Below are positions 1-64,000 of a stretch of 64,000 nt of DNA, piece by piece; the stretch's first letter is position 1, and each line of letters begins with the position of its first letter. The notes below the pieces were generated by a model, which worked only from the letters and a program-made list of their open reading frames with translations, did not search any database and was not told the DNA's origin. Origin of the DNA: Candidatus Adamsella avium (lineage in GTDB: Bacteria; Cyanobacteriota; Vampirovibrionia; Gastranaerophilales; CAJFVJ01). Made by a program: the position numbers and the translations under genes. The stretch is from the NCBI GenBank assembly GCA_904420445.1, contig CAJFVJ010000002.1, positions 124,001-188,000 on the forward strand, read 5' to 3'.

Positions 1-1391
<1,391 letters not shown>

Positions 1392-1529
1392 AATTTTTTA
1401 TTTTCAACAGTATAATACTTTTTTAAAATACACTAAATATTAATAAAATAAAAGCCTTAGGGGGCTATTTCAAAATGGGAGGGCTTAATATTTTTTAATA
1501 TGAAAAAGAGGGGATTTGTTTACTATTTT

Positions 1530-1557
1530 TTGTTTAGCATATAGAATGAGGTATAAT
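1530..1557 (+). promoter_or_regulatory. Sigma70-type promoter of the eda operon
   Basis: TTGTTT (1530-1535) and TATAAT (1552-1557) are separated by 16 bases, a good housekeeping promoter. Transcription would start near 1564, downstream of an in-frame TTG at 1559, which argues that translation begins at the ATG at 1586 behind the GGGGAG ribosome site. Confidence 0.75.
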
Positions 1558-1585
1558 TTTGGAAAAATTTAATCGGGGAGATGTA

Positions 1586-2224
1586 ATGTCAAAATATATC
1601 AGAGAATGCATAGAGAAGAATAAAATAATAGGCGTTATCAGAGAAAATGACTCAAAACGTGCGATTGAAATAGCCAATGCGATGATTGACGGCGGAATAA
1701 AAATCATAGAGATAGTTTATTCAAATACTGCGTCGATTGTTGCTATAGAAGAGCTTTCAAAAAACAAGGATATTGTTGTATCTGCCGGTTCGGTCATTTC
1801 CTGCCAGCAGGTTGAAAAATCAATTCTTGCCGGGGCAAGGTTAATCAGTTCGCCTGTTATGGAGCTGAATTTGCTGAAGCTGAGCAAGAACTACGGTTTT
1901 TCTTTGATAACAAGTGCCTCTACAGCAAACGAGGCATATCAGGCATGGAAATACGGAATTAATTTTATTAAACTTTTCCCCGTGAAAGCTTTAGGCGGAG
2001 TTGATTATATAGCGGATTTGCTGAAGGCTATGCCGTTTTTGAATCTCATACCAGCAGGCGGAGTTGATGAAGATGACTGCATCGAATATATCAAAGCCGG
2101 GGCAAAAGCAGTCGGCATAGGCAAAAATCTTTATGACGGAGCTGATTACAAGCTGATAAAGAGCAGGTCAGAGCAGATTGTAAAAAAACTTGAAGATTAT
2201 TTGAACGAAAATGGCAATGTTTGA
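1586..2224 (+). CDS. eda: KDPG aldolase (2-dehydro-3-deoxyphosphogluconate aldolase)
   Basis: Class I aldolase cleaving KDPG to pyruvate and glyceraldehyde 3-phosphate. The sequence shows the family landmarks: GVIRENDSKRAIEIA near the start, KIIEIVYSNT with the catalytic Glu, FIKLFPVKALGG with the Schiff-base Lys, and LIPAGGVDEDD as the phosphate-binding loop. The 212 residues from the chosen ATG equal the usual family length. Frame is open back to a TTG at 1559, but that lies at the predicted transcription start. It is the first gene of the long operon, 54 bases before the sugar kinase that probably supplies its substrate. Confidence 0.92.
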   Translation: MSKYIRECIEKNKIIGVIRENDSKRAIEIANAMIDGGIKIIEIVYSNTASIVAIEELSKNKDIVVSAGSVISCQQVEKSILAGARLISSPVMELNLLKLSKNYGFSLITSASTANEAYQAWKYGINFIKLFPVKALGGVDYIADLLKAMPFLNLIPAGGVDEDDCIEYIKAGAKAVGIGKNLYDGADYKLIKSRSEQIVKKLEDYLNENGNV

Positions 2225-2278
2225 CCGTGTCAGGATTTTTATGTTAATTTGTCGGTATTTGAATAAGGCAATTTATTT

Positions 2279-3223
2279 ATGAACGAAAATTTTGATATTA
2301 TATGCATAGGCGAAGGTTTGGTTGAGTTATCGGCACAAGATAGCCTTACTTATGCTCAGAGTTTCAATAAATATTACGGCGGAGATGCTCTGTGTGCGGC
2401 TGTTGCTGCTGCAAGATTGGGCTCCCGTGTCGGTTTTATATCAAGAATAGGGAATGATTATTTCAAAGATTTTTTGCTTGAATCAATGCAGATGGATGGT
2501 CTTGATACGAGCCACATCAAAATAGTTGAAGGTGTAAACGGTGTTTATTTTGTTGCAAGACCGAATGATAATGACAAGACAAAAGAATTTGCTTATTACA
2601 GAAAGAAAACGGCTGTTTTGAACCTGTCTGTCGATGATATAGCATTTGATTATCTTGAAAAAACAAGAATTTTGTATTCTTCAGGCATGATACAGTCATT
2701 ATCTCCATCTTATGACGAGGCATTGAGGGAGTCTTTCAAATTTGCAAAAGAAAACGGAATACTGACAGCTTATGACCCGAATTATTCTTCATCAACGGTT
2801 GATTTAAACGGGGCGAGAGAGTATTTTGACAGTATAGTCGAGTATGTGGACATATTGCTGTTGAATGCAGAGCATGATGCCCAGAGTTTGATAGAGCTGC
2901 CGGCGCCTGAGAAAATTATCAGATATATGAACGACCGAGGTGTTTCAGTTGTTGTCGTAAGAAACGGAAAAGAAGGTTACACTGTCGGTTATAACGGAGA
3001 GATAAAACACTTCCCGAGCATTATAACCAATCCCGTTGACACAACAAATAACGGCGATGCTTTCAACGGAGGATTTTTGCATGGTATAGCTTCGGGATAT
3101 CCGCCGTTTGAGGCTGCACAGCTTGCTGCTGTTGTTGCGAAATATCAGGCAAAACAAATCGGCGCCATAAAATCTTTGCCGTATAAAGATGAAATTTATT
3201 CAGAATTCAGAAATAAAATTTAG
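2279..3223 (+). CDS. kdgK: PfkB-family sugar kinase, probable 2-keto-3-deoxygluconate kinase
   Basis: Ribokinase/PfkB kinase of 314 residues. The N-terminal substrate region (GEGLVELSAQDS, then YYGGDALCAAVAAARLG) and the C-terminal NNGDAFNGGFLHG carry the fold's signatures. Phosphorylation of KDG to KDPG is inferred from the adjacent KDPG aldolase, since together they form the lower Entner-Doudoroff/uronate route. One oddity is that the usual GAGD anion-hole motif reads NNGD. The catalytic Asp is kept, and a DTT precedes it as normal. A fructokinase-like activity cannot be excluded. Confidence 0.8.
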   Translation: MNENFDIICIGEGLVELSAQDSLTYAQSFNKYYGGDALCAAVAAARLGSRVGFISRIGNDYFKDFLLESMQMDGLDTSHIKIVEGVNGVYFVARPNDNDKTKEFAYYRKKTAVLNLSVDDIAFDYLEKTRILYSSGMIQSLSPSYDEALRESFKFAKENGILTAYDPNYSSSTVDLNGAREYFDSIVEYVDILLLNAEHDAQSLIELPAPEKIIRYMNDRGVSVVVVRNGKEGYTVGYNGEIKHFPSIITNPVDTTNNGDAFNGGFLHGIASGYPPFEAAQLAAVVAKYQAKQIGAIKSLPYKDEIYSEFRNKI

Positions 3224-3234
3224 TTGGATGCAAT

Positions 3235-4266
3235 ATGAAGAAGGTTGTTTTATCGGGATATTTCGGGTTTGATAATTTTGGCGATGAAAAAGTTTTGAGT
3301 ATTATCGTTGATACTCTGAAATCTCAGGGAGCTTATATTACAGTTTTATCCCGAAATCCAAAGAAAACATCAGCTCTATACGGAGTTGAGAGTGTCGGTT
3401 CTTTTAATCCGATTGCCCTGCTGCAGAAGATAATGTTCTGTGATGTCCTTGTCAGCGGCGGCGGGAGCTTGCTGCAGGATGTGACAAGCGTGAAGAGTCT
3501 TTTTTATTATCTCGGGATAATTTTTTTGGGGTTATTGTTCCGAAAAAAAGTTATGCTCTATTCGCAGGGAATTGGTCCAATTAGAACTCCTATCGGGAGG
3601 TGGTGGACAAAATTTTTGCTTAAGCGTGTAAATAATATTGCCGTAAGAGATCAAAGAAGTTTCAACGAGCTGTCAAAGGCGGGAATTGATGCTGTTTTGA
3701 CCGCTGATGCTCTTTGGGGACTCGAGTTTCCCGAGAGAGAAAAGAAAAATCAGGTTGTTATACAACTCCGCAGCTGGAGCGGTATGAACAAAGAAAAAAT
3801 TCAAAATATTGCTGATGTTATTGCTGAGGATTTTCGTGGTTATAACATAAAAATCCTGCCTCTTCAGATTAGTTCGGATATGAATGTATGCAGAAAGATG
3901 CAGCAGGAGCTGAAGCTTCGGAACATTGATGCGGAGTTGTTCATCAATCTTTCATGCGATGATATTATCAGAGTTATATCAGAGAGCAGATTTGTAATTG
4001 CTATGCGCTATCATGCCTGTTTGGTTGCAATCAAAAGCGGAGCGAGAGTGTTAGCAATATCTTATGATATAAAAGTTGAAAATCTTGCAAGTCAGGCAAA
4101 TATCCCTTTGATACCTGTTGAGATAATTAACAGAGGTTTTTCAAATGCTGTTGAGAATATGAAAGCTTATTCACAGCAGAGCAGTTCATTTTTTTGCTTA
4201 AAAGAAGTTACAAAATCTCGACAAAATAATGAGTTGTTGTGTAAAATATTAAGTGATGACAAGTGA
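3235..4266 (+). CDS. csaB: Polysaccharide pyruvyl transferase CsaB
   Basis: Family of enzymes that place ketal-linked pyruvate on cell-wall polysaccharide, the receptor for SLH-domain S-layer proteins; CsaB homologues are common in Cyanobacteria and Firmicutes. Visible landmarks are LSGYFGFDNFGDEKVLS at the N-terminus, VSGGGSLLQDVTS, MLYSQGIGPI, and AMRYHACLVAIKSGARVLAIS near residue 260-280. The length of 343 residues is typical. It starts 11 bases after the kinase and its TGA overlaps the GTG start of the next gene, so the two are probably translationally coupled. Confidence 0.9.
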   Translation: MKKVVLSGYFGFDNFGDEKVLSIIVDTLKSQGAYITVLSRNPKKTSALYGVESVGSFNPIALLQKIMFCDVLVSGGGSLLQDVTSVKSLFYYLGIIFLGLLFRKKVMLYSQGIGPIRTPIGRWWTKFLLKRVNNIAVRDQRSFNELSKAGIDAVLTADALWGLEFPEREKKNQVVIQLRSWSGMNKEKIQNIADVIAEDFRGYNIKILPLQISSDMNVCRKMQQELKLRNIDAELFINLSCDDIIRVISESRFVIAMRYHACLVAIKSGARVLAISYDIKVENLASQANIPLIPVEIINRGFSNAVENMKAYSQQSSSFFCLKEVTKSRQNNELLCKILSDDK

Positions 4267-5036
4267 TTAGAGAAGAAAAAGTGAACAAACGTTTCAAGAT
4301 ATTTGATTATGAACTGGATTTGATAACAAAAGAAGAAGGCTTGTCATGTGCAGAGAGTTATATTGAAGAAAAAAAATCAGCTCAGGTTGTTACTTTGAAT
4401 CCTGAGATGATAATGATGGGGGAGAAGAATTCTGATTTAAAAACTTCTCTGCAAAAAGCAGATATAGTGCTTCCTGACGGCGCAGGGCTTGTTATGGCGG
4501 TGAAGTCGTTCGGAGCTGATGTCCATCGTATCCCGGGAATTGAGTTCAGCGAAGAGTTGATTTCAAAGGCTGCTGAACACGGATGGAAAGTCGGTTTTTG
4601 GGGTGCAAAAGAAGATGTGGTTCAGAAAGCCGTTGAAAATCTAAAGAATAAATATCCCAAGCTTACAGTGTCTTATGTCAGAAGCGGATACTACAACGAA
4701 GAAGAAGAACCTGCAATTGTCGGAGATATAAAAACAGCAGGTACGCAGATTCTGTTTGTAGCAATGGGCGTTCCGAAGCAGGAGATTGTTATCAGAAAAT
4801 ACAAAGATATTCTCGGCTGTTTGATGATAGGTGTCGGAGGAAGTTTTGATGTGTGGTCTGGTCGTGTGATGCGGGCTCCGAAGATTTTCAGAAGTTTGGG
4901 CTGTGAGTGGTTATATAGATTGATTAAAGAACCGAATCGATTTTCGAGGATGTTCCCATCATTGCCATTATTTGTTTTTAGAGTTATTTTAAATAGTAAT
5001 AAGATAAAGAAAGAAAATAGAAATGTTCAATCATGA
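4263..5036 (+). CDS. WecG/TagA/CpsF-family glycosyltransferase
   Basis: GT26 glycosyltransferase of about 250 residues, adding a hexosamine-type sugar to an undecaprenyl-linked acceptor at the inner membrane face. Diagnostic stretches are VTLNPEMIMMGEKN, IVLPDGAGLVMA, RIPGIEF, VAMGVPKQE, GVGGSFDVWSGRVMRAP and CEWLYRLIKEPNR. The GTG at 4263 overlaps the csaB stop (GTGA). A second GTG at 4281, behind a weak AGAGAAG, would give a start MNKRFKIF that also fits the family. With CsaB this suggests assembly of a pyruvylated wall or capsule polymer. Confidence 0.88.
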   Translation: MIREEKVNKRFKIFDYELDLITKEEGLSCAESYIEEKKSAQVVTLNPEMIMMGEKNSDLKTSLQKADIVLPDGAGLVMAVKSFGADVHRIPGIEFSEELISKAAEHGWKVGFWGAKEDVVQKAVENLKNKYPKLTVSYVRSGYYNEEEEPAIVGDIKTAGTQILFVAMGVPKQEIVIRKYKDILGCLMIGVGGSFDVWSGRVMRAPKIFRSLGCEWLYRLIKEPNRFSRMFPSLPLFVFRVILNSNKIKKENRNVQS

Positions 5037-5892
5037 TAAACTCTCAAAATCTGAAATAAAAGAACTCGGGCTTATTTCAACAATGGTGCGTATGCATGTC
5101 ATCAATATGATAGCAAACGCAAAATCTGGTCACCCGGGAGGCTCCTTATCAGCAGTTGATATTCTTGTTACTCTATATGGCAAATGTATGCGTCATTATA
5201 AAGAGTGGAGCGAGCATCCTGAGTTTGAAGACAGGGACAGATTTGTTTTGTCGAAAGGGCATGCATCTGCTGCGTTGTATGCAGTGTTGGCAGAGTTTGA
5301 GTATTTTCCGGTTGAAGAGTTGATGACATTCAGAAAGTTCGGGACAAGATTGCAGGGGCATCCTTCTTATGGATACCTTCCGGGGATAGAAGTTTCAAGC
5401 GGCTCACTCGGTCAGGGGTTATCTATGGCATGCGGGATGGCTCTCGGGTTAAAGCTTGATAAGAAAGACTCTTATGTCTACTGTTACTGCGGTGATGGTG
5501 AGATGCAGGAGGGGCAGATATGGGAAGCGATTATGGGTGCCTCCCAGCATAAGCTTGATAATTTGATATTGTTTGTTGATAGAAACAACCTGCAAATAGA
5601 CGGACAGGTTGATGATATAAAATCATTGGGCGATTTGAAAGCCAGGTTTGAAGCATTTGACTGGGCTGCGATGGAGATAAACGGACATAAATATCAGGAA
5701 ATTTTCCAGGCTGTATCAAAGGCTCATAAAATCGGCAAAAAACACAAATGTCCTGTTGCGATTATTTGTGACACAATAAAAGGAAAAGGGGTTTCATTTA
5801 TGGAAAATAACCCTGACTGGCATGGAAAGGCTCCTAAAGAAGAGGAAACAGAAAGAGCGCTGCAAGAGCTGAGAGGTGATTACAATGGTTAA
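5023..5892 (+). CDS. Transketolase, N-terminal (TPP-binding) subunit
   Basis: Half of a split transketolase. It holds the thiamine-diphosphate domain: SGHPGGSLSAVDIL, VLSKGHASAALYAVLA, QGHPSYG, SSGSLGQGLSMACGMALG, and the GDG metal/TPP motif in CYCGDGEMQEGQIWEA. It transfers two-carbon units in the non-oxidative pentose phosphate pathway. The start overlaps the glycosyltransferase by 14 bases. The next gene supplies the C-terminal subunit. A two-gene arrangement is known from many bacteria and archaea. Confidence 0.93.
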   Translation: MFNHDKLSKSEIKELGLISTMVRMHVINMIANAKSGHPGGSLSAVDILVTLYGKCMRHYKEWSEHPEFEDRDRFVLSKGHASAALYAVLAEFEYFPVEELMTFRKFGTRLQGHPSYGYLPGIEVSSGSLGQGLSMACGMALGLKLDKKDSYVYCYCGDGEMQEGQIWEAIMGASQHKLDNLILFVDRNNLQIDGQVDDIKSLGDLKARFEAFDWAAMEINGHKYQEIFQAVSKAHKIGKKHKCPVAIICDTIKGKGVSFMENNPDWHGKAPKEEETERALQELRGDYNG

Positions 5893-6841
5893 TGAATCGG
5901 GTATAAAAATAAAATCAACCAGAGAAGCTTTTGGAAAGGCTCTTGTTGAATTCGGACGGGAAAATCCGAATATTGTGGCAATTGATGCTGATTTATCATG
6001 TTCAACGCAGACAAAGCTTTTTGCAAAAGAGTTTCCTGAAAGGTTTTTCAACGCAGGCATTGCCGAGCAGGATGCAATGGGAGTTGCAGCGGGTTTAAGC
6101 ACATGCGGTAAAATTCCTTTTGTTGCCACTTTTTCTGTTTTTGCTGCAGGACGGGCATGGGATCAGATTAGAAACGGTATATGTTATCCGAATTTTAATG
6201 TGAAAATAGTCGGTACTCACGGCGGTATTACAGTAGGAGAAGACGGCGCAACGCATCAGGCGCTTGAGGATGTTGCTCTTATGCGTACTATTCCTAATAT
6301 GACCGTTCTTGTTCCGTCTGATGAGGTGGAAGTTCGTGCAGCTGTGAAGTTTGCCGTTGAACATAAAGGACCTGTTTATATAAGAATATCAAGGACTTCT
6401 CTGCCTACTTTGTTCAATCAGGAAAATTACCATCTTGAATACGGGCGTGCCCAGCTTTTGAATACAGGATGGAATATTACCCTTGTTTCGAACGGAGAAA
6501 CCTTGATAGAAGCGTTCAAATGTGCAGAGCTTTTGAAAAATAAAGGAATTACGGCTGATATAATCAACTATCCTTTTGTAAAACCGTTTGATAAGGATAT
6601 TCTCCTTAAGAGTGCAGTGAAGACAAAAAAAGTTATGGTAATCGAAAATCACTCCGTTATTGGCGGACTGGGGTCAGCTGTATGCGAGTGTTTAAGCGAA
6701 AATATGCCGACCTGGGTGAAGAGAATAGGCACCAATGATGTTTTCGGACAAAGTGGACAATCCTCAGAGTTGATGTCAAAATATGGGTTGGTAGCTGAAG
6801 AATTTGTTGGTGAAGCATTGAAACTTATAGAGATAAAATAA
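5885..6841 (+). CDS. Transketolase, C-terminal subunit
   Basis: Pyrimidine-binding plus C-terminal domains of transketolase, related to DXS. Landmarks are AIDADLSCSTQTKLF, RFFNAGIAEQDAMGVAAGLS with the catalytic Glu, and THGGITVGEDGATHQALED. The frame is open to a GTG at 5876, but the ATG at 5885 sits six bases after AGAGGTG and is the better start, overlapping the N-terminal subunit by 8 bases. The TAA shares its last base with the ATG of ftsE. Confidence 0.93.
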   Translation: MVNESGIKIKSTREAFGKALVEFGRENPNIVAIDADLSCSTQTKLFAKEFPERFFNAGIAEQDAMGVAAGLSTCGKIPFVATFSVFAAGRAWDQIRNGICYPNFNVKIVGTHGGITVGEDGATHQALEDVALMRTIPNMTVLVPSDEVEVRAAVKFAVEHKGPVYIRISRTSLPTLFNQENYHLEYGRAQLLNTGWNITLVSNGETLIEAFKCAELLKNKGITADIINYPFVKPFDKDILLKSAVKTKKVMVIENHSVIGGLGSAVCECLSENMPTWVKRIGTNDVFGQSGQSSELMSKYGLVAEEFVGEALKLIEIK

Positions 6842-7515
6842 TGATAAATTTAAGAGGTGTTTGTAAACAGTATAAAGGAACATTTGCACTGAATAACATT
6901 GATTTGGATATTCAACAGGGCGAATTTGTCTTTTTGACAGGGTCAAGCGGTGCAGGGAAATCCACCTTAATGAAGCTTCTTTACAGAGAAGAAAAACCCA
7001 GTGTCGGAAATGTTCTTGTTGCTGGAATTGATGTTGTCAGATTGCCCGCTCACAAGGTGCCTCTTTTAAGACGCTGCATGGGGATAATTTTTCAGGATTA
7101 TAAGCTGTTAGAAAAGCAGAATGTGTATGATAACGTTGCCTTTGTAATCAGAACGCTCGGGTTGAGCTCGAGAGATATTGATAACAGAGTAAAGAGTGCT
7201 CTGAAAATAGTCGGTTTGAGCCATAAGATGACATCAAAGCCGACGGAGTTATCAGGCGGCGAACAGCAAAGAGTCGGTATTGCAAGAGCTCTTGTCAACG
7301 GACCTTCTATATTGATAGCCGATGAACCTACGGGAAATCTTGACCCGCAGACATCTCTTGAAATTATGGAGATTTTGGAAAAAATAAATCAACGTGGCAT
7401 TACGACACTGATTTCAACACATGACCATGCAATGGTTAATCATTTCAGAAAAAGAGTAATTACTCTTGAACACGGTAGAATAATTAAGGACGTTCAACAG
7501 GGAACTTATGAATAA
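6841..7515 (+). CDS. ftsE: Cell division ABC ATPase FtsE
   Basis: ATPase of the FtsEX complex, which controls peptidoglycan hydrolases at the division site. Walker A GSSGAGKST (34-42), Q-loop IIFQDYKLL, signature LSGGEQQRVGIARAL and Walker B ILIADEPTGNLD are intact, and DYKLLEKQNVYDNVAF is typical of FtsE. The 224 residues are full length. It begins at the last base of the transketolase stop and overlaps ftsX by 8 bases. Confidence 0.95.
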   Translation: MINLRGVCKQYKGTFALNNIDLDIQQGEFVFLTGSSGAGKSTLMKLLYREEKPSVGNVLVAGIDVVRLPAHKVPLLRRCMGIIFQDYKLLEKQNVYDNVAFVIRTLGLSSRDIDNRVKSALKIVGLSHKMTSKPTELSGGEQQRVGIARALVNGPSILIADEPTGNLDPQTSLEIMEILEKINQRGITTLISTHDHAMVNHFRKRVITLEHGRIIKDVQQGTYE

Positions 7516-8407
7516 CGATAGTATCAACTCAAACAAAAGAAGCAAGGCATCCATAATCGTTACGGATATTATAATTTTTTATCGAGTCCTTATGGAAACG
7601 ATTAAAGGAATTACTCAGGCAGGCATGATGAATATATTTATCATCGGGACGATGGCTGCTATTTTGACTATTTTCGGATGTATATTCAGAACGAGCATTG
7701 CTCTTGGCTCTGTTGTCAAAGAGCTTGGAAAAGTGCTTGAAATATCTGTTTATCTCAAACCTGATGCAAACTTGAAAGATGCAGTGTTTGAAGTCAGGAA
7801 TATCCCTTCTGTTGATAGAATAAACGTTATACCAAAGCAGAAGGCGTGGACGAATTTCAGAAAAACGGTGGATTTGCCGAACATTGAGAATCCTCTGCCT
7901 GACACGCTGCATGTGCGGGTAAAAAGCCAGAAAGATATAAAACAGGTTGCTAAGAGCATAGAGGGGCTCAAAGAGGTTGAGGATGTCAAATATGCTCATG
8001 AGCTTGCCGAGAAAATGAGAGAAGTCAGTGACATCAGTCATACAGCTACTATTATAATCCTTATTGTTTCAGGATTTCTGACGATGTTCATAATAAACAA
8101 TACAATACAGATAGTAATTGCCTCAAAAAGAAAAGAAATAGAGATAATGCGTCTTATGGGGGTCAGCGACTGGTATATAAGAATGCCTCTTGTTTTGCAG
8201 GGTGCTTTTTACGGTTTATCAGGTACATTGATTGCGATTATTCCAGTTTTGATTTTACAGCGGTATATTGATAAGACGTATGAATTTTTTGCCGTGCCGC
8301 AGAACCCTATGACAATAAATGTTGTTATTGCTACGATACTTTTTATGGGGGTTGTTTTCTGTGCATGCGGAAGTTTTGTTTCCATAAAGAAACATCTTAA
8401 TATATAA
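7508..8407 (+). CDS. ftsX: Cell division permease-like protein FtsX
   Basis: Membrane partner of FtsE. One transmembrane segment lies near residues 40-65, followed by an extracytoplasmic domain (about 70-170) with the FtsX pattern LEISVYLKPDAN and VDRINVIPKQKAW. A block of three membrane spans from residue 180 includes NTIQIVIASKRKEIEIMRLMG, the coupling-loop signature of the FtsX permease domain (quoted in part: KRKEIEIMRLMG). At 299 residues it is normal length. It overlaps ftsE by 8 bases. Confidence 0.94.
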   Translation: MNNDSINSNKRSKASIIVTDIIIFYRVLMETIKGITQAGMMNIFIIGTMAAILTIFGCIFRTSIALGSVVKELGKVLEISVYLKPDANLKDAVFEVRNIPSVDRINVIPKQKAWTNFRKTVDLPNIENPLPDTLHVRVKSQKDIKQVAKSIEGLKEVEDVKYAHELAEKMREVSDISHTATIIILIVSGFLTMFIINNTIQIVIASKRKEIEIMRLMGVSDWYIRMPLVLQGAFYGLSGTLIAIIPVLILQRYIDKTYEFFAVPQNPMTINVVIATILFMGVVFCACGSFVSIKKHLNI

Positions 8408-8442
8408 TTAAAAAATATAACTTACTTGAAAGATTGGTGTTT

Positions 8443-9246
8443 ATGAATTCAGAGGAAGTATCAAAAAGAATATTGGATGTAGTTGTTGAACTTGAAGCTA
8501 TGCCGATAGTTTTTCTTGAAGCAATGGAGATAATGAAAGACGACCAGTTCAGCTATTCGAAACTATCAAAAACAATTTCAAAAGATATTGCTCTGTCTGC
8601 AAGGATTTTGAATTTGGTCAACTCCGCATATTTTGGAATACCAAATCCCGTAACAAAGATTAATGATGCAATATCTCTTCTTGGCATAAAGACTGTAAAA
8701 GGCGTGATTATGGGTATGGCAATGAAACCTATGGTCATGACAAAAAGAGGGCATGAACTCTGGAAACATTCTATTCGCTGCGCTGTCGCAAGTGAAATTT
8801 TATCCGAAAATCTGAAAATAGCAAGCCCTGAAGAAGCTTTTGTCATAGGACTTTTGCATGATGTTGGAAGAGCAATTTTTTATATTTATAATCTCAGCAA
8901 GTACAAAGATGTTGAGTTTTTGATTAACAAAGGAACTGACAAACTTACTGCCGAGCAGAGTGTCTACAAGGTTGACCATGCCGAGCTGGGGTATGCTTTT
9001 GCAAAGAAATATCAGCTGCCGGCGATTATTTGCGATTCAATAAGATATCATCATTCTCTGCAAAACTCATCAGCTTCATCAGTAACCGGAATAGTTTATG
9101 TCGCTGAAAAAATTACGCAGGATAAATTTGAGGATTCAATATTCGACTCTGAGGTATCATCGGTTATTGATTTTGAACTCAGCAATCCTCTTGAATTCAG
9201 GGAGATGGTCTTCAAAAGAAGTGATTCGATTATTGGTATATTATAG
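8443..9246 (+). CDS. HDOD-domain signalling protein
   Basis: A 267-residue protein consisting of one HDOD domain (an HD-related fold without hydrolase activity, found in signalling and motility regulators). Characteristic segments are ISKDIALSARILNLVNSAYF, DAISLLGIKTVKGVI, and FVIGLLHDVGRAIF with the partial HD motif. The ATG at 8443 is preferred over TTG/GTG codons a few bases upstream. It is 35 bases after ftsX and 6 bases before yqeK. Its target is unknown. Confidence 0.88.
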   Translation: MNSEEVSKRILDVVVELEAMPIVFLEAMEIMKDDQFSYSKLSKTISKDIALSARILNLVNSAYFGIPNPVTKINDAISLLGIKTVKGVIMGMAMKPMVMTKRGHELWKHSIRCAVASEILSENLKIASPEEAFVIGLLHDVGRAIFYIYNLSKYKDVEFLINKGTDKLTAEQSVYKVDHAELGYAFAKKYQLPAIICDSIRYHHSLQNSSASSVTGIVYVAEKITQDKFEDSIFDSEVSSVIDFELSNPLEFREMVFKRSDSIIGIL

Positions 9247-9252
9247 TTTGTT

Positions 9253-9846
9253 ATGAATATTGATTTTTTTAAAACTTATTTGAGGCAGAATCTTACAAAC
9301 GAGAGGTATGAACATTCTCTCGGTGCATATGAGGCATCAGGAGAAATATGTAAGTTTTTGGGTGTGGAAAATGAAAAAGCCGAGATAGCTTCTTTAATTC
9401 ATGATTGTGCCAAGTGTTTGCCAAATGATGAATTATTGAGGCTTATATCGCAGAATAATATTGATGTTACGAAGATGGAGCTTGAGAACTTCAAAACCCT
9501 TCATGCGCCGGTAGGGGCTTATGTTGCAAAAACAGTTTTTGATATCGAAGATAATGAGATTTTGGATGCCATCAGGTTTCATACAATCGGCAGAATAAAT
9601 ATGTCCCAGACGGAGAAGATAGTTTTCCTTGCTGATAAAATAGAATCAAGAACTCGAAGACCAGATATTTCCAAACTTTTGTGGGATGCTCTGAGTGAGC
9701 ATGGAAATATGGATGATGCTATTATTTTGTGTTATAAGGCTACGATAAAAAAGCTGATTGATAATGATTTGGTAATACACCCTCAGACAGTTGAGGTGTA
9801 TGATTCTTTGATTTTGGAAGTAAAAAAAAGCCGTCTTACACTATAA
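9253..9846 (+). CDS. yqeK: YqeK-type HD-domain hydrolase (symmetrical Ap4A hydrolase)
   Basis: The 197-residue protein matches the YqeK family, which hydrolyses diadenosine tetraphosphate to ADP. Metal-binding elements are all present: H21 in RYEHSLGA, H50-D51 in LIHDCAK, the HAPVGAYVAK helix, RFHTIGRINMS, and the Asp in FLADKIESRTRRPD. In many bacteria yqeK lies with nadD and rsfS, but here it ends the ftsEX operon. The stop codon is inside a hairpin (9829-9853). Confidence 0.9.
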   Translation: MNIDFFKTYLRQNLTNERYEHSLGAYEASGEICKFLGVENEKAEIASLIHDCAKCLPNDELLRLISQNNIDVTKMELENFKTLHAPVGAYVAKTVFDIEDNEILDAIRFHTIGRINMSQTEKIVFLADKIESRTRRPDISKLLWDALSEHGNMDDAIILCYKATIKKLIDNDLVIHPQTVEVYDSLILEVKKSRLTL

Positions 9847-9853
9847 GACGGCT
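9829..9853 (-). terminator. Intrinsic terminator reading the minus strand
   Basis: A perfect 10-bp stem (AGCCGTCTTA against TAAGACGGCT, loop of 5) is preceded by a run of A. Read on the minus strand it is a hairpin followed by a U run. No minus-strand gene is recognised upstream of it (see findings). It has no U run in the plus direction, so it is a poor terminator for yqeK. Confidence 0.6.
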
Positions 9854-9889
9854 GTACAAATACGGCACTTCATGTTTTTAGACGCTTTT

Positions 9890-9914
9890 TGCGGTGTTTT
9901 TGTTCCGCATTTTT
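9890..9914 (+). terminator. Probable terminator of the eda-yqeK operon
   Basis: TGCGG at 9890-9894 pairs with CCGCA at 9905-9909 across a 10-base loop and is followed by TTTTT. It is short but correctly placed after yqeK. Confidence 0.45.
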
Positions 9915-9968
9915 GTATGATATGGCAATTATTTTATATTGTATGTTTTTTTATATATAAGGATTATT

Positions 9969-10703
9969 ATGAGGATTTTTATATTGTTTAAAGTTATTAA
10001 TTTCCTGAAACTTATATATAGCATTGTTTCACAGAAGTATTATATGTTTAAGTACCGAAAATATTCGTCGTTGAAAAATAAGAGTTCGAATGTATTCTTG
10101 AGTCAATCAGGTGTTGTGAAACTCAATGCGCATGATGAGCAGAGAGCAAAGAATGTTTATCATAAAGCGAAAGAGTTTTTGAAAAAACACATCAAAGAAC
10201 CTGACAACATATTGAGATACATTGAAAATCACTCAACAATTATTGTACGGATGAAGCATATTGAAAAAGTTTGTCTTCTTTTGAATATAGCTCCCGGTTT
10301 TTTGCCTAAGCAAAAAGGTTTCAAAACGTTTTGTTTATCAGTTATGATAAAGCTCTTTTCTGATAAGAATGCTGAAATATCTTCAGAGCTGCCTGATATG
10401 TTTTTGCTCGGCGTAAACACTCCGAATGTTTATATTCTGGCTCATCAATTCTATCACTGGATGGCTTATAAATCATCACTTCCCGGGTATGATGAGCAGA
10501 CACAGCGTAATTTCAGAAATATCTGGAAGCTGCAAAAGTCAGAAGAAATTAAGAAGCTTTCTGTTTCAGAGATTTTATCATTGAAAGATGCAATAGCTCG
10601 TGATGTTGACGCTTTGGATATGGTTCGGGAGTTATCAGTTGAGTTTGCCGGTCAGAAGAAGTGCATAGATAAAATAAAAACTTCAGGAAGTTCCGTGGTT
10701 TAG
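9969..10703 (+). CDS. Hypothetical protein with N-terminal membrane segment
   Basis: I do not recognise this family. From the ATG at 9969 (behind AAGGATT) it has 244 residues. A hydrophobic N-terminus (IFILFKVINFLKLIYSIV) could be a signal anchor. The remainder is mostly helical and basic, with a distinctive FYHWMAYKSSLPGYDEQTQ stretch near residue 165 that looks conserved in style. The frame extends upstream to a TTG at 9939 without a ribosome site. It is a single gene between two intergenic gaps, 72 bases before the HExxH protein. Confidence 0.7.
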   Translation: MRIFILFKVINFLKLIYSIVSQKYYMFKYRKYSSLKNKSSNVFLSQSGVVKLNAHDEQRAKNVYHKAKEFLKKHIKEPDNILRYIENHSTIIVRMKHIEKVCLLLNIAPGFLPKQKGFKTFCLSVMIKLFSDKNAEISSELPDMFLLGVNTPNVYILAHQFYHWMAYKSSLPGYDEQTQRNFRNIWKLQKSEEIKKLSVSEILSLKDAIARDVDALDMVRELSVEFAGQKKCIDKIKTSGSSVV

Positions 10704-10775
10704 TTTCAGACCTATTGAAAAATGTTGAAAAAAGGATATAATAAAAAAACTGTGTATAGTTTTTGAGAAATTGTT

Positions 10776-11540
10776 TTGTTTATAAATAAGATATATCCTG
10801 TTTCATACAATTCAAATCCATATTTTTCAAAAAAACAGCCGGGAAGGCAGGTGATTTCATCAGGTGTGCAGTCTTCTGCGATGAATGAGATGCCGTCTGT
10901 AAGTATGAATTATTTCAATCCCGGGATGGATAATTTTATTTTAGGACAGGCTATAAACTTTTTATCAGAAGTTGAGTTTTCGCAGGAAGATATGGCGCAT
11001 ATGGAGAATATGGGGGTTAATATTGCTTTCAACTCAGGTAAGGAAGCTGTAGATTATATAAGGGATAAAAATATTTCCATAAAATTTGCCCCTCTTCCTT
11101 CACTTGGACACCATGCCCAGTTTCAGGAAGACAACGGTCAAAAAGATATTTTGATTAATGAGGCATACTCGAATACCCGCAATTTTGCCGATATATTGGC
11201 AATATCAGAAGCGGTGCTGCATGAAACAACACATGCAAAGGATGATGATGTTGAGGCGTCAATTCAGGAAGAATTTGACGCTCTGGCGATGAATGCGCTT
11301 GCTAATCGTTATCATTCGAGGAAATATCCGTATGTATTTGAAGCCTCATCTTCAAACATAGTGAATGACGGAGTTGTTTTATATTCGAAGTTGTTTTTCG
11401 ATGAAGACCCGAAGAAGACAGCTTTATTGAAAAGAATTGATGAAAAGTACGGCAATCTTCCTCTTGAAAGCCCAAATCACAATTTGAAAGAGAACTCTAT
11501 TTTGAAGGGATATAAGTTCAACACGATATCTTTTCAATAG
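10776..11540 (+). CDS. Putative HExxH zinc-metallopeptidase-like protein with lineage-type N-terminus
   Basis: Unrecognised family of 254 residues. The sequence AVLHETTHAKDDDVEASI around 147-164 gives a perfect HExxH metal motif (H149, E150, H153), with acidic residues E166/E167 downstream that could supply the third ligand. The first 20 residues (start, then INKIYPVSYNSNPYFSKK) resemble the short N-terminal leader seen on several other unusual proteins in this window. No ATG is available near the N-terminus, and TTG at 10776 is the only start that keeps this leader. The 3' end overlaps the convergent DUF429 gene by 23 bases. Peptidase activity is inferred from the motif only. Confidence 0.65.
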   Translation: MFINKIYPVSYNSNPYFSKKQPGRQVISSGVQSSAMNEMPSVSMNYFNPGMDNFILGQAINFLSEVEFSQEDMAHMENMGVNIAFNSGKEAVDYIRDKNISIKFAPLPSLGHHAQFQEDNGQKDILINEAYSNTRNFADILAISEAVLHETTHAKDDDVEASIQEEFDALAMNALANRYHSRKYPYVFEASSSNIVNDGVVLYSKLFFDEDPKKTALLKRIDEKYGNLPLESPNHNLKENSILKGYKFNTISFQ

Positions 11541-12174
11541 GGCTTATTACAGGGATGTCCTTGTAGCTGTTGACTATTTTGAATGTTTTATTCTGCTCTC
11601 CATAAAAAATCTGCCAGCTTGTATATGCTCCCAATATGGCGTCGAGCGCAGAGAAAGACATTATGTTGTTAGTGAGGCCGTTTATCCCCAGTTTTTGTTT
11701 GAGCATTTCTTGAAAATATTTGCATCCGGCAGGAGAACGTGACTTCAATGGATATGTCAGGCTGAGTGCGCATTTTGAATAAGATGAGTTGTATCTGAAT
11801 ACGTCATAGCCTTCGTCTTTCAATGTTTGAGCAATTTCAGAGCCTCTCGAGCTCTGTCTTGTGCTCCAAATTTGCTTCGAGCTGTAAGATGTTCCGACTG
11901 TGAAGCAGTGATAATGTTTGGATTCCTGCCTCCATTTTCCGATGAGAAACATATTATTCAGCGGGATATCAATTGAGATAATCAAACTGTCTTTGTTGCT
12001 GAGATTTTCTACAAAGAATTTTATATCGTTGAGTCTGTAAGCTTTATCTATGTATTTGATATTCAAATCTTCATCAAGAACTGCAATCCCTGAGTCTTCT
12101 GTTGTGTCCGGTTTGACCGATATGCCTACGAAATTGAGTTTGTTTTTTGTTATTTTGATAATTTTGTTTTCCAT
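11518..12174 (-). CDS. DUF429-like predicted RNase H-fold protein
   Basis: The 218 residues begin with a beta-strand/acidic pattern, NFVGISVKPDTTEDSGIAVL, then LIISIDIPLN, followed by SSRGSEIAQTLKDEGYDVF, and end with SFSALDAILGAYTSW. This is the layout of the DUF429 family of predicted RNase H-like nucleases (acidic residue in strand 1, ID-P in the middle, D-A-hydrophobic near the end). Substrate unknown. It converges with the HExxH gene, and the two stops overlap by 23 bases. Confidence 0.65.
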   Translation of the reverse strand: MENKIIKITKNKLNFVGISVKPDTTEDSGIAVLDEDLNIKYIDKAYRLNDIKFFVENLSNKDSLIISIDIPLNNMFLIGKWRQESKHYHCFTVGTSYSSKQIWSTRQSSRGSEIAQTLKDEGYDVFRYNSSYSKCALSLTYPLKSRSPAGCKYFQEMLKQKLGINGLTNNIMSFSALDAILGAYTSWQIFYGEQNKTFKIVNSYKDIPVISPIEKISC

Positions 12175-12259
12175 AGCAATATTATATTATAAATATATAA
12201 ATTAAAAAAATATTGCATAAAAAAATTTATATAGTATTATAAAATTAATAAATCGGCAC

Positions 12260-12346
12260 GGAGGAGTGCCAGAGCGGTTTATCGGAGCGGTCTTGAAAAC
12301 CGTCGTGCGTGCGAGCGCACCGTGGGTTCGAATCCCACCTCCTCCT
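12260..12346 (+). tRNA. tRNA-Ser (anticodon UGA)
   Basis: A class II tRNA can be folded: acceptor GGAGGAG pairs with CTCCTCC (12339-12345), the anticodon arm has stem GCGGT/ACCGT and loop CTTGAAA giving anticodon TGA, the variable arm is long with a 5-bp stem, and the T arm is GTGGG-TTCGAAT-CCCAC. CCA is not encoded. The position-73 discriminator is T, whereas serine tRNAs normally carry G. Confidence 0.95.
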
Positions 12347-12367
12347 TTTCTGCTAGAGTGAAACTTT

Positions 12368-12393
12368 GAGGCTACTGAACGCCTCTTTTTTTT
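12368..12393 (+). terminator. Terminator after tRNA-Ser
   Basis: GAGGC (12368-12372) and GCCTC (12381-12385) form a stem followed by eight T residues, placed 22 bases beyond the tRNA. Confidence 0.75.
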
Positions 12394-12450
12394 GTTGTTG
12401 TGGTTTGTATTATATAAAACACACATGATTGAAATGTCTTATAAATCTAT

Positions 12451-12861
12451 TTAGACTTTTTTAATCATATTTATATGTTCACAATATTCATCAAAAAATA
12501 TTTCACCGGATTCAGTGTAACCGTTTTTATTATAAAAACCTTTTACTCTTACCTGAGCTGATACTACAATGCTCTTTCCGCCTTCTTTTTTAATTTCATT
12601 TTCAGCTGTCTGTAAAATATAATTTCCCAGATGTTTGCCCCGATATTCTTTTACTATTGCAACACGTCCAAGATGATACATTCCGTTTTCTTTGAAATAT
12701 CTGCAGACGGCAACCGCTTTTCCTTTATCATATAAAACAATATGGGTGCAATTTTTATCAAATTTATCAAATTCGTTTTGAAACCCTTGTTCTTCTACAA
12801 AGACAGCTTTTCTGATTGATATAATATCTTCATTTAATGTTGTAAATTTTTTGTAGTCCAT
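12451..12861 (-). CDS. GNAT N-acetyltransferase (ElaA-like)
   Basis: Single GNAT domain of 136 residues from the ATG at 12861. DIISIRKAVFVEEQGF is the ElaA-type N-terminal block. GRVAIVKEYRGKHLGNYIL carries the R-G-x-x-L-G acetyl-CoA pyrophosphate loop, and FYNKNGYTESGEIF the C-terminal Tyr region. The frame is open to a TTG at 12912 that has no ribosome site and would add 17 unconserved residues. Substrate unknown. It stands alone on the minus strand. Confidence 0.82.
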   Translation of the reverse strand: MDYKKFTTLNEDIISIRKAVFVEEQGFQNEFDKFDKNCTHIVLYDKGKAVAVCRYFKENGMYHLGRVAIVKEYRGKHLGNYILQTAENEIKKEGGKSIVVSAQVRVKGFYNKNGYTESGEIFFDEYCEHINMIKKV

Positions 12862-12962
12862 AATCTGATGTTTAATACATAACTGATATAAAACTTTGAT
12901 GCAGTGTGCCAATTTTTTCTTAAATATCGTGTGTGTACAATGAATGGAGAATATATTATGTA

Positions 12963-13334
12963 CTATTTTATATTTGACAAGATTGCATACATATAACCTA
13001 CCGGTACAAAAATTGAAATCGAAAACAGCAAATAATCAAAATACCTGCGGAGCGGACTCAATTCGTCCGGACTGCTGTTAATAATCTTTTTTATTCTGCA
13101 GCAATCGATGATAAACAGAATAATTTCTACAATAAAGAAAATCGCCGCAAATATAACAAATGCGTTTAAAAGAATGATTACGACAAATGAAAGCCCATAA
13201 CCCGGCATCTCCGCTTGTTTGATTAAATAATATATTTTTTCGGCAGCAACTGTAAAAATGCCTGCAGCGGTACAAATAAGATAAAATAAACCTATTGTTT
13301 TACCAAATTTGAAACTTAAAGTATTTCTAATCAT
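12963..13334 (-). CDS. Small integral membrane protein, unknown
   Basis: About 123 residues from the ATG at 13334, not recognised. Three hydrophobic segments are visible: residues near 12-32 (TIGLFYLICTAAGIFTVAA), 48-75 (SFVVIILLNAFVIFAAIFF) and 100-118 (YLLFSISIFVPVGYMYAIL). A short Cys-Cys pair and basic residues lie between spans 2 and 3. No ribosome site stands out. It lies between the acetyltransferase and a palindromic repeat element. Confidence 0.6.
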   Translation of the reverse strand: MIRNTLSFKFGKTIGLFYLICTAAGIFTVAAEKIYYLIKQAEMPGYGLSFVVIILLNAFVIFAAIFFIVEIILFIIDCCRIKKIINSSPDELSPLRRYFDYLLFSISIFVPVGYMYAILSNIK

Positions 13335-13404
13335 ATTCAAATTTTATCACAAAACTTTGGTTAAACAATTAATGCAATAAAACCCTGTAAAAACAAAAAA
13401 AACG

Positions 13405-13574
13405 CTGGAAACGGGATTTATACCGCAAATTCCTCCAAAAATTTCCAAAACGTCATACTGAGCGTTAGCGAAGTATCTAAATAAAAAAGGATTCTTCTGA
13501 CTAAAACCCTCAGAATGACAGACTTTTAATAGTATCTGCGGAATTTGCTATATAAGTTCTCCGGAAACGGAATT
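13405..13574. repeat. Nested inverted-repeat element (MITE- or REP-like)
   Basis: Three layers are visible. An inner imperfect palindrome at 13452-13519 starts GTCATACTGAG and ends CTCAGAATGAC. Outer arms at 13418-13433 and 13540-13555 match 14 of 16 bases in inverted orientation. Imperfect direct repeats of about 14 bases containing GGAAACGG lie at 13405 and 13561. The inner arm resembles the GTCATTCTGAG...GAAGAATC type of dispersed palindrome seen in many bacterial genomes. No coding capacity. Confidence 0.7.
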
Positions 13575-13629
13575 GATTAACAAAATACATAAGGTGTAAG
13601 CTGAATATAACAAAGGAGGGTATTATTGG

Positions 13630-13713
13630 ATGAATAGAGGATTTTCATTAATACAGCGTCTTATAGTAATTCTGGTTTTCATTGCCTCAAGTATCTTGTA
13701 TTTATTTCCCTGA
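13630..13713 (+). CDS. 27-residue pilin-leader-like mini-ORF
   Basis: An ATG at 13630 follows AGGAGGG (13614-13620) at 9 bases. The 27-residue product starts MNRGFSLIQRLIVILVF and then stops after a hydrophobic stretch. It looks like the first part of a type IV prepilin: a short basic leader, the G-F cleavage site, and a hydrophobic helix. The usual Glu5 is replaced by Gln, and no globular domain follows. It could be a truncated pilin remnant or a small membrane peptide. Confidence 0.4.
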   Translation: MNRGFSLIQRLIVILVFIASSILYLFP

Positions 13714-13735
13714 GAGAATTCGGTGCATGCCAAAC

Positions 13736-13760
13736 TTGACAGGCAAGAGTGTGTTATAAT
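13736..13760 (+). promoter_or_regulatory. Promoter before the RimJ/RimL-type acetyltransferase
   Basis: TGTTATAAT (13752-13760) is an extended -10. A perfect TTGACA lies at 13736-13741, but the 13-base spacer is too short for a standard -35, so recognition is probably driven by the extended -10. Confidence 0.45.
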
Positions 13761-13781
13761 TTCTCTGTATAAGAGGTTTTT

Positions 13782-14297
13782 ATGGATAAGAATATATTTC
13801 TTGAAACAAAGAGGTGTTATCTGCGAAAGATGACATTTGATGATTATTGCGAGCTTGCAGAGATGCTTCAGGATATTGAAGTTATGTATGCCTGGGAATA
13901 TTCATTCAGTGAAGAGGATGTTAAAGATTGGATTAATAAAAATCTTGAACGATACAATCGTTGTAATTCCGGTTATTTTCTTGTTGAAGATAAGATAAGT
14001 TCAAAGATTTTGGGACAGGCGGCATTAATGCCTGATGTTATAGATGGCAAGGAGTATTATGAAGTCGGGTACATATTCAAAAAGCAATACTGGCATAAAG
14101 GTTATGCAACAGAGTGTGCAAGAGCGCTGGTAAAATACGCTTTTGAGAAATTAAATTTATCTGAAGTTATTTTTGAAATACGTCCTGAAAATAGAGCATC
14201 GAGAAATGTGGCAGAAAGACTCGGCGCCGGTGTTGAAGGGGAGTTTGTGAAGAATGTTGGTGGAAAAGATATGAGGCATTTGATTTATAAACTATAA
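13782..14297 (+). CDS. GNAT acetyltransferase, RimJ/RimL type
   Basis: The 171 residues follow the RimJ/RimL/SpeG-like plan: LETKRCYLRKMTFDDYCELA at the start, YEVGYIFKKQYWHKGYATE with the acetyl-CoA loop, EVIFEIRPENRASRNVAERLG and a final RHLIYKL. Such enzymes acetylate protein N-termini, antibiotics or small amines, and the substrate here is unknown. The ATG lies 7 bases after AAGAGG. It is monocistronic and ends at a strong bidirectional terminator. Confidence 0.88.
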   Translation: MDKNIFLETKRCYLRKMTFDDYCELAEMLQDIEVMYAWEYSFSEEDVKDWINKNLERYNRCNSGYFLVEDKISSKILGQAALMPDVIDGKEYYEVGYIFKKQYWHKGYATECARALVKYAFEKLNLSEVIFEIRPENRASRNVAERLGAGVEGEFVKNVGGKDMRHLIYKL

Positions 14298-14310
14298 AGA
14301 ATTGAATACA

Positions 14311-14343
14311 AGAAGGCGCCTCCTTTGGAGGCGCCTTCTTTCA
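14311..14343. terminator. Bidirectional terminator, 13-bp perfect stem
   Basis: AGAAGGCGCCTCC (14311-14323) pairs perfectly with GGAGGCGCCTTCT (14327-14339) across a 3-base loop, between two convergent genes. The flanking T/A runs are short, but stem stability should terminate both directions. Confidence 0.75.
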
Positions 14344-14345
14344 GA

Positions 14346-14681
14346 TTATCTTCTTCCGAACTTTTTGTGATGGTTCACAGGTTTTTTGTGGTGGTTTACT
14401 TTTTTGTGATTGTTGAATTTCTTTTTGTCATTTGTTTTTTTGAAGAATTTTTTGTGTTCCTGTTTTCTTTGCTGGTATTTCTTTTTATGATCCTGTTTTT
14501 TTTGCTGATATTTCTTTTTGTGATCCTGTTTCTTTTTGTTGTACTGTTGATGTCGCATTTCTTTGTGTTGAGAGTATTTTTGTCCGTGGTGATCTCTAGG
14601 ACCTGCAAAACTCTCCGCATTCAGCGTCAGACCTGTCAGCAAAATACCTGCAAGCAAGATTGATAATAATTTCTTTTTCAT
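14346..14681 (-). CDS. Secreted Lys/His/Gln-rich tandem-repeat protein
   Basis: Unrecognised 111-residue protein. A clear signal peptide (MKKKLLSILLAGILLTGLTL then NAESFA) is followed by a very basic, low-complexity domain with near-identical repeats of KKQDHKKKYQQ (three copies, about residues 49-80) and a His/Lys-rich tail with NHHKK twice. It has no cysteine and almost no hydrophobic residues after the signal. Possible roles are binding of polyanions (LPS, DNA, polyphosphate) or metals, but these are guesses. Confidence 0.7.
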   Translation of the reverse strand: MKKKLLSILLAGILLTGLTLNAESFAGPRDHHGQKYSQHKEMRHQQYNKKKQDHKKKYQQKKQDHKKKYQQRKQEHKKFFKKTNDKKKFNNHKKVNHHKKPVNHHKKFGRR

Positions 14682-14905
14682 AAAATTTCCCTTTCCTCTG
14701 AAATAATTTTCTTAGCTATCCACTTACTTTTTATAACGAGTATGAGAGAAAAAAGTTCAAAAATTTTTTTAACTTGATTTTAAAGGCTTTTAGAGGGTAA
14801 TAGAATGTTTTTATTTAAATTTGCAGAGTTTTTTCAATTTGCATTTAGAAAAAAATATTTGTATTATTTCTTTATAGCGGATTTTTTAGTGTTTGGAGAT
14901 AGTTG

Positions 14906-17077
14906 ATGATAGTTCTTTTCTTACTTGTTTTAATAATGATTTTCTGGGTGTTGTTTCTTCATTGCGATTTTTGCGAGTTCAAAAAGAAGCTTACAAAAAG
15001 ATATGAAGAACTTGAGAAAAAACTGAACATGCTTGAGGTTTCAAACAGTGGTTCAGAGATATCAAAAAAGCAGGAGCCTCTCTGTCAGCAGGTAGCTTCT
15101 GTAATAGAAAAAGAACAAATCAAAGAAGAAACTGTTCATCATGAGAATCCATCTGAAGAAGAAAGAAAAGAATGTAACAAGAGTATTGAGAATATATTCT
15201 TTGGCAGTCTTTTCAATAAGATAGGTGCTATAGCTCTTGTTGTGGCTGCCGGAATATTTATTACATTTGTATCGCAGTTTATAACATTCACTCCTGCAAT
15301 GAGAGTAGCAGCAGGTTTCATCGCCGGTTTGGCGTTTGTTTTTGTTTCTTTAAATATGCATAAAAATAGCAATAATATGAAACCTTATGCGGAAGTTTTG
15401 CTGGGTGTGGGGCTTGCAGTGTTGTTCATATCAACTTATTGTGCAACCGGGGTATTCCATCTTATTTCAACATATTGGTGGCTTGGTATCGGATGTGTTA
15501 TGCTTTTATTGACGTATTCACTCGCTCATCGATACAAGTCTTATTCAGCTTTAGGGCTCGGGTTGTTTGGAGGTTATTTGACTCCGTTTTTTCTGACCGA
15601 TAATTTATCTCAGAATTTTTTGTTCTGTTATTTGCTTTTTATGAATGCAATAGCATTGATATATGTTTATGTTAACTCTGATAAACGGTGGTTGAATTTT
15701 GTCAATCTGATTTTGACGACTGTTCTTTTGATTGGAAACTCTGCTTTTGCACGGGATAAATTCAGCATAATATGTCCGATAATTTTGTGGGTTATGTATT
15801 TGAGTTTTGATTTGTTGAGGATACTCAAAAAGAAGATGGCTCATGAAAAAGAGCATTATATGTCTAGTTATATGAATTTGGCTGCGCTGTCGTTTTTGTC
15901 ATGGCTTGTTTTCTCTGAGCAGAGGATGATTCTCGGCGGAGTTTTGTTCTGTTATGCTGCTGTTTATTTTGTGCTTGTGTGTTATTTCCTTTCAAAAAAT
16001 CAAAGAAAGATACTTCGGCCTTATTTTTATGCTTTGATAGCTGTTGTTTATATGGGAACGTTTTTTGTGTCAACAGGAATGACGAGGGTTATTCTCTGGG
16101 CTTTTGAGACTTTGTTCATAACCTCTTTGAGATATTTCCTTGACCTGAAATACTTAACAAAATGGGTGTTATTTTTCTCTTTGACCTGCATTGTGTCAAT
16201 TTTGAGAGTAAACTCGGCGATAGTTCCATTCGAAGGTTATGTTCCTTTGATGAACTCAAGGCTTGTGTTGTTTGGGGTTCCTGCGATAGTTATGTTCGTA
16301 TGCGCTTCGATATTGTCGAAGTGCCCGAAGAGCAGAGATTTTCAAGTGTCGTTGTTTTTGACATTTTTGTATTCGACGATGATTTATTTGTATATAATTT
16401 TTGAGTTTAACGCATGGATGATGCATTCTGCGCTGGTTTCAAATTCCGTAGATAATATGTTTGTCACTCTAAAGGCGATGGTGAATATCTGCATTGGGTT
16501 TATTTATGCTCTGCATTTGAAATTCTTGGCTGATATAAAAGAGTCATATATCTTTCGTTTGCTGAGTTATTTGATGTGGGGTGTGAGTGCTGTATTTTTG
16601 ATTTTGCTCGGAGTAAGGTATGTTCCTGTCGAAGAATTTTTGCCTATATTGAATTTGAGATTTTTCGCTTTTGCTGTCGGGATTGCAGGGGCGCTTGTTT
16701 ATTCGAAGATGGAGAAAAAATGCTGGTTTGATTATCTTGCGATAGCTCTTGGATTTTTGCTTATTTCTTATGAGGCGGCTGATTATTTAATAAAATTCGG
16801 CATATATGAAAATTCAGGTTTTGTAATTACTCTTATGTGGATTTTGTATCTTGCTGTTTTAAGCTTGTTCGGGCTTGCGTTTAATGTAAAAAGCCTCAAA
16901 AATTCAGCTATCTATATAAGCATACTTGCCGTTTTCAAAATAATTTTTTATGACATAGCAGGTTTGGAGTCAGTGTACAAGGTTGTTGTATTCCTTGTCC
17001 TCGGAGCCGTATTGATGTTGATATCTTATCTTTACAACAAATCACAGGTTGAAGAGAGCGGTTCTGATGATGAATAA
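14906..17077 (+). CDS. DUF2339 multi-pass membrane protein
   Basis: A 723-residue inner-membrane protein. An N-terminal signal anchor (about 1-20) is followed by a short coiled-coil, charged region (25-95) and then some twenty hydrophobic spans. FNKIGAIALVVAAGIFITF at about residue 105 is the DUF2339 signature, as is the GLGLFGGYLTPFFL segment. Function of the family is unknown. The ATG at 14906, after GGAG, is preferred to the TTG at 14903. The 3' end overlaps the DUF2142 gene. Confidence 0.85.
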   Translation: MIVLFLLVLIMIFWVLFLHCDFCEFKKKLTKRYEELEKKLNMLEVSNSGSEISKKQEPLCQQVASVIEKEQIKEETVHHENPSEEERKECNKSIENIFFGSLFNKIGAIALVVAAGIFITFVSQFITFTPAMRVAAGFIAGLAFVFVSLNMHKNSNNMKPYAEVLLGVGLAVLFISTYCATGVFHLISTYWWLGIGCVMLLLTYSLAHRYKSYSALGLGLFGGYLTPFFLTDNLSQNFLFCYLLFMNAIALIYVYVNSDKRWLNFVNLILTTVLLIGNSAFARDKFSIICPIILWVMYLSFDLLRILKKKMAHEKEHYMSSYMNLAALSFLSWLVFSEQRMILGGVLFCYAAVYFVLVCYFLSKNQRKILRPYFYALIAVVYMGTFFVSTGMTRVILWAFETLFITSLRYFLDLKYLTKWVLFFSLTCIVSILRVNSAIVPFEGYVPLMNSRLVLFGVPAIVMFVCASILSKCPKSRDFQVSLFLTFLYSTMIYLYIIFEFNAWMMHSALVSNSVDNMFVTLKAMVNICIGFIYALHLKFLADIKESYIFRLLSYLMWGVSAVFLILLGVRYVPVEEFLPILNLRFFAFAVGIAGALVYSKMEKKCWFDYLAIALGFLLISYEAADYLIKFGIYENSGFVITLMWILYLAVLSLFGLAFNVKSLKNSAIYISILAVFKIIFYDIAGLESVYKVVVFLVLGAVLMLISYLYNKSQVEESGSDDE

Positions 17078-18440
17078 ACTTTTCTGTCCAGAGAGGGTAT
17101 TTCTCTTTTTTGGGGTGCTTTTCGGTGTAATGATAATGATTTTTACGCCGCCGTTTTTGTATCCTGATGAGAATGCTCATTTTTATAGATCATTAGGGAT
17201 TCTTGACGGACAGATAGTTGTTCAAAAACCTGATGAAGAACATTCAGGCTCCTTTTTGCCAAAATCTATTCATGATTTTGAGAACAGGACTAAATTTTAT
17301 GATTTTTTGGCTGATAGAGATTGCTTAAAAGCGAGAATTTCTTTTAAGGACATATCTGATGCCTCTTCTTATACAAAAAATGGAGAGAAAATTTTTGTCA
17401 ATCATATAAATACTGCTCTGTATTCACCAGTTGCGTATATGCCCCAGCTTGCAGGCATGGCGGCTGCAGGGATGTTTACGCCATCTTTTTTGTATATTAT
17501 GTTTGGCGGTAAGATTTGTAATTTTCTTTTTTATTTAATTCTCGGATTTTTTGCAATACGTTCGCTTCCGTTTTTAAAGTGGGTTGGTGTATTGATTTTG
17601 CTTGCGCCGATAAATCTCTCTCTGGCAGGGTCTTTGTCGACTGATCCTGTATTATTATCATCAAGTATGTTATTTTTTGCCAAGATTTTGCAATACAGTG
17701 TCGGTGAAGATTCGAAAGTCGGGTGGAAGCAGGTTGTGCTGCTTGCTGTTCTAGCATTTATTATAGGTCAGGTAAAGCAGAATTTTTTGATAGTATTTTT
17801 TGTTTTTCTTATTCCAAAGAAGAAATTTTGCGGAGGATATTTTTGGAAAATGGCGGCAGTTGTTGTTCCGTCGGTAGTTTTATCTATTGTGTGGGGAAAG
17901 ATAGCGTCGGGCGTTCTTGTCCCAGGTAATGGCGCACAGCCTGCTAAGCAGGTTGTTTATATTTTGAGTCATCCGATTGAGTATTTGCAGACTTTTTTCA
18001 GAACTTCGAGGATTTTTTCGAGAATGTTGAGAGAGATGGTCGGTGTGCTCGGGTGGTTGAACATAAGACTCGATTGGTGGGCATATGGTTTGTATTATAT
18101 ATTTTTTGTTTTGAATGTAATTTTTGCAGGGGAGTGCGGCGGAAAAATCAGAGAGATGTTTTCGTTGAAGCAAAAGCTGTTTGTTTTGTTTTTGAGTTTG
18201 TTGATTATATTTGTAATAAGCACAAATATGTATATTGTATGGAGTCATGTGGGTGCTGAATTGATAGACGGCATACAGGGGAGGTATTTTGCATCTGTTC
18301 TTTTGCCGATAGCTGCATTTTTTGCGATAACTTTTCCTTCGAAGGAGAACAATCCGGTGCTTTCGTGTTTTACGATTTTGTTTTCGGTAATAATTCTTTC
18401 AGATACTGTTTATCGTCTGTATTCAAGTTTTTTTGTTTAA
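17067..18440 (+). CDS. DUF2142 multi-pass membrane protein
   Basis: About 457 residues with ten or so membrane segments. The luminal motif YPDENAHFYRSLGILDGQ near residue 35 is the DUF2142 hallmark (usual form PDE-x-AHF-R). These proteins resemble lipid-dependent GT-C glycosyltransferases and often accompany cell-surface polysaccharide genes. The actual reaction is not established. It starts at tandem ATG codons (17067 or 17070) overlapping the DUF2339 stop, so the two are coupled. Confidence 0.8.
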   Translation: MMNKLFCPERVFLFFGVLFGVMIMIFTPPFLYPDENAHFYRSLGILDGQIVVQKPDEEHSGSFLPKSIHDFENRTKFYDFLADRDCLKARISFKDISDASSYTKNGEKIFVNHINTALYSPVAYMPQLAGMAAAGMFTPSFLYIMFGGKICNFLFYLILGFFAIRSLPFLKWVGVLILLAPINLSLAGSLSTDPVLLSSSMLFFAKILQYSVGEDSKVGWKQVVLLAVLAFIIGQVKQNFLIVFFVFLIPKKKFCGGYFWKMAAVVVPSVVLSIVWGKIASGVLVPGNGAQPAKQVVYILSHPIEYLQTFFRTSRIFSRMLREMVGVLGWLNIRLDWWAYGLYYIFFVLNVIFAGECGGKIREMFSLKQKLFVLFLSLLIIFVISTNMYIVWSHVGAELIDGIQGRYFASVLLPIAAFFAITFPSKENNPVLSCFTILFSVIILSDTVYRLYSSFFV

Positions 18441-18526
18441 TATTTTCAAGATAATGTTACAAATCCTTTTTATTCCTTTTGAGTGTGTTATATTTTGAGA
18501 ATATTGAGAAGCTAGAAGGGTTGGAT

Positions 18527-19906
18527 ATGGAAGAAAAAAAAGAAGCGTCTTTGGAGCGTTCGCTGAATTTGTTTGATGCGATTGCTATTGTGGCAGGTTC
18601 AATGATAGGTTCGGGGATTTTTATTGTATCCGCTGATATAGCCCGTCAGGTCAACTCTTCTTTGATGCTTTTATTGGTGTGGATTGTTGCAGGTGTTATG
18701 ACGTTGATAGCGGGATTATGTTATGCTGAGTATTCGGCGTCTATACCTGAAGCAGGCGGTCAGTATGTTTATTTGAAGAAAGTTTGGGGAAAATTTGCGG
18801 GTTTTCTTTACGGGTGGGTGTCTTTTCTTGTAATCCAAACCGGGACCATTGCTGCTGTTGCTGTTGCATTTGCAAAATTCAGCGGGGTGTTATTTCCTCA
18901 AATCAGTTCGAACATAAAGCTTATTTCTTTCCATGGGATATCCGTTTCGTCTTTGCAGGCGCTGGCTATTTTATTGATAGTTATTTTGACTTATTTCAAC
19001 ATCAGAGGGGTAAAAGACGGGGTAATCATCCAGAATATATTCACTTCTGCGAAGATTCTTGCACTTGTAGGGATGATTTTGTGCGGTATATTTCTCGGGT
19101 TCAATCCTCATATTTTCACCGAGAACATAACAAATTTTGCAAGACCCGAGAACATAAGCATTTCTTCTGCCATAGCAGTTGCGATGGTAGGTGCGTTATT
19201 TTCGGCTGATTCCTGGTATAATGTTACGCTGATTGCTTCTGAGATAAAAAATCCCGAGAGAAATCTTCCTTTGTCTTTGTTTTTTGGAATAGGCGGGGTT
19301 GTTTTGATTTATGTTCTTGTGAATGTTATATATCTTGGAGCTTTGCCGCTTGATGCCATAAAACATGCCCCTGAAGATATTGTCGGAGCTGCTTTTATGG
19401 GGGAAATATTCGGCGTATGGGGCAAGATAATTATTGCCGTGATAATCGTGATAGCTGCATTGGGATGCGTAAACGGTGTGATTCTTTCAGGAGCAAGAAT
19501 TTATTATGCAATGGCAAAAGACGGATTGTTTTTCAACTATCTTGCAGAGTTAAACAAAAACCATGTCCCGGGTAATGCTTTGATTTTGCAGGGAATTTGG
19601 GCATCGTTTCTCGTATTGACGGGGTCTTATTCAGATTTGTTGGATTATGTGATTTTTGTTGCTTTATTGTTCTACATTTTGACAATAGGCGGGTTAGTTT
19701 ATTTCAGAAAGAAATTTCCGGATATAAACCGCCCTTATAAAGCGATTTTGTATCCGTATTTGCCTCTTGCGTATTGTTTTATGGCAACGTTCATCTGCAT
19801 AAATCTTTTGATACACAAGTCGCAGTATACAATCCCCGGGCTTATTCTTGTCGGGATTGGGGCGTTGGTTTATTTATTCAGGTTCAAATTAAGAGCGAAA
19901 AAATAG
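18527..19906 (+). CDS. APC-family amino acid permease
   Basis: A 459-residue secondary transporter with about 12 membrane spans. The N-terminal unwound-helix motif AGSMIGSGIFIVSADIA and PEAGGQYVYLKKVWG in TM3 are diagnostic of the LAT/APC type. Later segments (GCVNGVILSGARIYYAMAKD, RPYKAILYPYLPL) also fit. The ATG at 18527 follows GAAGGG. Reading from a TTG at 18479 would add 16 unlikely residues. Substrate unknown. It ends immediately before the convergent methyltransferase. Confidence 0.9.
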   Translation: MEEKKEASLERSLNLFDAIAIVAGSMIGSGIFIVSADIARQVNSSLMLLLVWIVAGVMTLIAGLCYAEYSASIPEAGGQYVYLKKVWGKFAGFLYGWVSFLVIQTGTIAAVAVAFAKFSGVLFPQISSNIKLISFHGISVSSLQALAILLIVILTYFNIRGVKDGVIIQNIFTSAKILALVGMILCGIFLGFNPHIFTENITNFARPENISISSAIAVAMVGALFSADSWYNVTLIASEIKNPERNLPLSLFFGIGGVVLIYVLVNVIYLGALPLDAIKHAPEDIVGAAFMGEIFGVWGKIIIAVIIVIAALGCVNGVILSGARIYYAMAKDGLFFNYLAELNKNHVPGNALILQGIWASFLVLTGSYSDLLDYVIFVALLFYILTIGGLVYFRKKFPDINRPYKAILYPYLPLAYCFMATFICINLLIHKSQYTIPGLILVGIGALVYLFRFKLRAKK

Positions 19907-20770
19907 TTATCTTTTCTCGAACACCATAATATATTCATGCTTGAAAATATTGAAACCGCCTGCAAGTGCTCTGTATCTCCAGAGGTTTGCAGTTTTTCCT
20001 TTTGCTTTTTCGTTGCCTTCGATGTTTTTTATGATAATTGATTTTGTCGTGAAACCAGCGTGATTCATCGCTTCCATACATTTGAATCCAAGCGGAATGA
20101 GTTCTCCGTTTGCGTATTTATCACCGATGATGAGGGCTGCGAATCTTTTTTTCTCAAGGAAATCATAGGCAGTTTTTGCAACTTTTTCGAAAAGGTCATA
20201 AAACTCCTGAGTTGATTTGCAGTTTGAAAGGTCTTTTTCATTGTCGCTGAATTTGATTATGTCATCATATGGAGGATGCAAGACGACAAACTGTGCCTTT
20301 TTTTCTGTCATAAGTTCAAGATTTGTCTGAATTTTTTCTCTGATTTCTTCTGATGCGCTGTCGCCGTTTATGATTCTGATGTCAGTGCACAAATCTTTTT
20401 GGGAAAATTTTGAAGAAGTATATTCAACAACATTCGGGTTCAATTCTATGCCGATGCATCTTCTTTGCATATTCAGAGCTTCGATTGCTGATGTGCCTGA
20501 CCCTAAAAACATATCGAGGACAACATCTCCCTTTTTTGTGTATCTTTCGTAGAGCTGCTGTGCTATTTGGGGGATGTAGTTGCCGTGGTAGTCAAAAGAG
20601 TGTCCGTTTCCTTTTGCCCGGGATTGATACATCCATAGAGTGCCTGTATCTATGTGGTCATAATCTTTCCAGTGATTGAGGTCTATATCGTTATATGGCT
20701 TTGTTTTTACCGGTTTGACTTCGTATAACTGAGGTATTTCTTCTTTTATTTTTAGTGCTTTCCTTGCCAC
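19907..20770 (-). CDS. Orphan site-specific DNA methyltransferase (N6-A/N4-C type)
   Basis: The 287 residues contain SAM motif I, VLDMFLGSGTSAIEA (about 83-97), an acidic motif II in CIGIELNPNVVEY, and catalytic motif IV as LHPPYDD (164-170) where DPPY/SPPY is more usual. Motif I precedes motif IV, the gamma/alpha order rather than beta. The GTG start lies 8 bases after GGAGG. No restriction endonuclease or specificity gene is adjacent, so it is probably a solitary, regulatory-type or protective enzyme. Recognition site not predictable. Confidence 0.8.
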   Translation of the reverse strand: MARKALKIKEEIPQLYEVKPVKTKPYNDIDLNHWKDYDHIDTGTLWMYQSRAKGNGHSFDYHGNYIPQIAQQLYERYTKKGDVVLDMFLGSGTSAIEALNMQRRCIGIELNPNVVEYTSSKFSQKDLCTDIRIINGDSASEEIREKIQTNLELMTEKKAQFVVLHPPYDDIIKFSDNEKDLSNCKSTQEFYDLFEKVAKTAYDFLEKKRFAALIIGDKYANGELIPLGFKCMEAMNHAGFTTKSIIIKNIEGNEKAKGKTANLWRYRALAGGFNIFKHEYIMVFEKR

Positions 20771-20945
20771 AGTTACATCCTCCGTGATTATACTATTTAT
20801 TTGTTTAGTATATAATTTTCAGCAATATTTGAACTCATTCAGACACTTTATTTTATTTGAAATTTCTTTGCTTAACTTAACAAACGCACATGAAAAAAAT
20901 ATTTTTTAGTAGAATAGGAGTATAAAGACTTTTGAGGAATTACGA

Positions 20946-22226
20946 GTGGATCGTTTTTTTGGGTTGATAGGGATAGTTTTTATTCTCGGTATAGCGTTTT
21001 TGATGTCAAATAACAAAAAAGCTATTAATTTAAGAACAGTATTGGTCGGTCTTGGATTGCAGTTATTCCTGGCCGTTTTTATTTTAAAGACATCTTTAGG
21101 GAAGGCTATTTTTGAAGGAATAGGGTATTTTATAAAGAAACTTCTTGATTTTTCCGATGACGGCGGACGTTTTGTTTTTGGTTTTCTTGCTGATAAGCCC
21201 GATTTGTTGACGTCGATTTTCGGAAGCAGTTTCATTTTTGCAATAAAGATAATCCCGACGATAATTTTCATTGTTGTTTTGGTAAATATTTTCTATCATC
21301 TTGGAATAATGCAGAGAGTAATCGCCGTGATTGCCAAGTTGATGTATAAGATTATGGGAGTGAGCGGTGCTGAAGCGTTGTCAAATGTGGCAAGTGCATT
21401 TGTCGGTCAGGTTGAAGCTCAGATTATGATAAAACCGTATGTCGCAGGTATGACCCGCTCCGAGCTGCTGGCGTCTATGTCAGGTTCGATGGCCTGTATA
21501 GCGGGCGGTGTTATGGCAATTTATATATCAATGGGCGTGCCTGCCGAATATCTGCTTGCTGCGAGCATTATGGCTGCTCCAGGGGCTTTGGTTATATCGA
21601 AGATAGTTTATCCCGAGACAGAGAAGTCAGAGACAAAAGGCGAGGTCAAACTCAAGGTCGAGAAGACTTATGTCAATCTGATTGATGCTATTTCACATGG
21701 TGCAAGCGATGGTATGAGAATATCTTTGAGTATTATTGCCATGTTGATAGGTTTGATTGCTCTGATTGCGATGATTGATTGGATTCTCGGTTTTGCAGGG
21801 CGTCTTGTTGTTAACTGGTTTCATGTTTCTTCATTTCTGGGGCTTGATTTTGCTCATTTGAGTTTGAGGGAGATACTTGGGGCTATATTCTCGGTTTTTG
21901 CATATTTGATGGGTGTTCCCTTCAAGGAAGCTGCTTCTGTCGGCGGGTTAATGGGGACAAAGCTTGTGTTGAACGAGTTTGTTGCTTATATTGATTTGCT
22001 TGCGATGAACAGCAGCGGGTTGTTGTCGCAGAAGTCGATTGTTATTGCCAGTTTTGCTCTCTGCGGGTTTGCAAATTTGGGTTCGATAGCTATTCAGGTC
22101 GGCGGTATCGGTGAAATAGCTCCGAACAGGAAAAAAGATTTGGCTGTACTCGGTGTTCGTGCATTGATATGCGGAACGCTTGCGTCATATTTATCTGCAG
22201 CGATAGCAGGTATACTTGTTGGTTAG
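20946..22226 (+). CDS. Concentrative nucleoside transporter (NupC/CNT family)
   Basis: Ion-coupled nucleoside importer of 426 residues. Landmarks are KTSLGKAIFEGIGYFIKKLL, GRFVFGFL, AEALSNVASAFVGQVEAQI, GSMACIAGGVMAIYISMG, ASIMAAPGALVISKI, and GTKLVLNEFVAYIDL near the C-terminus. The start is GTG after a GAGGA site. Divergent from the methyltransferase across a 175-base gap that must hold both promoters. Possibly followed by the phosphate genes in one unit. Confidence 0.93.
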   Translation: MDRFFGLIGIVFILGIAFLMSNNKKAINLRTVLVGLGLQLFLAVFILKTSLGKAIFEGIGYFIKKLLDFSDDGGRFVFGFLADKPDLLTSIFGSSFIFAIKIIPTIIFIVVLVNIFYHLGIMQRVIAVIAKLMYKIMGVSGAEALSNVASAFVGQVEAQIMIKPYVAGMTRSELLASMSGSMACIAGGVMAIYISMGVPAEYLLAASIMAAPGALVISKIVYPETEKSETKGEVKLKVEKTYVNLIDAISHGASDGMRISLSIIAMLIGLIALIAMIDWILGFAGRLVVNWFHVSSFLGLDFAHLSLREILGAIFSVFAYLMGVPFKEAASVGGLMGTKLVLNEFVAYIDLLAMNSSGLLSQKSIVIASFALCGFANLGSIAIQVGGIGEIAPNRKKDLAVLGVRALICGTLASYLSAAIAGILVG

Positions 22227-22241
22227 GTAATTTAAGGAAAA

Positions 22242-22898
22242 ATGAAAGGGAAAAATATGTCAAAATTTAATTTATTGAGTTATATATTACCTCCTGAAGA
22301 GAAGGTTTTTTATGCTCTTTTTGAAGACAGTGCAAAGGTTTGCGAAGATGCAGCCCGTTTGTTCAATGCTATTATGACCGATGGTCTGGTTGAGAAGCAT
22401 ATTATTGAAGCTAAAGGGCTGAAACATAAAAGTAATGACCTTGCCAAAGAAACACTAACACAGTTGAATAACACATTTGTTACTCCGATAGACAGAGAAG
22501 ATATTCAAAGCATAGCCACTCATCTGAATAAAATTACGAAGAAGATAGTGAAAGCTTGCATGAATTTGAGGGTTTATCGTCTTGAACGTTATACAGGCAA
22601 TATGAAAAGCCAGGGGGAAACTCTTGTGAAAGCTTGTTCAGAGCTGATTTATATTGTTCAGCACCTGAGAAAAGTCAGCTCGATAAAAGACATCACAGAG
22701 AGCAATATCAGAATGAAAGAGATAGAAGCCCATGGTGATGAAATTCTGTTTCATGCGATGGATGAACTCTTTTCAGGTAAATATGAGGCTCTTGATGTAA
22801 TAAAAATCAGAGATATTTACAAGGATATCGAGAATGCACTTGATTTGTGCTTCTCAGTATCTGATGAAGTAGTGAATGTAGTATTGAAACAAAACTAA
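22242..22898 (+). CDS. DUF47/PhoU-like Pit accessory protein
   Basis: A 218-residue all-helical protein of the DUF47 family, which resembles PhoU and usually lies next to Pit phosphate transporters. Typical segments are YALFEDSAKVCEDAARLFN, VTPIDREDIQSIATHLNKI and IEAHGDEILFHAMDELF. Two starts are possible: ATG at 22242 after AAGGA, or ATG at 22257 after AAAGGG (giving MSKFNLLSYILPP). It precedes the Pit gene by 14 bases and probably modulates it. Confidence 0.9.
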   Translation: MKGKNMSKFNLLSYILPPEEKVFYALFEDSAKVCEDAARLFNAIMTDGLVEKHIIEAKGLKHKSNDLAKETLTQLNNTFVTPIDREDIQSIATHLNKITKKIVKACMNLRVYRLERYTGNMKSQGETLVKACSELIYIVQHLRKVSSIKDITESNIRMKEIEAHGDEILFHAMDELFSGKYEALDVIKIRDIYKDIENALDLCFSVSDEVVNVVLKQN

Positions 22899-22912
22899 AG
22901 AGAGAAACGGTT

Positions 22913-23938
22913 ATGACTTTAATGGTAATTTTTTTGATAATGGTCATCGTGACTGCGTTGGTATTTGAATATATCAACGGCTTTCATGATGCGGCGAATG
23001 CTATTGCCACCATCGTGTCGACGAGAGTTCTTTCTCCGAGGGCTGCTGTAATCTTCGGCGGAAGTCTTGATTTTGTCGGAGCTTTGCTCGGTACACACGT
23101 TGCAAAAACAATCGGGTCAGGGATAGTGAATCCTGATGCCGTTACGTTGAAGGTTATATTATGTGCGCTGTTGGCTGCTGTTGTGTGGAATTTGTTCACA
23201 TGGTTTTTGGGTTTGCCGTCGAGTTCTTCTCATGCTCTAATCGGCGGTTTGCTCGGTGCCGGGGTTATGCATTCGGGTATCGGCTGCGTGAGCTTCCTGA
23301 CGCTTATAGATAAAGTTATTATTCCTATGTTTGCATCACCGATTGTCGGTTTTGTTGTAGGTTTTATCTTTATGTTATTTTTGCTCAGATTATTTTATAA
23401 GAAAAATCCTGATAAAGTTAACAGAAGATTCAGACGCTTTCAGTTGTTGTCTTCAGGTTTGATGGCGTTATCTCACGGGTCAAACGATGCGCAGAAGACA
23501 ATGGGTATAATTTCTCTTGCTTTGCTGGTCGGAGGTGTCCTTGAGAAGAGTCCTGACGGTGATTTTGAGATACCTATTTATGTAATTTGTGTTTGTGCGG
23601 CGACAATTGCTTTAGGGACTATGTCAGGCGGCTGGAAGATTATCAGAACGATGGGAAGCAAGATTATTAAACTTAAGCCAATCCATGGATTTGCAGCAGA
23701 AACATCTGCAGCATCGATAATACTTACTGCTTCGCACTTTGGTATCCCTCTCAGCACGACACATGTTATCTCTTCATCAATAATGGGTGTAGGTTCTACA
23801 ATTAAAGCTTCTGCGGTAAAATGGAGCATAGTCAAAAACATTGTTTTTGCCTGGGTTTTGACCATTCCCGTATGTATGATGATTGCCTGTGTAATTTACA
23901 CTGTTATAGAGTTTGCTCGCAGATTGATTCTCGGATAA
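22913..23938 (+). CDS. pit: Pit-family inorganic phosphate transporter
   Basis: Low-affinity, cation-coupled phosphate permease of 341 residues. Both copies of the family's inverted repeat signature are visible: EYINGFHDAANAIATIVSTR at the N-terminus and LMALSHGSNDAQKTMGIISL near 185-205, plus GLPSSSSHALIGGLLGAG and PLSTTHVISSSIMGVG. Around ten hydrophobic spans. It follows DUF47 in an operon and ends 3 bases before the phzF-like gene. Confidence 0.94.
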   Translation: MTLMVIFLIMVIVTALVFEYINGFHDAANAIATIVSTRVLSPRAAVIFGGSLDFVGALLGTHVAKTIGSGIVNPDAVTLKVILCALLAAVVWNLFTWFLGLPSSSSHALIGGLLGAGVMHSGIGCVSFLTLIDKVIIPMFASPIVGFVVGFIFMLFLLRLFYKKNPDKVNRRFRRFQLLSSGLMALSHGSNDAQKTMGIISLALLVGGVLEKSPDGDFEIPIYVICVCAATIALGTMSGGWKIIRTMGSKIIKLKPIHGFAAETSAASIILTASHFGIPLSTTHVISSSIMGVGSTIKASAVKWSIVKNIVFAWVLTIPVCMMIACVIYTVIEFARRLILG

Positions 23939-23941
23939 ATT

Positions 23942-24802
23942 ATGACGCAAGTATTTGTTATGAATTCTTTTGCGAAGACGCCGGAGGGAGGAAATCCCGC
24001 CGGCGTTGTTTTGAATTCGCATTTCAAAGAAGAAGAGATGCTCAAAATTGCATCCAAAGCCGGTTTTTCTGAGACAGCCTTTTTGAACAAAATAGATGAT
24101 TCTCATTATGAAATCAAGTTTTTTACACCGGTCGCAGAGGTTGATTTATGCGGGCATGCGACGATTGCGTCTTTTGCTCTTTTGGAAAAGCAGGGAAAGA
24201 TTGGAGATGGTGGTTATTTTCTGTTGACAAAAGCCGGAGAAATTGAGATAAAAGTCAGCTGCGGTAATATTTTTATGACCCAGAAACTTCCTGAGTTTTG
24301 TGATATGGTTGAGAAAGAAGAAATTCTGCCTTGTTTTGGATTAAAAGAGTCTGAGTTGGCTAAAGACCTTCCGATACAAGTGGTTTCTACAGGACTGAGG
24401 GATATATTGCTGCCCGTAAGGAGTTTGGATGTTCTATTTAATCTAAAGCCTGATTTTTCAGAAATTGCCTTTCTCAGCAAAAAATATGATACGGTAGGCA
24501 TTCATGTGTTTACCGAACAGACAAAGTACGGAGGAACAGCTCATTGCAGAAATTTTGCGCCGCTTTATGACATAGATGAAGAAGCTGCAACAGGGACATC
24601 AAACGGAGCTCTTGGCTGTTATCTTTATCGATATAATCATATTTCTCAAAGTCAGGCGCAGTCGCTTGTTTTTGAACAGGGATATTCAATGAAAAAGCCT
24701 TCTGAAATCAGAGTTTGTCTTGATTTTGAGGAGAATAAAATCAATCGTGTTTGTGTCGGAGGGAGAGCTGTTTATTCAGGAGTGATTAAGGCTGATATTT
24801 GA
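23942..24802 (+). CDS. PhzF-family isomerase/epimerase-like protein
   Basis: The 286 residues have the two-lobed PhzF/diaminopimelate-epimerase fold. The segment FAKTPEGGNPAGVVL and the catalytic Glu44 in GFSETAFL are present, along with FTPVAEVDLCGHATIASFA and the second-lobe EEAATGTSNGALGCYL. Substrate is unknown for most members. Cotranscription with pit is likely from the 3-base spacing, though no functional link is evident. Confidence 0.88.
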   Translation: MTQVFVMNSFAKTPEGGNPAGVVLNSHFKEEEMLKIASKAGFSETAFLNKIDDSHYEIKFFTPVAEVDLCGHATIASFALLEKQGKIGDGGYFLLTKAGEIEIKVSCGNIFMTQKLPEFCDMVEKEEILPCFGLKESELAKDLPIQVVSTGLRDILLPVRSLDVLFNLKPDFSEIAFLSKKYDTVGIHVFTEQTKYGGTAHCRNFAPLYDIDEEAATGTSNGALGCYLYRYNHISQSQAQSLVFEQGYSMKKPSEIRVCLDFEENKINRVCVGGRAVYSGVIKADI

Positions 24803-24812
24803 TATTTTGCAT

Positions 24813-24839
24813 AAAAAAAAGCCGTCTTATTCAGACGGC
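24813..24839 (-). terminator. Intrinsic terminator of the repeat-peptide gene
   Basis: GCCGTCT/AGACGGC with a 5-base loop lies next to eight A residues on the plus side. On the minus strand this is a perfect stem followed by a U8 tract, 45 bases beyond the stop of the 60-residue ORF. It may stop phzF transcription only weakly. Confidence 0.75.
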
Positions 24840-24883
24840 ATTCTATTCTTTGGTTTTAGTTTATTATTAGGTATGGAGTAAAT

Positions 24884-25066
24884 TTATGCTAGAATGTTTA
24901 ACTTTGAGCCACATCCGTTGCTCATAACTGCTTCTCTTTCCATTCTGGTGTTTCTAGAGCCTTCCATTCTTGTATTTCTAGAACCTTCCATTCTGGTGTT
25001 TCTTTCGATTCTTGTATTTCTTTCTATCCTTGTGTTCAGGTATGTATTTATTGAATTAATATTCAT
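24884..25066 (-). CDS. 60-residue peptide with NTRxE tandem repeats
   Basis: Unrecognised. After MNINSINTYL the sequence is five near-perfect repeats built on NTR(I/M)E: two of NTRIER, two of NTRMEGSR and one NTRMER, then a distinct tail EAVMSNGCGSKLNILA with a single Cys. The repeats are also visible in the DNA. The gene has its own near-consensus promoter (25123-25151), a GGAG site 10 bases before the ATG, and a terminator. It could be a peptide precursor, a small repeat adhesin or a nucleic-acid-binding peptide. No modification or export gene is adjacent. Confidence 0.6.
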   Translation of the reverse strand: MNINSINTYLNTRIERNTRIERNTRMEGSRNTRMEGSRNTRMEREAVMSNGCGSKLNILA

Positions 25067-25111
25067 TTAGAATCATCTCCGTTTCTATTTAGTGTATTTC
25101 AAACACTCTTA

Positions 25112-25127
25112 ATTATGTGTACATAAT
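25112..25127. promoter_or_regulatory. Palindrome overlapping the repeat-peptide promoter
   Basis: ATTATGT and ACATAAT form a perfect 7-bp inverted repeat with a 2-base centre. It covers most of the -10 box and the start region of the minus-strand promoter, the position of a repressor site. Confidence 0.45.
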
Positions 25128-25151
25128 ACACTATATATTTTTGAATGTCAA
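25123..25151 (-). promoter_or_regulatory. Near-consensus promoter of the repeat-peptide gene
   Basis: On the minus strand TTGACA (25151-25146) and TATTAT (25128-25123) are separated by exactly 17 bases. Transcription should start near 25116, giving a leader of about 50 bases. Confidence 0.75.
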
Positions 25152-25359
25152 TAGATATTATTAACAAATATTACAAAAAGTTTAGAAGTCCAATAAAATC
25201 AGTGTTTAAGAGGAATATTATTTTTTTATTAAGGAGTTTTTTCTGGAGGTTTTTGGGCAAAAAAACAGATTCTATTTCATAAAAATAAATTTAAAAAGTA
25301 GTAGATTTTGAGAGATAATAGTACTATGGTATGAGAAAGAGAAAAGAAAAAGTGTAAGA

Positions 25360-25905
25360 ATGACAATAATTTCTAAAGATTTTTGTTCAAAAAATACCTT
25401 GGAGGTAGCAAAATCCCTGCTTGGATGTGTGTTGTGCAGGGAGTTTGACTCTGGAAAAGTTTTGAGAGGGATGATTGTTGAAACAGAGGCTTATACTCAG
25501 GAAGACCCTGCTTGTCATGCATTTCGAGGGAAGACAAAAAGGGCGTCGACTCTTTTCAAGGCGCCAGGGTTATCTTATGTCTATTTGATTTACGGGATGT
25601 ATAACTGTATGAATGTTGTGACTGAAGAAGAAGGCAGGGGGTGTGCTGTTTTAATCAGAGCAGTTGAGCCTATGGGGAATTTCTCAGGAACAAACGGTCC
25701 TGGGAAGTTGTGCAGGGCTTTTGAGATTACCCGTGAGCTGAATGAGGTTGATTTGACGTCTTCATCGTCAGTGTTAAGGATAGAAAGAGGAGAAGAAGTC
25801 TTTGAGTCTGATATCGTTTGCACGACAAGGATAGGGATTAAAGCCGGTGCTGATTTGAAATGGAGATTTTATATCAGGAATAATCCGTGGGTGTCAAAAA
25901 TTTAG
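25360..25905 (+). CDS. 3-methyladenine DNA glycosylase (MPG/AAG family)
   Basis: Base-excision-repair glycosylase of 181 residues. The family pattern is complete: VAKSLLGCVLCREFDSGKV, VETEAYTQEDPACHAFRGKT with the catalytic Glu, SYVYLIYGMYNCMNVV, GCAVLIRAVEP, NGPGKLCRAFEI, and the final KWRFYIRNNPWVS. The ATG follows a purine-rich leader. It ends before a bidirectional terminator shared with the convergent membrane protein gene. Confidence 0.93.
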   Translation: MTIISKDFCSKNTLEVAKSLLGCVLCREFDSGKVLRGMIVETEAYTQEDPACHAFRGKTKRASTLFKAPGLSYVYLIYGMYNCMNVVTEEEGRGCAVLIRAVEPMGNFSGTNGPGKLCRAFEITRELNEVDLTSSSSVLRIERGEEVFESDIVCTTRIGIKAGADLKWRFYIRNNPWVSKI

Positions 25906-25911
25906 GGCAAT

Positions 25912-25939
25912 AAAAAAAGACGCTTAAGCGTCTTTTTTT
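25912..25939. terminator. Bidirectional terminator, perfect palindrome
   Basis: A7-GACGCTTAAGCGTC-T7 is a perfect palindrome serving both convergent genes. The stop of the minus-strand gene lies at the end of its T run. Confidence 0.85.
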
Positions 25940-26306
25940 ATCTGTTTTGATAGCTTTCAATAACTTTTTCAAAGTTATATTGCATTTTTCTGTCGGTATT
26001 TTTTGATTCGTTGACAAGAAGTTTGAAAGAAAAAATCAAAATTGGTATACAGATGGCAATTATGAGTGAATAGACTGCTATCTGGCGGAGCTTTGCGATG
26101 AGAGTATCGTATTTTTGCCATCTTGAGTAGGCAGCAAGGTGTTGTTCGATTGCCTGATTAATGAACTCGTTTCTTTGAGATACATCCATCTGGTCGATGT
26201 AGTTTACATATTCCGGATATATTTTGAATACGAATTTTTTAGATTTGAAAGGCGTTTCACTGTCTACTTCGTAGTCCGGTGTCATCTGCATTATATTTTG
26301 CTCCAA
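25938..26306 (-). CDS. Small protein with one C-terminal membrane segment
   Basis: Unrecognised 122-residue protein. The N-terminal half (to about residue 70) is soluble with FVFKIYPEYVNYIDQMD and SQRNEFINQAIEQHLA, which is reminiscent of a ribbon-helix-helix-like or CopG-like helix pair, although this is only an impression. Residues about 78-96 (AVYSLIIAICIPILIFSFK) form a membrane span, followed by a short charged tail. It is divergent from the heptose kinase operon. Confidence 0.6.
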   Translation of the reverse strand: MEQNIMQMTPDYEVDSETPFKSKKFVFKIYPEYVNYIDQMDVSQRNEFINQAIEQHLAAYSRWQKYDTLIAKLRQIAVYSLIIAICIPILIFSFKLLVNESKNTDRKMQYNFEKVIESYQNR

Positions 26307-26434
26307 ATAACTTGTTATATTCTCTATGTTAGTTTTATAATCATTATATTAAAATATATAAGCGAATACATCAATATATTATATTAGTTTAATAATTTAT
26401 GATATTTGATATTGATTGATAATTGGAGAAGGAT

Positions 26435-27448
26435 ATGCCTAAATTAGATATAGCGGGATTAAAAAAAAGAATAGATTCTCTTAGAGGGGTAAAAACTCTT
26501 GTCGTCGGTGATTTGGCAATTGATGAAATGATGTACGGTGTTGCATCCCGTATATCAAGAGAAGCGCCTGTTTTGATTTTGAAACATACTGAAACAAAAG
26601 TTATTTTGGGCGGCGGAGCCAATGCAATACACAACGCAGCAACTCTTAGCGACGAGCAATGCGGAGCAATAGGTGTTTATGGAGATGATTATCATGCTCC
26701 GATTTTGCTTGATGCATTGAAGAAGGCAAATATTGATACTCAGTATATGGTTCAGGATAAGACCAGACCAACTACTACAAAGACAAGAATCTCAGGTTCT
26801 TCGACGCAGTCTGTTACCCAGCAGATTGTTCGAATAGACCGTGAGCTGAATGACCCTGTTTCAAAGGAGACAGAGGAGAAAGTTATCTCACAGATAAAGA
26901 AAGCTGTGCCGAAGTTTGATGCTGTTATTTTATCTGATTATGGTATCGGAATGATGACAGATGGTATAATCAAAGCGACAATTGATACGGCAAGAGAACA
27001 TGGCATTGTGGTTGCTGTTGATGCACAGAGTGATATGCGCCGTTTTAAAAATGCAACCGTATTGACACCAAATCAGCCTGATGCTGAGAAAGCTGTCGGA
27101 TACAAGATTGTTGATGATATAACTCTGAATCAAGCCGGTAAAGACCTGCTTGCTCAGACTAATGCAGATATGATACTGATTACAAGAGGGTCTTTTGGTA
27201 TGATGCTGTTTTTGAAAAACGGCGAAACTCACAAAATTCCGGCATTTAACAAAACTGATGTGTTTGATGTTACCGGAGCAGGCGATACCGTTGTTGCGAC
27301 GTTCACTGCTGCTCTCGCTGCAGGAGCCAGACCGGAAGAGGCCATGATTCTCGGAAATTTAGCTGCCAGCATTGTAATCAGGCACTTCGGGTGTGCAACA
27401 ACATCTCGTGAAGAATTGAAAGAACAAATTGAAGAAATAGAATTTTAG
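26435..27448 (+). CDS. hldA: D-glycero-beta-D-manno-heptose-7-phosphate kinase (HldE kinase domain)
   Basis: PfkB-type kinase matching domain I of HldE/RfaE: KTLVVGDLAIDEMMYG, SREAPVLILKHTE, LGGGANAIHNAATL, VLTPNQPDAEKAVG, and the DVTGAGDTVVATF anion hole and base. It phosphorylates heptose 7-phosphate for LPS core synthesis. The nucleotidyltransferase half is absent, as in split HldA/HldC systems. A TTG at 26423 is in frame, but the GGAGAAGG ribosome site overlaps it and points to the ATG at 26435. First gene of an LPS operon. Confidence 0.85.
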   Translation: MPKLDIAGLKKRIDSLRGVKTLVVGDLAIDEMMYGVASRISREAPVLILKHTETKVILGGGANAIHNAATLSDEQCGAIGVYGDDYHAPILLDALKKANIDTQYMVQDKTRPTTTKTRISGSSTQSVTQQIVRIDRELNDPVSKETEEKVISQIKKAVPKFDAVILSDYGIGMMTDGIIKATIDTAREHGIVVAVDAQSDMRRFKNATVLTPNQPDAEKAVGYKIVDDITLNQAGKDLLAQTNADMILITRGSFGMMLFLKNGETHKIPAFNKTDVFDVTGAGDTVVATFTAALAAGARPEEAMILGNLAASIVIRHFGCATTSREELKEQIEEIEF

Positions 27449-27466
27449 AAAAGGGTTATAAAAAAG

Positions 27467-27958
27467 ATGAGCAAGAAATTTAATTGGGTTGACTATACCG
27501 TTTTGGTTTTAATCTTTTTGCTGTTGGTCGGAGTTTTGTCTGTAAAGATGAATTTTCATAAAACTTCTGACAAGGCAATCAAGAGCGAATCAACGGTTGA
27601 GTTTGACGTAACGTTTCAATCAGTGCGTCTGACAAGTGATGAAGACCCTATTGCTGCAGAAAAAGAGGCATTTTTGACAATAAGAAATGTTCCTTATAAA
27701 AAACTTGAGATAGTGAATGTCAAGAAGACCCATTCAAAAGTCGTGATATTTGACGGAACAAAGAAGGCTGTTGCCGTTGATGACCCATCCATGCCTTATT
27801 TATACAACTATGTTGTTACAGTGAAAGATGATGCAATAATAACTGATGATGGTGCCGTAATTGGCGGAAATAAAATAAAAATAGGGCTGCCGATTATAAT
27901 GGAAGGGTTTAAATATCGAATAAACGGCGTTGTATCTGATGTTAGGGTAAAAGAATAG
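27467..27958 (+). CDS. DUF4330-like membrane-anchored protein
   Basis: The 163 residues have one N-terminal span (about 8-25, FNWVDYTVLVLIFLLLVGV) and an extracytoplasmic beta-rich domain. The pattern resembles the DUF4330 family common in Cyanobacteria and Firmicutes, but I hold this loosely. It starts 18 bases after hldA, and its stop is directly followed by the ATG of the O-antigen-ligase-like gene, so it belongs to the LPS operon. Confidence 0.6.
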   Translation: MSKKFNWVDYTVLVLIFLLLVGVLSVKMNFHKTSDKAIKSESTVEFDVTFQSVRLTSDEDPIAAEKEAFLTIRNVPYKKLEIVNVKKTHSKVVIFDGTKKAVAVDDPSMPYLYNYVVTVKDDAIITDDGAVIGGNKIKIGLPIIMEGFKYRINGVVSDVRVKE

Positions 27959-29362
27959 ATGTTTGATATACGAAAAACCGAGGCAGATATTAACGGTTGT
28001 TTTGTTATAAGACTTTTGAACAGAGGATTGGAATTTTTTCGGAAGCTTGTTCCCTGTAGTTTGAAAAACAGTTTTATTCTGTCGAATTTGGACTATTTGA
28101 TTACAGCTGTATGTTCGCTTGTGTTTATTTCCTCATTGTTTGCGTCTTCGACTGTTATCGGTATTTTTATCTGGCTGTCTTTTGCGTTGTTTTTGGTCAA
28201 AATTTTGCTCGAAGATTATCGAATAAGCGTTGATTTTACAGACGTTCTTATTCTTGTGTGGTTTTTTGCAATGTTTTTATCTACAGCGTTTGCATCTCTG
28301 TTGCCGCAGAGTTTGTGGGGGCTGAGCAAGATGGTGACGTATCTGATGTTTTATTGTGTGATGAAGCATTTGATATCGGAGGATTTTAGGCGAGGGTATT
28401 ATTTTATTTTTCTTTTGTGTGCTGTTATTTCATTTGAGTCGTTATATGTAATTCATCAGAACTTTGTTGGTGTTGAAGAAATTTCAGGGTGGCAGGATAC
28501 AAGTCATCTGAATGCTGAGCAGGTGTTGACAAGAGTTTATGGCACATTGCAGCCGTTTAATCCTAATTTGCTGGCAGGATATCTTCTTTCAGGGTTTCCG
28601 ATTCTTGCGGGCGGATTTTTTAGTTTGTTGAAAGTTAAGAGATACAGGATGTCTTTTGTTGTTTTGTTGATGCTTGTTTGCTGTGCTTTAGGTATATTAT
28701 TCAGCGGGTGCAGGGGGGCTTATGTCGGTTTATTGGTAGAGTTTGTTGTGTTGTTTGCAGTTTTTTCTTATTTTGTATGGAATGATTTTCGGGATAAAAA
28801 ATATCTCAAGAAAGTTTGGATTGCATCTGTTTTGATTAGTATTTTCGGGGTTATCTTTCTTGTTGCTTCATCTGAGGCTTTGCAGGCTCGTATTATGTCA
28901 ATTTTTGCAATGAGAGAAGATAGCAGCAATTCTTTCAGGATGAATGTTTATCAGTCGAGTTTCCGGATGTTTCTTGATAATTTCTGGGTAGGCATTGGCA
29001 TTGGCAACAAGGTTTTTCGTGAGATTTACGGGTTGTATATGCGCAGCGGCTTTGATGCTCTCGGTGCTTACAGTGTATTTTTAGAAACAGCTGTTGAAAC
29101 GGGGATTATCGGCTTAAGTACGCTGTTAGCGTTTATTGGGTTTATGATTGTATCAGCAGTGAAGAATTTGGTGGCAAAGATTGTTTCTTTTTCAGATAAA
29201 ATTCTTTTTGCTTTGATTTTGACAGGTGTAGTCGGTATGATGACTCACGGTTTTGTTGATACTATTTGGTTCCGTCCTCAGGTGCAGGTTTTGTTCTGGT
29301 TTATGAGTGCGTTATTTGTTGTTGTTATGAATAAAAATAAAGAGGGAAAAGATGTCGCATAA
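27959..29362 (+). CDS. O-antigen ligase-family protein, IctB-like
   Basis: A 467-residue membrane protein with 10-12 spans and a long extracytoplasmic loop. The segment WQDTSHLNAEQVLTRVYGTL followed by QPFNPNLLAGYLLSG resembles cyanobacterial IctB (once proposed as a bicarbonate transporter) and the Wzy_C domain family. GCRGAYVGLL and FWVGIGIGNKVFREIYGLY are typical of O-antigen ligases and polymerases. In an operon with heptose kinase and heptosyltransferase, ligation or polymerisation of surface glycan is the most natural role. It overlaps the next gene by 11 bases. Confidence 0.8.
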   Translation: MFDIRKTEADINGCFVIRLLNRGLEFFRKLVPCSLKNSFILSNLDYLITAVCSLVFISSLFASSTVIGIFIWLSFALFLVKILLEDYRISVDFTDVLILVWFFAMFLSTAFASLLPQSLWGLSKMVTYLMFYCVMKHLISEDFRRGYYFIFLLCAVISFESLYVIHQNFVGVEEISGWQDTSHLNAEQVLTRVYGTLQPFNPNLLAGYLLSGFPILAGGFFSLLKVKRYRMSFVVLLMLVCCALGILFSGCRGAYVGLLVEFVVLFAVFSYFVWNDFRDKKYLKKVWIASVLISIFGVIFLVASSEALQARIMSIFAMREDSSNSFRMNVYQSSFRMFLDNFWVGIGIGNKVFREIYGLYMRSGFDALGAYSVFLETAVETGIIGLSTLLAFIGFMIVSAVKNLVAKIVSFSDKILFALILTGVVGMMTHGFVDTIWFRPQVQVLFWFMSALFVVVMNKNKEGKDVA

Positions 29363-30374
29363 AAACATTTTGTTGATGAATTTTGGTGGTTTGGGAGATG
29401 AAATACTTTTTTTGCCTGTTATTGATTCTCTAAAAACTCTTTATCCTGAGTCATCCATCTCTCTTGTCCTTGAACCGAGGAGTGCAGGGATAAAAAATCT
29501 TACGCCTTTTATTGATGAGGTTATTCCATGTGATATAAAAAACAAAAATAAATATACCGAGCTTTTGAAGCTTATATTTGATGTTAGGAGAAAACATTTT
29601 GATATAGCTTTATCATCAGGGGCGTCGCCGTTTATTTCGGTTATTTTGTTTTTGATGGGTATAAAACATCGTATCGGATATGAATGCGGTTTTATGAGCC
29701 GTCTGCTGCTCTCTAAGGCTATAAAATTGAATAAGAAACAATACGCTGCGAGAATGTATCATGATCTGGTCAGAGGACTTGATGATGGTGCAGAGTTTAA
29801 TCTTCCGACTATTGAACTTGCGCACTCCGATTTGTACTCGGTCGGAAATCTTTTTGAAGAGAATGGAAAGAAGAATGTTCTCATTCATCCGGGTGTCAGT
29901 TTGATGAGTGTCAAAAAGAAGATAATCAAAAGTTTTTCTGCTGAAAAATGGTGTGAAATTATAGAAAAACTCAAAGACTGCGGGTTTAATGTTTATCTCG
30001 CAGGAGGTCCTGATGATAAGGAGATTATTGATAAGATTTCTTCTAAAGTAAGCTGTTTTAACTTATTCGGGAAGACAAAGAATCTTATTGAGCTTGCTGC
30101 GTTGATGAAGCTCTCAGATGCTGTTGTTTGTGTTGATTCTGCTCCTATGCACATAGGTGTTTGCGTGAGGGCAAAGTTATGCGCTATTTTTGCAGGAACT
30201 GATGAAAAGAAGCTTATTGCTGAAGATAATAACTTCAAAGTTGTGGTTAATTCTTCAATTGATTGCCGTCCATGCCTGTGGGATAAACGAAGCTGCTCTT
30301 GCGAAGAGTTGAAATGTCTTGATATCAACACAGATAAAATAGTTGAAACAGTGAAAGAACTTACATGTGCTTGA
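29352..30374 (+). CDS. GT9 heptosyltransferase (LPS core)
   Basis: The 340-residue enzyme has the GT9 plan: LLMNFGGLGDEILFLPVIDS at the N-terminus (donor-domain Asp), IGYECGF, NVLIHPGVSLMSVKKK, YLAGGPDDKEIIDK, and AVVCVDSAPMHIGVCVRAKL near residue 250-275. It transfers heptose from ADP-heptose to the LPS inner core at the cytoplasmic membrane. A C-terminal Cys cluster (SIDCRPCLWDKRSCSCEELK) recalls the disulfide-rich end of several GT9 enzymes. The 3' end overlaps the convergent DUF212 gene by 14 bases. Confidence 0.88.
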   Translation: MSHKNILLMNFGGLGDEILFLPVIDSLKTLYPESSISLVLEPRSAGIKNLTPFIDEVIPCDIKNKNKYTELLKLIFDVRRKHFDIALSSGASPFISVILFLMGIKHRIGYECGFMSRLLLSKAIKLNKKQYAARMYHDLVRGLDDGAEFNLPTIELAHSDLYSVGNLFEENGKKNVLIHPGVSLMSVKKKIIKSFSAEKWCEIIEKLKDCGFNVYLAGGPDDKEIIDKISSKVSCFNLFGKTKNLIELAALMKLSDAVVCVDSAPMHIGVCVRAKLCAIFAGTDEKKLIAEDNNFKVVVNSSIDCRPCLWDKRSCSCEELKCLDINTDKIVETVKELTCA

Positions 30375-30816
30375 TGAGGTAGTAGTGGAAGTATAAACCT
30401 ATTGCTATCCCGAGCATTGCGCCTGCAAAAACTTCTTTTGGCGTGTGTCCGAGGAGTTCTTTCAGTTTGGTGATTGTATGCCCTTTATTTTCGTAGATAT
30501 CTTCAACAAGTTTGTTGAGAGTTGCAGCCATTCTGCCAGCAGCAAGACGGACACCCGCTGCATCATACATAACAACGAGAGAGAACGCAAGCGAAACAGA
30601 AAAAAGCGGACTCCACCAGCCTTCAACAAGTCCTACGGAGGTGGTTAAAGCAGAAACCATTGCGCTATGGCTGCTTGGCATACCCCCTGTCGTTGACAGG
30701 ATTTTAAAATTGATGTGTCTGTTTTTGATTAAATACACAATAAACTTCAAAATTTGAGCGATAAATGCCCCCAAAAGACCTGATAATGCTATTTCTGCTC
30801 CCGTATCCAAAATCAT
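30361..30816 (-). CDS. DUF212 (YuiD-type) membrane protein
   Basis: A 151-residue protein of the divergent PAP2/DUF212 family. FKILSTTGGMPSSHSAMVSA carries the SxxxxxxPSxHS-type motif, then VMYDAAGVRLAAGRMA and ELLGHTPKEVFAGAMLGI. These proteins resemble vanadium haloperoxidases and PAP2 phosphatases, with undefined substrates, perhaps lipid phosphates. It is one base from the polyprenyl synthase on the same strand, which suggests a link to isoprenoid phosphates. Confidence 0.9.
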   Translation of the reverse strand: MILDTGAEIALSGLLGAFIAQILKFIVYLIKNRHINFKILSTTGGMPSSHSAMVSALTTSVGLVEGWWSPLFSVSLAFSLVVMYDAAGVRLAAGRMAATLNKLVEDIYENKGHTITKLKELLGHTPKEVFAGAMLGIAIGLYFHYYLIKHM

Positions 30817-30817
30817 T

Positions 30818-31705
30818 TTATCTGTTCTTCTCTATTCTTGTTCTTATTATATTCAGTATACCTTCTAAAATTAAACTATCAAAATTGTTTACATTTAGTA
30901 TCTCCGATGCTTCATCACACAGTTCGAGAGTGCGTTTTTTTGACTCTTCAATGCCATAGATATGCGGATAAGTCTTTTTACCGCTGAGAATGTCTTTCCC
31001 AGGGGTTTTCCCTATTTCCTCTTTTGTTGCGATGATGTCTAGAATATCATCGGATATCTGGAATGCAAGACCCATTTTTTGAGCATAAACTAAGAAAGCT
31101 TTTGTTTGTTCAGGTGTTGCATTTCCGCAGATAGCACCTGCATAAACAGCGAACTCAAAGAGTCTTGCAGTTTTGTGTTCATGGATGTAATTGAGCTCGT
31201 CAGTGTTTATTTCAGTTTCTTCTGCTTCGATGTCTGCGACCTGTCCTCCTACAAGCCCGAAGGCTCCTGCTGTTTGCACGTATTTATGGACAATGGCAAG
31301 GCGGTCTATGTCTTGAGGTGTGTTCTCGATTATTATCTGCGGACCATAGCTCAAGAGAGCATCTCCTGCAAGTACTGCAACTGCTTCTCCAAAAACTTTG
31401 TGGTTTGAGAGCTGACCACGTCTGTAGTCATCATTATCCATGCAGGGCAGATCGTCATGAATAAGGCTTTGAGAGTGAAGCATTTCTATTGCGCAGGCTG
31501 ATGGCATAGCCGGTTCATAAGAACCTGAGCACAATCTGCAGCATTCAAGAGCCATCACCGGACGTAGCAGCTTGCTTTTTGCCGATACAGTATAATACAT
31601 TGATTTCCAGAGATTTTCAGGTTTTCTTACGGATAAATATTTTTTGAGATTTTGTCTGATGTCCTGTTTGTAGTTTTCAAAAACTTGTTCAAATTCTTTA
31701 TTCAT
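30818..31705 (-). CDS. Polyprenyl (farnesyl/geranylgeranyl) diphosphate synthase
   Basis: trans-Prenyltransferase of about 295 residues. The first Asp-rich motif is LIHDDLPCMDNDDYRRG, the second FQISDDILDI, with KTARLFEFAVYAG between them. The small residues before the first motif (CAIEMLHSQS) and the two-residue insert (DDLPCMD) are typical of bacterial IspA/CrtE. Chain length cannot be decided. An upstream ATG at 31729 is in frame, but the ATG at 31705 overlaps the rsgA stop in a coupled ATGAATAA arrangement. Confidence 0.9.
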   Translation of the reverse strand: MNKEFEQVFENYKQDIRQNLKKYLSVRKPENLWKSMYYTVSAKSKLLRPVMALECCRLCSGSYEPAMPSACAIEMLHSQSLIHDDLPCMDNDDYRRGQLSNHKVFGEAVAVLAGDALLSYGPQIIIENTPQDIDRLAIVHKYVQTAGAFGLVGGQVADIEAEETEINTDELNYIHEHKTARLFEFAVYAGAICGNATPEQTKAFLVYAQKMGLAFQISDDILDIIATKEEIGKTPGKDILSGKKTYPHIYGIEESKKRTLELCDEASEILNVNNFDSLILEGILNIIRTRIEKNR

Positions 31706-32744
31706 GTTCGTCATCTTCCATATGCTCATAAACCAGATTTTGTTTGTTAAACCTTCTTGATTTTTCCCGTTTTTTTATGCCTAGTTTGGCTATTTCTATT
31801 TTTTTCTGAGATTTATCAATGGTTTTTGTTGTTGTTTCTTTTTTGTTTCCCTCTTTTGAGAGTTTTTCTTTGTATTTGAGCGCTTCTTCGACAAAAGTTT
31901 TGTAACTTTCATATCTTGATGGAGCGATTTTGTCGAGGTTGTTTTTTACATGACATCCGTCTTCTTCGAGGTGCAGACAATTATTGTACCTGCAAAAAGA
32001 ACTGAATTCAAGTATATCAGGGAACAAATTTGTTATATCTTTTGGAAGGAGGCAGTCAAATTTGAGAAGGCTAAAACCCGGAGTATCAGCAATTGAGGCG
32101 TTGTTTTTACCGAGATTTATTTCGAGAATTTCGCTGTGTCGTGTTGTGTGAGTGCCTCTTGTTGTTTTTGCGCTGACAGATTTTACTCTCAGGTGTAAAT
32201 CCGGGGATAGGGCATTGAGCAGGCTTGATTTGCCGACGCCTGATTGCCCGCAGAAAACAGAAAATTTATTTTTGAGAATATTTTTGAGGGCATCAAGATT
32301 GTCTTTTGTTTTGGCAGAAACTTCAATAACTTTATAATTCAGCGACTCGTAGAGCTTTTTAATATCTGAGAGTTTTTTGCTATCAGGAGATAAGTCTGTT
32401 TTGTTGATGCAGATTGTCGCATTGATATTGTGCAGTTTTGCAAAAGCGAGGTATCTGTCAAGCTGGGTGTAGTCAAAGTCTGGTTCTTTAATTGCAGAGA
32501 TAATGATTATCTGGTCGAGGTTTGCGACTGCGGGACGGGGGATGAAGTTTTTTCTTTTTTCGATATCAAATATAATCCCATGCAGAGATTGCTCGTTTGT
32601 TATTTCAAATTTGACAAAATCTCCGATAAAGATTTCTTTGTTTGATTTTTTCAAAATTTCTCTGATTTTGCATTCATATATTCTGCCAGAGAATTTGACA
32701 TAGTAGAAATCAGAATGAATTTTTGTTACTTGAGCGATATTCAA
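31698..32744 (-). CDS. rsgA: Ribosome small-subunit GTPase RsgA
   Basis: Circularly permuted GTPase that matures 30S subunits. An N-terminal OB domain (1-70) is followed by G4 NKTD (114-117), G1 GQSGVGKS (166-173) and G3 DTPG (220-223), then a zinc knuckle with C251, C256, H258 and C264. The order G4-G1-G3 defines the family. An unusual C-terminal extension of about 50 residues is rich in Lys, Thr and Glu, beyond the normal end. It heads the rsgA-polyprenyl synthase-DUF212 unit. Confidence 0.94.
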   Translation of the reverse strand: MNIAQVTKIHSDFYYVKFSGRIYECKIREILKKSNKEIFIGDFVKFEITNEQSLHGIIFDIEKRKNFIPRPAVANLDQIIIISAIKEPDFDYTQLDRYLAFAKLHNINATICINKTDLSPDSKKLSDIKKLYESLNYKVIEVSAKTKDNLDALKNILKNKFSVFCGQSGVGKSSLLNALSPDLHLRVKSVSAKTTRGTHTTRHSEILEINLGKNNASIADTPGFSLLKFDCLLPKDITNLFPDILEFSSFCRYNNCLHLEEDGCHVKNNLDKIAPSRYESYKTFVEEALKYKEKLSKEGNKKETTTKTIDKSQKKIEIAKLGIKKREKSRRFNKQNLVYEHMEDDEHE

Positions 32745-32881
32745 AAGAGCGTCCTTTTCTTTTATTTTTTATTATGATAGCCAAATTCAGAGTAAAGGGC
32801 AATATTAAAAACTTGTTCTTTTCTCTTGAGCGGTTATACTATTAGTAAATAAATGGTTAATTTAAGACAGGAGTTTCAGTC

Positions 32882-33718
32882 GTGGGTTATAAGATTTTAT
32901 ACAAAAAAGAAGTTTGTCCGAATCAGTTTGAAATCAGAATTGATGCGCCTTATATTACAAGAAATGCGAAGGCAGGGCAGTTTATTATATTGAGAGTCAA
33001 TGAGGAAGGTGAGAGAATTCCTCTGACAATTGCCGATGTAAACAAAGAGAAAAACGAGCTGACGATTGTTTTTATGGCTGTAGGTTATACCACAAAGCAG
33101 CTTGAAAAATTGAATGTCGGTGATGAAATTGAAGATATTGTAGGACCTTTAGGAGTACCTACTCATGTTGAAAAACTCGGTACGGTTGTTTGTGTTGCCG
33201 GAGGATATGGCGCTGCTCCGTGTTATTTGATGGCGAAGGCCTATAAAGAAGCAGGAAATAAGGTTTATATGATTATGGGTGCAAGAAATAAGGATCTTAT
33301 TTTCTGGGAAGAGAAGATGGAAAGCGCTTGTGATAAGGTATTTATTACGACAAATGACGGTTCTTTAGGTCGTGAAGGATTTGTTACTCAGGTTCTTGAT
33401 GAATTGATTAAGGAAGAAAAAATAAATCAGGTTATTGCCGTTGGACCTATGCCTATGATGAAGGCAGTTGCAGATATGACAAGACCTTATAACATTTCAA
33501 CAATAGTAAGTATGAATCCCATTATGGTTGATGGTACCGGCATGTGCGGTGCTTGTCGTGTTACAGTCGGCGGTGAGGTTAAGTTTGCCTGCGTAGACGG
33601 TCCTGATTTTGACGGGCACAAAGTCGATTTTGATGAAGTTATTAACAGACTTAAGATTTATAAAGATCAGGAAAGAAAAAGAGATGAAAACTGCAATTTG
33701 ATGAAAGCAGGCAAGTAG
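32882..33718 (+). CDS. NfnA-like FAD/NAD-binding, [2Fe-2S] subunit (sulfide/dihydroorotate dehydrogenase-like)
   Basis: The 278 residues fit ferredoxin-NADP reductase subunit alpha (NfnA/SudB): an N-terminal FAD domain with GQFIILRVNEEGERIPLTIAD-like sequence (FIILRVNEEGERIPLTIAD), an NAD domain with VCVAGGYGAAPCYLMAKA, and a C-terminal 2Fe-2S motif DGTGMCGACRVTVGGE ending in FACVDGPDFD. NfnA normally pairs with a GltD-like large subunit, but none is adjacent. GTG start, AGGAG eight bases upstream. Single-gene unit ending at a strong terminator. Confidence 0.85.
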   Translation: MGYKILYKKEVCPNQFEIRIDAPYITRNAKAGQFIILRVNEEGERIPLTIADVNKEKNELTIVFMAVGYTTKQLEKLNVGDEIEDIVGPLGVPTHVEKLGTVVCVAGGYGAAPCYLMAKAYKEAGNKVYMIMGARNKDLIFWEEKMESACDKVFITTNDGSLGREGFVTQVLDELIKEEKINQVIAVGPMPMMKAVADMTRPYNISTIVSMNPIMVDGTGMCGACRVTVGGEVKFACVDGPDFDGHKVDFDEVINRLKIYKDQERKRDENCNLMKAGK

Positions 33719-33740
33719 TTTCGATTGTTTTTCAGCAAAA

Positions 33741-33771
33741 AGCGTTGGATTATCTAATCCGGCGCTTTTTT
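33741..33771 (+). terminator. Terminator after the NfnA-like gene
   Basis: AGCGTTGGATT pairs with AATCCGGCGCT (two G-T pairs) around a 4-base loop and is followed by six T residues. Confidence 0.85.
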
Positions 33772-33788
33772 AGAAGAGGTGTTTTTTT

Positions 33789-34295
33789 ATGTTCCGTGAT
33801 ATGAGAAGAAAAAATCAGCAAATGTCTGAGGAAGAAGCCATAAACATTTTGACCAGTTTATCTTATGGTGTTCTCGGGCTTGTTGGTGATGGAGGATATC
33901 CTTATACCGTACCGTTGAATTATGTTTTTTGCGATGGGAAGCTTTATTTCCACTGTGCATCAGAAGGGCACAAGATTGACTCTGTGAAGAACGATGATAG
34001 AGCGTCTTTTTGTGTTGTTGCAAAAGATGACGTTGTTCCTTCAATGCTTGCTACTGATTTTTGCAGTGTTATTCTTTTCGGCAGAATTGGTTTTGTTTCA
34101 GGTGACGATGAAAAACGCCGCATTCTTGAAAAATTTGTTGAGAAATTTGCTCCCGATTTTTCCGAATATGGTTATGCCGAGATAGAAAAATTGTTGGATA
34201 GAGTTTGTATTCTTGAATTTTGTATCGAACATATAAGCGGCAAAACGGCGCTAAAAAGTGTTCAGGAAGCAAATAGAAAGACCGGGACCATTTAA
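33789..34295 (+). CDS. Pyridoxamine-phosphate-oxidase-fold protein, Nim-like
   Basis: The 168-residue FMN-binding split-barrel protein resembles the NimA/PNPOx-like family: SYGVLGLVGDGGYPYTVPLN, YFHCASEGHKIDSVKNDDRA, and FGRIGFVSGDDEKRRILE. Members bind FMN or heme, and some reduce nitroimidazoles. The role here is unknown. The ATG at 33789 lies after AAGAGG. The TAA is in the loop of its terminator. Confidence 0.82.
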   Translation: MFRDMRRKNQQMSEEEAINILTSLSYGVLGLVGDGGYPYTVPLNYVFCDGKLYFHCASEGHKIDSVKNDDRASFCVVAKDDVVPSMLATDFCSVILFGRIGFVSGDDEKRRILEKFVEKFAPDFSEYGYAEIEKLLDRVCILEFCIEHISGKTALKSVQEANRKTGTI

Positions 34296-34313
34296 CCGAC
34301 CCGGTCTTTGTTT
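34277..34313 (+). terminator. Terminator of the Nim-like gene
   Basis: AAAGACCGGG (34277-34286) pairs perfectly with CCCGGTCTTT (34300-34309), followed by GTTTT. The stop codon is inside the loop. Confidence 0.8.
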
Positions 34314-34321
34314 TATTAAAA

Positions 34322-34343
34322 CCGCTTATGATAAAGCAAGCGG
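34322..34343 (-). terminator. Probable terminator of the 47-residue ORF
   Basis: CCGCTT and AAGCGG form a 6-bp stem with a 10-base loop. On the minus strand it is followed by TTTTAAT. It lies 28 bases beyond the small gene's stop. Confidence 0.5.
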
Positions 34344-34370
34344 GTGCTCTATTCCTCCCCCAACCTCCTC

Positions 34371-34514
34371 TTATCTTGTTATCTCTAAAAACCTCTTTTG
34401 CGGATAATAGATATAGTTTTTGATTATATTATTCATCCTGTCTTCGCAAAAATTGTAGGAAACAGGCTGAGGCTCATACTCAACAAATATTAATAAGTCT
34501 AATAAGTTGTTCAT
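34371..34514 (-). CDS. 47-residue hypothetical protein
   Basis: A small gene starting at the ATG at 34514, eight bases after GGAGAG. The product starts MNNLLDLLIFVEYEPQPVSY and continues with a Tyr/Asn/Ile-rich basic half. No family recognised. Downstream of lptF on the same strand and separated from it by about 170 bases with alternative hairpins (34563-34601), so it is probably a separate or attenuated unit. Ribosome site and terminator together support a real gene. Confidence 0.5.
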   Translation of the reverse strand: MNNLLDLLIFVEYEPQPVSYNFCEDRMNNIIKNYIYYPQKRFLEITR

Positions 34515-34683
34515 AGTCTTAACTCTCCTTTTATAAGCATTTATGCAGATATTATGCACTCTACAGGTTAGCTTATTTCATTGAGATTTGCCTCAACCTG
34601 TTATTTATATTTTTACTTTTTTTATATAAACAATCATCCTCCCATAGGTCACTGTTGCAAAGTGAAATTCTAGACCATATGGA

Positions 34684-35784
34684 TTAGATTAGTTGTTTGA
34701 GTTTTGCTGCGGTAAGCGTTGCTGCAATAACCAGCAGGCATGGGATTGCTGCTGTCAGCATGGGGGGAAGAACTCCGTATTGTGCGAGTAAATCAAGAAA
34801 CGGATTTATCAGGTAGTACATAAATATTACGCCTACTGCAGAGGTAAAGCCGATGAGTCTTTTTTCTCTCGGACGTCCAAATCCGAGCACTACACCGCAT
34901 ATAGCGAGGAATATACAGCTTATTACCTGGAAATAACGCTGGTATAGCTTATTTTGATTGTATAGATATTCATCAGTAAGTTTCTCTTTTTTCAGCAGGC
35001 TTATGTATTCTTTCAACTCGTCGTTTGTGAATGTTTCATGTTTTTTTGTCGAGAGCTGCATAATTTTGTAGACTCTTGTTGATGTTTCTTTATCGAGGAT
35101 TTTTATGGAATCAAATTTTGTAATATCTTCGTAGATATTTACGTCATTGATGAAGTATTCGACGCCGTCTTTCAACTCCCAGTAATCAGGAGTGTAAAGA
35201 GCATATTCAGCACTGTAAACCCTGTCCATTAGAGGTTTGTTACTCATGTTATGCTGAGAAAAATTCAGGACGGTAACCCCTTTAATTTTGTAATCACTGT
35301 AGTTTGAGACGATTATTATTTGTTCTGGTTTTTCTTCCTTTGTTTTTTTCATATAGACAAACTGTATTGTTTCTCTGTCGTTGTTGAGAGCTGCGAGTTT
35401 TTTTGCAGCAACAGGGATGAGTTTGTCGTAGGTGACAAAACACAGCACGCTAAATATGAGGCTTAGGGCTATAACGGGGGCTAGGATTCTCTTCAGGCTG
35501 ATACCTATGTTTCTCAGGATAGTGAGTTCGAAGTCTTTGCTCAGCTTATCAAAGATGAACAGGTTCCCGAGCAGCAAGCCAACGGGGATAGCTTTTCCCA
35601 AAATTTCGGGTATTTCAAAGATAAATCTTTTTATGGCAACAGCGATTGTATATTCGCCTGCTACAGTTCTTTTGATTATTTTGAATAGTATTTCAGGTGA
35701 TATCCATACAACAATGAAGAGGATAATTCCTACGAGAGTTGCTGCAAATATTTGTTTTAGGATGTATTTATCAAGAAGTTTCAT
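34684..35784 (-). CDS. lptF: LPS export permease LptF/LptG (YjgP/YjgQ family)
   Basis: The 366 residues show the LptF/G plan: three N-terminal spans beginning MKLLDKYILKQIFAATLVG, a periplasmic beta-jellyroll domain (about 125-270), and three C-terminal spans with FLAICGVVLGFGRPREKR. Only one permease gene is present here, so it may act as a homodimer or the partner may lie elsewhere, as in Cyanobacteria. It ends the lptC-A-B-F run, 3 bases after lptB. Confidence 0.88.
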   Translation of the reverse strand: MKLLDKYILKQIFAATLVGIILFIVVWISPEILFKIIKRTVAGEYTIAVAIKRFIFEIPEILGKAIPVGLLLGNLFIFDKLSKDFELTILRNIGISLKRILAPVIALSLIFSVLCFVTYDKLIPVAAKKLAALNNDRETIQFVYMKKTKEEKPEQIIIVSNYSDYKIKGVTVLNFSQHNMSNKPLMDRVYSAEYALYTPDYWELKDGVEYFINDVNIYEDITKFDSIKILDKETSTRVYKIMQLSTKKHETFTNDELKEYISLLKKEKLTDEYLYNQNKLYQRYFQVISCIFLAICGVVLGFGRPREKRLIGFTSAVGVIFMYYLINPFLDLLAQYGVLPPMLTAAIPCLLVIAATLTAAKLKQLI

Positions 35785-35787
35785 AAT

Positions 35788-36510
35788 TTATAACTCAAAG
35801 TCTTCTCCGAGATAGAATTTTTTTGCTATCGGGTCGTTTGCTACTTCTGTGTTTGTTCCCTGGACTTTAATTTTTCCATCAAAGATAATATATGCCCGAT
35901 TGGTGATTGAGAGGGTGGCTTTTGGGTTGTGGTCGGTAATCAGTATACCGATGTTCTTTTTTGTCAGCCCTCTGATTTGTTGTTGTATGTCCATAATTGC
36001 AATAGGGTCAATCCCTGTGAAGGGTTCATCAAGGAGGATGAACTGCGGGCTTGCTGCCAGTGCACGGGCAATTTCAACACGCCGTCTTTCTCCGCCTGAT
36101 AGCTGTATAGCGGAGCTTTTTCTCAGTTTTGTAATGCCGAAGTCTTCCAAGAGTTCTTCGAGTTTTTCTTTTTTTTGTTTTTTATTCAGTTTTTTGTTCA
36201 GCTCGAGAACGAGGTTGATGTTGTCTTCAACCGAGAGCTGTCTGAAAATTGATGTTTCCTGCGGAAGATAACCAACGCCTGCGATGGCTCTGACGTGTAT
36301 TGGCGCATAGGTGAGGTCTTTTCCGTTGATGAGGATTTTTCCTTCGTTTGCTTTTACGAGTCCAGTGAGCATGTAGAAAGTGGTTGTTTTCCCTGCTCCG
36401 TTTGGTCCTAGCAGTCCAACGACTTCGCCTCTTTCGACATTGAAAGAAACATCATTCACAACAGTTCTGTCATCATATATTTTTTTAAGATTAAGTGCTT
36501 TTATTGACAT
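35788..36510 (-). CDS. lptB: LPS export ABC ATPase LptB
   Basis: A 240-residue ATPase with Walker A GPNGAGKTT (35-43), Q-loop GYLPQETSIFRQLSVEDNI (the PQE-SIF-LSV stretch is specific to LptB), signature LSGGERRRVEIARAL and Walker B FILLDEPFTGIDP. It powers LPS extraction from the inner membrane. Twelve bases separate it from lptA and 3 from lptF. Confidence 0.94.
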   Translation of the reverse strand: MSIKALNLKKIYDDRTVVNDVSFNVERGEVVGLLGPNGAGKTTTFYMLTGLVKANEGKILINGKDLTYAPIHVRAIAGVGYLPQETSIFRQLSVEDNINLVLELNKKLNKKQKKEKLEELLEDFGITKLRKSSAIQLSGGERRRVEIARALAASPQFILLDEPFTGIDPIAIMDIQQQIRGLTKKNIGILITDHNPKATLSITNRAYIIFDGKIKVQGTNTEVANDPIAKKFYLGEDFEL

Positions 36511-36522
36511 AGTTAAATCCTT

Positions 36523-37497
36523 TTAGTCTTCGAGAGAAGAATCCAATCCTTTTACGTTTGCGAAGCTTGTTTTGACATTGCCTTCAGCAGTGAAGTTTTT
36601 CGGGTTCATCGTAATTACTATTTTATCAGCTTCAACTTCTTTGTCGCCTTCTTTTATTTTTGTTCTGCCGTAGAATACTATTTCATTCGGTTTTTTTGTT
36701 TTTTTATCGGGGAAGAAGGTTGCCTTTGGACCGACAGCAACATAATCCTGATAAATAATTTTTACTTTGCCGCTTGCCATGAAAGTGTTTGATAGTCTGT
36801 CCATCTGCTGGTAGTTTGCGTAGATATCAACAACTTCTCCATCTTCCAATTTTGCTTTTGTATAAGTGTTGCCGGTTGCTACTATATCGTTTGATACCGG
36901 ATTATATAAGAAATTATCCGCTTTAATTTCGTTTGGTTCCTGGATGATTACGCCGTTTCCGATGAGTTTAACTTTTTTGACGTTTCCTTTTGAGTCAACG
37001 GTAACATGGGCTTCGTTTGAGGAGGCTTTTACGTCTTTGTAGTCAATTTTCACGTTGCCGATAGCTTTCATCAGATTTGTTTTGATGTCAAATTCCTGGG
37101 AGTCAGCATGCACTGTTACCATGGGTTTTCTTTTTTCGCTGAAGATAGATGTTGTGTTGCCGATGGCTTTCATTTTTTTAGCAAGAAGCGAGAGGCTCAT
37201 GGTGTTTGCTTTGAGTTCATGCTGGTTCACTCCGTTGTCTTTGATTGCATAGGCGTTTGGTTTGAAGGTAGCAACATCGAGTTTGCCTTCTGAGTTCATT
37301 TTTATGTCAGCAGTAGGGCTTTTGATTGTGATGTCATCCATTTTGACTTTTACGTTGCCCGTAAATTTTGTTGAGTTGTTTGCAGCGTCATAGGTTTGTT
37401 TTGCTGATTCTATTTCAACATTTGAGGCGAGAGCGGGCAGGATTATACCAAGAGCCAGCAGTGTAATTATTATTGTATCTTTGATATTTTTTTTCAT
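36523..37497 (-). CDS. lptA: LPS transport periplasmic protein LptA (OstA-like)
   Basis: A secreted 324-residue protein with an N-terminal signal (IIITLLALGIILPALA). It is built of repeated OstA-type beta-turn units: FTGNVKVKMDDITIKSPTAD, AIGNTTSIF, AIGNVKIDYKDVKASSNEAH, ASGKVKIIYQDYVAVGPKA, and KEVEADKIVITMNP. It is about twice E. coli LptA (185 residues), so it may carry two jellyroll domains and bridge the periplasm as a longer module. Preceded by lptC and followed by lptB. Confidence 0.88.
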   Translation of the reverse strand: MKKNIKDTIIITLLALGIILPALASNVEIESAKQTYDAANNSTKFTGNVKVKMDDITIKSPTADIKMNSEGKLDVATFKPNAYAIKDNGVNQHELKANTMSLSLLAKKMKAIGNTTSIFSEKRKPMVTVHADSQEFDIKTNLMKAIGNVKIDYKDVKASSNEAHVTVDSKGNVKKVKLIGNGVIIQEPNEIKADNFLYNPVSNDIVATGNTYTKAKLEDGEVVDIYANYQQMDRLSNTFMASGKVKIIYQDYVAVGPKATFFPDKKTKKPNEIVFYGRTKIKEGDKEVEADKIVITMNPKNFTAEGNVKTSFANVKGLDSSLED

Positions 37498-37512
37498 ATT
37501 CCAGGTTCTCTT

Positions 37513-38073
37513 TTATTTGCTATAGACTTTTGTTGTTGTATTATCAAATGTTTTGAATTTTTGGAAGTCAGAAGTGAACTCTGATCTGTCACAGGTTGCA
37601 TAAAGTGTATCACTTTTGACTATCTGTACATGCCCGAAGGCATTTATTTTATCAGTAGCTCCTTCCCAGACAATCTTGTCAGCAGAGAGCGAGGTGCCGT
37701 CTTCAGCGATTATGAGGGCTTTTGAGTTGAGAGTAATTCTTTTTGCATCGCTTTCATACATCCCTGTGTCAGCTTTAAAACTGACTGATACCTTGCCTTC
37801 TTTGTAAAAATTGCCGACGACATCCGTAAGAGTTGCTTTATTTTTTGTGTTTGTATATTCTCCGAGGGCGGCAAAGACTTCCCAGTATTTTTGTCCGTCT
37901 TTTGTTTCTGTGATGAGCATATCTTTTATTTTAATTTTTTCGGATTCCTGATTTGTATTTGTTTGAGGTTTTTCAAAATTTGCAGTAATTTTCTTTGCCT
38001 GCCAGAATCCGATGATTGATACTATCAGCAAAAATGTTATGAATATAAGAGAAAACTTTACTTTTTTTGACAT
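37513..38073 (-). CDS. lptC: LptC-like inner-membrane LPS transport protein
   Basis: About 186 residues from the ATG at 38073 (GGGA upstream). There is one N-terminal span (FSLIFITFLLIVSIIGFW) and a single OstA/LptC jellyroll with KIKDMLITETKDGQKYWEV, TLTDVVGNFYKEGKVSVSF and LIIAEDGTSLSADKIVWEG. LptC receives LPS from LptBF/G and hands it to LptA. First gene of the lpt run; an ATG 18 bases upstream is also in frame. Fifteen bases separate it from lptA. Confidence 0.86.
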   Translation of the reverse strand: MSKKVKFSLIFITFLLIVSIIGFWQAKKITANFEKPQTNTNQESEKIKIKDMLITETKDGQKYWEVFAALGEYTNTKNKATLTDVVGNFYKEGKVSVSFKADTGMYESDAKRITLNSKALIIAEDGTSLSADKIVWEGATDKINAFGHVQIVKSDTLYATCDRSEFTSDFQKFKTFDNTTTKVYSK

Positions 38074-38210
38074 ACTAATTCCCAAGAGCATTAAAGATTA
38101 TCTGTGTATTGATATTATATCAACAAAACAGTTGAAAAATTAAATTTAAATAGTTTGTTACAAAACGGAATGATATAATAAAGTTTGTTGATATTAAGAA
38201 AGGTAATGTT

Positions 38211-38606
38211 ATGAAAAAAATTATATTATTTTGTTCTTTGTTTGTTTTAGGAACTCTTAGTGCACATGCTTTTTTTACGTCTGATGAGTTTTATCAAAAA
38301 TTGAAAGTCTGCAATCCAACAAACAATACATCTCACAATATAATCCATGGAATTGCAAACGGAAGATGTCATTTTTCAATGAAAGGACAAGAAGTTACAG
38401 ATCAGGATACAAACAGGTCAGTTAAGCTTGATAATTGTTATATTCCTATGAGTGAAATGAACAATTATGTATCACTTTCTTTAAAAGTTAATGCTTTTAT
38501 GGCAGATTTGCTAAAAACAGGAAATACCCCGCCAGAGTCAGAGCTTACATATTATAAAAACTTGATGAGACAAAAATTCAACTACGAATACAAATATTGC
38601 AGATAG
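38211..38606 (+). CDS. Small secreted cysteine-containing protein
   Basis: Unrecognised 131-residue protein. A signal peptide (KKIILFCSLFVLGTLSAHA) is followed by a mature domain with four Cys residues (in KVCNPTNNTS, NGRCHFSMKG, LDNCYIPMSE and KYCR), consistent with two disulfides. A TATAAT at 38174-38179 and GAAAGG before the ATG support expression. Divergent from lptC. Possibly periplasmic. Confidence 0.7.
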   Translation: MKKIILFCSLFVLGTLSAHAFFTSDEFYQKLKVCNPTNNTSHNIIHGIANGRCHFSMKGQEVTDQDTNRSVKLDNCYIPMSEMNNYVSLSLKVNAFMADLLKTGNTPPESELTYYKNLMRQKFNYEYKYCR

Positions 38607-38634
38607 AACAATCTTGTGACTTGATGAATAAGTC

Positions 38635-38663
38635 TTGAACTATTTTTCTGCTACTGGTATAAT
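38635..38663 (+). promoter_or_regulatory. Promoter of the acidic SFK protein gene
   Basis: TTGAAC (38635-38640) and TATAAT (38658-38663) with a 17-base spacer, plus an extended -10 TGG, form a near-consensus promoter 33 bases before the ATG. Confidence 0.75.
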
Positions 38664-38695
38664 AGTTAGTAAGGTGGGCAAAAAAGAGGTTTGTA

Positions 38696-39043
38696 ATGGT
38701 TGACAACAGAGCAATCGGCGTTGGCTCTGGAAGTGCATTGAGCTTCAAGAGTTCTGATGATACGGGAATTGCTTCTAAGACAAATTCTCAAAAATATTCA
38801 TCGAATGAATATATTGATGTAAGAGGCGGTCAGGAAACAGAAGAAACTTTTCAGGAAAAGCCTTATGTTGACCAGAGTGCACAGCTTCGTGCCGCACTTG
38901 CGTCTTTGGCGATGATTAATATGCCTAAAGTTATCAAGAAAAAAACTCTCGAAGAAAATATCAAAAATGAAGATGATTTTGATAACGAAGAAAAAGAATA
39001 CAACGAAGATGATGAAGGTGCAGAAGAAAAAGATACTTTATAA
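38696..39043 (+). CDS. Acidic hypothetical protein with N-terminal LSFK motif
   Basis: A 115-residue protein of no known family. The N-terminal 20 residues (VDNRAIGVGSGSALSFKSS) carry an LSFK motif that recurs near the N-terminus of other odd proteins here. The middle holds AQLRAALASLAMINMPKVIK, a likely amphipathic helix, and the last 35 residues are highly acidic (NEDDFDNEEKEYNEDDEG). No signal peptide. It has a strong promoter of its own. Confidence 0.65.
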   Translation: MVDNRAIGVGSGSALSFKSSDDTGIASKTNSQKYSSNEYIDVRGGQETEETFQEKPYVDQSAQLRAALASLAMINMPKVIKKKTLEENIKNEDDFDNEEKEYNEDDEGAEEKDTL

Positions 39044-39127
39044 GTATTAAATATCTAGCCTTATATTTACTTTTATATTATACTATTGTGAGTGATAGTT
39101 AGTTTATATATTATTTAACGAGTTAAG

Positions 39128-39475
39128 ATGGCAAAACACGCAGATACAATACCTATTGAGGTTTTGATACTCACGGTTGATCATAATATAAAAGGAACTG
39201 TTTATGTTTCGAAGTATACAAATACGAACAGAGAGCTGACGGATTTATTGAATGACCGTGAAAGAAGATTTTTGGCTGTTACTGATGCTGAGATTATGAA
39301 CAAAGACGGGCATGGACCGCCGAGAAAATATAACTTTCTCGAAGTTCATATTGACTATATACTTATGGTTCATCCTTCAACACAGGTTATCTTCAAAGAA
39401 GCCGTAAAAACCCAAGAAGATATGGACAGATTCAGAGAATTGAGAAACAAGTTAAATCAAACAAGACCATTTTAG
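39128..39475 (+). CDS. Conserved small protein, possible DUF6812-type
   Basis: The 115 residues start AKHADTIPIEVLILTVDHN and continue KGTVYVSKYTNTNRELTDLL, NDRERRFLAVTDAEIMNK and FLEVHIDYILMVHPS. The pattern of a short beta-barrel regulator (strand, turn, long strand) is similar to small proteins of the DUF6812 kind, which I recall from related genomes; I am not certain of the assignment. No membrane segment. It ends at a strong terminator. Confidence 0.65.
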   Translation: MAKHADTIPIEVLILTVDHNIKGTVYVSKYTNTNRELTDLLNDRERRFLAVTDAEIMNKDGHGPPRKYNFLEVHIDYILMVHPSTQVIFKEAVKTQEDMDRFRELRNKLNQTRPF

Positions 39476-39480
39476 GAAAA

Positions 39481-39512
39481 AAGGAAGAACTAAAAAAGTT
39501 CTTCCTTTTTTT
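39481..39512 (+). terminator. Terminator with 11-bp stem
   Basis: AAGGAAGAACT pairs with AGTTCTTCCTT across a 5-base loop, flanked by A and T runs. It directly precedes the first copy of the 180-bp repeat. Confidence 0.85.
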
Positions 39513-39514
39513 AT

Positions 39515-39697
39515 GCAAAAAAAAGCTCCCGACTGGGAGTAAAAGTTTTGTTAGGGTTTTTAGGTTAGGGAAGGTTAGTTAGGTTAGGTAGTAGGTTTTT
39601 TGTTTTGAAGTCTTTTAAATAACCCTTACATATATATAAAGTATATATTAGATATATAATTGTCTGACATTAAAAAACTTGTTACATTTTGTAATAT
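39515..39697. repeat. 180-bp intergenic direct repeat, copy 1
   Basis: Near-identical to 39969-40145. In order on the plus strand: A8, a CTCCC-GACT-GGGAG hairpin, a G-rich tract of TTAGG/TTAGGG units, a TATATATAAAGTATAT block, and the palindrome TTACATTTTGTAA (39682-39694). Read on the minus strand it has the order palindrome, AT-rich block, CCTAAC-rich unstructured segment, hairpin, U8, that is, promoter-to-terminator order for a small RNA. Confidence 0.85.
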
Positions 39698-39749
39698 ATT
39701 TTTGTAGTTATTTATTAATATTGCTAGTTTTATAAAGAAAGGTTTTTGT

Positions 39750-39968
39750 ATGAAGTTATCCCCCGTGTCTTCCGTAAGTTTTGGAAAAAGATTAAAGAAA
39801 GTAAGCATATTTACGCTCGCAAATCATAATTCGCCCGGGTATAAAAGGCTTATGGCTGACTACCAGAAACAACTTAAACGTGAGCAAACAAAAGAAAAAA
39901 TTGTTGAAGGCATTGTTGGTGTTGCTTCAAAGATAAAAAATGCCTGCTCAAAGATATTCAAAAAATAG
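39750..39968 (+). CDS. 72-residue basic protein with SVSFGK leader, between two direct repeats
   Basis: Unrecognised. The sequence starts MKLSPVSSVSFGKRLKKVS, matching the leader pattern of other proteins in the window (compare MNLSAVSSIKFTG at 43636). The C-terminal half (KREQTKEKIVEGIVGVASK and on) is a basic amphipathic helix with one Cys. GAAAGG lies 8 bases upstream of the ATG. The stop at 39968 abuts repeat copy 2, so gene and repeat may have moved or duplicated together. Confidence 0.6.
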   Translation: MKLSPVSSVSFGKRLKKVSIFTLANHNSPGYKRLMADYQKQLKREQTKEKIVEGIVGVASKIKNACSKIFKK

Positions 39969-40145
39969 GCAAAAAAAAGCTCCCGACTGGGAGTAAAAGT
40001 TTTGTTAGGGTTTTTAGGTTAGGGAAGGTTAGTTAGGTAGTAGGTTTTTGTTTTGAAATCTTTTAAATAACCCTTACATATATATAAAGTATATCTTTTA
40101 TATATAATTGCTTATAGCTGAGAAAGTTGTTACATTTTGTAATAT
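39969..40145. repeat. 180-bp intergenic direct repeat, copy 2
   Basis: Same order of elements as copy 1, with a 5-base deletion in the TTAGG tract and a few substitutions. The TTACATTTTGTAA palindrome is at 40130-40142 and the hairpin at 39980-39993. Confidence 0.85.
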
Positions 40146-40355
40146 AATAATATTTTGGGAAATACTTGTCTATTGCTGTTTTTACGTATGTATACCTTTT
40201 AAAGTTTTATGCAGACTGTCAAAAATTTTTTTTCAGAGGTGTTTTATCACTCGGGGTCACTGGGAATCAGATTCAAGTAATTTTATTTTAATATTTTGTT
40301 ACTTGCATAAAGAAATTTCTTATGTGATTCTTACATCAGAGTACAGGAATGAGAT
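40146..40355. other. Intergenic leader region before the 788-residue gene
   Basis: About 210 bases of AT-rich sequence with no gene I can support. It must hold the promoter and leader for the following large gene. An open frame across 40108-40377 has no ribosome site and unlikely composition. Confidence 0.4.
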
Positions 40356-42722
40356 ATGCAAATTAGAAATTCGGTAGACATTAATAAAAAATTTTTATCT
40401 AAGGGACGTCAAAAGTCCCAGGGTCATAGTCCCTCTTTTTATGAGAGTAAGATGTACACCCGTTCCAATAATTCTTTTAGAGAAAAGCCCTTAAATTCAA
40501 ATTCTTCGGAATTGTCATTTAAGGGCTTTTCTTTATCTTCCGTTAAAAAAGTTTATGAAGGTTTGACTCCTGCGATTGAAAAATATTCTCAAGCATTTGG
40601 AGATGATGCAGGGAAATTCCTTCGAAAAGAAATAGACAATCTTGCAAAAAATACTGATTTGGTTAGTGTAAAAGATGATGTCATCACTCTTTCTCAAAAA
40701 TCAGTTGCAAAATCTTTCGGAGAATCTCTTCTCTATCCAATCACCGGTATGCCTGCAGATATTTTTGAATTTATTCTGAAATCAGCAAAAAAAGTCCCTG
40801 GAATGGCCGAATCAAAAACGTTAAATAATTTATTAAACTCAAATTTTTTGCAAAAAAGAAGAACAGATATTGCAAACAATGCAAAAGTTGCTTCAATTTC
40901 TTCTCTTCTTGAGAAAGTTAAGGATGGCGCTACTCCGGATGATTTATTTAAAGCAGGTCATCGCAGATTGAACCCTCTTATATCAAACTACAGTACTGAT
41001 AAAGAAAGAGGTCTCAACAGACTTGTGACAGGTTTGATTCCGGCTGTTTACCTCGGGAATGATGCGTATAACCTTACAAGATTGATAAATGATGATGATA
41101 AGGAAGCTTCAAAAGAAAAAACAAGACGTATCAAACAGGAAGTAGCAAGAGTTGTCTTCACTGCTTATGCAACATTTGTATCGTTGGGTGCTTTAGGCAA
41201 GGTCATCAACAAGAGTCCGGCTCTTTCTGCAACCGTATCAACCGGTATAGTTCTTGTCGCCGAAGTATTCTCCCGTTTGTTGACGAACAAGCCGATAACT
41301 TTCTTATCTGAAAAAAGAGCAAAAGAACTGGCCTCAAAACAGGAAGGCGCTCAAAAAGATGATAATAAACAACAAATTGAATCGAAGAAATCAGAAAATG
41401 ATTTTTCTTCGAATATATCAAAAGCAGACTCTTACAACCCTGTTGTATTCAAGAGCGCAAAGGGTATAAATAAAAATTCACGTTCTGATGTTTTCAGACC
41501 TTTTGAAAGAACCAATCAGCCTTCTCAGGTATATTTTACAAACTCAAATGAAGAGAACGAAGGCAATAATAAAACAAGCGAAAAGAAAAAGTCTTCTATA
41601 TGGCCGAAGGTTGGCGCCGTTATCGGCGGGTTATGGGCATTAGGCTTTGCCGCTAACAAGTTTAAAGCAACTGACTTTGGCAAAAGTATTATAGAACCGA
41701 TTAAAAAAGGTTATAACAACATAATCAAAGAAGATGACCTTATTTCTCGTGCAGACTTTGATAAGGCTATGAACAGACTTCGCAAGAATGGTTTTTCAAA
41801 GGTAGCTGATAAATATTATGATATTATCAAAGACCAGACATCAGATATGATTAACCTCGGCAAAAAAGACAGAAAAGTGGTTAATCCTATCGTTAATGAT
41901 ATTTTGATATTCCCTGTGAGAACAGTCTGGAAATGGGCTATGATGCCTTATAACTTCACAAAAAATATTGCTGATATGGTGACTCACAAATCTGCAAAAT
42001 TGCGTGATGCTGATAAGGCTGTTTCCGATGCATTCAAAGCTATGTCAAAAGATGAGTTGGCAAGACTATCATCAAAACCTGCTTCTGAGTTATCAGAACT
42101 TGAATCAGGCATTCTGAAAAAAGCAAAAGATGAAATCGCTTCTCAAAAGAAAATGATTTCAAACAATATTAACTTTATCAGGAAAATCCCTGAAGATGCT
42201 GATTTCTCAAGGAAGGTTAATGAACAGCTCCTGGGGTCTTTTGATAATGTTACCAAGTCAAATTATTCAAATCACAATCTTGCAAAAATCACAAAACTTA
42301 GTGCAAGTGCAGCAACGAGTTACTTCCTGATTGCTGATAACTACAACCTCGTTATGCAGAAAAATCAGGATAAAGCTGAAGCTACTCAAAAGGCAAAAGA
42401 AAGAGCTATCCAAAGAGGCTATGGTATCCTCTACGGTTCGTTCCTCCTTTCTTTATTGAATAATGTATTCAAAGTTCCATACAGCAAGTCACTGTTTAAT
42501 ATGTCCCTGATAGGTGCAGCTTATGCCCTCATCAACGAAACAATAACAAGAAAATCAACAGGCTTGCCTCTAGGTGAAAAATCAAAAGATGAAATTCTTG
42601 CCGTAGAAAAAGAAAATCTCGAAAGCGACGGATTGAAAGGTAAGTATTTCAGACTAATGAAAACTATTACCGGAAAGAAAACTCTCTCAGAAAAACAGGC
42701 ATCAAAAACAAAGAAAAACTAA
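40356..42722 (+). CDS. Large lineage-specific membrane protein with internal duplication
   Basis: A 788-residue protein of no recognised family. The N-terminus is polar and ends in [12 protein letters not shown] (about 51-62). Two related regions, about 228-322 and 650-748, each have a YNL-containing helix, a Lys/Glu/Arg-rich stretch, two hydrophobic segments and a basic tail ([19 protein letters not shown] versus [20 protein letters not shown]). Between them lie a Ser/Asn-rich linker (320-410), another hydrophobic span ([18 protein letters not shown]) and a long helical part. Its 3' end overlaps the convergent hisF by 4 bases. Envelope location is inferred. Confidence 0.75.
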
Positions 42723-43477
42723 ATTCTGACTGATATGTCATGCCTGTTCAAATAAGATTTGAGTTCTTTTATCGGAAGAAGGTTAAAGTGGAAAATTGAC
42801 GCAGCTAGCGCCGCATCAGCAAGACCATTTTTGAATACATCTTCAAAATGTTTTGGGTCAGCTCCTGCTCCTCCCGATGCAATGACAGGTATTCTTGAGT
42901 GTTCGCTGACAAGTTTTGTTATCTCAATGTCAAAACCCTGTTTTGTGCCATCTGCATCCATCGATGTAAGAAGAATTTCTCCTGCTCCATAGTCCTGAAT
43001 TTGTTTTATCCAGTCCAAAACTTTTATTCCCGTATTTTTTTGACCTGCATTGATAAAAACATAAAAATCATCATCGACCCTCTTTGAGTCAACAGCAATT
43101 ACAATACATTGAGAACCGAAAGTCTGAGATGCCTCTTTGATTAAGTCAGGATTTTTTACGGCTGCCGAGTTGAGAGAAACTTTATCAGCTCCTGCGAGGA
43201 GAAGTTTTCTTATATCTTCGATTGTGTTTATGCCTCCGCCTACAGTGAATGGGATAAACACTTCTTTCGCCACTTTTTTAACGAGTTCGACAGTTGTTTT
43301 TCTTCCCTCGTTTGTTGCTGTAATATCGAGAAACACAAGCTCGTCGGCACCTTCATCCGAGTATCTTTTTGCGAGCTCAACCGGATCTCCTGCGTATTGC
43401 AGATTTTCGAAGTTGACACCTTTTACCGTTTGACCGTTTTTTATATCAAGACATGGTATTATTCTTTTTGCGAGCAT
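42719..43477 (-). CDS. hisF: Imidazole glycerol phosphate synthase cyclase subunit
   Basis: A (beta-alpha)8 barrel of 252 residues with both catalytic Asp residues: D11 in [17 protein letters not shown] and the second in [34 protein letters not shown] and [12 protein letters not shown] are the phosphate-binding loops. With HisH it makes IGP and AICAR in histidine synthesis. No other his gene is nearby. It is a single minus-strand gene, convergent with the 788-residue gene. Confidence 0.95.
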
Positions 43478-43635
43478 TTGTTTATCTCTTGTTATCTTTT
43501 ACAACAGGTTTATTATAATATGATAAATTATTTTTTACATACAGATTTTTATTAATATTTCTTCAACAACTGGCAAATTTCGTTTATGTTTGATTTTATG
43601 ATAGAATAAGAAGGTATTCAAATGGGAGTAAAAAA

Positions 43636-44250
43636 ATGAATTTATCGGCAGTTTCTTCTATAAAATTTACCGGAGAAAATCCTCAACCGGCTGAGATAAA
43701 ATCTCAACAACCTCAACAAACACCTGAGGCTGTTCAAACTCAGCCAAAAGAAAAAGAATCAAAATTTGCACAGTTGAAACAGCTTGCGAAAGATACTTAT
43801 TCCAAATCATCCCCTGAAAATACAACAAATCTCTTTCTGACATCAGGAATAATGGGCATTGTTTCAGGAGTGTTGAATCATGTCGGTAAAAATCATAATG
43901 TTATAAAAGCTATAGGAACAGTAGGTACGATAGGAGCGATTGCTTCTTTTGCTCTGGCAGCATCGCATGTCCTTAAAGACAGAGTAGATGATAAACAGCC
44001 TGTTAGTGCAGATACAACTCAAAAGGAAATTCAACAACCTGCCCCATCTGCCGAAGCAGAGGCTGTTGATGAAAAACAAACAGAGGCACTCAACGCCGGA
44101 GAAAAACCCATCGATGGCGAGAAAGAAGAAGCAAACGACGCAGAAGAACAAACACAGATTTCACAACAACTTCCAGAAGAAACCGCTGCTGCTTCTGCTG
44201 TTTCTCAACCACCGGCATCAAATGCGGCTTTTGCAGATTTTCAGAAATAA
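43636..44250 (+). CDS. Hypothetical protein with leader motif, membrane hairpin and Gln/Pro/Glu-rich tail
   Basis: An unrecognised 204-residue protein. It starts MNLSAVSSIKFTGENPQPAE, close to the leader of the 72-residue protein at 39750. A Gln/Pro-rich stretch (20-45) is followed by a helical region and two hydrophobic segments (about 75-120: TNLFLTSGIMGIVSGVLN and AIGTVGTIGAIASFALAAS), then an acidic Ala/Glu/Gln-rich tail. Monocistronic with its own terminator. Confidence 0.65.
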   Translation: MNLSAVSSIKFTGENPQPAEIKSQQPQQTPEAVQTQPKEKESKFAQLKQLAKDTYSKSSPENTTNLFLTSGIMGIVSGVLNHVGKNHNVIKAIGTVGTIGAIASFALAASHVLKDRVDDKQPVSADTTQKEIQQPAPSAEAEAVDEKQTEALNAGEKPIDGEKEEANDAEEQTQISQQLPEETAAASAVSQPPASNAAFADFQK

Positions 44251-44297
44251 ATAAGAGATATATTAGAGAGAGAAAATAGAGTTAAACTAATTTTTTT

Positions 44298-44324
44298 AAG
44301 TATTGTCATAGACAATACTTTTTT
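44298..44324 (+). terminator. Terminator between the leader-motif gene and leuS
   Basis: AAGTATTGTC (44298-44307) pairs perfectly with GACAATACTT (44311-44320), and a T run follows. A TATAAT at 44337-44342 just beyond it is a likely leuS -10 box. Confidence 0.8.
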
Positions 44325-44380
44325 ATTTTTTTAGGGTATAATTTTTCTGTATAAAAAATGGAATTAAGAAGGAGCATCAA

Positions 44381-46867
44381 GTGGTTAAAGAGCAATATTT
44401 TCCACAGCAAATTGAGAAAAAATGGCAAAAAATCTGGGAAGAAAGAAATATAAACGCAACGCCTGACGTGTCTGATAAGCCTAAATATTATGCATTGTCT
44501 ATGTTTCCATATCCATCAGGACGTTTGCATATGGGGCATGTCAGAAACTATACGATTACCGATGTTATTGCTCGTTATTACAGAATGAATAACTACAATG
44601 TCCTTCATCCGATTGGCTGGGACAGCTTCGGGCTGCCTGCTGAAAATGCCGCAATCAAAGCAAACAGCCATCCGGCAATCTGGACAAACAAAAATATTGA
44701 CTATATGAGAGATCAGCTCAAAACTCTCGGTTTGTTCTATGACTGGTCGAGAGAAATTTCAACGTCAACACCTGAATATTACAGATGGACACAGTGGCTG
44801 TTTTTGCAGCTTTATAAAGCAGGGCTTGCTTATAAAAAAGAAGCCGCAGTGAACTGGTGTCACAAGTGTGCGACTGTTCTTGCCAACGAACAGGTTATCG
44901 ACGGCAAGTGCTGGAGATGTGATGATGTTGTTGAGAAAAAATATCTCTCCCAGTGGTTTTTGAAAATTACCGATTATGCCGAAGAACTTTTGCAGAGCAT
45001 AGATGATTTGAAAGGCTGGCCTGAGAGCGTCAAAATAATGCAGAAAAACTGGATAGGCAAATCAAAGGGCGCTATTCTTAAATTTAAAGTTGCGGAAGTT
45101 GAAGGATTAGAAATACCTGTTTATACAACAAGACCTGATACCGTATATGGTATTACATATATGGTTGTTGCTCCTGAGTATAAAGATATTGATAAGCTGA
45201 CAACGCCCGAGAATAAAAAGGCTGTAGAAGAATATCAGTCTTATGCAAGAAAAGCTTCCGAAATAGAAAGATTGTCAACTGAGAGAACCAAAACGGGAGT
45301 TCCTCTCGGTACACATGTTATAAATCCGTTCACAGGCGATAAAGTTCCTCTCTGGACATCTGATTATGTTCTGATTGAATACGGTACAGGGGCTGTGATG
45401 GCTGTACCTGCACATGATGAGAGAGATTTTGCTTTTGCAAAAAAATTCAACCTTCCGATAAAAAGAGTTATCGAAAATCCTTCTAATCCGGGTGAAGAGC
45501 TGAGAGAGGCTTATGTTGATCCTGGTGTTCTTGTTAACTCACAATCTTTCAACGGATTAGAAAATACGAAAGCAAAAGAAGAGATTATTAAATATGCTGA
45601 AGAAAAAGGCTTTGGAGAGTCAAAAACTCAATACCGCCTCCGTGACTGGTTGATATCCCGTCAAAGATACTGGGGGGCACCTATTCCTGTTGTTTACTGC
45701 GAACACTGCGGTATTCAGCCGGTTGATGAAAAAGATTTGCCGGTTCTTCTTCCGACGGATATTGATATTACCGTTCAGGGTAAATCTCCGATTGTTACAT
45801 CTCCTACATTCATGAAAACAACATGTCCGAAATGCGGGGGACCTGCAACGAGAGAAACTGATACGATGGATACGTTCATCTGCTCAAGCTGGTATTATTT
45901 GAGATATGTAGACCCTCATAACACTGAGCTGCCATTCAGCAAAGATAAAGTGAATTACTGGCTGCCGGTTAATCAATATGTCGGCGGTATAGAACATGCT
46001 ATTTTGCACCTGCTGTATTCAAGATTTTTCACAAAAGCTCTGAGAGATAGAGGACTGTTGAATTTTGATGAACCGTTTACAAACCTATTGACTCAGGGTA
46101 TGGTTTTGAAAGACGGGTCAAAGATGAGCAAATCAAAGGGCAATACGGTTGACCCGGATGAAATATTCAAAAACTACGGAGCTGATACAGCAAGATTGTT
46201 TATTCTCAGCGATTCTCCTCCGCAGAGAGATTTGGACTGGTCAGATTCAGGAGTTGACGGATGCTATAAATTCCTCAATCGTGTATGGCGTTTGATTTAT
46301 GCTCTTAAAGATGTTGTATCTCTGGATTATAAACTGCCTGAACTTGGTGATTTATCAGAAGAAAGCGAAAATCTTTTGAGAGAAACACATATCGCAATCA
46401 AGAAGGTTTCTCAGGATATATCTCATGAGTTCCAGTTCAACACTGCTATCAGTAAGATAAGAGAATTTGTTAACATTCTCTATGAGTATACAAATTCGAA
46501 AAAAGAATACTCTGATGCTGATAAAGCTGTGTTGAGCTTTGCGATGGAATCTTTAATCAAACTCATGTCACCTATTGTTCCTCATATTACGGAAGAAGCT
46601 TGGTGCGATTTGGGAGGAAAAGATTCTGTCCATCTGAGCGAGTGGCCAAAGTATGATGAAAAACTTGCTGTAACGAAGTCCATCACAGTTGTTATTCAGG
46701 TAAACGGGAAGCTCCGTGATAAGCTCGAAGTAGAACCTGATTTGGATAAATCAATCCTTGAAAAACTTGCTCTTGAAAATGAAAAAGCAAAAGCATTTAT
46801 GGAAGGCAAACAGGTCGTGAAAGTTATTGTTGTGCCTAACAGACTTGTGAATATAGTTGTTAAGTAA
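44381..46867 (+). CDS. leuS: Leucyl-tRNA synthetase
   Basis: Class I synthetase of 828 residues, the usual bacterial length. It shows FPYPSGRLHMGHVRNYTI with the HMGH (HIGH) motif, a zinc site in NWCHKCATV and CWRCDDVV, the editing domain with YTTRPDTVYGITYMV and VPAHDERDF, and the KMSKSKGNTVDP signature near residue 580. GTG start 7 bases after AAGGAG. No T-box-like leader is seen. Followed after 20 bases by the UPF0173 gene. Confidence 0.97.
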   Translation: MVKEQYFPQQIEKKWQKIWEERNINATPDVSDKPKYYALSMFPYPSGRLHMGHVRNYTITDVIARYYRMNNYNVLHPIGWDSFGLPAENAAIKANSHPAIWTNKNIDYMRDQLKTLGLFYDWSREISTSTPEYYRWTQWLFLQLYKAGLAYKKEAAVNWCHKCATVLANEQVIDGKCWRCDDVVEKKYLSQWFLKITDYAEELLQSIDDLKGWPESVKIMQKNWIGKSKGAILKFKVAEVEGLEIPVYTTRPDTVYGITYMVVAPEYKDIDKLTTPENKKAVEEYQSYARKASEIERLSTERTKTGVPLGTHVINPFTGDKVPLWTSDYVLIEYGTGAVMAVPAHDERDFAFAKKFNLPIKRVIENPSNPGEELREAYVDPGVLVNSQSFNGLENTKAKEEIIKYAEEKGFGESKTQYRLRDWLISRQRYWGAPIPVVYCEHCGIQPVDEKDLPVLLPTDIDITVQGKSPIVTSPTFMKTTCPKCGGPATRETDTMDTFICSSWYYLRYVDPHNTELPFSKDKVNYWLPVNQYVGGIEHAILHLLYSRFFTKALRDRGLLNFDEPFTNLLTQGMVLKDGSKMSKSKGNTVDPDEIFKNYGADTARLFILSDSPPQRDLDWSDSGVDGCYKFLNRVWRLIYALKDVVSLDYKLPELGDLSEESENLLRETHIAIKKVSQDISHEFQFNTAISKIREFVNILYEYTNSKKEYSDADKAVLSFAMESLIKLMSPIVPHITEEAWCDLGGKDSVHLSEWPKYDEKLAVTKSITVVIQVNGKLRDKLEVEPDLDKSILEKLALENEKAKAFMEGKQVVKVIVVPNRLVNIVVK

Positions 46868-46887
46868 CTGACATAAGGAGCTTAAAT

Positions 46888-47574
46888 ATGACTGTTGAAT
46901 TACAATATATCGGACATAGCGCTTTTTATATTAAATATAACGGCTACGGGATTTTGATTGATCCTTTTATATCGCAAAATCCTCTTGCAAATATTGATAT
47001 AAATTCACTTAAAGTTGATGATATACTCGTAACTCACGGGCATGGCGACCATTTGGGCGATTCCGTTGCCATCGCAAAAGCAAAAGGAGCCAGAATTACT
47101 GCTATTGTAGAACTGGCTTCCTGGTGTGCAAAACAGGGGGTAAGAACTCTCGGCGTTAATATCGGCGGAAAACTTGAATTCCCATGGGGTGAGGTATGGT
47201 TTTATAATGCAACTCACTCAAGTTCTGTTCCGGGGGCTGATGATTATGTCGGTGTTCCGACTTCCATAGTGATGAATATTGACGGCAAGACAATTTACCA
47301 TGCGGGAGATACAGGGCTTCATCAGGATATGAAGACAATAGGAGAAATGTATTTCCCTGATGTTGCGCTGCTGCCTGTCGGAGGTTTTTATACAATGGGA
47401 CCGAAGGAAGCTTCTTTTGCGGCAAAATGGCTGAATGCAAAGAAGGTTATTCCAATGCACTACAACACATTTGATGTCATAAAACAAAATGAAGAAGATA
47501 TCAAAAGATATTTTGATAAAAACTCTTCATCAGAATGTGTGTTTTTGAAACCATCAGAAATTCTCACCGTTTAG
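46888..47574 (+). CDS. UPF0173 metal-dependent hydrolase (MBL fold)
   Basis: Metallo-beta-lactamase-fold protein of 228 residues. The metal-binding motif is VTHGHGDHLGD, with further ligands in NATHSSSVPG, YHAGDTGLHQDM and VIPMHYNTFD. IGHSAFYIKYNGYGILIDPF is the UPF0173 start. Substrate unknown. Cotranscribed with leuS by spacing; its 3' end overlaps the convergent DUF2085 gene by 11 bases. Confidence 0.92.
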   Translation: MTVELQYIGHSAFYIKYNGYGILIDPFISQNPLANIDINSLKVDDILVTHGHGDHLGDSVAIAKAKGARITAIVELASWCAKQGVRTLGVNIGGKLEFPWGEVWFYNATHSSSVPGADDYVGVPTSIVMNIDGKTIYHAGDTGLHQDMKTIGEMYFPDVALLPVGGFYTMGPKEASFAAKWLNAKKVIPMHYNTFDVIKQNEEDIKRYFDKNSSSECVFLKPSEILTV

Positions 47575-47992
47575 AATAAAACATATCATTTATCAAAGGA
47601 AGAACATAAAACACAACCCCTATTCCGAAAATCAGTCCCGTGAGCATTCTTTCAAAATTTGTCTGAAGAAAGTTGAATGCGCCGTCTGTCAAAACCGGCA
47701 GGATAAAAACAGGAAGAAGTTTGAGGCTCGGTGTTGATGTGTTTTTGATATTTTTGAATAAAGGATATATCAATAGCCCTGCAGTCAATCCGATGTAAAT
47801 TCCGAAACATCTGCCGCATACGGGAATCTGGTTTCCGGCAAAATAAAAACTTTTTTCGGGTGCCTGATGGCAGGTTATGCCAATCAGATAAAATACAAAT
47901 TTGTACCAGATGGTGGAATTTTTGATGTAAGCCATAAGAAGAAGAAAACCAACCCATCCCGCACTGAGTATAAAAAATATAAAATAAGGCAT
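47564..47992 (-). CDS. DUF2085 small membrane protein
   Basis: The 142 residues have four hydrophobic spans and the family's Cys/His motif GITCHQAPEKSFYFAG followed by PVCGRCFGIYIGLTAG. The function is unknown; the Cys residues might bind metal. The ATG shares its first base with the end of the upstream GNAT-like gene, so the pair is coupled. Confidence 0.88.
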   Translation of the reverse strand: MPYFIFFILSAGWVGFLLLMAYIKNSTIWYKFVFYLIGITCHQAPEKSFYFAGNQIPVCGRCFGIYIGLTAGLLIYPLFKNIKNTSTPSLKLLPVFILPVLTDGAFNFLQTNFERMLTGLIFGIGVVFYVLPLINDMFYSKR

Positions 47993-48930
47993 TATGCAGG
48001 GCTTCCCATTTTATCAAAGAGCAGCGATGAGGCTTTTTCTTCTTTTGCGTTTTGTTTTATCAAATCCCAGTAATCCCGAACCATCGTTGCATAACTTTCA
48101 TCAAGTTCAAATTGAAAATCTTTCATCACTGTCAGATAGTTTTTTGAGCTTTGATGGAATTTTTTTACGGCAAAGTATAAGGTGGCTTTCGGGTTTATGC
48201 TTTTGACTTTGGCGATGGCATATTGAACGAGAGAGTTGTACATATTTTGATAAAATTCTGACATAAGTATATCTGCATAAAAAACGTTCTCTGATGGGTT
48301 ATGCAGGGAATAATATCCCTCCATAATGTTGCTGATATAAAGAACTTTTTTATCACAAGCTTTTGCAAGTCGTTTTTTCCAGTAGTTTTTATCTGTTGAA
48401 AGTGACTGTCTGAACTGAGGGAACAAACAGTAGTTGTATAATTCAAGCAGAGGAACGGTATCTTCTTCTTTGAAGTCCTGCAGTGCTATTTGAGGAAATT
48501 CATCAGAATAGTTTTCTATATTTTTTTTGAAAACATCTATATCCCCGCAACCTCTGAACATACACTCTTTTTTGAGAAGTTCAATCAGCTGGTTATAACG
48601 CTCCGGAATATAGACAACAAAACGTTCTGCACCTGCGCCTCCGTATTTATTAACGGTATAATTTATCAGCTTTTTGGTTATTTCATGCGGGAAATCTCCG
48701 ATGTACAAACCTTTGTACTCCCATTTCGTTTTCTTTAATCCTTCTGAATAAAGAGATACAGCGCCAAGGAGTTCATTGTTGTCATAAGAAGCATAGTATA
48801 TCTGTCTGTTGTTTTGCAGCAAATCAACAATCACCGGATTTGATTTGATGAGATTTGTTTCAAATCCGAGTTGTATTTCTGCTTTCAGATTTTTGATTTT
48901 TGATTTTGGAATTTTTTTGATTTTTGCCAT
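47992..48930 (-). CDS. GNAT-like protein, probably two tandem domains
   Basis: The 312 residues look like a degenerate tandem acetyltransferase: an N-terminal half with IYYASYDNNELLGAVSLYS and FVVYIPERYNQLIELLKKEC, and a C-terminal half with NVFYADILMSEFYQNMYNSL and FHQSSKNYLTVMKDFQFELD. The acetyl-CoA loop is not well preserved, so it may be inactive. It is divergent from another tandem-GNAT gene across 127 bases. Confidence 0.6.
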   Translation of the reverse strand: MAKIKKIPKSKIKNLKAEIQLGFETNLIKSNPVIVDLLQNNRQIYYASYDNNELLGAVSLYSEGLKKTKWEYKGLYIGDFPHEITKKLINYTVNKYGGAGAERFVVYIPERYNQLIELLKKECMFRGCGDIDVFKKNIENYSDEFPQIALQDFKEEDTVPLLELYNYCLFPQFRQSLSTDKNYWKKRLAKACDKKVLYISNIMEGYYSLHNPSENVFYADILMSEFYQNMYNSLVQYAIAKVKSINPKATLYFAVKKFHQSSKNYLTVMKDFQFELDESYATMVRDYWDLIKQNAKEEKASSLLFDKMGSPA

Positions 48931-49057
48931 TTCAAAACATCCTAGACATGCTTTTTTATTATATCAAATTTTATTTTCGTAAAATACCCTTAATGTATTT
49001 GTATTAATAAAAAAATAATTTTATAATAAACGCAGCTTAAAATTTTTTCGGTGAAAA

Positions 49058-50029
49058 ATGGCTTATAGTGTTTATAAACTATCTGGAAAAAACAGTCATA
49101 AGATAAAACAAATCTATGAAGATTTTGAATCAAAAGCTGTTGGGGTTTACGGCTTTGAGTTTTATCCGATTGATTTTGATACTTTTTCTGCAGCACTCTC
49201 TCAAGGGCTGTTGAATGCTCTTGTTCTATATGACGATGATATTCCCGAGTCGATATTGATTTATTCAATATCAGAAATAGATGAAACAATTGAGCTGAAT
49301 GTTATTCATTCTTTGTCTTTTGAGAATATAGTTGAGAAAAACAATCTTTTGATTAAGGCGTTGATAAATTTTACTGACCCGAAAGAAATCGTTTTGATTA
49401 GTTATCCTATGCTCGGAGAACAAAGCGAGTATGCAAAATATATTACAAAACTCGGATTTAAGCTTGTTTCTCAGTCTATATTCAGATTTAACCTTGATGA
49501 TACCACTTCTTTGAAGATATTCAAAAATAAACATGTGAAAACTCCATCCGATTTGAAACTTGTCAGATGGAGCGAGAAATATTATGAGTCAGCTGTTGTT
49601 TTAATACATAAAGCTTTCAAAGATACAACCGATGCTCTCTATGACAGAAGATTTTTGAGCTTGAGCGGCTGCAGAGATGTTTTGGAGAAAATTACAAAAG
49701 ATATATATGGAAATATGCTTCGAGATGCATCCTTTTTGCTATTAGATAATGAATGCCCAGTTGCATTTTGTTTTGCAAATTTGAGCAGTCCTCAGATAGC
49801 CAATATCCCTTTAATCGGATGCAGGGAAGAGTTTACTTCGAAGGGATTAGGCTCTTTTCTTCTGAAACAATCAGCCGGAACGATTATTGAGAAGGTAGTC
49901 GAAGGGAAACTCTCTGTTGTTGAGATTAATGCGACAACAGCTTCCGAAAATAATGCATCAATGAGGATGTATCGTTCTCTTGGATTCAAAGAAGACGTGA
50001 GTTATATTCATTCTTTCTATGAATTCTAG
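49058..50029 (+). CDS. Tandem GNAT acetyltransferase
   Basis: A protein of 323 residues. The N-terminal half is a diverged GNAT-like domain (LYDDDIPESILIYSISEID). The C-terminal half is recognisable, with REEFTSKGLGSFLLKQSAG as the acetyl-CoA loop and NATTASENNASMRMYRSLGF as the family's final helix and turn. It has similar size to the divergent 312-residue protein, and the two may derive from one ancestor or act together. Substrate unknown. Confidence 0.75.
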   Translation: MAYSVYKLSGKNSHKIKQIYEDFESKAVGVYGFEFYPIDFDTFSAALSQGLLNALVLYDDDIPESILIYSISEIDETIELNVIHSLSFENIVEKNNLLIKALINFTDPKEIVLISYPMLGEQSEYAKYITKLGFKLVSQSIFRFNLDDTTSLKIFKNKHVKTPSDLKLVRWSEKYYESAVVLIHKAFKDTTDALYDRRFLSLSGCRDVLEKITKDIYGNMLRDASFLLLDNECPVAFCFANLSSPQIANIPLIGCREEFTSKGLGSFLLKQSAGTIIEKVVEGKLSVVEINATTASENNASMRMYRSLGFKEDVSYIHSFYEF

Positions 50030-50031
50030 AA

Positions 50032-50235
50032 TCAGTTTATGCTCAATACCAGATTCATGCAGATGGCGTCTTCTGTCGCAGTAAGAATTTTTTCTGCTTT
50101 TTGAGCTTCTGCCAGTTTGAAAATTCGTACAATTCTTTTTATTTCTTCAACTGATTTTCTTGTTGAAATATCATAAACATTCTTATCCGGATCCGGAATA
50201 ATGTTCAATACCGTGTTTAATTCTATCTCTCTCAT
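50032..50235 (-). CDS. 67-residue hypothetical protein
   Basis: A small soluble protein, unrecognised: MREIELNTVLNIIPDPDKNV followed by a basic helical segment (VEEIKRIVRIFKLAEAQKAE) and a C-terminal hydrophobic strand. An AGGGG site lies 7 bases before the ATG. Two bases separate its stop from that of the convergent GNAT gene. The good ribosome site and balanced composition argue for a real gene. Confidence 0.55.
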   Translation of the reverse strand: MREIELNTVLNIIPDPDKNVYDISTRKSVEEIKRIVRIFKLAEAQKAEKILTATEDAICMNLVLSIN

Positions 50236-50350
50236 TTATATCCCCTGTATATAATCTCTATATATTTAATAAAACATTTTGTCGAAAATTATTGACAAAA
50301 TAATCCTAAAAAATTGATAAAAAGTTTAAACAACTTAACAATAAAAAATC

Positions 50351-50377
50351 TTGCTCAAAAGTAATAAAGTATATAAT
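50351..50377 (+). promoter_or_regulatory. Promoter of the peptide ABC transporter operon
   Basis: TTGCTC (50351-50356) and TATAAT (50372-50377) with a 15-base spacer, 22 bases before the ATG and its AGGAGAGGG site. Confidence 0.5.
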
Positions 50378-50398
50378 AATTAAAGGAGAGGGTTTTTG

Positions 50399-52249
50399 AT
50401 GAGAAAGTATTTGAAGATAATTTTTTTAATAATAATTTTGTTGTTTTTTCTCAGGGCTTGTATTTCTGTTGATAGAGTTCCCTTGAGAAAATCAACTGGA
50501 AATTCATCATCATCTTCACTTGTTTCCTATAAGAGTAAAAGTCTGCCACCGTTCAAAACGGTTTTCAAAGACGGGAGGGAGTTTCTTGTTGCAAGAGGCG
50601 AAGTCGGAAAATACGGCGGTGAACTCAAAACATCGACAATAGGAGAAGGTCCGAAGACTTTTAACCCATGGAATGCCAAGGATTCAACCTCTTCAGATAT
50701 GGGTAATCTTATGTTTGACGGGCTTGTCACAACGGATGCTTACAGCGGAGAAGTTATTCCAAAGATGGCAAAAGAAATTATCATCAATCCGAACCAGCTT
50801 GAATATACTGTTATTTTAAGACGGGGAATGAAATGGTCTGACGGGGTTGAAATTACGGCCGATGATGTTGTATTTACCTGGAGAGATATCATTTTTGCAG
50901 GTTACGGCAATACAAGCATGAGAGATAACTTGTTCATAGAAGGGAAGCTTCCGACTGTTGAGAAAATAGATAAATATACTGTGAAATTTAGTACACCCAA
51001 ACCGTTTGCACCTTTTTTCAGGCAGTTATCTGCCCCAATTGCTCCGAAGCACATACTTGAGCCTGTGGTAAAAAAAGGAAAAGATGCTTTTTTCTCATTT
51101 TGGGATACATCTGCAGAGCCTGAGAGTTTTGTAACAAGCGGCGCATTCAAACTAAAAGAGTATATCCCGGCACAGCGTGTTATATTTGATAGAAATCCTG
51201 ATTATTACATGATGGATAAAGAAGGAAATAAGCTTCCTTATCTTGATAAGTATATTGTTTATATCGTCGGTGATTTGAACAATGAGCTGTTGAAGTTTGA
51301 GTCAAAAGAAATTGATGTTCTGAACGTGAGAGGAAACAGTGTTGCAAGATTTAAGCAGATGGAGAAGAAGGGAAACTATACAATATACAACCTCGGAGCG
51401 AATACGGGAACAATTTTTGTTGTTTTCAACCTCAATCAAAGGAAAGATAAAAACGGAAAATATTATGTCCCTCAATATAAGCAGGAGTGGTTCAATGATT
51501 TGAATTTCAGGACTGCTGTTGATTATGCGATTGATAGAGAAACAATTGTTTCAAATATCTTATACGGTGTCGGAGCTGAAGCTTTCGGAGCAGAAGGGCT
51601 TTCTTCGATTTATTTGAATGAAGAAGTCGCAAAAGGACACAAACGTGATATAAAAAAAGCTAAAGAATATTTGTTGAAATCAGGTTTTTATTATGATAAA
51701 AACGGCAATTTGTTTGATAAACACGGACGCCGGGTTGAGTTCAATCTTCTGACGAATGCAGGCAACACGGAAAGAGAGTCCATCGGGGTGATGATAAAAC
51801 AAGACCTCACAGATATAGGTATGAAGGTGAATTTCAGACCGATAGAGTATAATTCTCTTATAGGCAAGTTGACTGACAGCTATGATTGGGATTCTTGCAT
51901 TATGGGACTGACAGGAAGCCCTCTTGAACCTCACAGCGGGCGTAATGTGTGGGCGAGTGACGGTACTCTGCACCTGTTCAATATGCGAAAAAGCAAAGAA
52001 GATATGGCAGATGTCGCCCCATGGGAAAAAGAAATGGATAAGATTTTTGACCTCGGGGCAGGGGTTATCGATTTTAAATCACGTAAAAAATATTATGACA
52101 GGTATCAGGCAATAATCTATGAGCAAAAGCCGTTGATTTATCTTTATTCTCCGTTGATTATTATTGCTGTCAGAAACAAATTCGGAAATCTCCATCCGAC
52201 ACCTCTTGGGGGGATAGTTCACAATCTTGAGGAGATATATGTAAAATGA
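50399..52249 (+). CDS. Family 5 peptide-type ABC transporter substrate-binding protein
   Basis: Extracytoplasmic solute receptor of 616 residues. After a hydrophobic leader a Cys at residue 21 lies in LRAC, a poor lipobox because of the Arg. TFNPWNAKDSTSSDMGNLMF, VILRRGMKWSDGVEITADDV and VDYAIDRETIVSNILYG are typical of the Dpp/Opp SBP_bac_5 family. It is longer than E. coli DppA (535). ATG at 50399 follows AGGAGAGGG. Overlaps the permease gene by 4 bases. Confidence 0.9.
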   Translation: MRKYLKIIFLIIILLFFLRACISVDRVPLRKSTGNSSSSSLVSYKSKSLPPFKTVFKDGREFLVARGEVGKYGGELKTSTIGEGPKTFNPWNAKDSTSSDMGNLMFDGLVTTDAYSGEVIPKMAKEIIINPNQLEYTVILRRGMKWSDGVEITADDVVFTWRDIIFAGYGNTSMRDNLFIEGKLPTVEKIDKYTVKFSTPKPFAPFFRQLSAPIAPKHILEPVVKKGKDAFFSFWDTSAEPESFVTSGAFKLKEYIPAQRVIFDRNPDYYMMDKEGNKLPYLDKYIVYIVGDLNNELLKFESKEIDVLNVRGNSVARFKQMEKKGNYTIYNLGANTGTIFVVFNLNQRKDKNGKYYVPQYKQEWFNDLNFRTAVDYAIDRETIVSNILYGVGAEAFGAEGLSSIYLNEEVAKGHKRDIKKAKEYLLKSGFYYDKNGNLFDKHGRRVEFNLLTNAGNTERESIGVMIKQDLTDIGMKVNFRPIEYNSLIGKLTDSYDWDSCIMGLTGSPLEPHSGRNVWASDGTLHLFNMRKSKEDMADVAPWEKEMDKIFDLGAGVIDFKSRKKYYDRYQAIIYEQKPLIYLYSPLIIIAVRNKFGNLHPTPLGGIVHNLEEIYVK

Positions 52250-53220
52250 GTATTTTATCTTACATATTGAAAAGAACGCTTCAGGCGATACCTCTTTTGA
52301 TTATGGTATCCATAATCAGCTTTGCGATAATCAAACTTAGTCCTGTCGACCCTCTTGCTGAACTGAGGATGAATCCGAGTATTACAGCACAGACTCTTGA
52401 GGCTGAAAAACAGCGGCTTGGATTGGATTTACCTGTTTATCAACAATATTTCAAGTGGGCGTGGAGTTTTTTGCACGGAGATCTGGGAATATCCACATCA
52501 GGAGAACCTGTGATAAACAGGATGATGGAGAGGGTTCCGAATACTCTTTTGCTTGCGTTCACGACTATTTTTATGAGCTGGATGGTGGGGATACCTCTCG
52601 GCATTTATGCTGCGATGAACTGGCGCAAGCCTATTGACAGGTTTATGACTCTTTTATCGTCCTTGGGTATGGCTATACCATCGTTTTTCTTTGCTCTTTT
52701 GCTGCTTGTTTTTGCCGTAAAAACAGGATGGTTTCCCTCTGGAGGTTTAACCTCGTCAAATTTCAGCGAGATGAACCCGTTTATGAAAATCGTTGATGTC
52801 ATACATCATCTTATTTTGCCGACATTTGTTTTGTTTACCATCAGTCTTGCAGGGCTTCAGCGTCAGATGAGGGGGAATTTGCTCGATGTTTTGGAGTCTG
52901 ATTATATCAAAATGGCTCGGGCAAAAGGTTTGAGCGAGAATAAAGTTATATATAAACATGCATTGAGGAATGCTATCAACCCGATGGTTACGCTGCTTGG
53001 ATTTGAGTTTGCTTCTCTTTTGAGCGGTGCTGCTCTGACCGAGTATGTCTTTCAATATCCTGGGCTTGGCAGGCTTGTTTTGGAAGCTGTTATGAAATCA
53101 GATATAAATCTTGTTATGGCTTCTTTGATGGTCGGGTCAATAATGCTTGTTATGGGAAATTTGATTGCAGATATTGTTCTTCGGATAGTTGACCCGAGGA
53201 TAGGAGGGGATAATGCCTGA
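52246..53220 (+). CDS. Peptide-type ABC transporter permease, DppB/OppB family
   Basis: The 324-residue permease has six spans. The N-terminal block LKRTLQAIPLLIMVSIISF and KLSPVDPLAELRMNPSIT, and the EAA coupling loop in MARAKGLSENKVIYKHALRN, identify the DppB/OppB type. It overlaps the binding protein gene at its start and the second permease gene at its end (8 bases). Confidence 0.93.
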   Translation: MSILSYILKRTLQAIPLLIMVSIISFAIIKLSPVDPLAELRMNPSITAQTLEAEKQRLGLDLPVYQQYFKWAWSFLHGDLGISTSGEPVINRMMERVPNTLLLAFTTIFMSWMVGIPLGIYAAMNWRKPIDRFMTLLSSLGMAIPSFFFALLLLVFAVKTGWFPSGGLTSSNFSEMNPFMKIVDVIHHLILPTFVLFTISLAGLQRQMRGNLLDVLESDYIKMARAKGLSENKVIYKHALRNAINPMVTLLGFEFASLLSGAALTEYVFQYPGLGRLVLEAVMKSDINLVMASLMVGSIMLVMGNLIADIVLRIVDPRIGGDNA

Positions 53221-54304
53221 AGAACAATATAAAGAACTGAACAGAGGCGTTTTTCTCAGGCTTATTAAAGATAAATTTGCTTTTTGGGCGCTGATTATGC
53301 TTGGAGTGCTGTATCTTTCAATAATATTTGCTCCGTTTCTTGCTCCATATTCAGAGAGTTATTCAAACAGACAGCTCTCTTATGCTCCTCCGACGAAAGT
53401 TTATAATGTTACGTCTGATTATAAACTTTCCCGACCGTATGTTTATAACTATGTGAGGAGTTTTAATCCTGAAACATATCAGATTGAATACAATCAGGAT
53501 CGCACGAAAAAATATTATGTTCACTTTTTTGCGAAGGGGTATGAATATAAAATTTTAGGTTTTATTCCATGCAATATTCATCTGTTTCAGGTTGATAAGG
53601 GCGGGGAAATCCATCTGCTCGGGACAGATATAAACGGGAGGGATAATTTTTCGAGAATTTTATTCGGTGGAAGAATTTCTCTGACAATCGGTTTTCTTGC
53701 TCTGTTCATATCTTTTCCGATAGGAATGCTTTATGGCGGAATATCAGGTTATTTCGGCGGGAAGATTGATGCCGTGATGATGCGTTTTGCTGAGGCAATA
53801 ATGTCTATTCCTAGTTTTTATCTTCTGATAATCCTTGCTGCACTGCTTCCAGCTGGCATGAGCAGTACTCAGAGGTTTACTCTTATTGTTGTTATTCTTG
53901 CATTTTTGGGATGGTCCGGGTTTAGCCGTGTAATCAGAGGGATGGTTCTGTCGATAAAAAAACAGGAGTTTGTTCAGGCATCGAAAACTCTCGGTGCAGG
54001 TTCGATGAGGATTATTGTCAAACATATACTGCCTCAGACTATGAGTTATGTGATTGTAGCAATAACTTTGAGTGTCCCCGGGTATATTCTTGCAGAGTCA
54101 AGTTTGAGTTTTCTGGGGCTTGGTATTCAGCAGCCTGATGCAAGCTGGGGGAATATGTTGAAAGAAGCTCAGGACTACATAAACATCTTATATCGTCCTT
54201 GGCTGCTTACTCCAGGTTTTTTAATTTTTATTGCAATTTTATCATTTAATTTGATTGGTGATACAATAAGAGATATTCTTGATCCGAAAAGCAGAGAAAG
54301 GTAG
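53213..54304 (+). CDS. Peptide-type ABC transporter permease, DppC/OppC family
   Basis: Second permease, of 363 residues. One N-terminal span (FWALIMLGVLYLSIIFAPFL) is followed by an unusually long extracytoplasmic stretch (about 48-135). Then comes the core with LGTDINGRDNFSRILFGGRI, the EAA loop in FVQASKTLGAGSMRIIVKHI, and ESSLSFLGLGIQQPDASWG. No OppD/OppF ATPase follows, so the ATPase must be encoded elsewhere. MgtC starts 6 bases downstream. Confidence 0.92.
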   Translation: MPEEQYKELNRGVFLRLIKDKFAFWALIMLGVLYLSIIFAPFLAPYSESYSNRQLSYAPPTKVYNVTSDYKLSRPYVYNYVRSFNPETYQIEYNQDRTKKYYVHFFAKGYEYKILGFIPCNIHLFQVDKGGEIHLLGTDINGRDNFSRILFGGRISLTIGFLALFISFPIGMLYGGISGYFGGKIDAVMMRFAEAIMSIPSFYLLIILAALLPAGMSSTQRFTLIVVILAFLGWSGFSRVIRGMVLSIKKQEFVQASKTLGAGSMRIIVKHILPQTMSYVIVAITLSVPGYILAESSLSFLGLGIQQPDASWGNMLKEAQDYINILYRPWLLTPGFLIFIAILSFNLIGDTIRDILDPKSRER

Positions 54305-54310
54305 AGAAAC

Positions 54311-55048
54311 TTGATATCGCCAAATGTTGAGACGATTTTTACCGAATATAACACGGTAGACATAACCCTTCGTTTGTTTGCTGCATTGATATGCGGTTTT
54401 ATTATAGGTTTTGAGAGAGAATATACAAGCAAGTGGGCAGGTTTGAGAACGCATATTCTTGTTGTTATGGGGGCTTGTGTTTTTACTATTCTCTCAATTT
54501 ATGCTTTCCCAAAGTTTATGGTAAACGGAGCGCAGATGGCTGTTGGTGATTCCGCTCGTGTTGCCGCTCAAATTATTACGGGGATAGGTTTTATCGGCGG
54601 TGGAACTGTTCTCAGGCATGGCGCCTCTGTGTTTGGGTTGACCACAGCTGCTAGTTTGTGGCTCAGTGCAAGTGTCGGTATGGCATTAGGAACGGGGGAT
54701 TATTATATTGCTCTTGTTGCCACTATTTTTTGTGTCTTTGTTCTTGTTTTTGTCAGAAAATTTCAGGATGTTGTCATAAAGCCTAATAGGAAAAAGTTTG
54801 CGACAATCAAGGTTTTGCTTATTGTTGATGAAGCAGATACAAGTGCTGTTATCGGCCAGCTTTATGATAAGTTTGATAATATTCTTGATATGACGGTAAA
54901 AAAGACTCTCAGAGATGAAGAAAACAAGGCGAAGATTTCTTTCAAAGCTGATGTGAGTTCAAAAAATCCTACCAAAACGGCTTTTCAGGTCGTGTATAAT
55001 ATAGATAAAGTCGATTCTATTTCAATACAGCAGGATTTTAGTGAATAG
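54311..55048 (+). CDS. MgtC/SapB-family membrane protein
   Basis: The 245 residues show four spans with the MgtC signature RLFAALICGFIIGFEREYTS and WAGLRTHILVVMGACVFT, then AQIITGIGFIGGGTVLRHG and GLTTAASLWLSASVGMA. A C-terminal ACT-like cytoplasmic domain (about 160-240) follows. MgtC proteins modulate Mg2+ stress and ATP synthase. Start is TTG at 54311; no ATG lies before the first span. It overlaps the TPR gene by 8 bases. Confidence 0.88.
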   Translation: MISPNVETIFTEYNTVDITLRLFAALICGFIIGFEREYTSKWAGLRTHILVVMGACVFTILSIYAFPKFMVNGAQMAVGDSARVAAQIITGIGFIGGGTVLRHGASVFGLTTAASLWLSASVGMALGTGDYYIALVATIFCVFVLVFVRKFQDVVIKPNRKKFATIKVLLIVDEADTSAVIGQLYDKFDNILDMTVKKTLRDEENKAKISFKADVSSKNPTKTAFQVVYNIDKVDSISIQQDFSE

Positions 55049-56327
55049 TATGTTAAGAGTTCTTATTTTATTATTAAAACGTGATGTAAAACTGAGAATA
55101 TTTTTTATAATTTGTTGTCTGCTTGCTCTTGTTGCTGTTGGTTTAACAATTAAGACGATTTCAGGTTTTATAGAGAGCAAAGCAGAAAAAGTTGAAGCCT
55201 CACAGACAAAAACCGTCAACACCAAAGAGTTGTTTGATAAATTGCATATACTCGAGAATAAAGTGAGAGAGAACCCTGATGATGCTTCACTTCATATAGA
55301 TTTGGGAAAACTTTATTATGAAATAGGCGAGGAAAACAGGGCAAAAGTTGAATTATACAGGGCTGTCGGATTATCTCCAAAGGGAGATTTCCTCGCAAAA
55401 TATGAGCTTGTCAGATTGTATATAAATTTGGGAGAATATCAGATAGCGAAAGTTATTTTATCAGAACTTCCGAATACACGGAACAATGATAAAATGAAAA
55501 AAGCTGAGTTATTGATTTCACTTGCTGAACTGGCTGAAGATAATAGCGAATATCTTGACGCTGCAAAGATGTATGAATCAGCACTCGGTTTTTATAATCC
55601 TGAAAGCGCTCAATATAAAAAAATACAAAATGAACTTGCTTTTGTTTATGAACGGGTAGCTGATTATTATTACTCTGGGGATGATATTTCAAAGGCGGTT
55701 GAATATTTGAACAGCTCGCTAGAGAAGAAAAAGACTGCGTCAGCATTTTTCAAACTTGGTCTGATTGCTGAAATAGATGGCAATCTTGATGAAGCCGTGA
55801 AAAAATATACGGATGCTTATCTTTTGAATAAGGAAGGTGTGAATGCTGATGTTTATAATAATGCTCTTCGCAAAAGAATATCTCAGAACAGAGAAACGCT
55901 TTCCGAAAAAGATATTGTTCAATACGGGCTTTTTATCAAAAACACGGATAAATTTGTTAACAAGACGGTTTTGCTTAAAGATGTTCGTATATCAAATGTT
56001 AATACCGAATATTTGAGAAGCTCAGGACCAGAAAATTCGATAGAAGCTGTATTGAAGTTTCAGGTGATGAATATTTCTAAAAAGTCTGTCGACAATTTGA
56101 AAATCAGGGTGATTTTTGCAAATGATGGCAAGGTGTTTGATTTCAGGGATATTTATATCGCAAATAAAAAACATCCTCTTGAAAAACTTTCTTATACAAG
56201 TTCTGTTTCTGTTGAAGCAAAACCTATTGTTATCAATAATGATAGAAATGTTATAATTTTGATTTATATTTCAACCTCTGATGATGACAGATGGGTTTTA
56301 AGCAAGACAGCTGTGATTTATATATAA
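55041..56327 (+). CDS. Membrane-anchored TPR protein
   Basis: A 428-residue protein. An N-terminal span (IFFIICCLLALVAVGLTI, about 20-38) anchors a TPR array from about 65 to 270, with repeats such as ASLHIDLGKLYYEIGEENRA and SAFFKLGLIAEIDGNLDEAV. A C-terminal beta-rich domain follows. GTG start at 55041 sits 5 bases after AGGA; an ATG at 55050 is the alternative. No partner is indicated by context. Confidence 0.78.
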   Translation: MNSMLRVLILLLKRDVKLRIFFIICCLLALVAVGLTIKTISGFIESKAEKVEASQTKTVNTKELFDKLHILENKVRENPDDASLHIDLGKLYYEIGEENRAKVELYRAVGLSPKGDFLAKYELVRLYINLGEYQIAKVILSELPNTRNNDKMKKAELLISLAELAEDNSEYLDAAKMYESALGFYNPESAQYKKIQNELAFVYERVADYYYSGDDISKAVEYLNSSLEKKKTASAFFKLGLIAEIDGNLDEAVKKYTDAYLLNKEGVNADVYNNALRKRISQNRETLSEKDIVQYGLFIKNTDKFVNKTVLLKDVRISNVNTEYLRSSGPENSIEAVLKFQVMNISKKSVDNLKIRVIFANDGKVFDFRDIYIANKKHPLEKLSYTSSVSVEAKPIVINNDRNVIILIYISTSDDDRWVLSKTAVIYI

Positions 56328-56628
56328 TTTCTCGTATTAAGAAATATTAAATGCTATTTTTTGTAGATAATACAGTATATCTTGAAAATTATAAAAACAA
56401 TTTAACTGCAATGTTAAGCTTTTTATTGCCAAAATAGCAAAAAAATTTTTTCAGCTTCGTTATAATAATGTGGAAAATTTTGTCGAGAGATGGAGAAGAA
56501 TTTTTTTTGTATATCCTTGAAACTCGCTGTATGAATTAACAAATAAAAAGCAGATTATATTTTTGTGAAACAAAAATTTTTTTATGTTATATAAAACAAA
56601 TGATATGAGGATATCAAACGAATAAAAT
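56328..56628. other. AT-rich intergenic gap
   Basis: About 300 bases of very AT-rich sequence with poly-T tracts. A TTATAATAATGTGG at about 56460 and a TTATATAAAAC near 56587 could be -10 boxes. No ORF with a ribosome site, RNA fold or repeat was recognised. Confidence 0.4.
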
Positions 56629-58212
56629 ATGAAAATAACGCCGGTAGGAAATAATCAATATCTTAACAGAGGAAAGAAACAAGATAATCTGAGTTTCAAA
56701 AATTCTGCCGCATTGACTAATTCGATGAATTTTTTGAATAATCAGAAAATATTCGGCGCCTTTTTTGTTGATCTTGCCTCAATGGTTATACCTCGTACCA
56801 TCATTGATATGAGCAGGACGCCTGAAGCCGGAATAGAAACAGCAAGAAGAGAAGCCAGTTCATCTGTTTTACTTGCAGGAGTCGGGTTATTTGGTTCTCT
56901 GGCTGCACTCATGCTATCGCCTTTTTTGAAGAATAAATATGACGTGCCGCTCTATAAAATAGAAGCCAACAACAAGACAATGGATGCTTTTGCCTCAGCT
57001 TTTTCAGATGCTGTAAACAGAGTCGGAAGCAAAGATAAACCTGCTCTTGCAAAAGCATATTTGCGGAATATTTTTGACGGTATCTCAGGCGATAAGATGC
57101 TCAATCCGGCAAAAGAAGATATTATAGACACCATGTCAAAATATCTCGTTGAGAGCAATGATTATATTTTATCAAGGGACTCTCAAAAAAATCTCTTTAC
57201 CAAGCTTGTTGCATATACAGGAGAAACAGACCGCATAAAAATGCTTGCTAAAAATGGTGAAACTATTGATATTGGAGCCAAAGCTCTGATAAAAGACACC
57301 TATTCAATGGGGCGTGCTTTTTTGCAGGATAAGGTTCTTAAAGAATTTAAGCAGGCTGATAAGATTGCAGATAATAACTTCTTAAAATATTTGAAAAAAA
57401 TGACCGGCAAACAAACTGTTATCGGGCTTGTTCTTGCATCAGCCGTAGCAATGTCTATGCAGCCATTGAACAGCTGGCTGACAAAGAAAAAAACAGGCAA
57501 AGACGGTTTTTCTGTGGTTAAAGGGCAAAAATCAGAGAAAGATAAGAGTTTTGGTTTTAAAGCTCTTAAGGGTGCTGCATCTGCTGGCATGGCGGCTTTT
57601 GTTGTATCAACTATCGGCAACTTGAAACAGCTTCCGCAAAAGCTTCAGTTCAACGGGCCTGTTGCAAATGTTCCTCAGCTGAAAGTTGTTTATGGCATGA
57701 CAATTATCGGCAGATTTTTGGCTGCAAGAGATAAACATGAGCTGAGAGAGTCAGTGTTCAGAGATTTTATGGGTTTTGCAAACTGGCTTATTATCGGCGG
57801 TATTGTATCTAAGTCTGTTGCGTACAATCTTGATAAAAATTTGATTAAGCCTGAGTCAATATCAGGCAAGAAGGGTTTGAAAAAATATCTTTCTATGGAG
57901 ATGAAAAATCATAATGATTTGATATACGGCTCTGATTATGTAAAAAAATCGTTGAGAAACGGTGTTGATGTTTCTTCTTTGAAGATGAAAGATATACTTA
58001 GACGCATTGATGAGCCGACAAAGAAGATGATTAAGAAGCTGAATATTGCACAGTTGAGCGGATATATATATTCTGGTGTTGCGCTTGGAATATTGCTGCC
58101 TATTATTAACAAAAAACTTACGCAGCATATTATTTCGAAAAATTCAAAACAAGAAGATAATACACAAACAATCGACCCTCGAAGAAATGAGATTCTTTCT
58201 CTCAAGTCCTAG
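56629..58212 (+). CDS. Large lineage-specific membrane protein with LSFK leader
   Basis: A protein of 527 residues, unrecognised. It begins MKITPVGNNQYLNRGKKQDN followed at once by LSFKNSAALT, matching the leader pattern seen elsewhere in the window. Several hydrophobic helices (about 75-97, 262-280, 310-330, 385-400 and 490-510) alternate with Lys-rich loops. SMQPLNSWLTKKKTGKDGF at about 276-294 resembles the ends of the duplicated domain in the 788-residue protein. Probably an envelope protein. It overlaps the convergent yraN by 4 bases. Confidence 0.72.
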   Translation: MKITPVGNNQYLNRGKKQDNLSFKNSAALTNSMNFLNNQKIFGAFFVDLASMVIPRTIIDMSRTPEAGIETARREASSSVLLAGVGLFGSLAALMLSPFLKNKYDVPLYKIEANNKTMDAFASAFSDAVNRVGSKDKPALAKAYLRNIFDGISGDKMLNPAKEDIIDTMSKYLVESNDYILSRDSQKNLFTKLVAYTGETDRIKMLAKNGETIDIGAKALIKDTYSMGRAFLQDKVLKEFKQADKIADNNFLKYLKKMTGKQTVIGLVLASAVAMSMQPLNSWLTKKKTGKDGFSVVKGQKSEKDKSFGFKALKGAASAGMAAFVVSTIGNLKQLPQKLQFNGPVANVPQLKVVYGMTIIGRFLAARDKHELRESVFRDFMGFANWLIIGGIVSKSVAYNLDKNLIKPESISGKKGLKKYLSMEMKNHNDLIYGSDYVKKSLRNGVDVSSLKMKDILRRIDEPTKKMIKKLNIAQLSGYIYSGVALGILLPIINKKLTQHIISKNSKQEDNTQTIDPRRNEILSLKS

Positions 58213-58565
58213 ACTATATTTTCGAGATGGTATATTTTTATCTCTGGTTTGAGAAGGATTGATACAGCATCAAAACGAATGTTGTCGTAGTGTTTTTTGT
58301 TTTGTGACAAAAATAAAAGAGCGGTTTTTTTCATCTGTTCGAGTTTTTTGTTGTCTATTGCTTCAAGAGGGTTTCCGAAATCAAGGGAGGATCTCGTTTT
58401 TACTTCGATGAAAACGAGGGTGTTTCTTTGTTCTGCGATTATGTCTATTTCGCCCTGATTGTGTATTTGCCAGTTTGTGTGAAGAATTTTTAAACCTTTT
58501 TTTTGAAGATATTCCCTTGCAAGTTCTTCTCCGTGGCGTCCTGTGTCTTTATTTTGGGATTTCAT
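58209..58565 (-). CDS. YraN/UPF0102 endonuclease-like protein
   Basis: The 118 residues have the restriction-endonuclease-like core: GRHGEELAREYLQKKGLKIL, NWQIHNQGEIDIIAEQRNTL with the acidic residue, and FIEVKTRSSLDFGNP giving the E-x-K catalytic pair. YraN proteins are widespread, probably acting in DNA recombination or repair. It is often next to rnhB, but not here. Single minus-strand gene. Confidence 0.92.
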   Translation of the reverse strand: MKSQNKDTGRHGEELAREYLQKKGLKILHTNWQIHNQGEIDIIAEQRNTLVFIEVKTRSSLDFGNPLEAIDNKKLEQMKKTALLFLSQNKKHYDNIRFDAVSILLKPEIKIYHLENIV

Positions 58566-58655
58566 TATTTATCTGCTTTTTATTTTTTTTAATATTATAA
58601 TAGAATAGTTTATTATACAGCAATTTTGTGAAAAAGAGAAAGGCAGAGTCAAAGA

Positions 58656-59696
58656 ATGATTATTATTATGGAACCCGGTGCTACCAAGCAACAGATTGAC
58701 AATGTTGTAGAACATCTTAAAAGTCATGGTTTTAGAATTAATTTGAACTATGGCGATGTAATGACTGTTATTGCTGCAATAGGTGATAAAAGACTTGTGC
58801 AGCCGCATTCTTTGAACTCATTTGATGGCGTTAGAGAAGTAAAGCTTATTCAGGAACCATTCAAACTGGCAAGCAGGGAAAGCCAGAAAGAAGATACCGT
58901 AATAGAATTTCCTAACGGTGTAAAAATAGGAGGTCTTGAACGTCCTGTTATTATGGCTGGGCCTTGCAGCGTGGAAAGAGAAATAGACGGACTCTTAGAA
59001 GTTGCTTATGCCGCAAAAGAGATGGGCTGCCAGATTCTCAGGGGGGGGGCTTTCAAACCGAGAACTTCACCCTATGATTTTCAGGGGATGGAAGAAAAAG
59101 GACTTCAATATCTAGCTGAAGCAAGAGAAAAAACAGGCTTGCTTGTTGTAACGGAAGTTATGGACACGCTTGATTTGCCGCTGGTTGAAGATTATGCCGA
59201 TATAGTCCAAATCGGTGCAAGAAATATGCAGAATTTCAAACTTTTGAAAGCTGTCGGGAAATATAGCAAACCTGTTATGCTAAAAAGAGGGCCTGCTGCT
59301 ACGATAAGAGAATTTTTGCTTGCTGCCGAGCATATTTTATACAACGGAAACCCGAATGTAATTCTCTGCGAAAGAGGCATAAAGGGTTTTGACTCTACTT
59401 ATACAAGGAATACTCTTGATCTTGCTGCCGTGCCGATTATCAAAAAATATTCTCACCTGCCGATTATTGTCGACCCGAGCCATGGAACTGGCAAGAGATA
59501 TTTGATAGAACCGATGAGCAAGGCTGCGTTGGTTGCAGGTGCTCACGGGATTATGATGGAGGTTCACCATGATCCTGATAGAGCTTATTCTGACGGGGCG
59601 CAGAGCTTAAACATAGAGCAGTTCAAAAAGGTTATGACTTCTATTAATCAGCTGATAGGCAGAATTGACTACAGCAATAAACATGCGGTTGTTTAA
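58656..59696 (+). CDS. aroF: DAHP synthase (3-deoxy-7-phosphoheptulonate synthase)
   Basis: First enzyme of the shikimate pathway, 346 residues of the type with an N-terminal ferredoxin-like regulatory domain ([20 protein letters not shown], about 1-70). The barrel shows [42 protein letters not shown] and [13 protein letters not shown]. It is followed after 3 bases by prephenate dehydrogenase, a natural partner in tyrosine synthesis. The N-terminal domain suggests feedback control. Confidence 0.94.
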
Positions 59697-59699
59697 TTT

Positions 59700-60545
59700 A
59701 TGAAAAAAATAGCAATAATCGGTCTTGGTCTGATAGGCGCATCTTTGTTGAGGGCTTTGCAAAACAAAGGATTTGAACTTGTTGCAATTTCTTCTACCCT
59801 GGAAACAGTGAAAAAAATACAGGATGAGAACCTTGCAAATGTTGCAACATCAGAGATGGCGGCGGCAACAGGGTGTGATGTTGTGTTTGTCTGTACACCT
59901 ATTTCAACTGTCAGAGATATTTTGTGCAAGTTATCAAAAATTGTGACAAAAGAAACTGTTGTTACTGACGCAGCGAGCGTAAAAGGTTTTATATGCGAAT
60001 ATGCAAAAGAGCTTGATATGAACTTTATCGGCTCTCATCCGATGGCAGGGACAGAAAACAGCGGATTTGATGCTGCTGAGGAAAATCTTTTTGAAGGGGC
60101 AAAGTGGGTGTTGACTCCTGATGATGAAGAAAAACAAAAAGATGGTATAGCTCTTCTCGAGAGCGTAATATCAAAAACCGGAGCCAGAGCTGTTATTATG
60201 TCGCCTGATGTGCATGATGAGGCTGTTGCTTTGATTAGTCATGTTCCGATGATATTATCCCAGAGTTTATTTTATATGATATCAAACTATGAGAAACCTC
60301 ATATCAAAGAGGCAGCCAAATTGCTTGCTTCAAGCGGATTTCGTGATATGACACGTCTTGCCTGTTCGAATACAAAGATGGCTATGGATATGGTTGAGTA
60401 TAACAAAGAGAATATATTTTCGGTTGTTAACAGATTTTCGTTATATGAGCGGAATCTTCTTGATAACTATGAGCGGTCTGTCCTTGAAGAGATAGTCAAA
60501 GATAGAAAAAATATGTACTCTAAAGAGGGGAAAAACCTGTATTAA
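59700..60545 (+). CDS. tyrA: Prephenate dehydrogenase
   Basis: NAD(P)-dependent enzyme of tyrosine synthesis, 281 residues. The Rossmann motif is IIGLGLIGASLLRAL, and the catalytic His is in FIGSHPMAGTENSGFD. AVALISHVPMILSQSLFYMI and GFRDMTRLACSNTKMAMDM are conserved helices. No ACT domain is present at the C-terminus, so regulation is likely at DAHP synthase. Three bases after aroF. Confidence 0.92.
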   Translation: MKKIAIIGLGLIGASLLRALQNKGFELVAISSTLETVKKIQDENLANVATSEMAAATGCDVVFVCTPISTVRDILCKLSKIVTKETVVTDAASVKGFICEYAKELDMNFIGSHPMAGTENSGFDAAEENLFEGAKWVLTPDDEEKQKDGIALLESVISKTGARAVIMSPDVHDEAVALISHVPMILSQSLFYMISNYEKPHIKEAAKLLASSGFRDMTRLACSNTKMAMDMVEYNKENIFSVVNRFSLYERNLLDNYERSVLEEIVKDRKNMYSKEGKNLY

Positions 60546-60619
60546 TATTTTTATGTTGTTGATAAAAAGTTTTGAATGCCTTAAAATAAACGTATAGTGG
60601 TTTGCAAAAGGTATTTTTA

Positions 60620-61261
60620 ATGAAAATCAAGAATCTTAAAACCGGTCAAAAAGTTCTTATGAAATTGATAGGTTTTCCAGAGGAGATTGAGATAGAATCA
60701 CATATAGTCGGGGTAGAAAAAGACAGATTGAGGATTATGTTTCCTGAAAAACATAGTTCAAAGATGTATTATTTCAGAGAAGGTCAGGAAGTAGAGTTAT
60801 CAATTTATTTTTCTAGCAAGGTAATTATTATGGCGTCTTTGGTCATAAATACCCCTTATGAAGAAGCTTTTACGCTAGAGTTGAATGATGAGTTCATAGT
60901 CATTCAGCGCCGTCAGTATGTCAGAGCTGATATTCCGCTTGATATATCGTTATATCAAGACGGACGTCTTTGTTTGTCAACAAAAACGCTGAATATAAGC
61001 GGCGGCGGCTTCAAAATGGTATCAGACGTGACAATATCCCCAGAGAGTGTATATGGATTTTCTTTTAAGATACCCAATACCGAGTTTGAAATTACAGGCA
61101 GCGGTGTAGTTCTGCAGACGGTAGAAGATAACGGTAATTTTGTATCGATGTTTAAGATTAAGAACATCAAAGAAGATGATAGAAATAAGATAATAAAATT
61201 GTGCTTGGAACATGAGATGAAAGTTCATCAGGCAATGAAAGAAGCAGAATCGCTCAGATAA
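60620..61261 (+). CDS. PilZ-domain protein (YcgR-like)
   Basis: About 213 residues from the ATG at 60620 (AAAGG 8 bases upstream). The N-terminal half is a YcgR-type PilZN barrel, and the C-terminal half is PilZ with the c-di-GMP motifs RRQYVR (about 103-108) and LNISGGGF (about 126-133). It probably binds c-di-GMP and links it to motility or surface behaviour. No GGDEF or EAL gene is in the window. Eleven bases before the TPR gene. Confidence 0.85.
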   Translation: MKIKNLKTGQKVLMKLIGFPEEIEIESHIVGVEKDRLRIMFPEKHSSKMYYFREGQEVELSIYFSSKVIIMASLVINTPYEEAFTLELNDEFIVIQRRQYVRADIPLDISLYQDGRLCLSTKTLNISGGGFKMVSDVTISPESVYGFSFKIPNTEFEITGSGVVLQTVEDNGNFVSMFKIKNIKEDDRNKIIKLCLEHEMKVHQAMKEAESLR

Positions 61262-61272
61262 AAAGGAACGCA

Positions 61273-62853
61273 ATGAACAAGACTGATAATAGTAAAGAAA
61301 TCTCAAAGACAAGCGAATTTAAGCAGGCACTTGATAAATATATGTCAGAGCTGCAAAAAAATCCCGATAATGCCCAGCTGCATGTTCAAATTGGCGATTT
61401 GTATTTGAAAGAGCATAAGGACATATACCAGCCGGTTAATTTTATAGACGAAGCAATCACTCAATATCAGCGGGCACTTGAGCTTGATATAGACTCAGGC
61501 AGCATACATTATAAGATGGGGCTTGCTTTTTATCTGAAAGGAGAGCTTGATAAGGCGCTCAGTCATGTAAATCTTGCGATTGAATATAAGAAAAATCTTG
61601 CAGAGGCTTATTTGCTGAAGTGCAACATATTTGTCAAAAAAGACCGTTTCAGAGAAGCTGTTGAGTTTGCCGAGTTATCCGTTGACTATGGCGGATTGTG
61701 CTCATCTCAGGCTTATTATAAGCTTTATATCCTTAACAGTGTTGTATCAAATAAATCTTTTGGCAACAACTTGAAATCTTTTTATTATTTTCTGATGTCT
61801 GTATTGCTGCTTCCTTTTGATAAAGCGGCGCAGGAGGAACTTGCTTATAAGCTCGGTTATTTCAAATTTTTCGGAATAATACTGAAAGGATACTTTTATA
61901 CACAAAAGAAAGAGTATCAAAGTGCCATAGACTTGTATATGCAGGCAATTGAAGAGGCTCCGGGGTTTGTGCCGTTGTATCTTCTTCTCGCTGATGTGTA
62001 TGCAGAAACTTATCGATATGAAGAGGCGATTAATGAGTATCGTATGGCGTTGTGGTATGACCCTCTCAATTTGCAGGCATACAAATCTCTTGCTGCGATT
62101 TATGAAGAAAGAGGGGATTATGACAACTCTTTGTTGATGTATAAGAAGTTAATCGAGCTAAATCCAAACAATCCTTCATATTACAGCAATCTTGCAGGGA
62201 TTAAGTATATGAAAGGTGATGTTAAAGAGGCTATTTTGAATTATCATCATGCGATTATGCTCAATCCGAACAACGATTGGACGAGTGTTGTATCTCAGAC
62301 TTTGGGGTATATTTTCTCAGAGGTTGAGAAAAATTATGATGCAGCGATATCTGCTTATCAGAATGCTTTTATTCTGACTCCGAAGAATATTGATATATAC
62401 ATCAATCTCGGAAGTGCGTTTTATGACAAGGGTGATTTTGAGAGTGCTCTTGCTGTTTATAAACTTGCTTTGGATTTGGAGCCTGAGAATGCAAAGATAC
62501 ACTGCAATCTTGGCTATCTTTACGGCGGAAAAGGGATGATTGATGAAGCTATTTCTGAATATGAACTGGCTATAAAATATGACCCTACATATGATATTGC
62601 CTATAATAATCTCGGTGTTATTTATCTTGATGATAAAGGTATGGTGATGAATGCATTGACAATGTTTGATGAGGCAATCAAATGCAATCCTAATTATGCG
62701 CTTGCTCACTACAACAAGGCTCGTGCTATCGTAATCAGAGGGGATTATATCGAAGCTGCAAGATATTATCAAATAGCTCTTGACTTAAATAAAATTACCA
62801 ACGAGATGGATCCTGAAGAAATAAAAAATCGTCTTGATAATCTCTTTGATTAA
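61273..62853 (+). CDS. TPR-repeat protein
   Basis: The 526 residues are mostly TPR motifs: ALELDIDSGSIHYKMGLAFY, ALWYDPLNLQAYKSLAAIYE, LIELNPNNPSYYSNLAGIKY, ALDLEPENAKIHCNLGYLYG and AIKYDPTYDIAYNNLGVIYL. There is no signal peptide or membrane span, so a cytoplasmic scaffold is likely. It is cotranscribed with the PilZ gene, hinting at a c-di-GMP-linked assembly. The 3' end faces the convergent repeat protein. Confidence 0.85.
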   Translation: MNKTDNSKEISKTSEFKQALDKYMSELQKNPDNAQLHVQIGDLYLKEHKDIYQPVNFIDEAITQYQRALELDIDSGSIHYKMGLAFYLKGELDKALSHVNLAIEYKKNLAEAYLLKCNIFVKKDRFREAVEFAELSVDYGGLCSSQAYYKLYILNSVVSNKSFGNNLKSFYYFLMSVLLLPFDKAAQEELAYKLGYFKFFGIILKGYFYTQKKEYQSAIDLYMQAIEEAPGFVPLYLLLADVYAETYRYEEAINEYRMALWYDPLNLQAYKSLAAIYEERGDYDNSLLMYKKLIELNPNNPSYYSNLAGIKYMKGDVKEAILNYHHAIMLNPNNDWTSVVSQTLGYIFSEVEKNYDAAISAYQNAFILTPKNIDIYINLGSAFYDKGDFESALAVYKLALDLEPENAKIHCNLGYLYGGKGMIDEAISEYELAIKYDPTYDIAYNNLGVIYLDDKGMVMNALTMFDEAIKCNPNYALAHYNKARAIVIRGDYIEAARYYQIALDLNKITNEMDPEEIKNRLDNLFD

Positions 62854-62854
62854 G

Positions 62855-63781
62855 TTATAACAACCCCATCAACAGAAATAGGAATATCATAGGAAGCATA
62901 TCGTTTGATGAGGCTCTCCCTGATGACCTGCTTACTGTATGGTACGGGCTGTTGTATCCAAAACCTCTTGAGGGATAAGCATATTCATAGGTTCTAGGTT
63001 TCTGTGTTGCTTCGAGTGTTGTGACAATTCGCTCAAGCCTTGTATAAGTGCTGTCATCCTCATATGTTGTATTGTAGATATTTCTTTCAAGGCGTCTTAT
63101 TCTGTTCAGAGAGTTTTCCTGGGGATATGTTTGAGATAATACTGCTGTTTCAAGTTCACCGATTAAGGCTGATAGAGTTTGTTCGTTCATATCATATTCT
63201 TCTTCAGAAATTTCTCGAGGAGGTGCTTCTTTGAAGATAGTTGCGTTGAGGTTGTCGGTTCTCCATGCCAGATCTTTATCTTCAAAAGTCTTTTTGTAGA
63301 CGGCTTTTTCTAGTCTGTTCAGCCTCGGATAGATATCTTCCGTTTTATAAGTTGTTTTCAACACCTGCTGCTCCAATCTGTCAATAGCTGGATAATATCC
63401 TATATCCTGAGTTTTTTCCTGAGGAGTGGGAGGCAGTGTTATTTCTATTTGAGGTTGTTTTTGCATGGTTTGCTGCTTTTTTTTCTGTTTTTCTGGTTGA
63501 TGTGCAACAGCAGGAATTTGTGTATTTTTTTCTTCTTTCAACGTCGGAACTTTTTTGAGGTTGTTTATTCTTATGTTTGTTGAAAGGTTACTTTTTTCTT
63601 CGCCGTAGATGCTCTTTTCAAGGCGTGAGAGCCTTTTTGAAATTGTATTTTTTTGATATGTGGTATTGAACAGCTTTCTTTCCGCATTGTTGATGAAGGC
63701 TTCATCAGAGCTTATTGCTGAAGCCGTAATATTCAAAAACATCAATAAAGATAATAGCACTATTACGATTTTTCTTGACAT
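62855..63781 (-). CDS. Secreted protein with RLxRLE repeats and hydrophobic C-terminus
   Basis: Unrecognised 308-residue protein. A signal peptide (KIVIVLLSLLMFLNITASA) is followed by three related units, at about 38-60, 140-163 and 215-250, each of the form TTY-x-ED/EN-x-RLxRLExxxY. A Gln/Lys/Pro-rich linker (80-125) separates units 1 and 2. The extreme C-terminus (MLPMIFLFLLMGLL) is hydrophobic and may be a membrane anchor. A surface or periplasmic helical role is inferred. Confidence 0.7.
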   Translation of the reverse strand: MSRKIVIVLLSLLMFLNITASAISSDEAFINNAERKLFNTTYQKNTISKRLSRLEKSIYGEEKSNLSTNIRINNLKKVPTLKEEKNTQIPAVAHQPEKQKKKQQTMQKQPQIEITLPPTPQEKTQDIGYYPAIDRLEQQVLKTTYKTEDIYPRLNRLEKAVYKKTFEDKDLAWRTDNLNATIFKEAPPREISEEEYDMNEQTLSALIGELETAVLSQTYPQENSLNRIRRLERNIYNTTYEDDSTYTRLERIVTTLEATQKPRTYEYAYPSRGFGYNSPYHTVSRSSGRASSNDMLPMIFLFLLMGLL

Positions 63782-63823
63782 ACTTTAGTTATACAGAATT
63801 TTTCGGCTTATTTCAATAGATTA

Positions 63824-64000
63824 TTAATTTTCTACCAGTGTTGTGTAGGTTTTCTTTGTATCGAGTCGTTTTCCCATGATGAAATAATAACTCTTTCCAG
63901 GAGGAGTTTTTGATTTTTTCTTGTCGAGAAAACACAAGAGCTTTTTTGTTCTTCCATCTCGTCTTATCATCGAGTAGAGATTCGGGTAGAAATGTTCGTA
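63824..64000 (-). CDS. C-terminal end of an unidentified gene, cut by the window edge
   Basis: An open frame enters at base 64000 and runs for 58 codons to a TAA at 63824-63826. The product is basic, with KKSKTPPGKSYYFIMGKRLD near the end and no hydrophobic segment. Family not recognised. Same strand as the preceding repeat protein, 42 bases upstream of its start. Confidence 0.6.
   Translation of the reverse strand, partial: YEHFYPNLYSMIRRDGRTKKLLCFLDKKKSKTPPGKSYYFIMGKRLDTKKTYTTLVEN

Follow-up and report, generated by a model that had tools for sequence, protein, structure and literature searches.

Two closely similar repeats lie on the minus strand of the window, the 64 kb stretch of DNA that was analyzed, and raise the question of what they encode and how they are controlled. 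Copy A extends from approximately 40144 to 39971, and copy B occupies approximately 39696 to 39517. The preliminary description read the region from 39515 to 40145 as twin repeats containing C-rich small RNA genes. Both repeats were found on the minus strand with their parts in the order proposed, and both recur in a sibling species; the same region also contains a 72-aa open reading frame (ORF) on the plus strand (39750-39968). The best reading, with a probability of roughly 0.7, is that the repeats specify a paralogous, order-wide small RNA (sRNA) that would serve as an RpaB-controlled multicopy riboregulator and probably base-pairs with mRNAs.

Architecture and conservation of the twin repeats

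Each copy consists of TTACAAAATGTAA, an AT-rich block, a C-rich segment of CCTAAC units, a CTCCC-AGTC-GGGAG hairpin, and T8, in that order. The TTACAAAATGTAA element is located at 40142-40130 in copy A and at 39694-39682 in copy B. The sequence TTACANNNTGTAA appears in the 64 kb window at these two places only, where shuffles predict 0.06 occurrences. The features of the region are as follows.

40129..40144, minus strand: degenerate HLR1 (RpaB box) of copy A, TATTACAAAATGTAAC, which includes TTACAAAATGTAA; 14/16 relative to TGTAAMNNWWTGTAAM, at an offset of 55 as in relatives
40073..40092, minus strand: promoter block of copy A, ATACTTTATATATATGTAAG; same sequence in copy B, in the sibling, and in many relatives
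39971..40077, minus strand: predicted small RNA of copy A, 107 nt; 137.9 bits with covariance model R1 and 54.0 bits with R2
40004..40045, minus strand: C-rich, nearly G-free segment of copy A, ACCTACTACCTAACTAACCTTCCCTAACCTAAAAACCCTAAC; from the sequence and structure prediction
39971..39993, minus strand: intrinsic terminator of copy A, CTCCC-AGTC-GGGAG-C-T8; compensatory stem changes across the family
39681..39696, minus strand: degenerate HLR1 of copy B, TATTACAAAATGTAAC; 100% identity with the sibling
39625..39644, minus strand: promoter block of copy B, ATACTTTATATATATGTAAG; same block as in copy A
39517..39629, minus strand: predicted small RNA of copy B, 113 nt; 150.8 bits with R1 and 55.5 bits with R2
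39550..39596, minus strand: C-rich segment of copy B with CCTAAC units; from the sequence
39517..39539, minus strand: intrinsic terminator of copy B; from the sequence
39750..39968, plus strand: 72-aa ORF located between copies A and B; divergent from the copy B promoter and convergent with copy A

The two RNAs differ by one substitution (T/C) and by two small length changes that sum to 6 nt. In the promoter block of copy A, GCAATT lies 19 nt 5' of ATACTT, and the transcription start would fall near GTAAG, at about 40077-40073. The C-rich segment of copy A is predicted to be unpaired except for the 3' CCCUAAC, which can pair with the 5' GUAAGGGUUA. A long-range stem, GUAAGGGUUA/UAACCCUAAC, is predicted in both window RNAs and is absent in other genera; it was set aside as genus-specific at best.

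Copies A and B both occupy the corresponding place in the sibling genome (G001). Relative to the sibling, the copy A RNA shows no substitutions and one 6-column gap, and the copy B RNA is identical at 114 of 115 positions. Identity amounts to 96-100% in the boxes and 94-100% in the promoter blocks, but drops to 60% in the box-to-promoter spacer of copy A and to 81% in the upstream region. Since the RNA, box, and promoter were kept while the spacers diverged, the repeats appear to be selected RNA genes and not the product of recent duplication alone.

Copies in other genomes also end in the hairpin and U run that the preliminary description had pointed to. A U run preceded by a perfect stem of 5 bp or more is present in 38 of 41 distinct 3' parts, and the terminator stems covary (CTCCC/GGGAG, GCTCTAAT/ATTAGAGC, and GCTCCG/CGGAGC). 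The RNAs of the family contain 9% G and 20% C, the largest closed ORF is 7 aa or less in 51 of 57 RNAs, and the predicted mean probability of being unpaired is 0.91 for the core. The predicted genes have their own promoter, no ORF, an intrinsic terminator, and a conserved single-stranded core, as proposed for duplicated sRNA genes whose C-rich part is unstructured. The box, promoter, and terminator all have the orientation of the C-rich strand, and this settles the question of strand in favor of the minus strand. The repeats are thus predicted minus-strand small-RNA genes, with expression and start site deduced from the sequence.

The 72-aa ORF is a neighbor that lies outside the sRNA genes. 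It has no Pfam match and is also present in the sibling genome with a DNA identity of 94.5%. The sRNAs are adjoined by a highly conserved DUF6812 gene (39128-39475, plus strand), which was found in 97 of the 97 relatives searched with an identity of 62-81% outside the genus. A motif of the form S(V/S)xF(G/KG/TG) appears at or near the N-terminus of several proteins encoded on the plus strand at 39750-39968, 40356-42722, and 43636-44250 ('SSVSFGK', 'ELSFKGF', and 'SSIKFTG' are examples), and is possibly a localization or targeting signal of the lineage.

Distribution of the sRNA family

Covariance model R1 was built from four copies (window and sibling) and run on 286 genomes of the order. Weak but full-length matches were obtained in 49 of these genomes, often two or more in each. 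Their common architecture consists of TTGTAAAGAAATGTAACA, approximately 45 nt, GTATATACTTTATATATATGTAAG, an A-rich leader, the C-rich core CTTCCTAACCTTCCCTTCCTATTAAAAGTATTGCTC, a hairpin, and a U run. An exact scan of 84,980 species genomes with the 20-mer TTCCTAACCTTCCCTTCCTA returned 92 stretches, nearly all from Candidatus Gastranaerophilales MAGs. The second covariance model, R2, was run on 386 genomes of the phylum and provided matches in 165, among them a divergent form, UUCCUAUUCCUACCUUCCUA, in many genera of family f2; some genomes of the order have no R2 match. A third copy is located in this genome and its sibling (C1:351059-351127). The covariance modelling and genome-wide copy count suggested in the preliminary description thus yielded a stem that covaries and a further copy in the same genome.

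Two sets of matches were rejected. The R1 match at 58123-58222 of the window has no C-rich core, lies inside an apparent coding stretch, and is missed by R2. The R2 matches outside the order (21 genomes, E ≤ 0.05, best 7.5e-4) are weak and near chance level, and the best of them (L302) has no terminator.

At the 28 loci inspected in other genera, the sRNA never lies beside a DUF6812 gene, and the sRNA copies move between neighborhoods. No Rfam family matches the sRNA (eight loci), and the family was not previously listed; no small RNAs from this branch of the phylum are described in the literature found. From sequence, the repeats are best described as putative paralogs that encode an order-wide small RNA in Candidatus Gastranaerophilales (Vampirovibrionia/"Melainabacteria").

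The upstream box and the composite promoter

Photosynthetic cyanobacteria use the HLR1 element in light and redox stress responses. The sequence TGTAAAGAAATGTAAC, when reverse-complemented, is GTTACATTTCTTTACA and fits the HLR1 consensus KTTACAWW-N2-KTTACAWW, which is bound by the cyanobacterial response regulator RpaB (PMC13421787, PMC9241938). Among 62 sRNA promoters anchored on CTTTATATAT, the second half site TGTAAM is present in all 62, a perfect 16/16 HLR1 core in 51, and the full 18-bp HLR1 in 48. The HLR1 core sits 54-55 bp 5' of CTTTATATAT in the relatives and at the same place in the window copies. The HLR1 pattern was observed 55 times in 71 upstream windows for an expectation of 0.07, the background being the flanks of the same loci (4 matches per 1.13 Mb strand-bases).

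The boxes of the window itself are degenerate, with 14/16 of the HLR1 core and TATTAC in place of the first TGTAAM. The background probability of at least 14 matches at two offsets is 0.0007. A TATTA(A/C) first half recurs in the sRNAs of family f2 and in the third copy of this genome. Since it is a recurrent first-half variant, the palindrome TTACAAAATGTAA noticed initially is most simply a degenerate HLR1. The palindrome is present in both window copies but is not kept as such in other genera, where the direct repeat TGTAAM-N4-TGTAAM is conserved instead. As an operator in its own right it was rejected and replaced by the HLR1 reading; three other perfect copies are present in this genome in unrelated contexts.

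Two regions with TTACAAAATGTAA elsewhere in the same genome were noted. Near 424.8 kb of C1 (L065), tandem paralogous proteins of 190-360 aa begin with MGL(A/S)ASQA..L.LT.R.SDLE, and one intergenic region of this array contains a perfect TTACAAAATGTAA. Near 509.8 kb of C3 (L069), a long AAAT tetranucleotide repeat lies immediately 5' of the TTACAAAATGTAA site and gene start and looks like a phase-variation-type repeat.

If transcription starts near GTAAG, the box would span roughly -68 to -53, near the range of -66 to -45 from which RpaB activates at HLR1 (PMC13421787). This genome encodes three OmpR-family regulators (PF00486), of which one, the RpaB ortholog (L253:1003-1749), passes the equivalog cut-off of NF045944 (367.7 bits versus 330). 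A 2013 report described homologs of RpaB, RpaA, and NblS in Melainabacteria and suggested another function as possible (PMC3787301), and no RpaB regulon in Melainabacteria is reported in the literature found.

Of 60 relatives, 47 carry the composite pattern of HLR1, 25-50 nt, and ATACTTTATA, and the reversed-pattern control returned 0. The spacing is 35 or 36 nt in 90 of 101 composite promoters, and G(C/A)AAT(T) lies 19 nt 5' of ATACTT in 96 of 101. The composite promoter also precedes small protein genes in addition to the sRNAs, and the set would behave like a regulon. Beyond the preliminary description, the sequence comparisons identify the box as a predicted RpaB/HLR1-type element, the promoter as part of a putative regulon, and the family as apparently order-wide.

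Mode of action and rival explanations

Under the preferred reading of an RpaB-controlled sRNA, minus-strand transcription would start near GTAAG, approximately 60 nt downstream of the HLR1-type box, and end at the terminator hairpin to produce an RNA of 107-113 nt that is G-poor and mostly unstructured. The box would be placed where phosphorylated RpaB activates in cyanobacteria, and motif, position, and regulator together make the RpaB ortholog the probable activator of the sRNAs and of a small set of protein genes. The exposed CU-rich core UAACCUUCCCU, flanked by CCUAAC units, probably pairs with a limited number of G-rich mRNA sites. These sites would be located near or at ribosome-binding sites, where pairing could either lower or raise translation, and the gene copies would add up as dose. 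We infer both RpaB control and the regulation of mRNAs by the sRNA from these features.

Two known systems offer likenesses in design. PsrR1 (SyR1) of Synechocystis and other cyanobacteria is a trans-acting sRNA of the RpaB regulon under HLR1 control (PMC13421787), and it pairs at the ribosome-binding regions of its targets (PMC6202907). Unlike the boxes described here, which would be in an activating position, PsrR1 is described as belonging to the high-light regulon repressed by RpaB, and no photosynthesis targets are possible in this organism. LhrC1-5 of Listeria monocytogenes, a G-poor multicopy sRNA whose CU-rich (UCCC) sites are redundant, is induced via the two-component system LisRK and is thus also driven by a response regulator (PMC4132741). 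It belongs to a different phylum and regulator, shows no sign of a relation by sequence, and its targets are proven, with SD-blocking shown there. The absence of an Rfam match at the eight loci applies to both comparisons, and the box is of the HLR1 type and not a LisR box. By analogy, the sRNA probably acts like a response-regulator-driven sRNA of the PsrR1/LhrC type, a likeness that is not one of demonstrated homology to either.

Specific base pairing, as in LhrC, is the most likely mechanism, and a protein decoy is its main rival. The preliminary description pointed to the targeting of Shine-Dalgarno (SD) regions. As a generic anti-SD RNA, the C-rich part would sequester the SD of many mRNAs nonselectively. 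Across 300 gene starts of the same genome, the duplex energy of the core indeed reaches its minimum at -12 to -8 (mean of -5.0 versus approximately -2.4 kcal/mol elsewhere), and low-GC bacteria are known to have SD-binding sRNAs with UCCC-type motifs (LhrC, PMC4132741). However, composition-matched shuffles of the window core paired better than the real core at SD positions in 30 of 30 cases, strong single-site matches were no more frequent than for shuffled cores in approximately 464 kb of the same genome, and the core lacks CCUCC, the actual anti-SD. Because shuffled cores pair as well or better, generic SD blocking is unsupported and must be considered improbable. As a decoy, the near-invariant CU-rich core would be a site or sponge for a KH-, S1-, or cold-shock-type RNA-binding protein and would not base-pair. 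This explanation is unlikely on balance but deserves serious attention, given that the conservation of the core over many genera (20 nt exact, 92 stretches) exceeds the apparent need of pairing to drifting mRNAs and that short units are repeated. No Hfq was recognized in 20 genomes, which would also suit a decoy, but the same profile misses the control Synechococcus elongatus. No RNA-binding protein of the required type was identified.

The remaining rivals concern the switch and the strand. The same sRNA family could have a box that is bound by another OmpR-family regulator, or that is a mere part of a strong promoter class, with RpaB not acting as the switch. The two further PF00486 regulators and the unusually fixed -35-like G(C/A)AATT and -10 blocks, with their 19-nt arrangement, are consistent with this proposal. 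It is nonetheless rather unlikely, since a single regulator reaches the RpaB cut-off and the box in relatives corresponds to the published HLR1 consensus letter by letter in a predicted activating position. A plus-strand G-rich regulatory or structural element (TTAGG-rich and G-quadruplex-like) with no minus-strand RNA gene, the alternative left by the preliminary description, derives from the G-rich complement of the C-rich segment. It is very improbable, because all copies inspected carry the box, promoter, RNA, and U8 terminator in collinear order on the minus strand, and the unrelated neighborhoods of the copies leave no constant plus-strand gene to regulate.

Within the preferred reading of specific pairing, mRNAs of the putative regulon pair slightly better than other gene starts, a comparison in which SD strength and start-codon errors are confounders. 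The sequence AGGGAAGGTTA occurs exactly only in the sRNA genes themselves. A candidate target gene at about 22241 of the window was rejected, as its site is conserved only because it lies within the end of the upstream gene.

It is a real possibility, put forward tentatively, that the circuit of RpaB, HLR1, and sRNA runs in the whole order of these non-photosynthetic, mostly gut-dwelling relatives of cyanobacteria, with an sRNA family of its own as output. If so, the RpaB/HLR1 network and its action through small RNA would not be tied to photosynthesis and may predate it. The sRNA promoters are concrete order-wide candidate sites of fixed architecture for RpaB without photosynthesis, and the model, the box pattern, and approximately 100 loci can be used for small-RNA annotation in this branch of the phylum.

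The direct repeat KTTACAWW-N2-KTTACAWW, its predicted position at about -68 to -53, and an RpaB ortholog are shared with the cyanobacterial HLR1/RpaB regulon. In contrast to that regulon, there is no photosynthesis here, and the putative members are the sRNAs, Gly-rich and other small proteins, and a protein of 54-56 aa. The latter (MAVANLKKIDDKLKxIY...LFAQMNFIAMANxxALxL) is conserved and follows the HLR1 composite promoter in many genera (L310, L311, L313, L316, L317, L323, L329, L331, L333, and L335), and a nadD-like gene lies downstream of it in several loci. The same promoter precedes Gly/Asn-rich proteins that carry 'RP..AGQF/GQW..G' and 'NNNF' motifs (L309, L312, L318, L325-L328, and L330).
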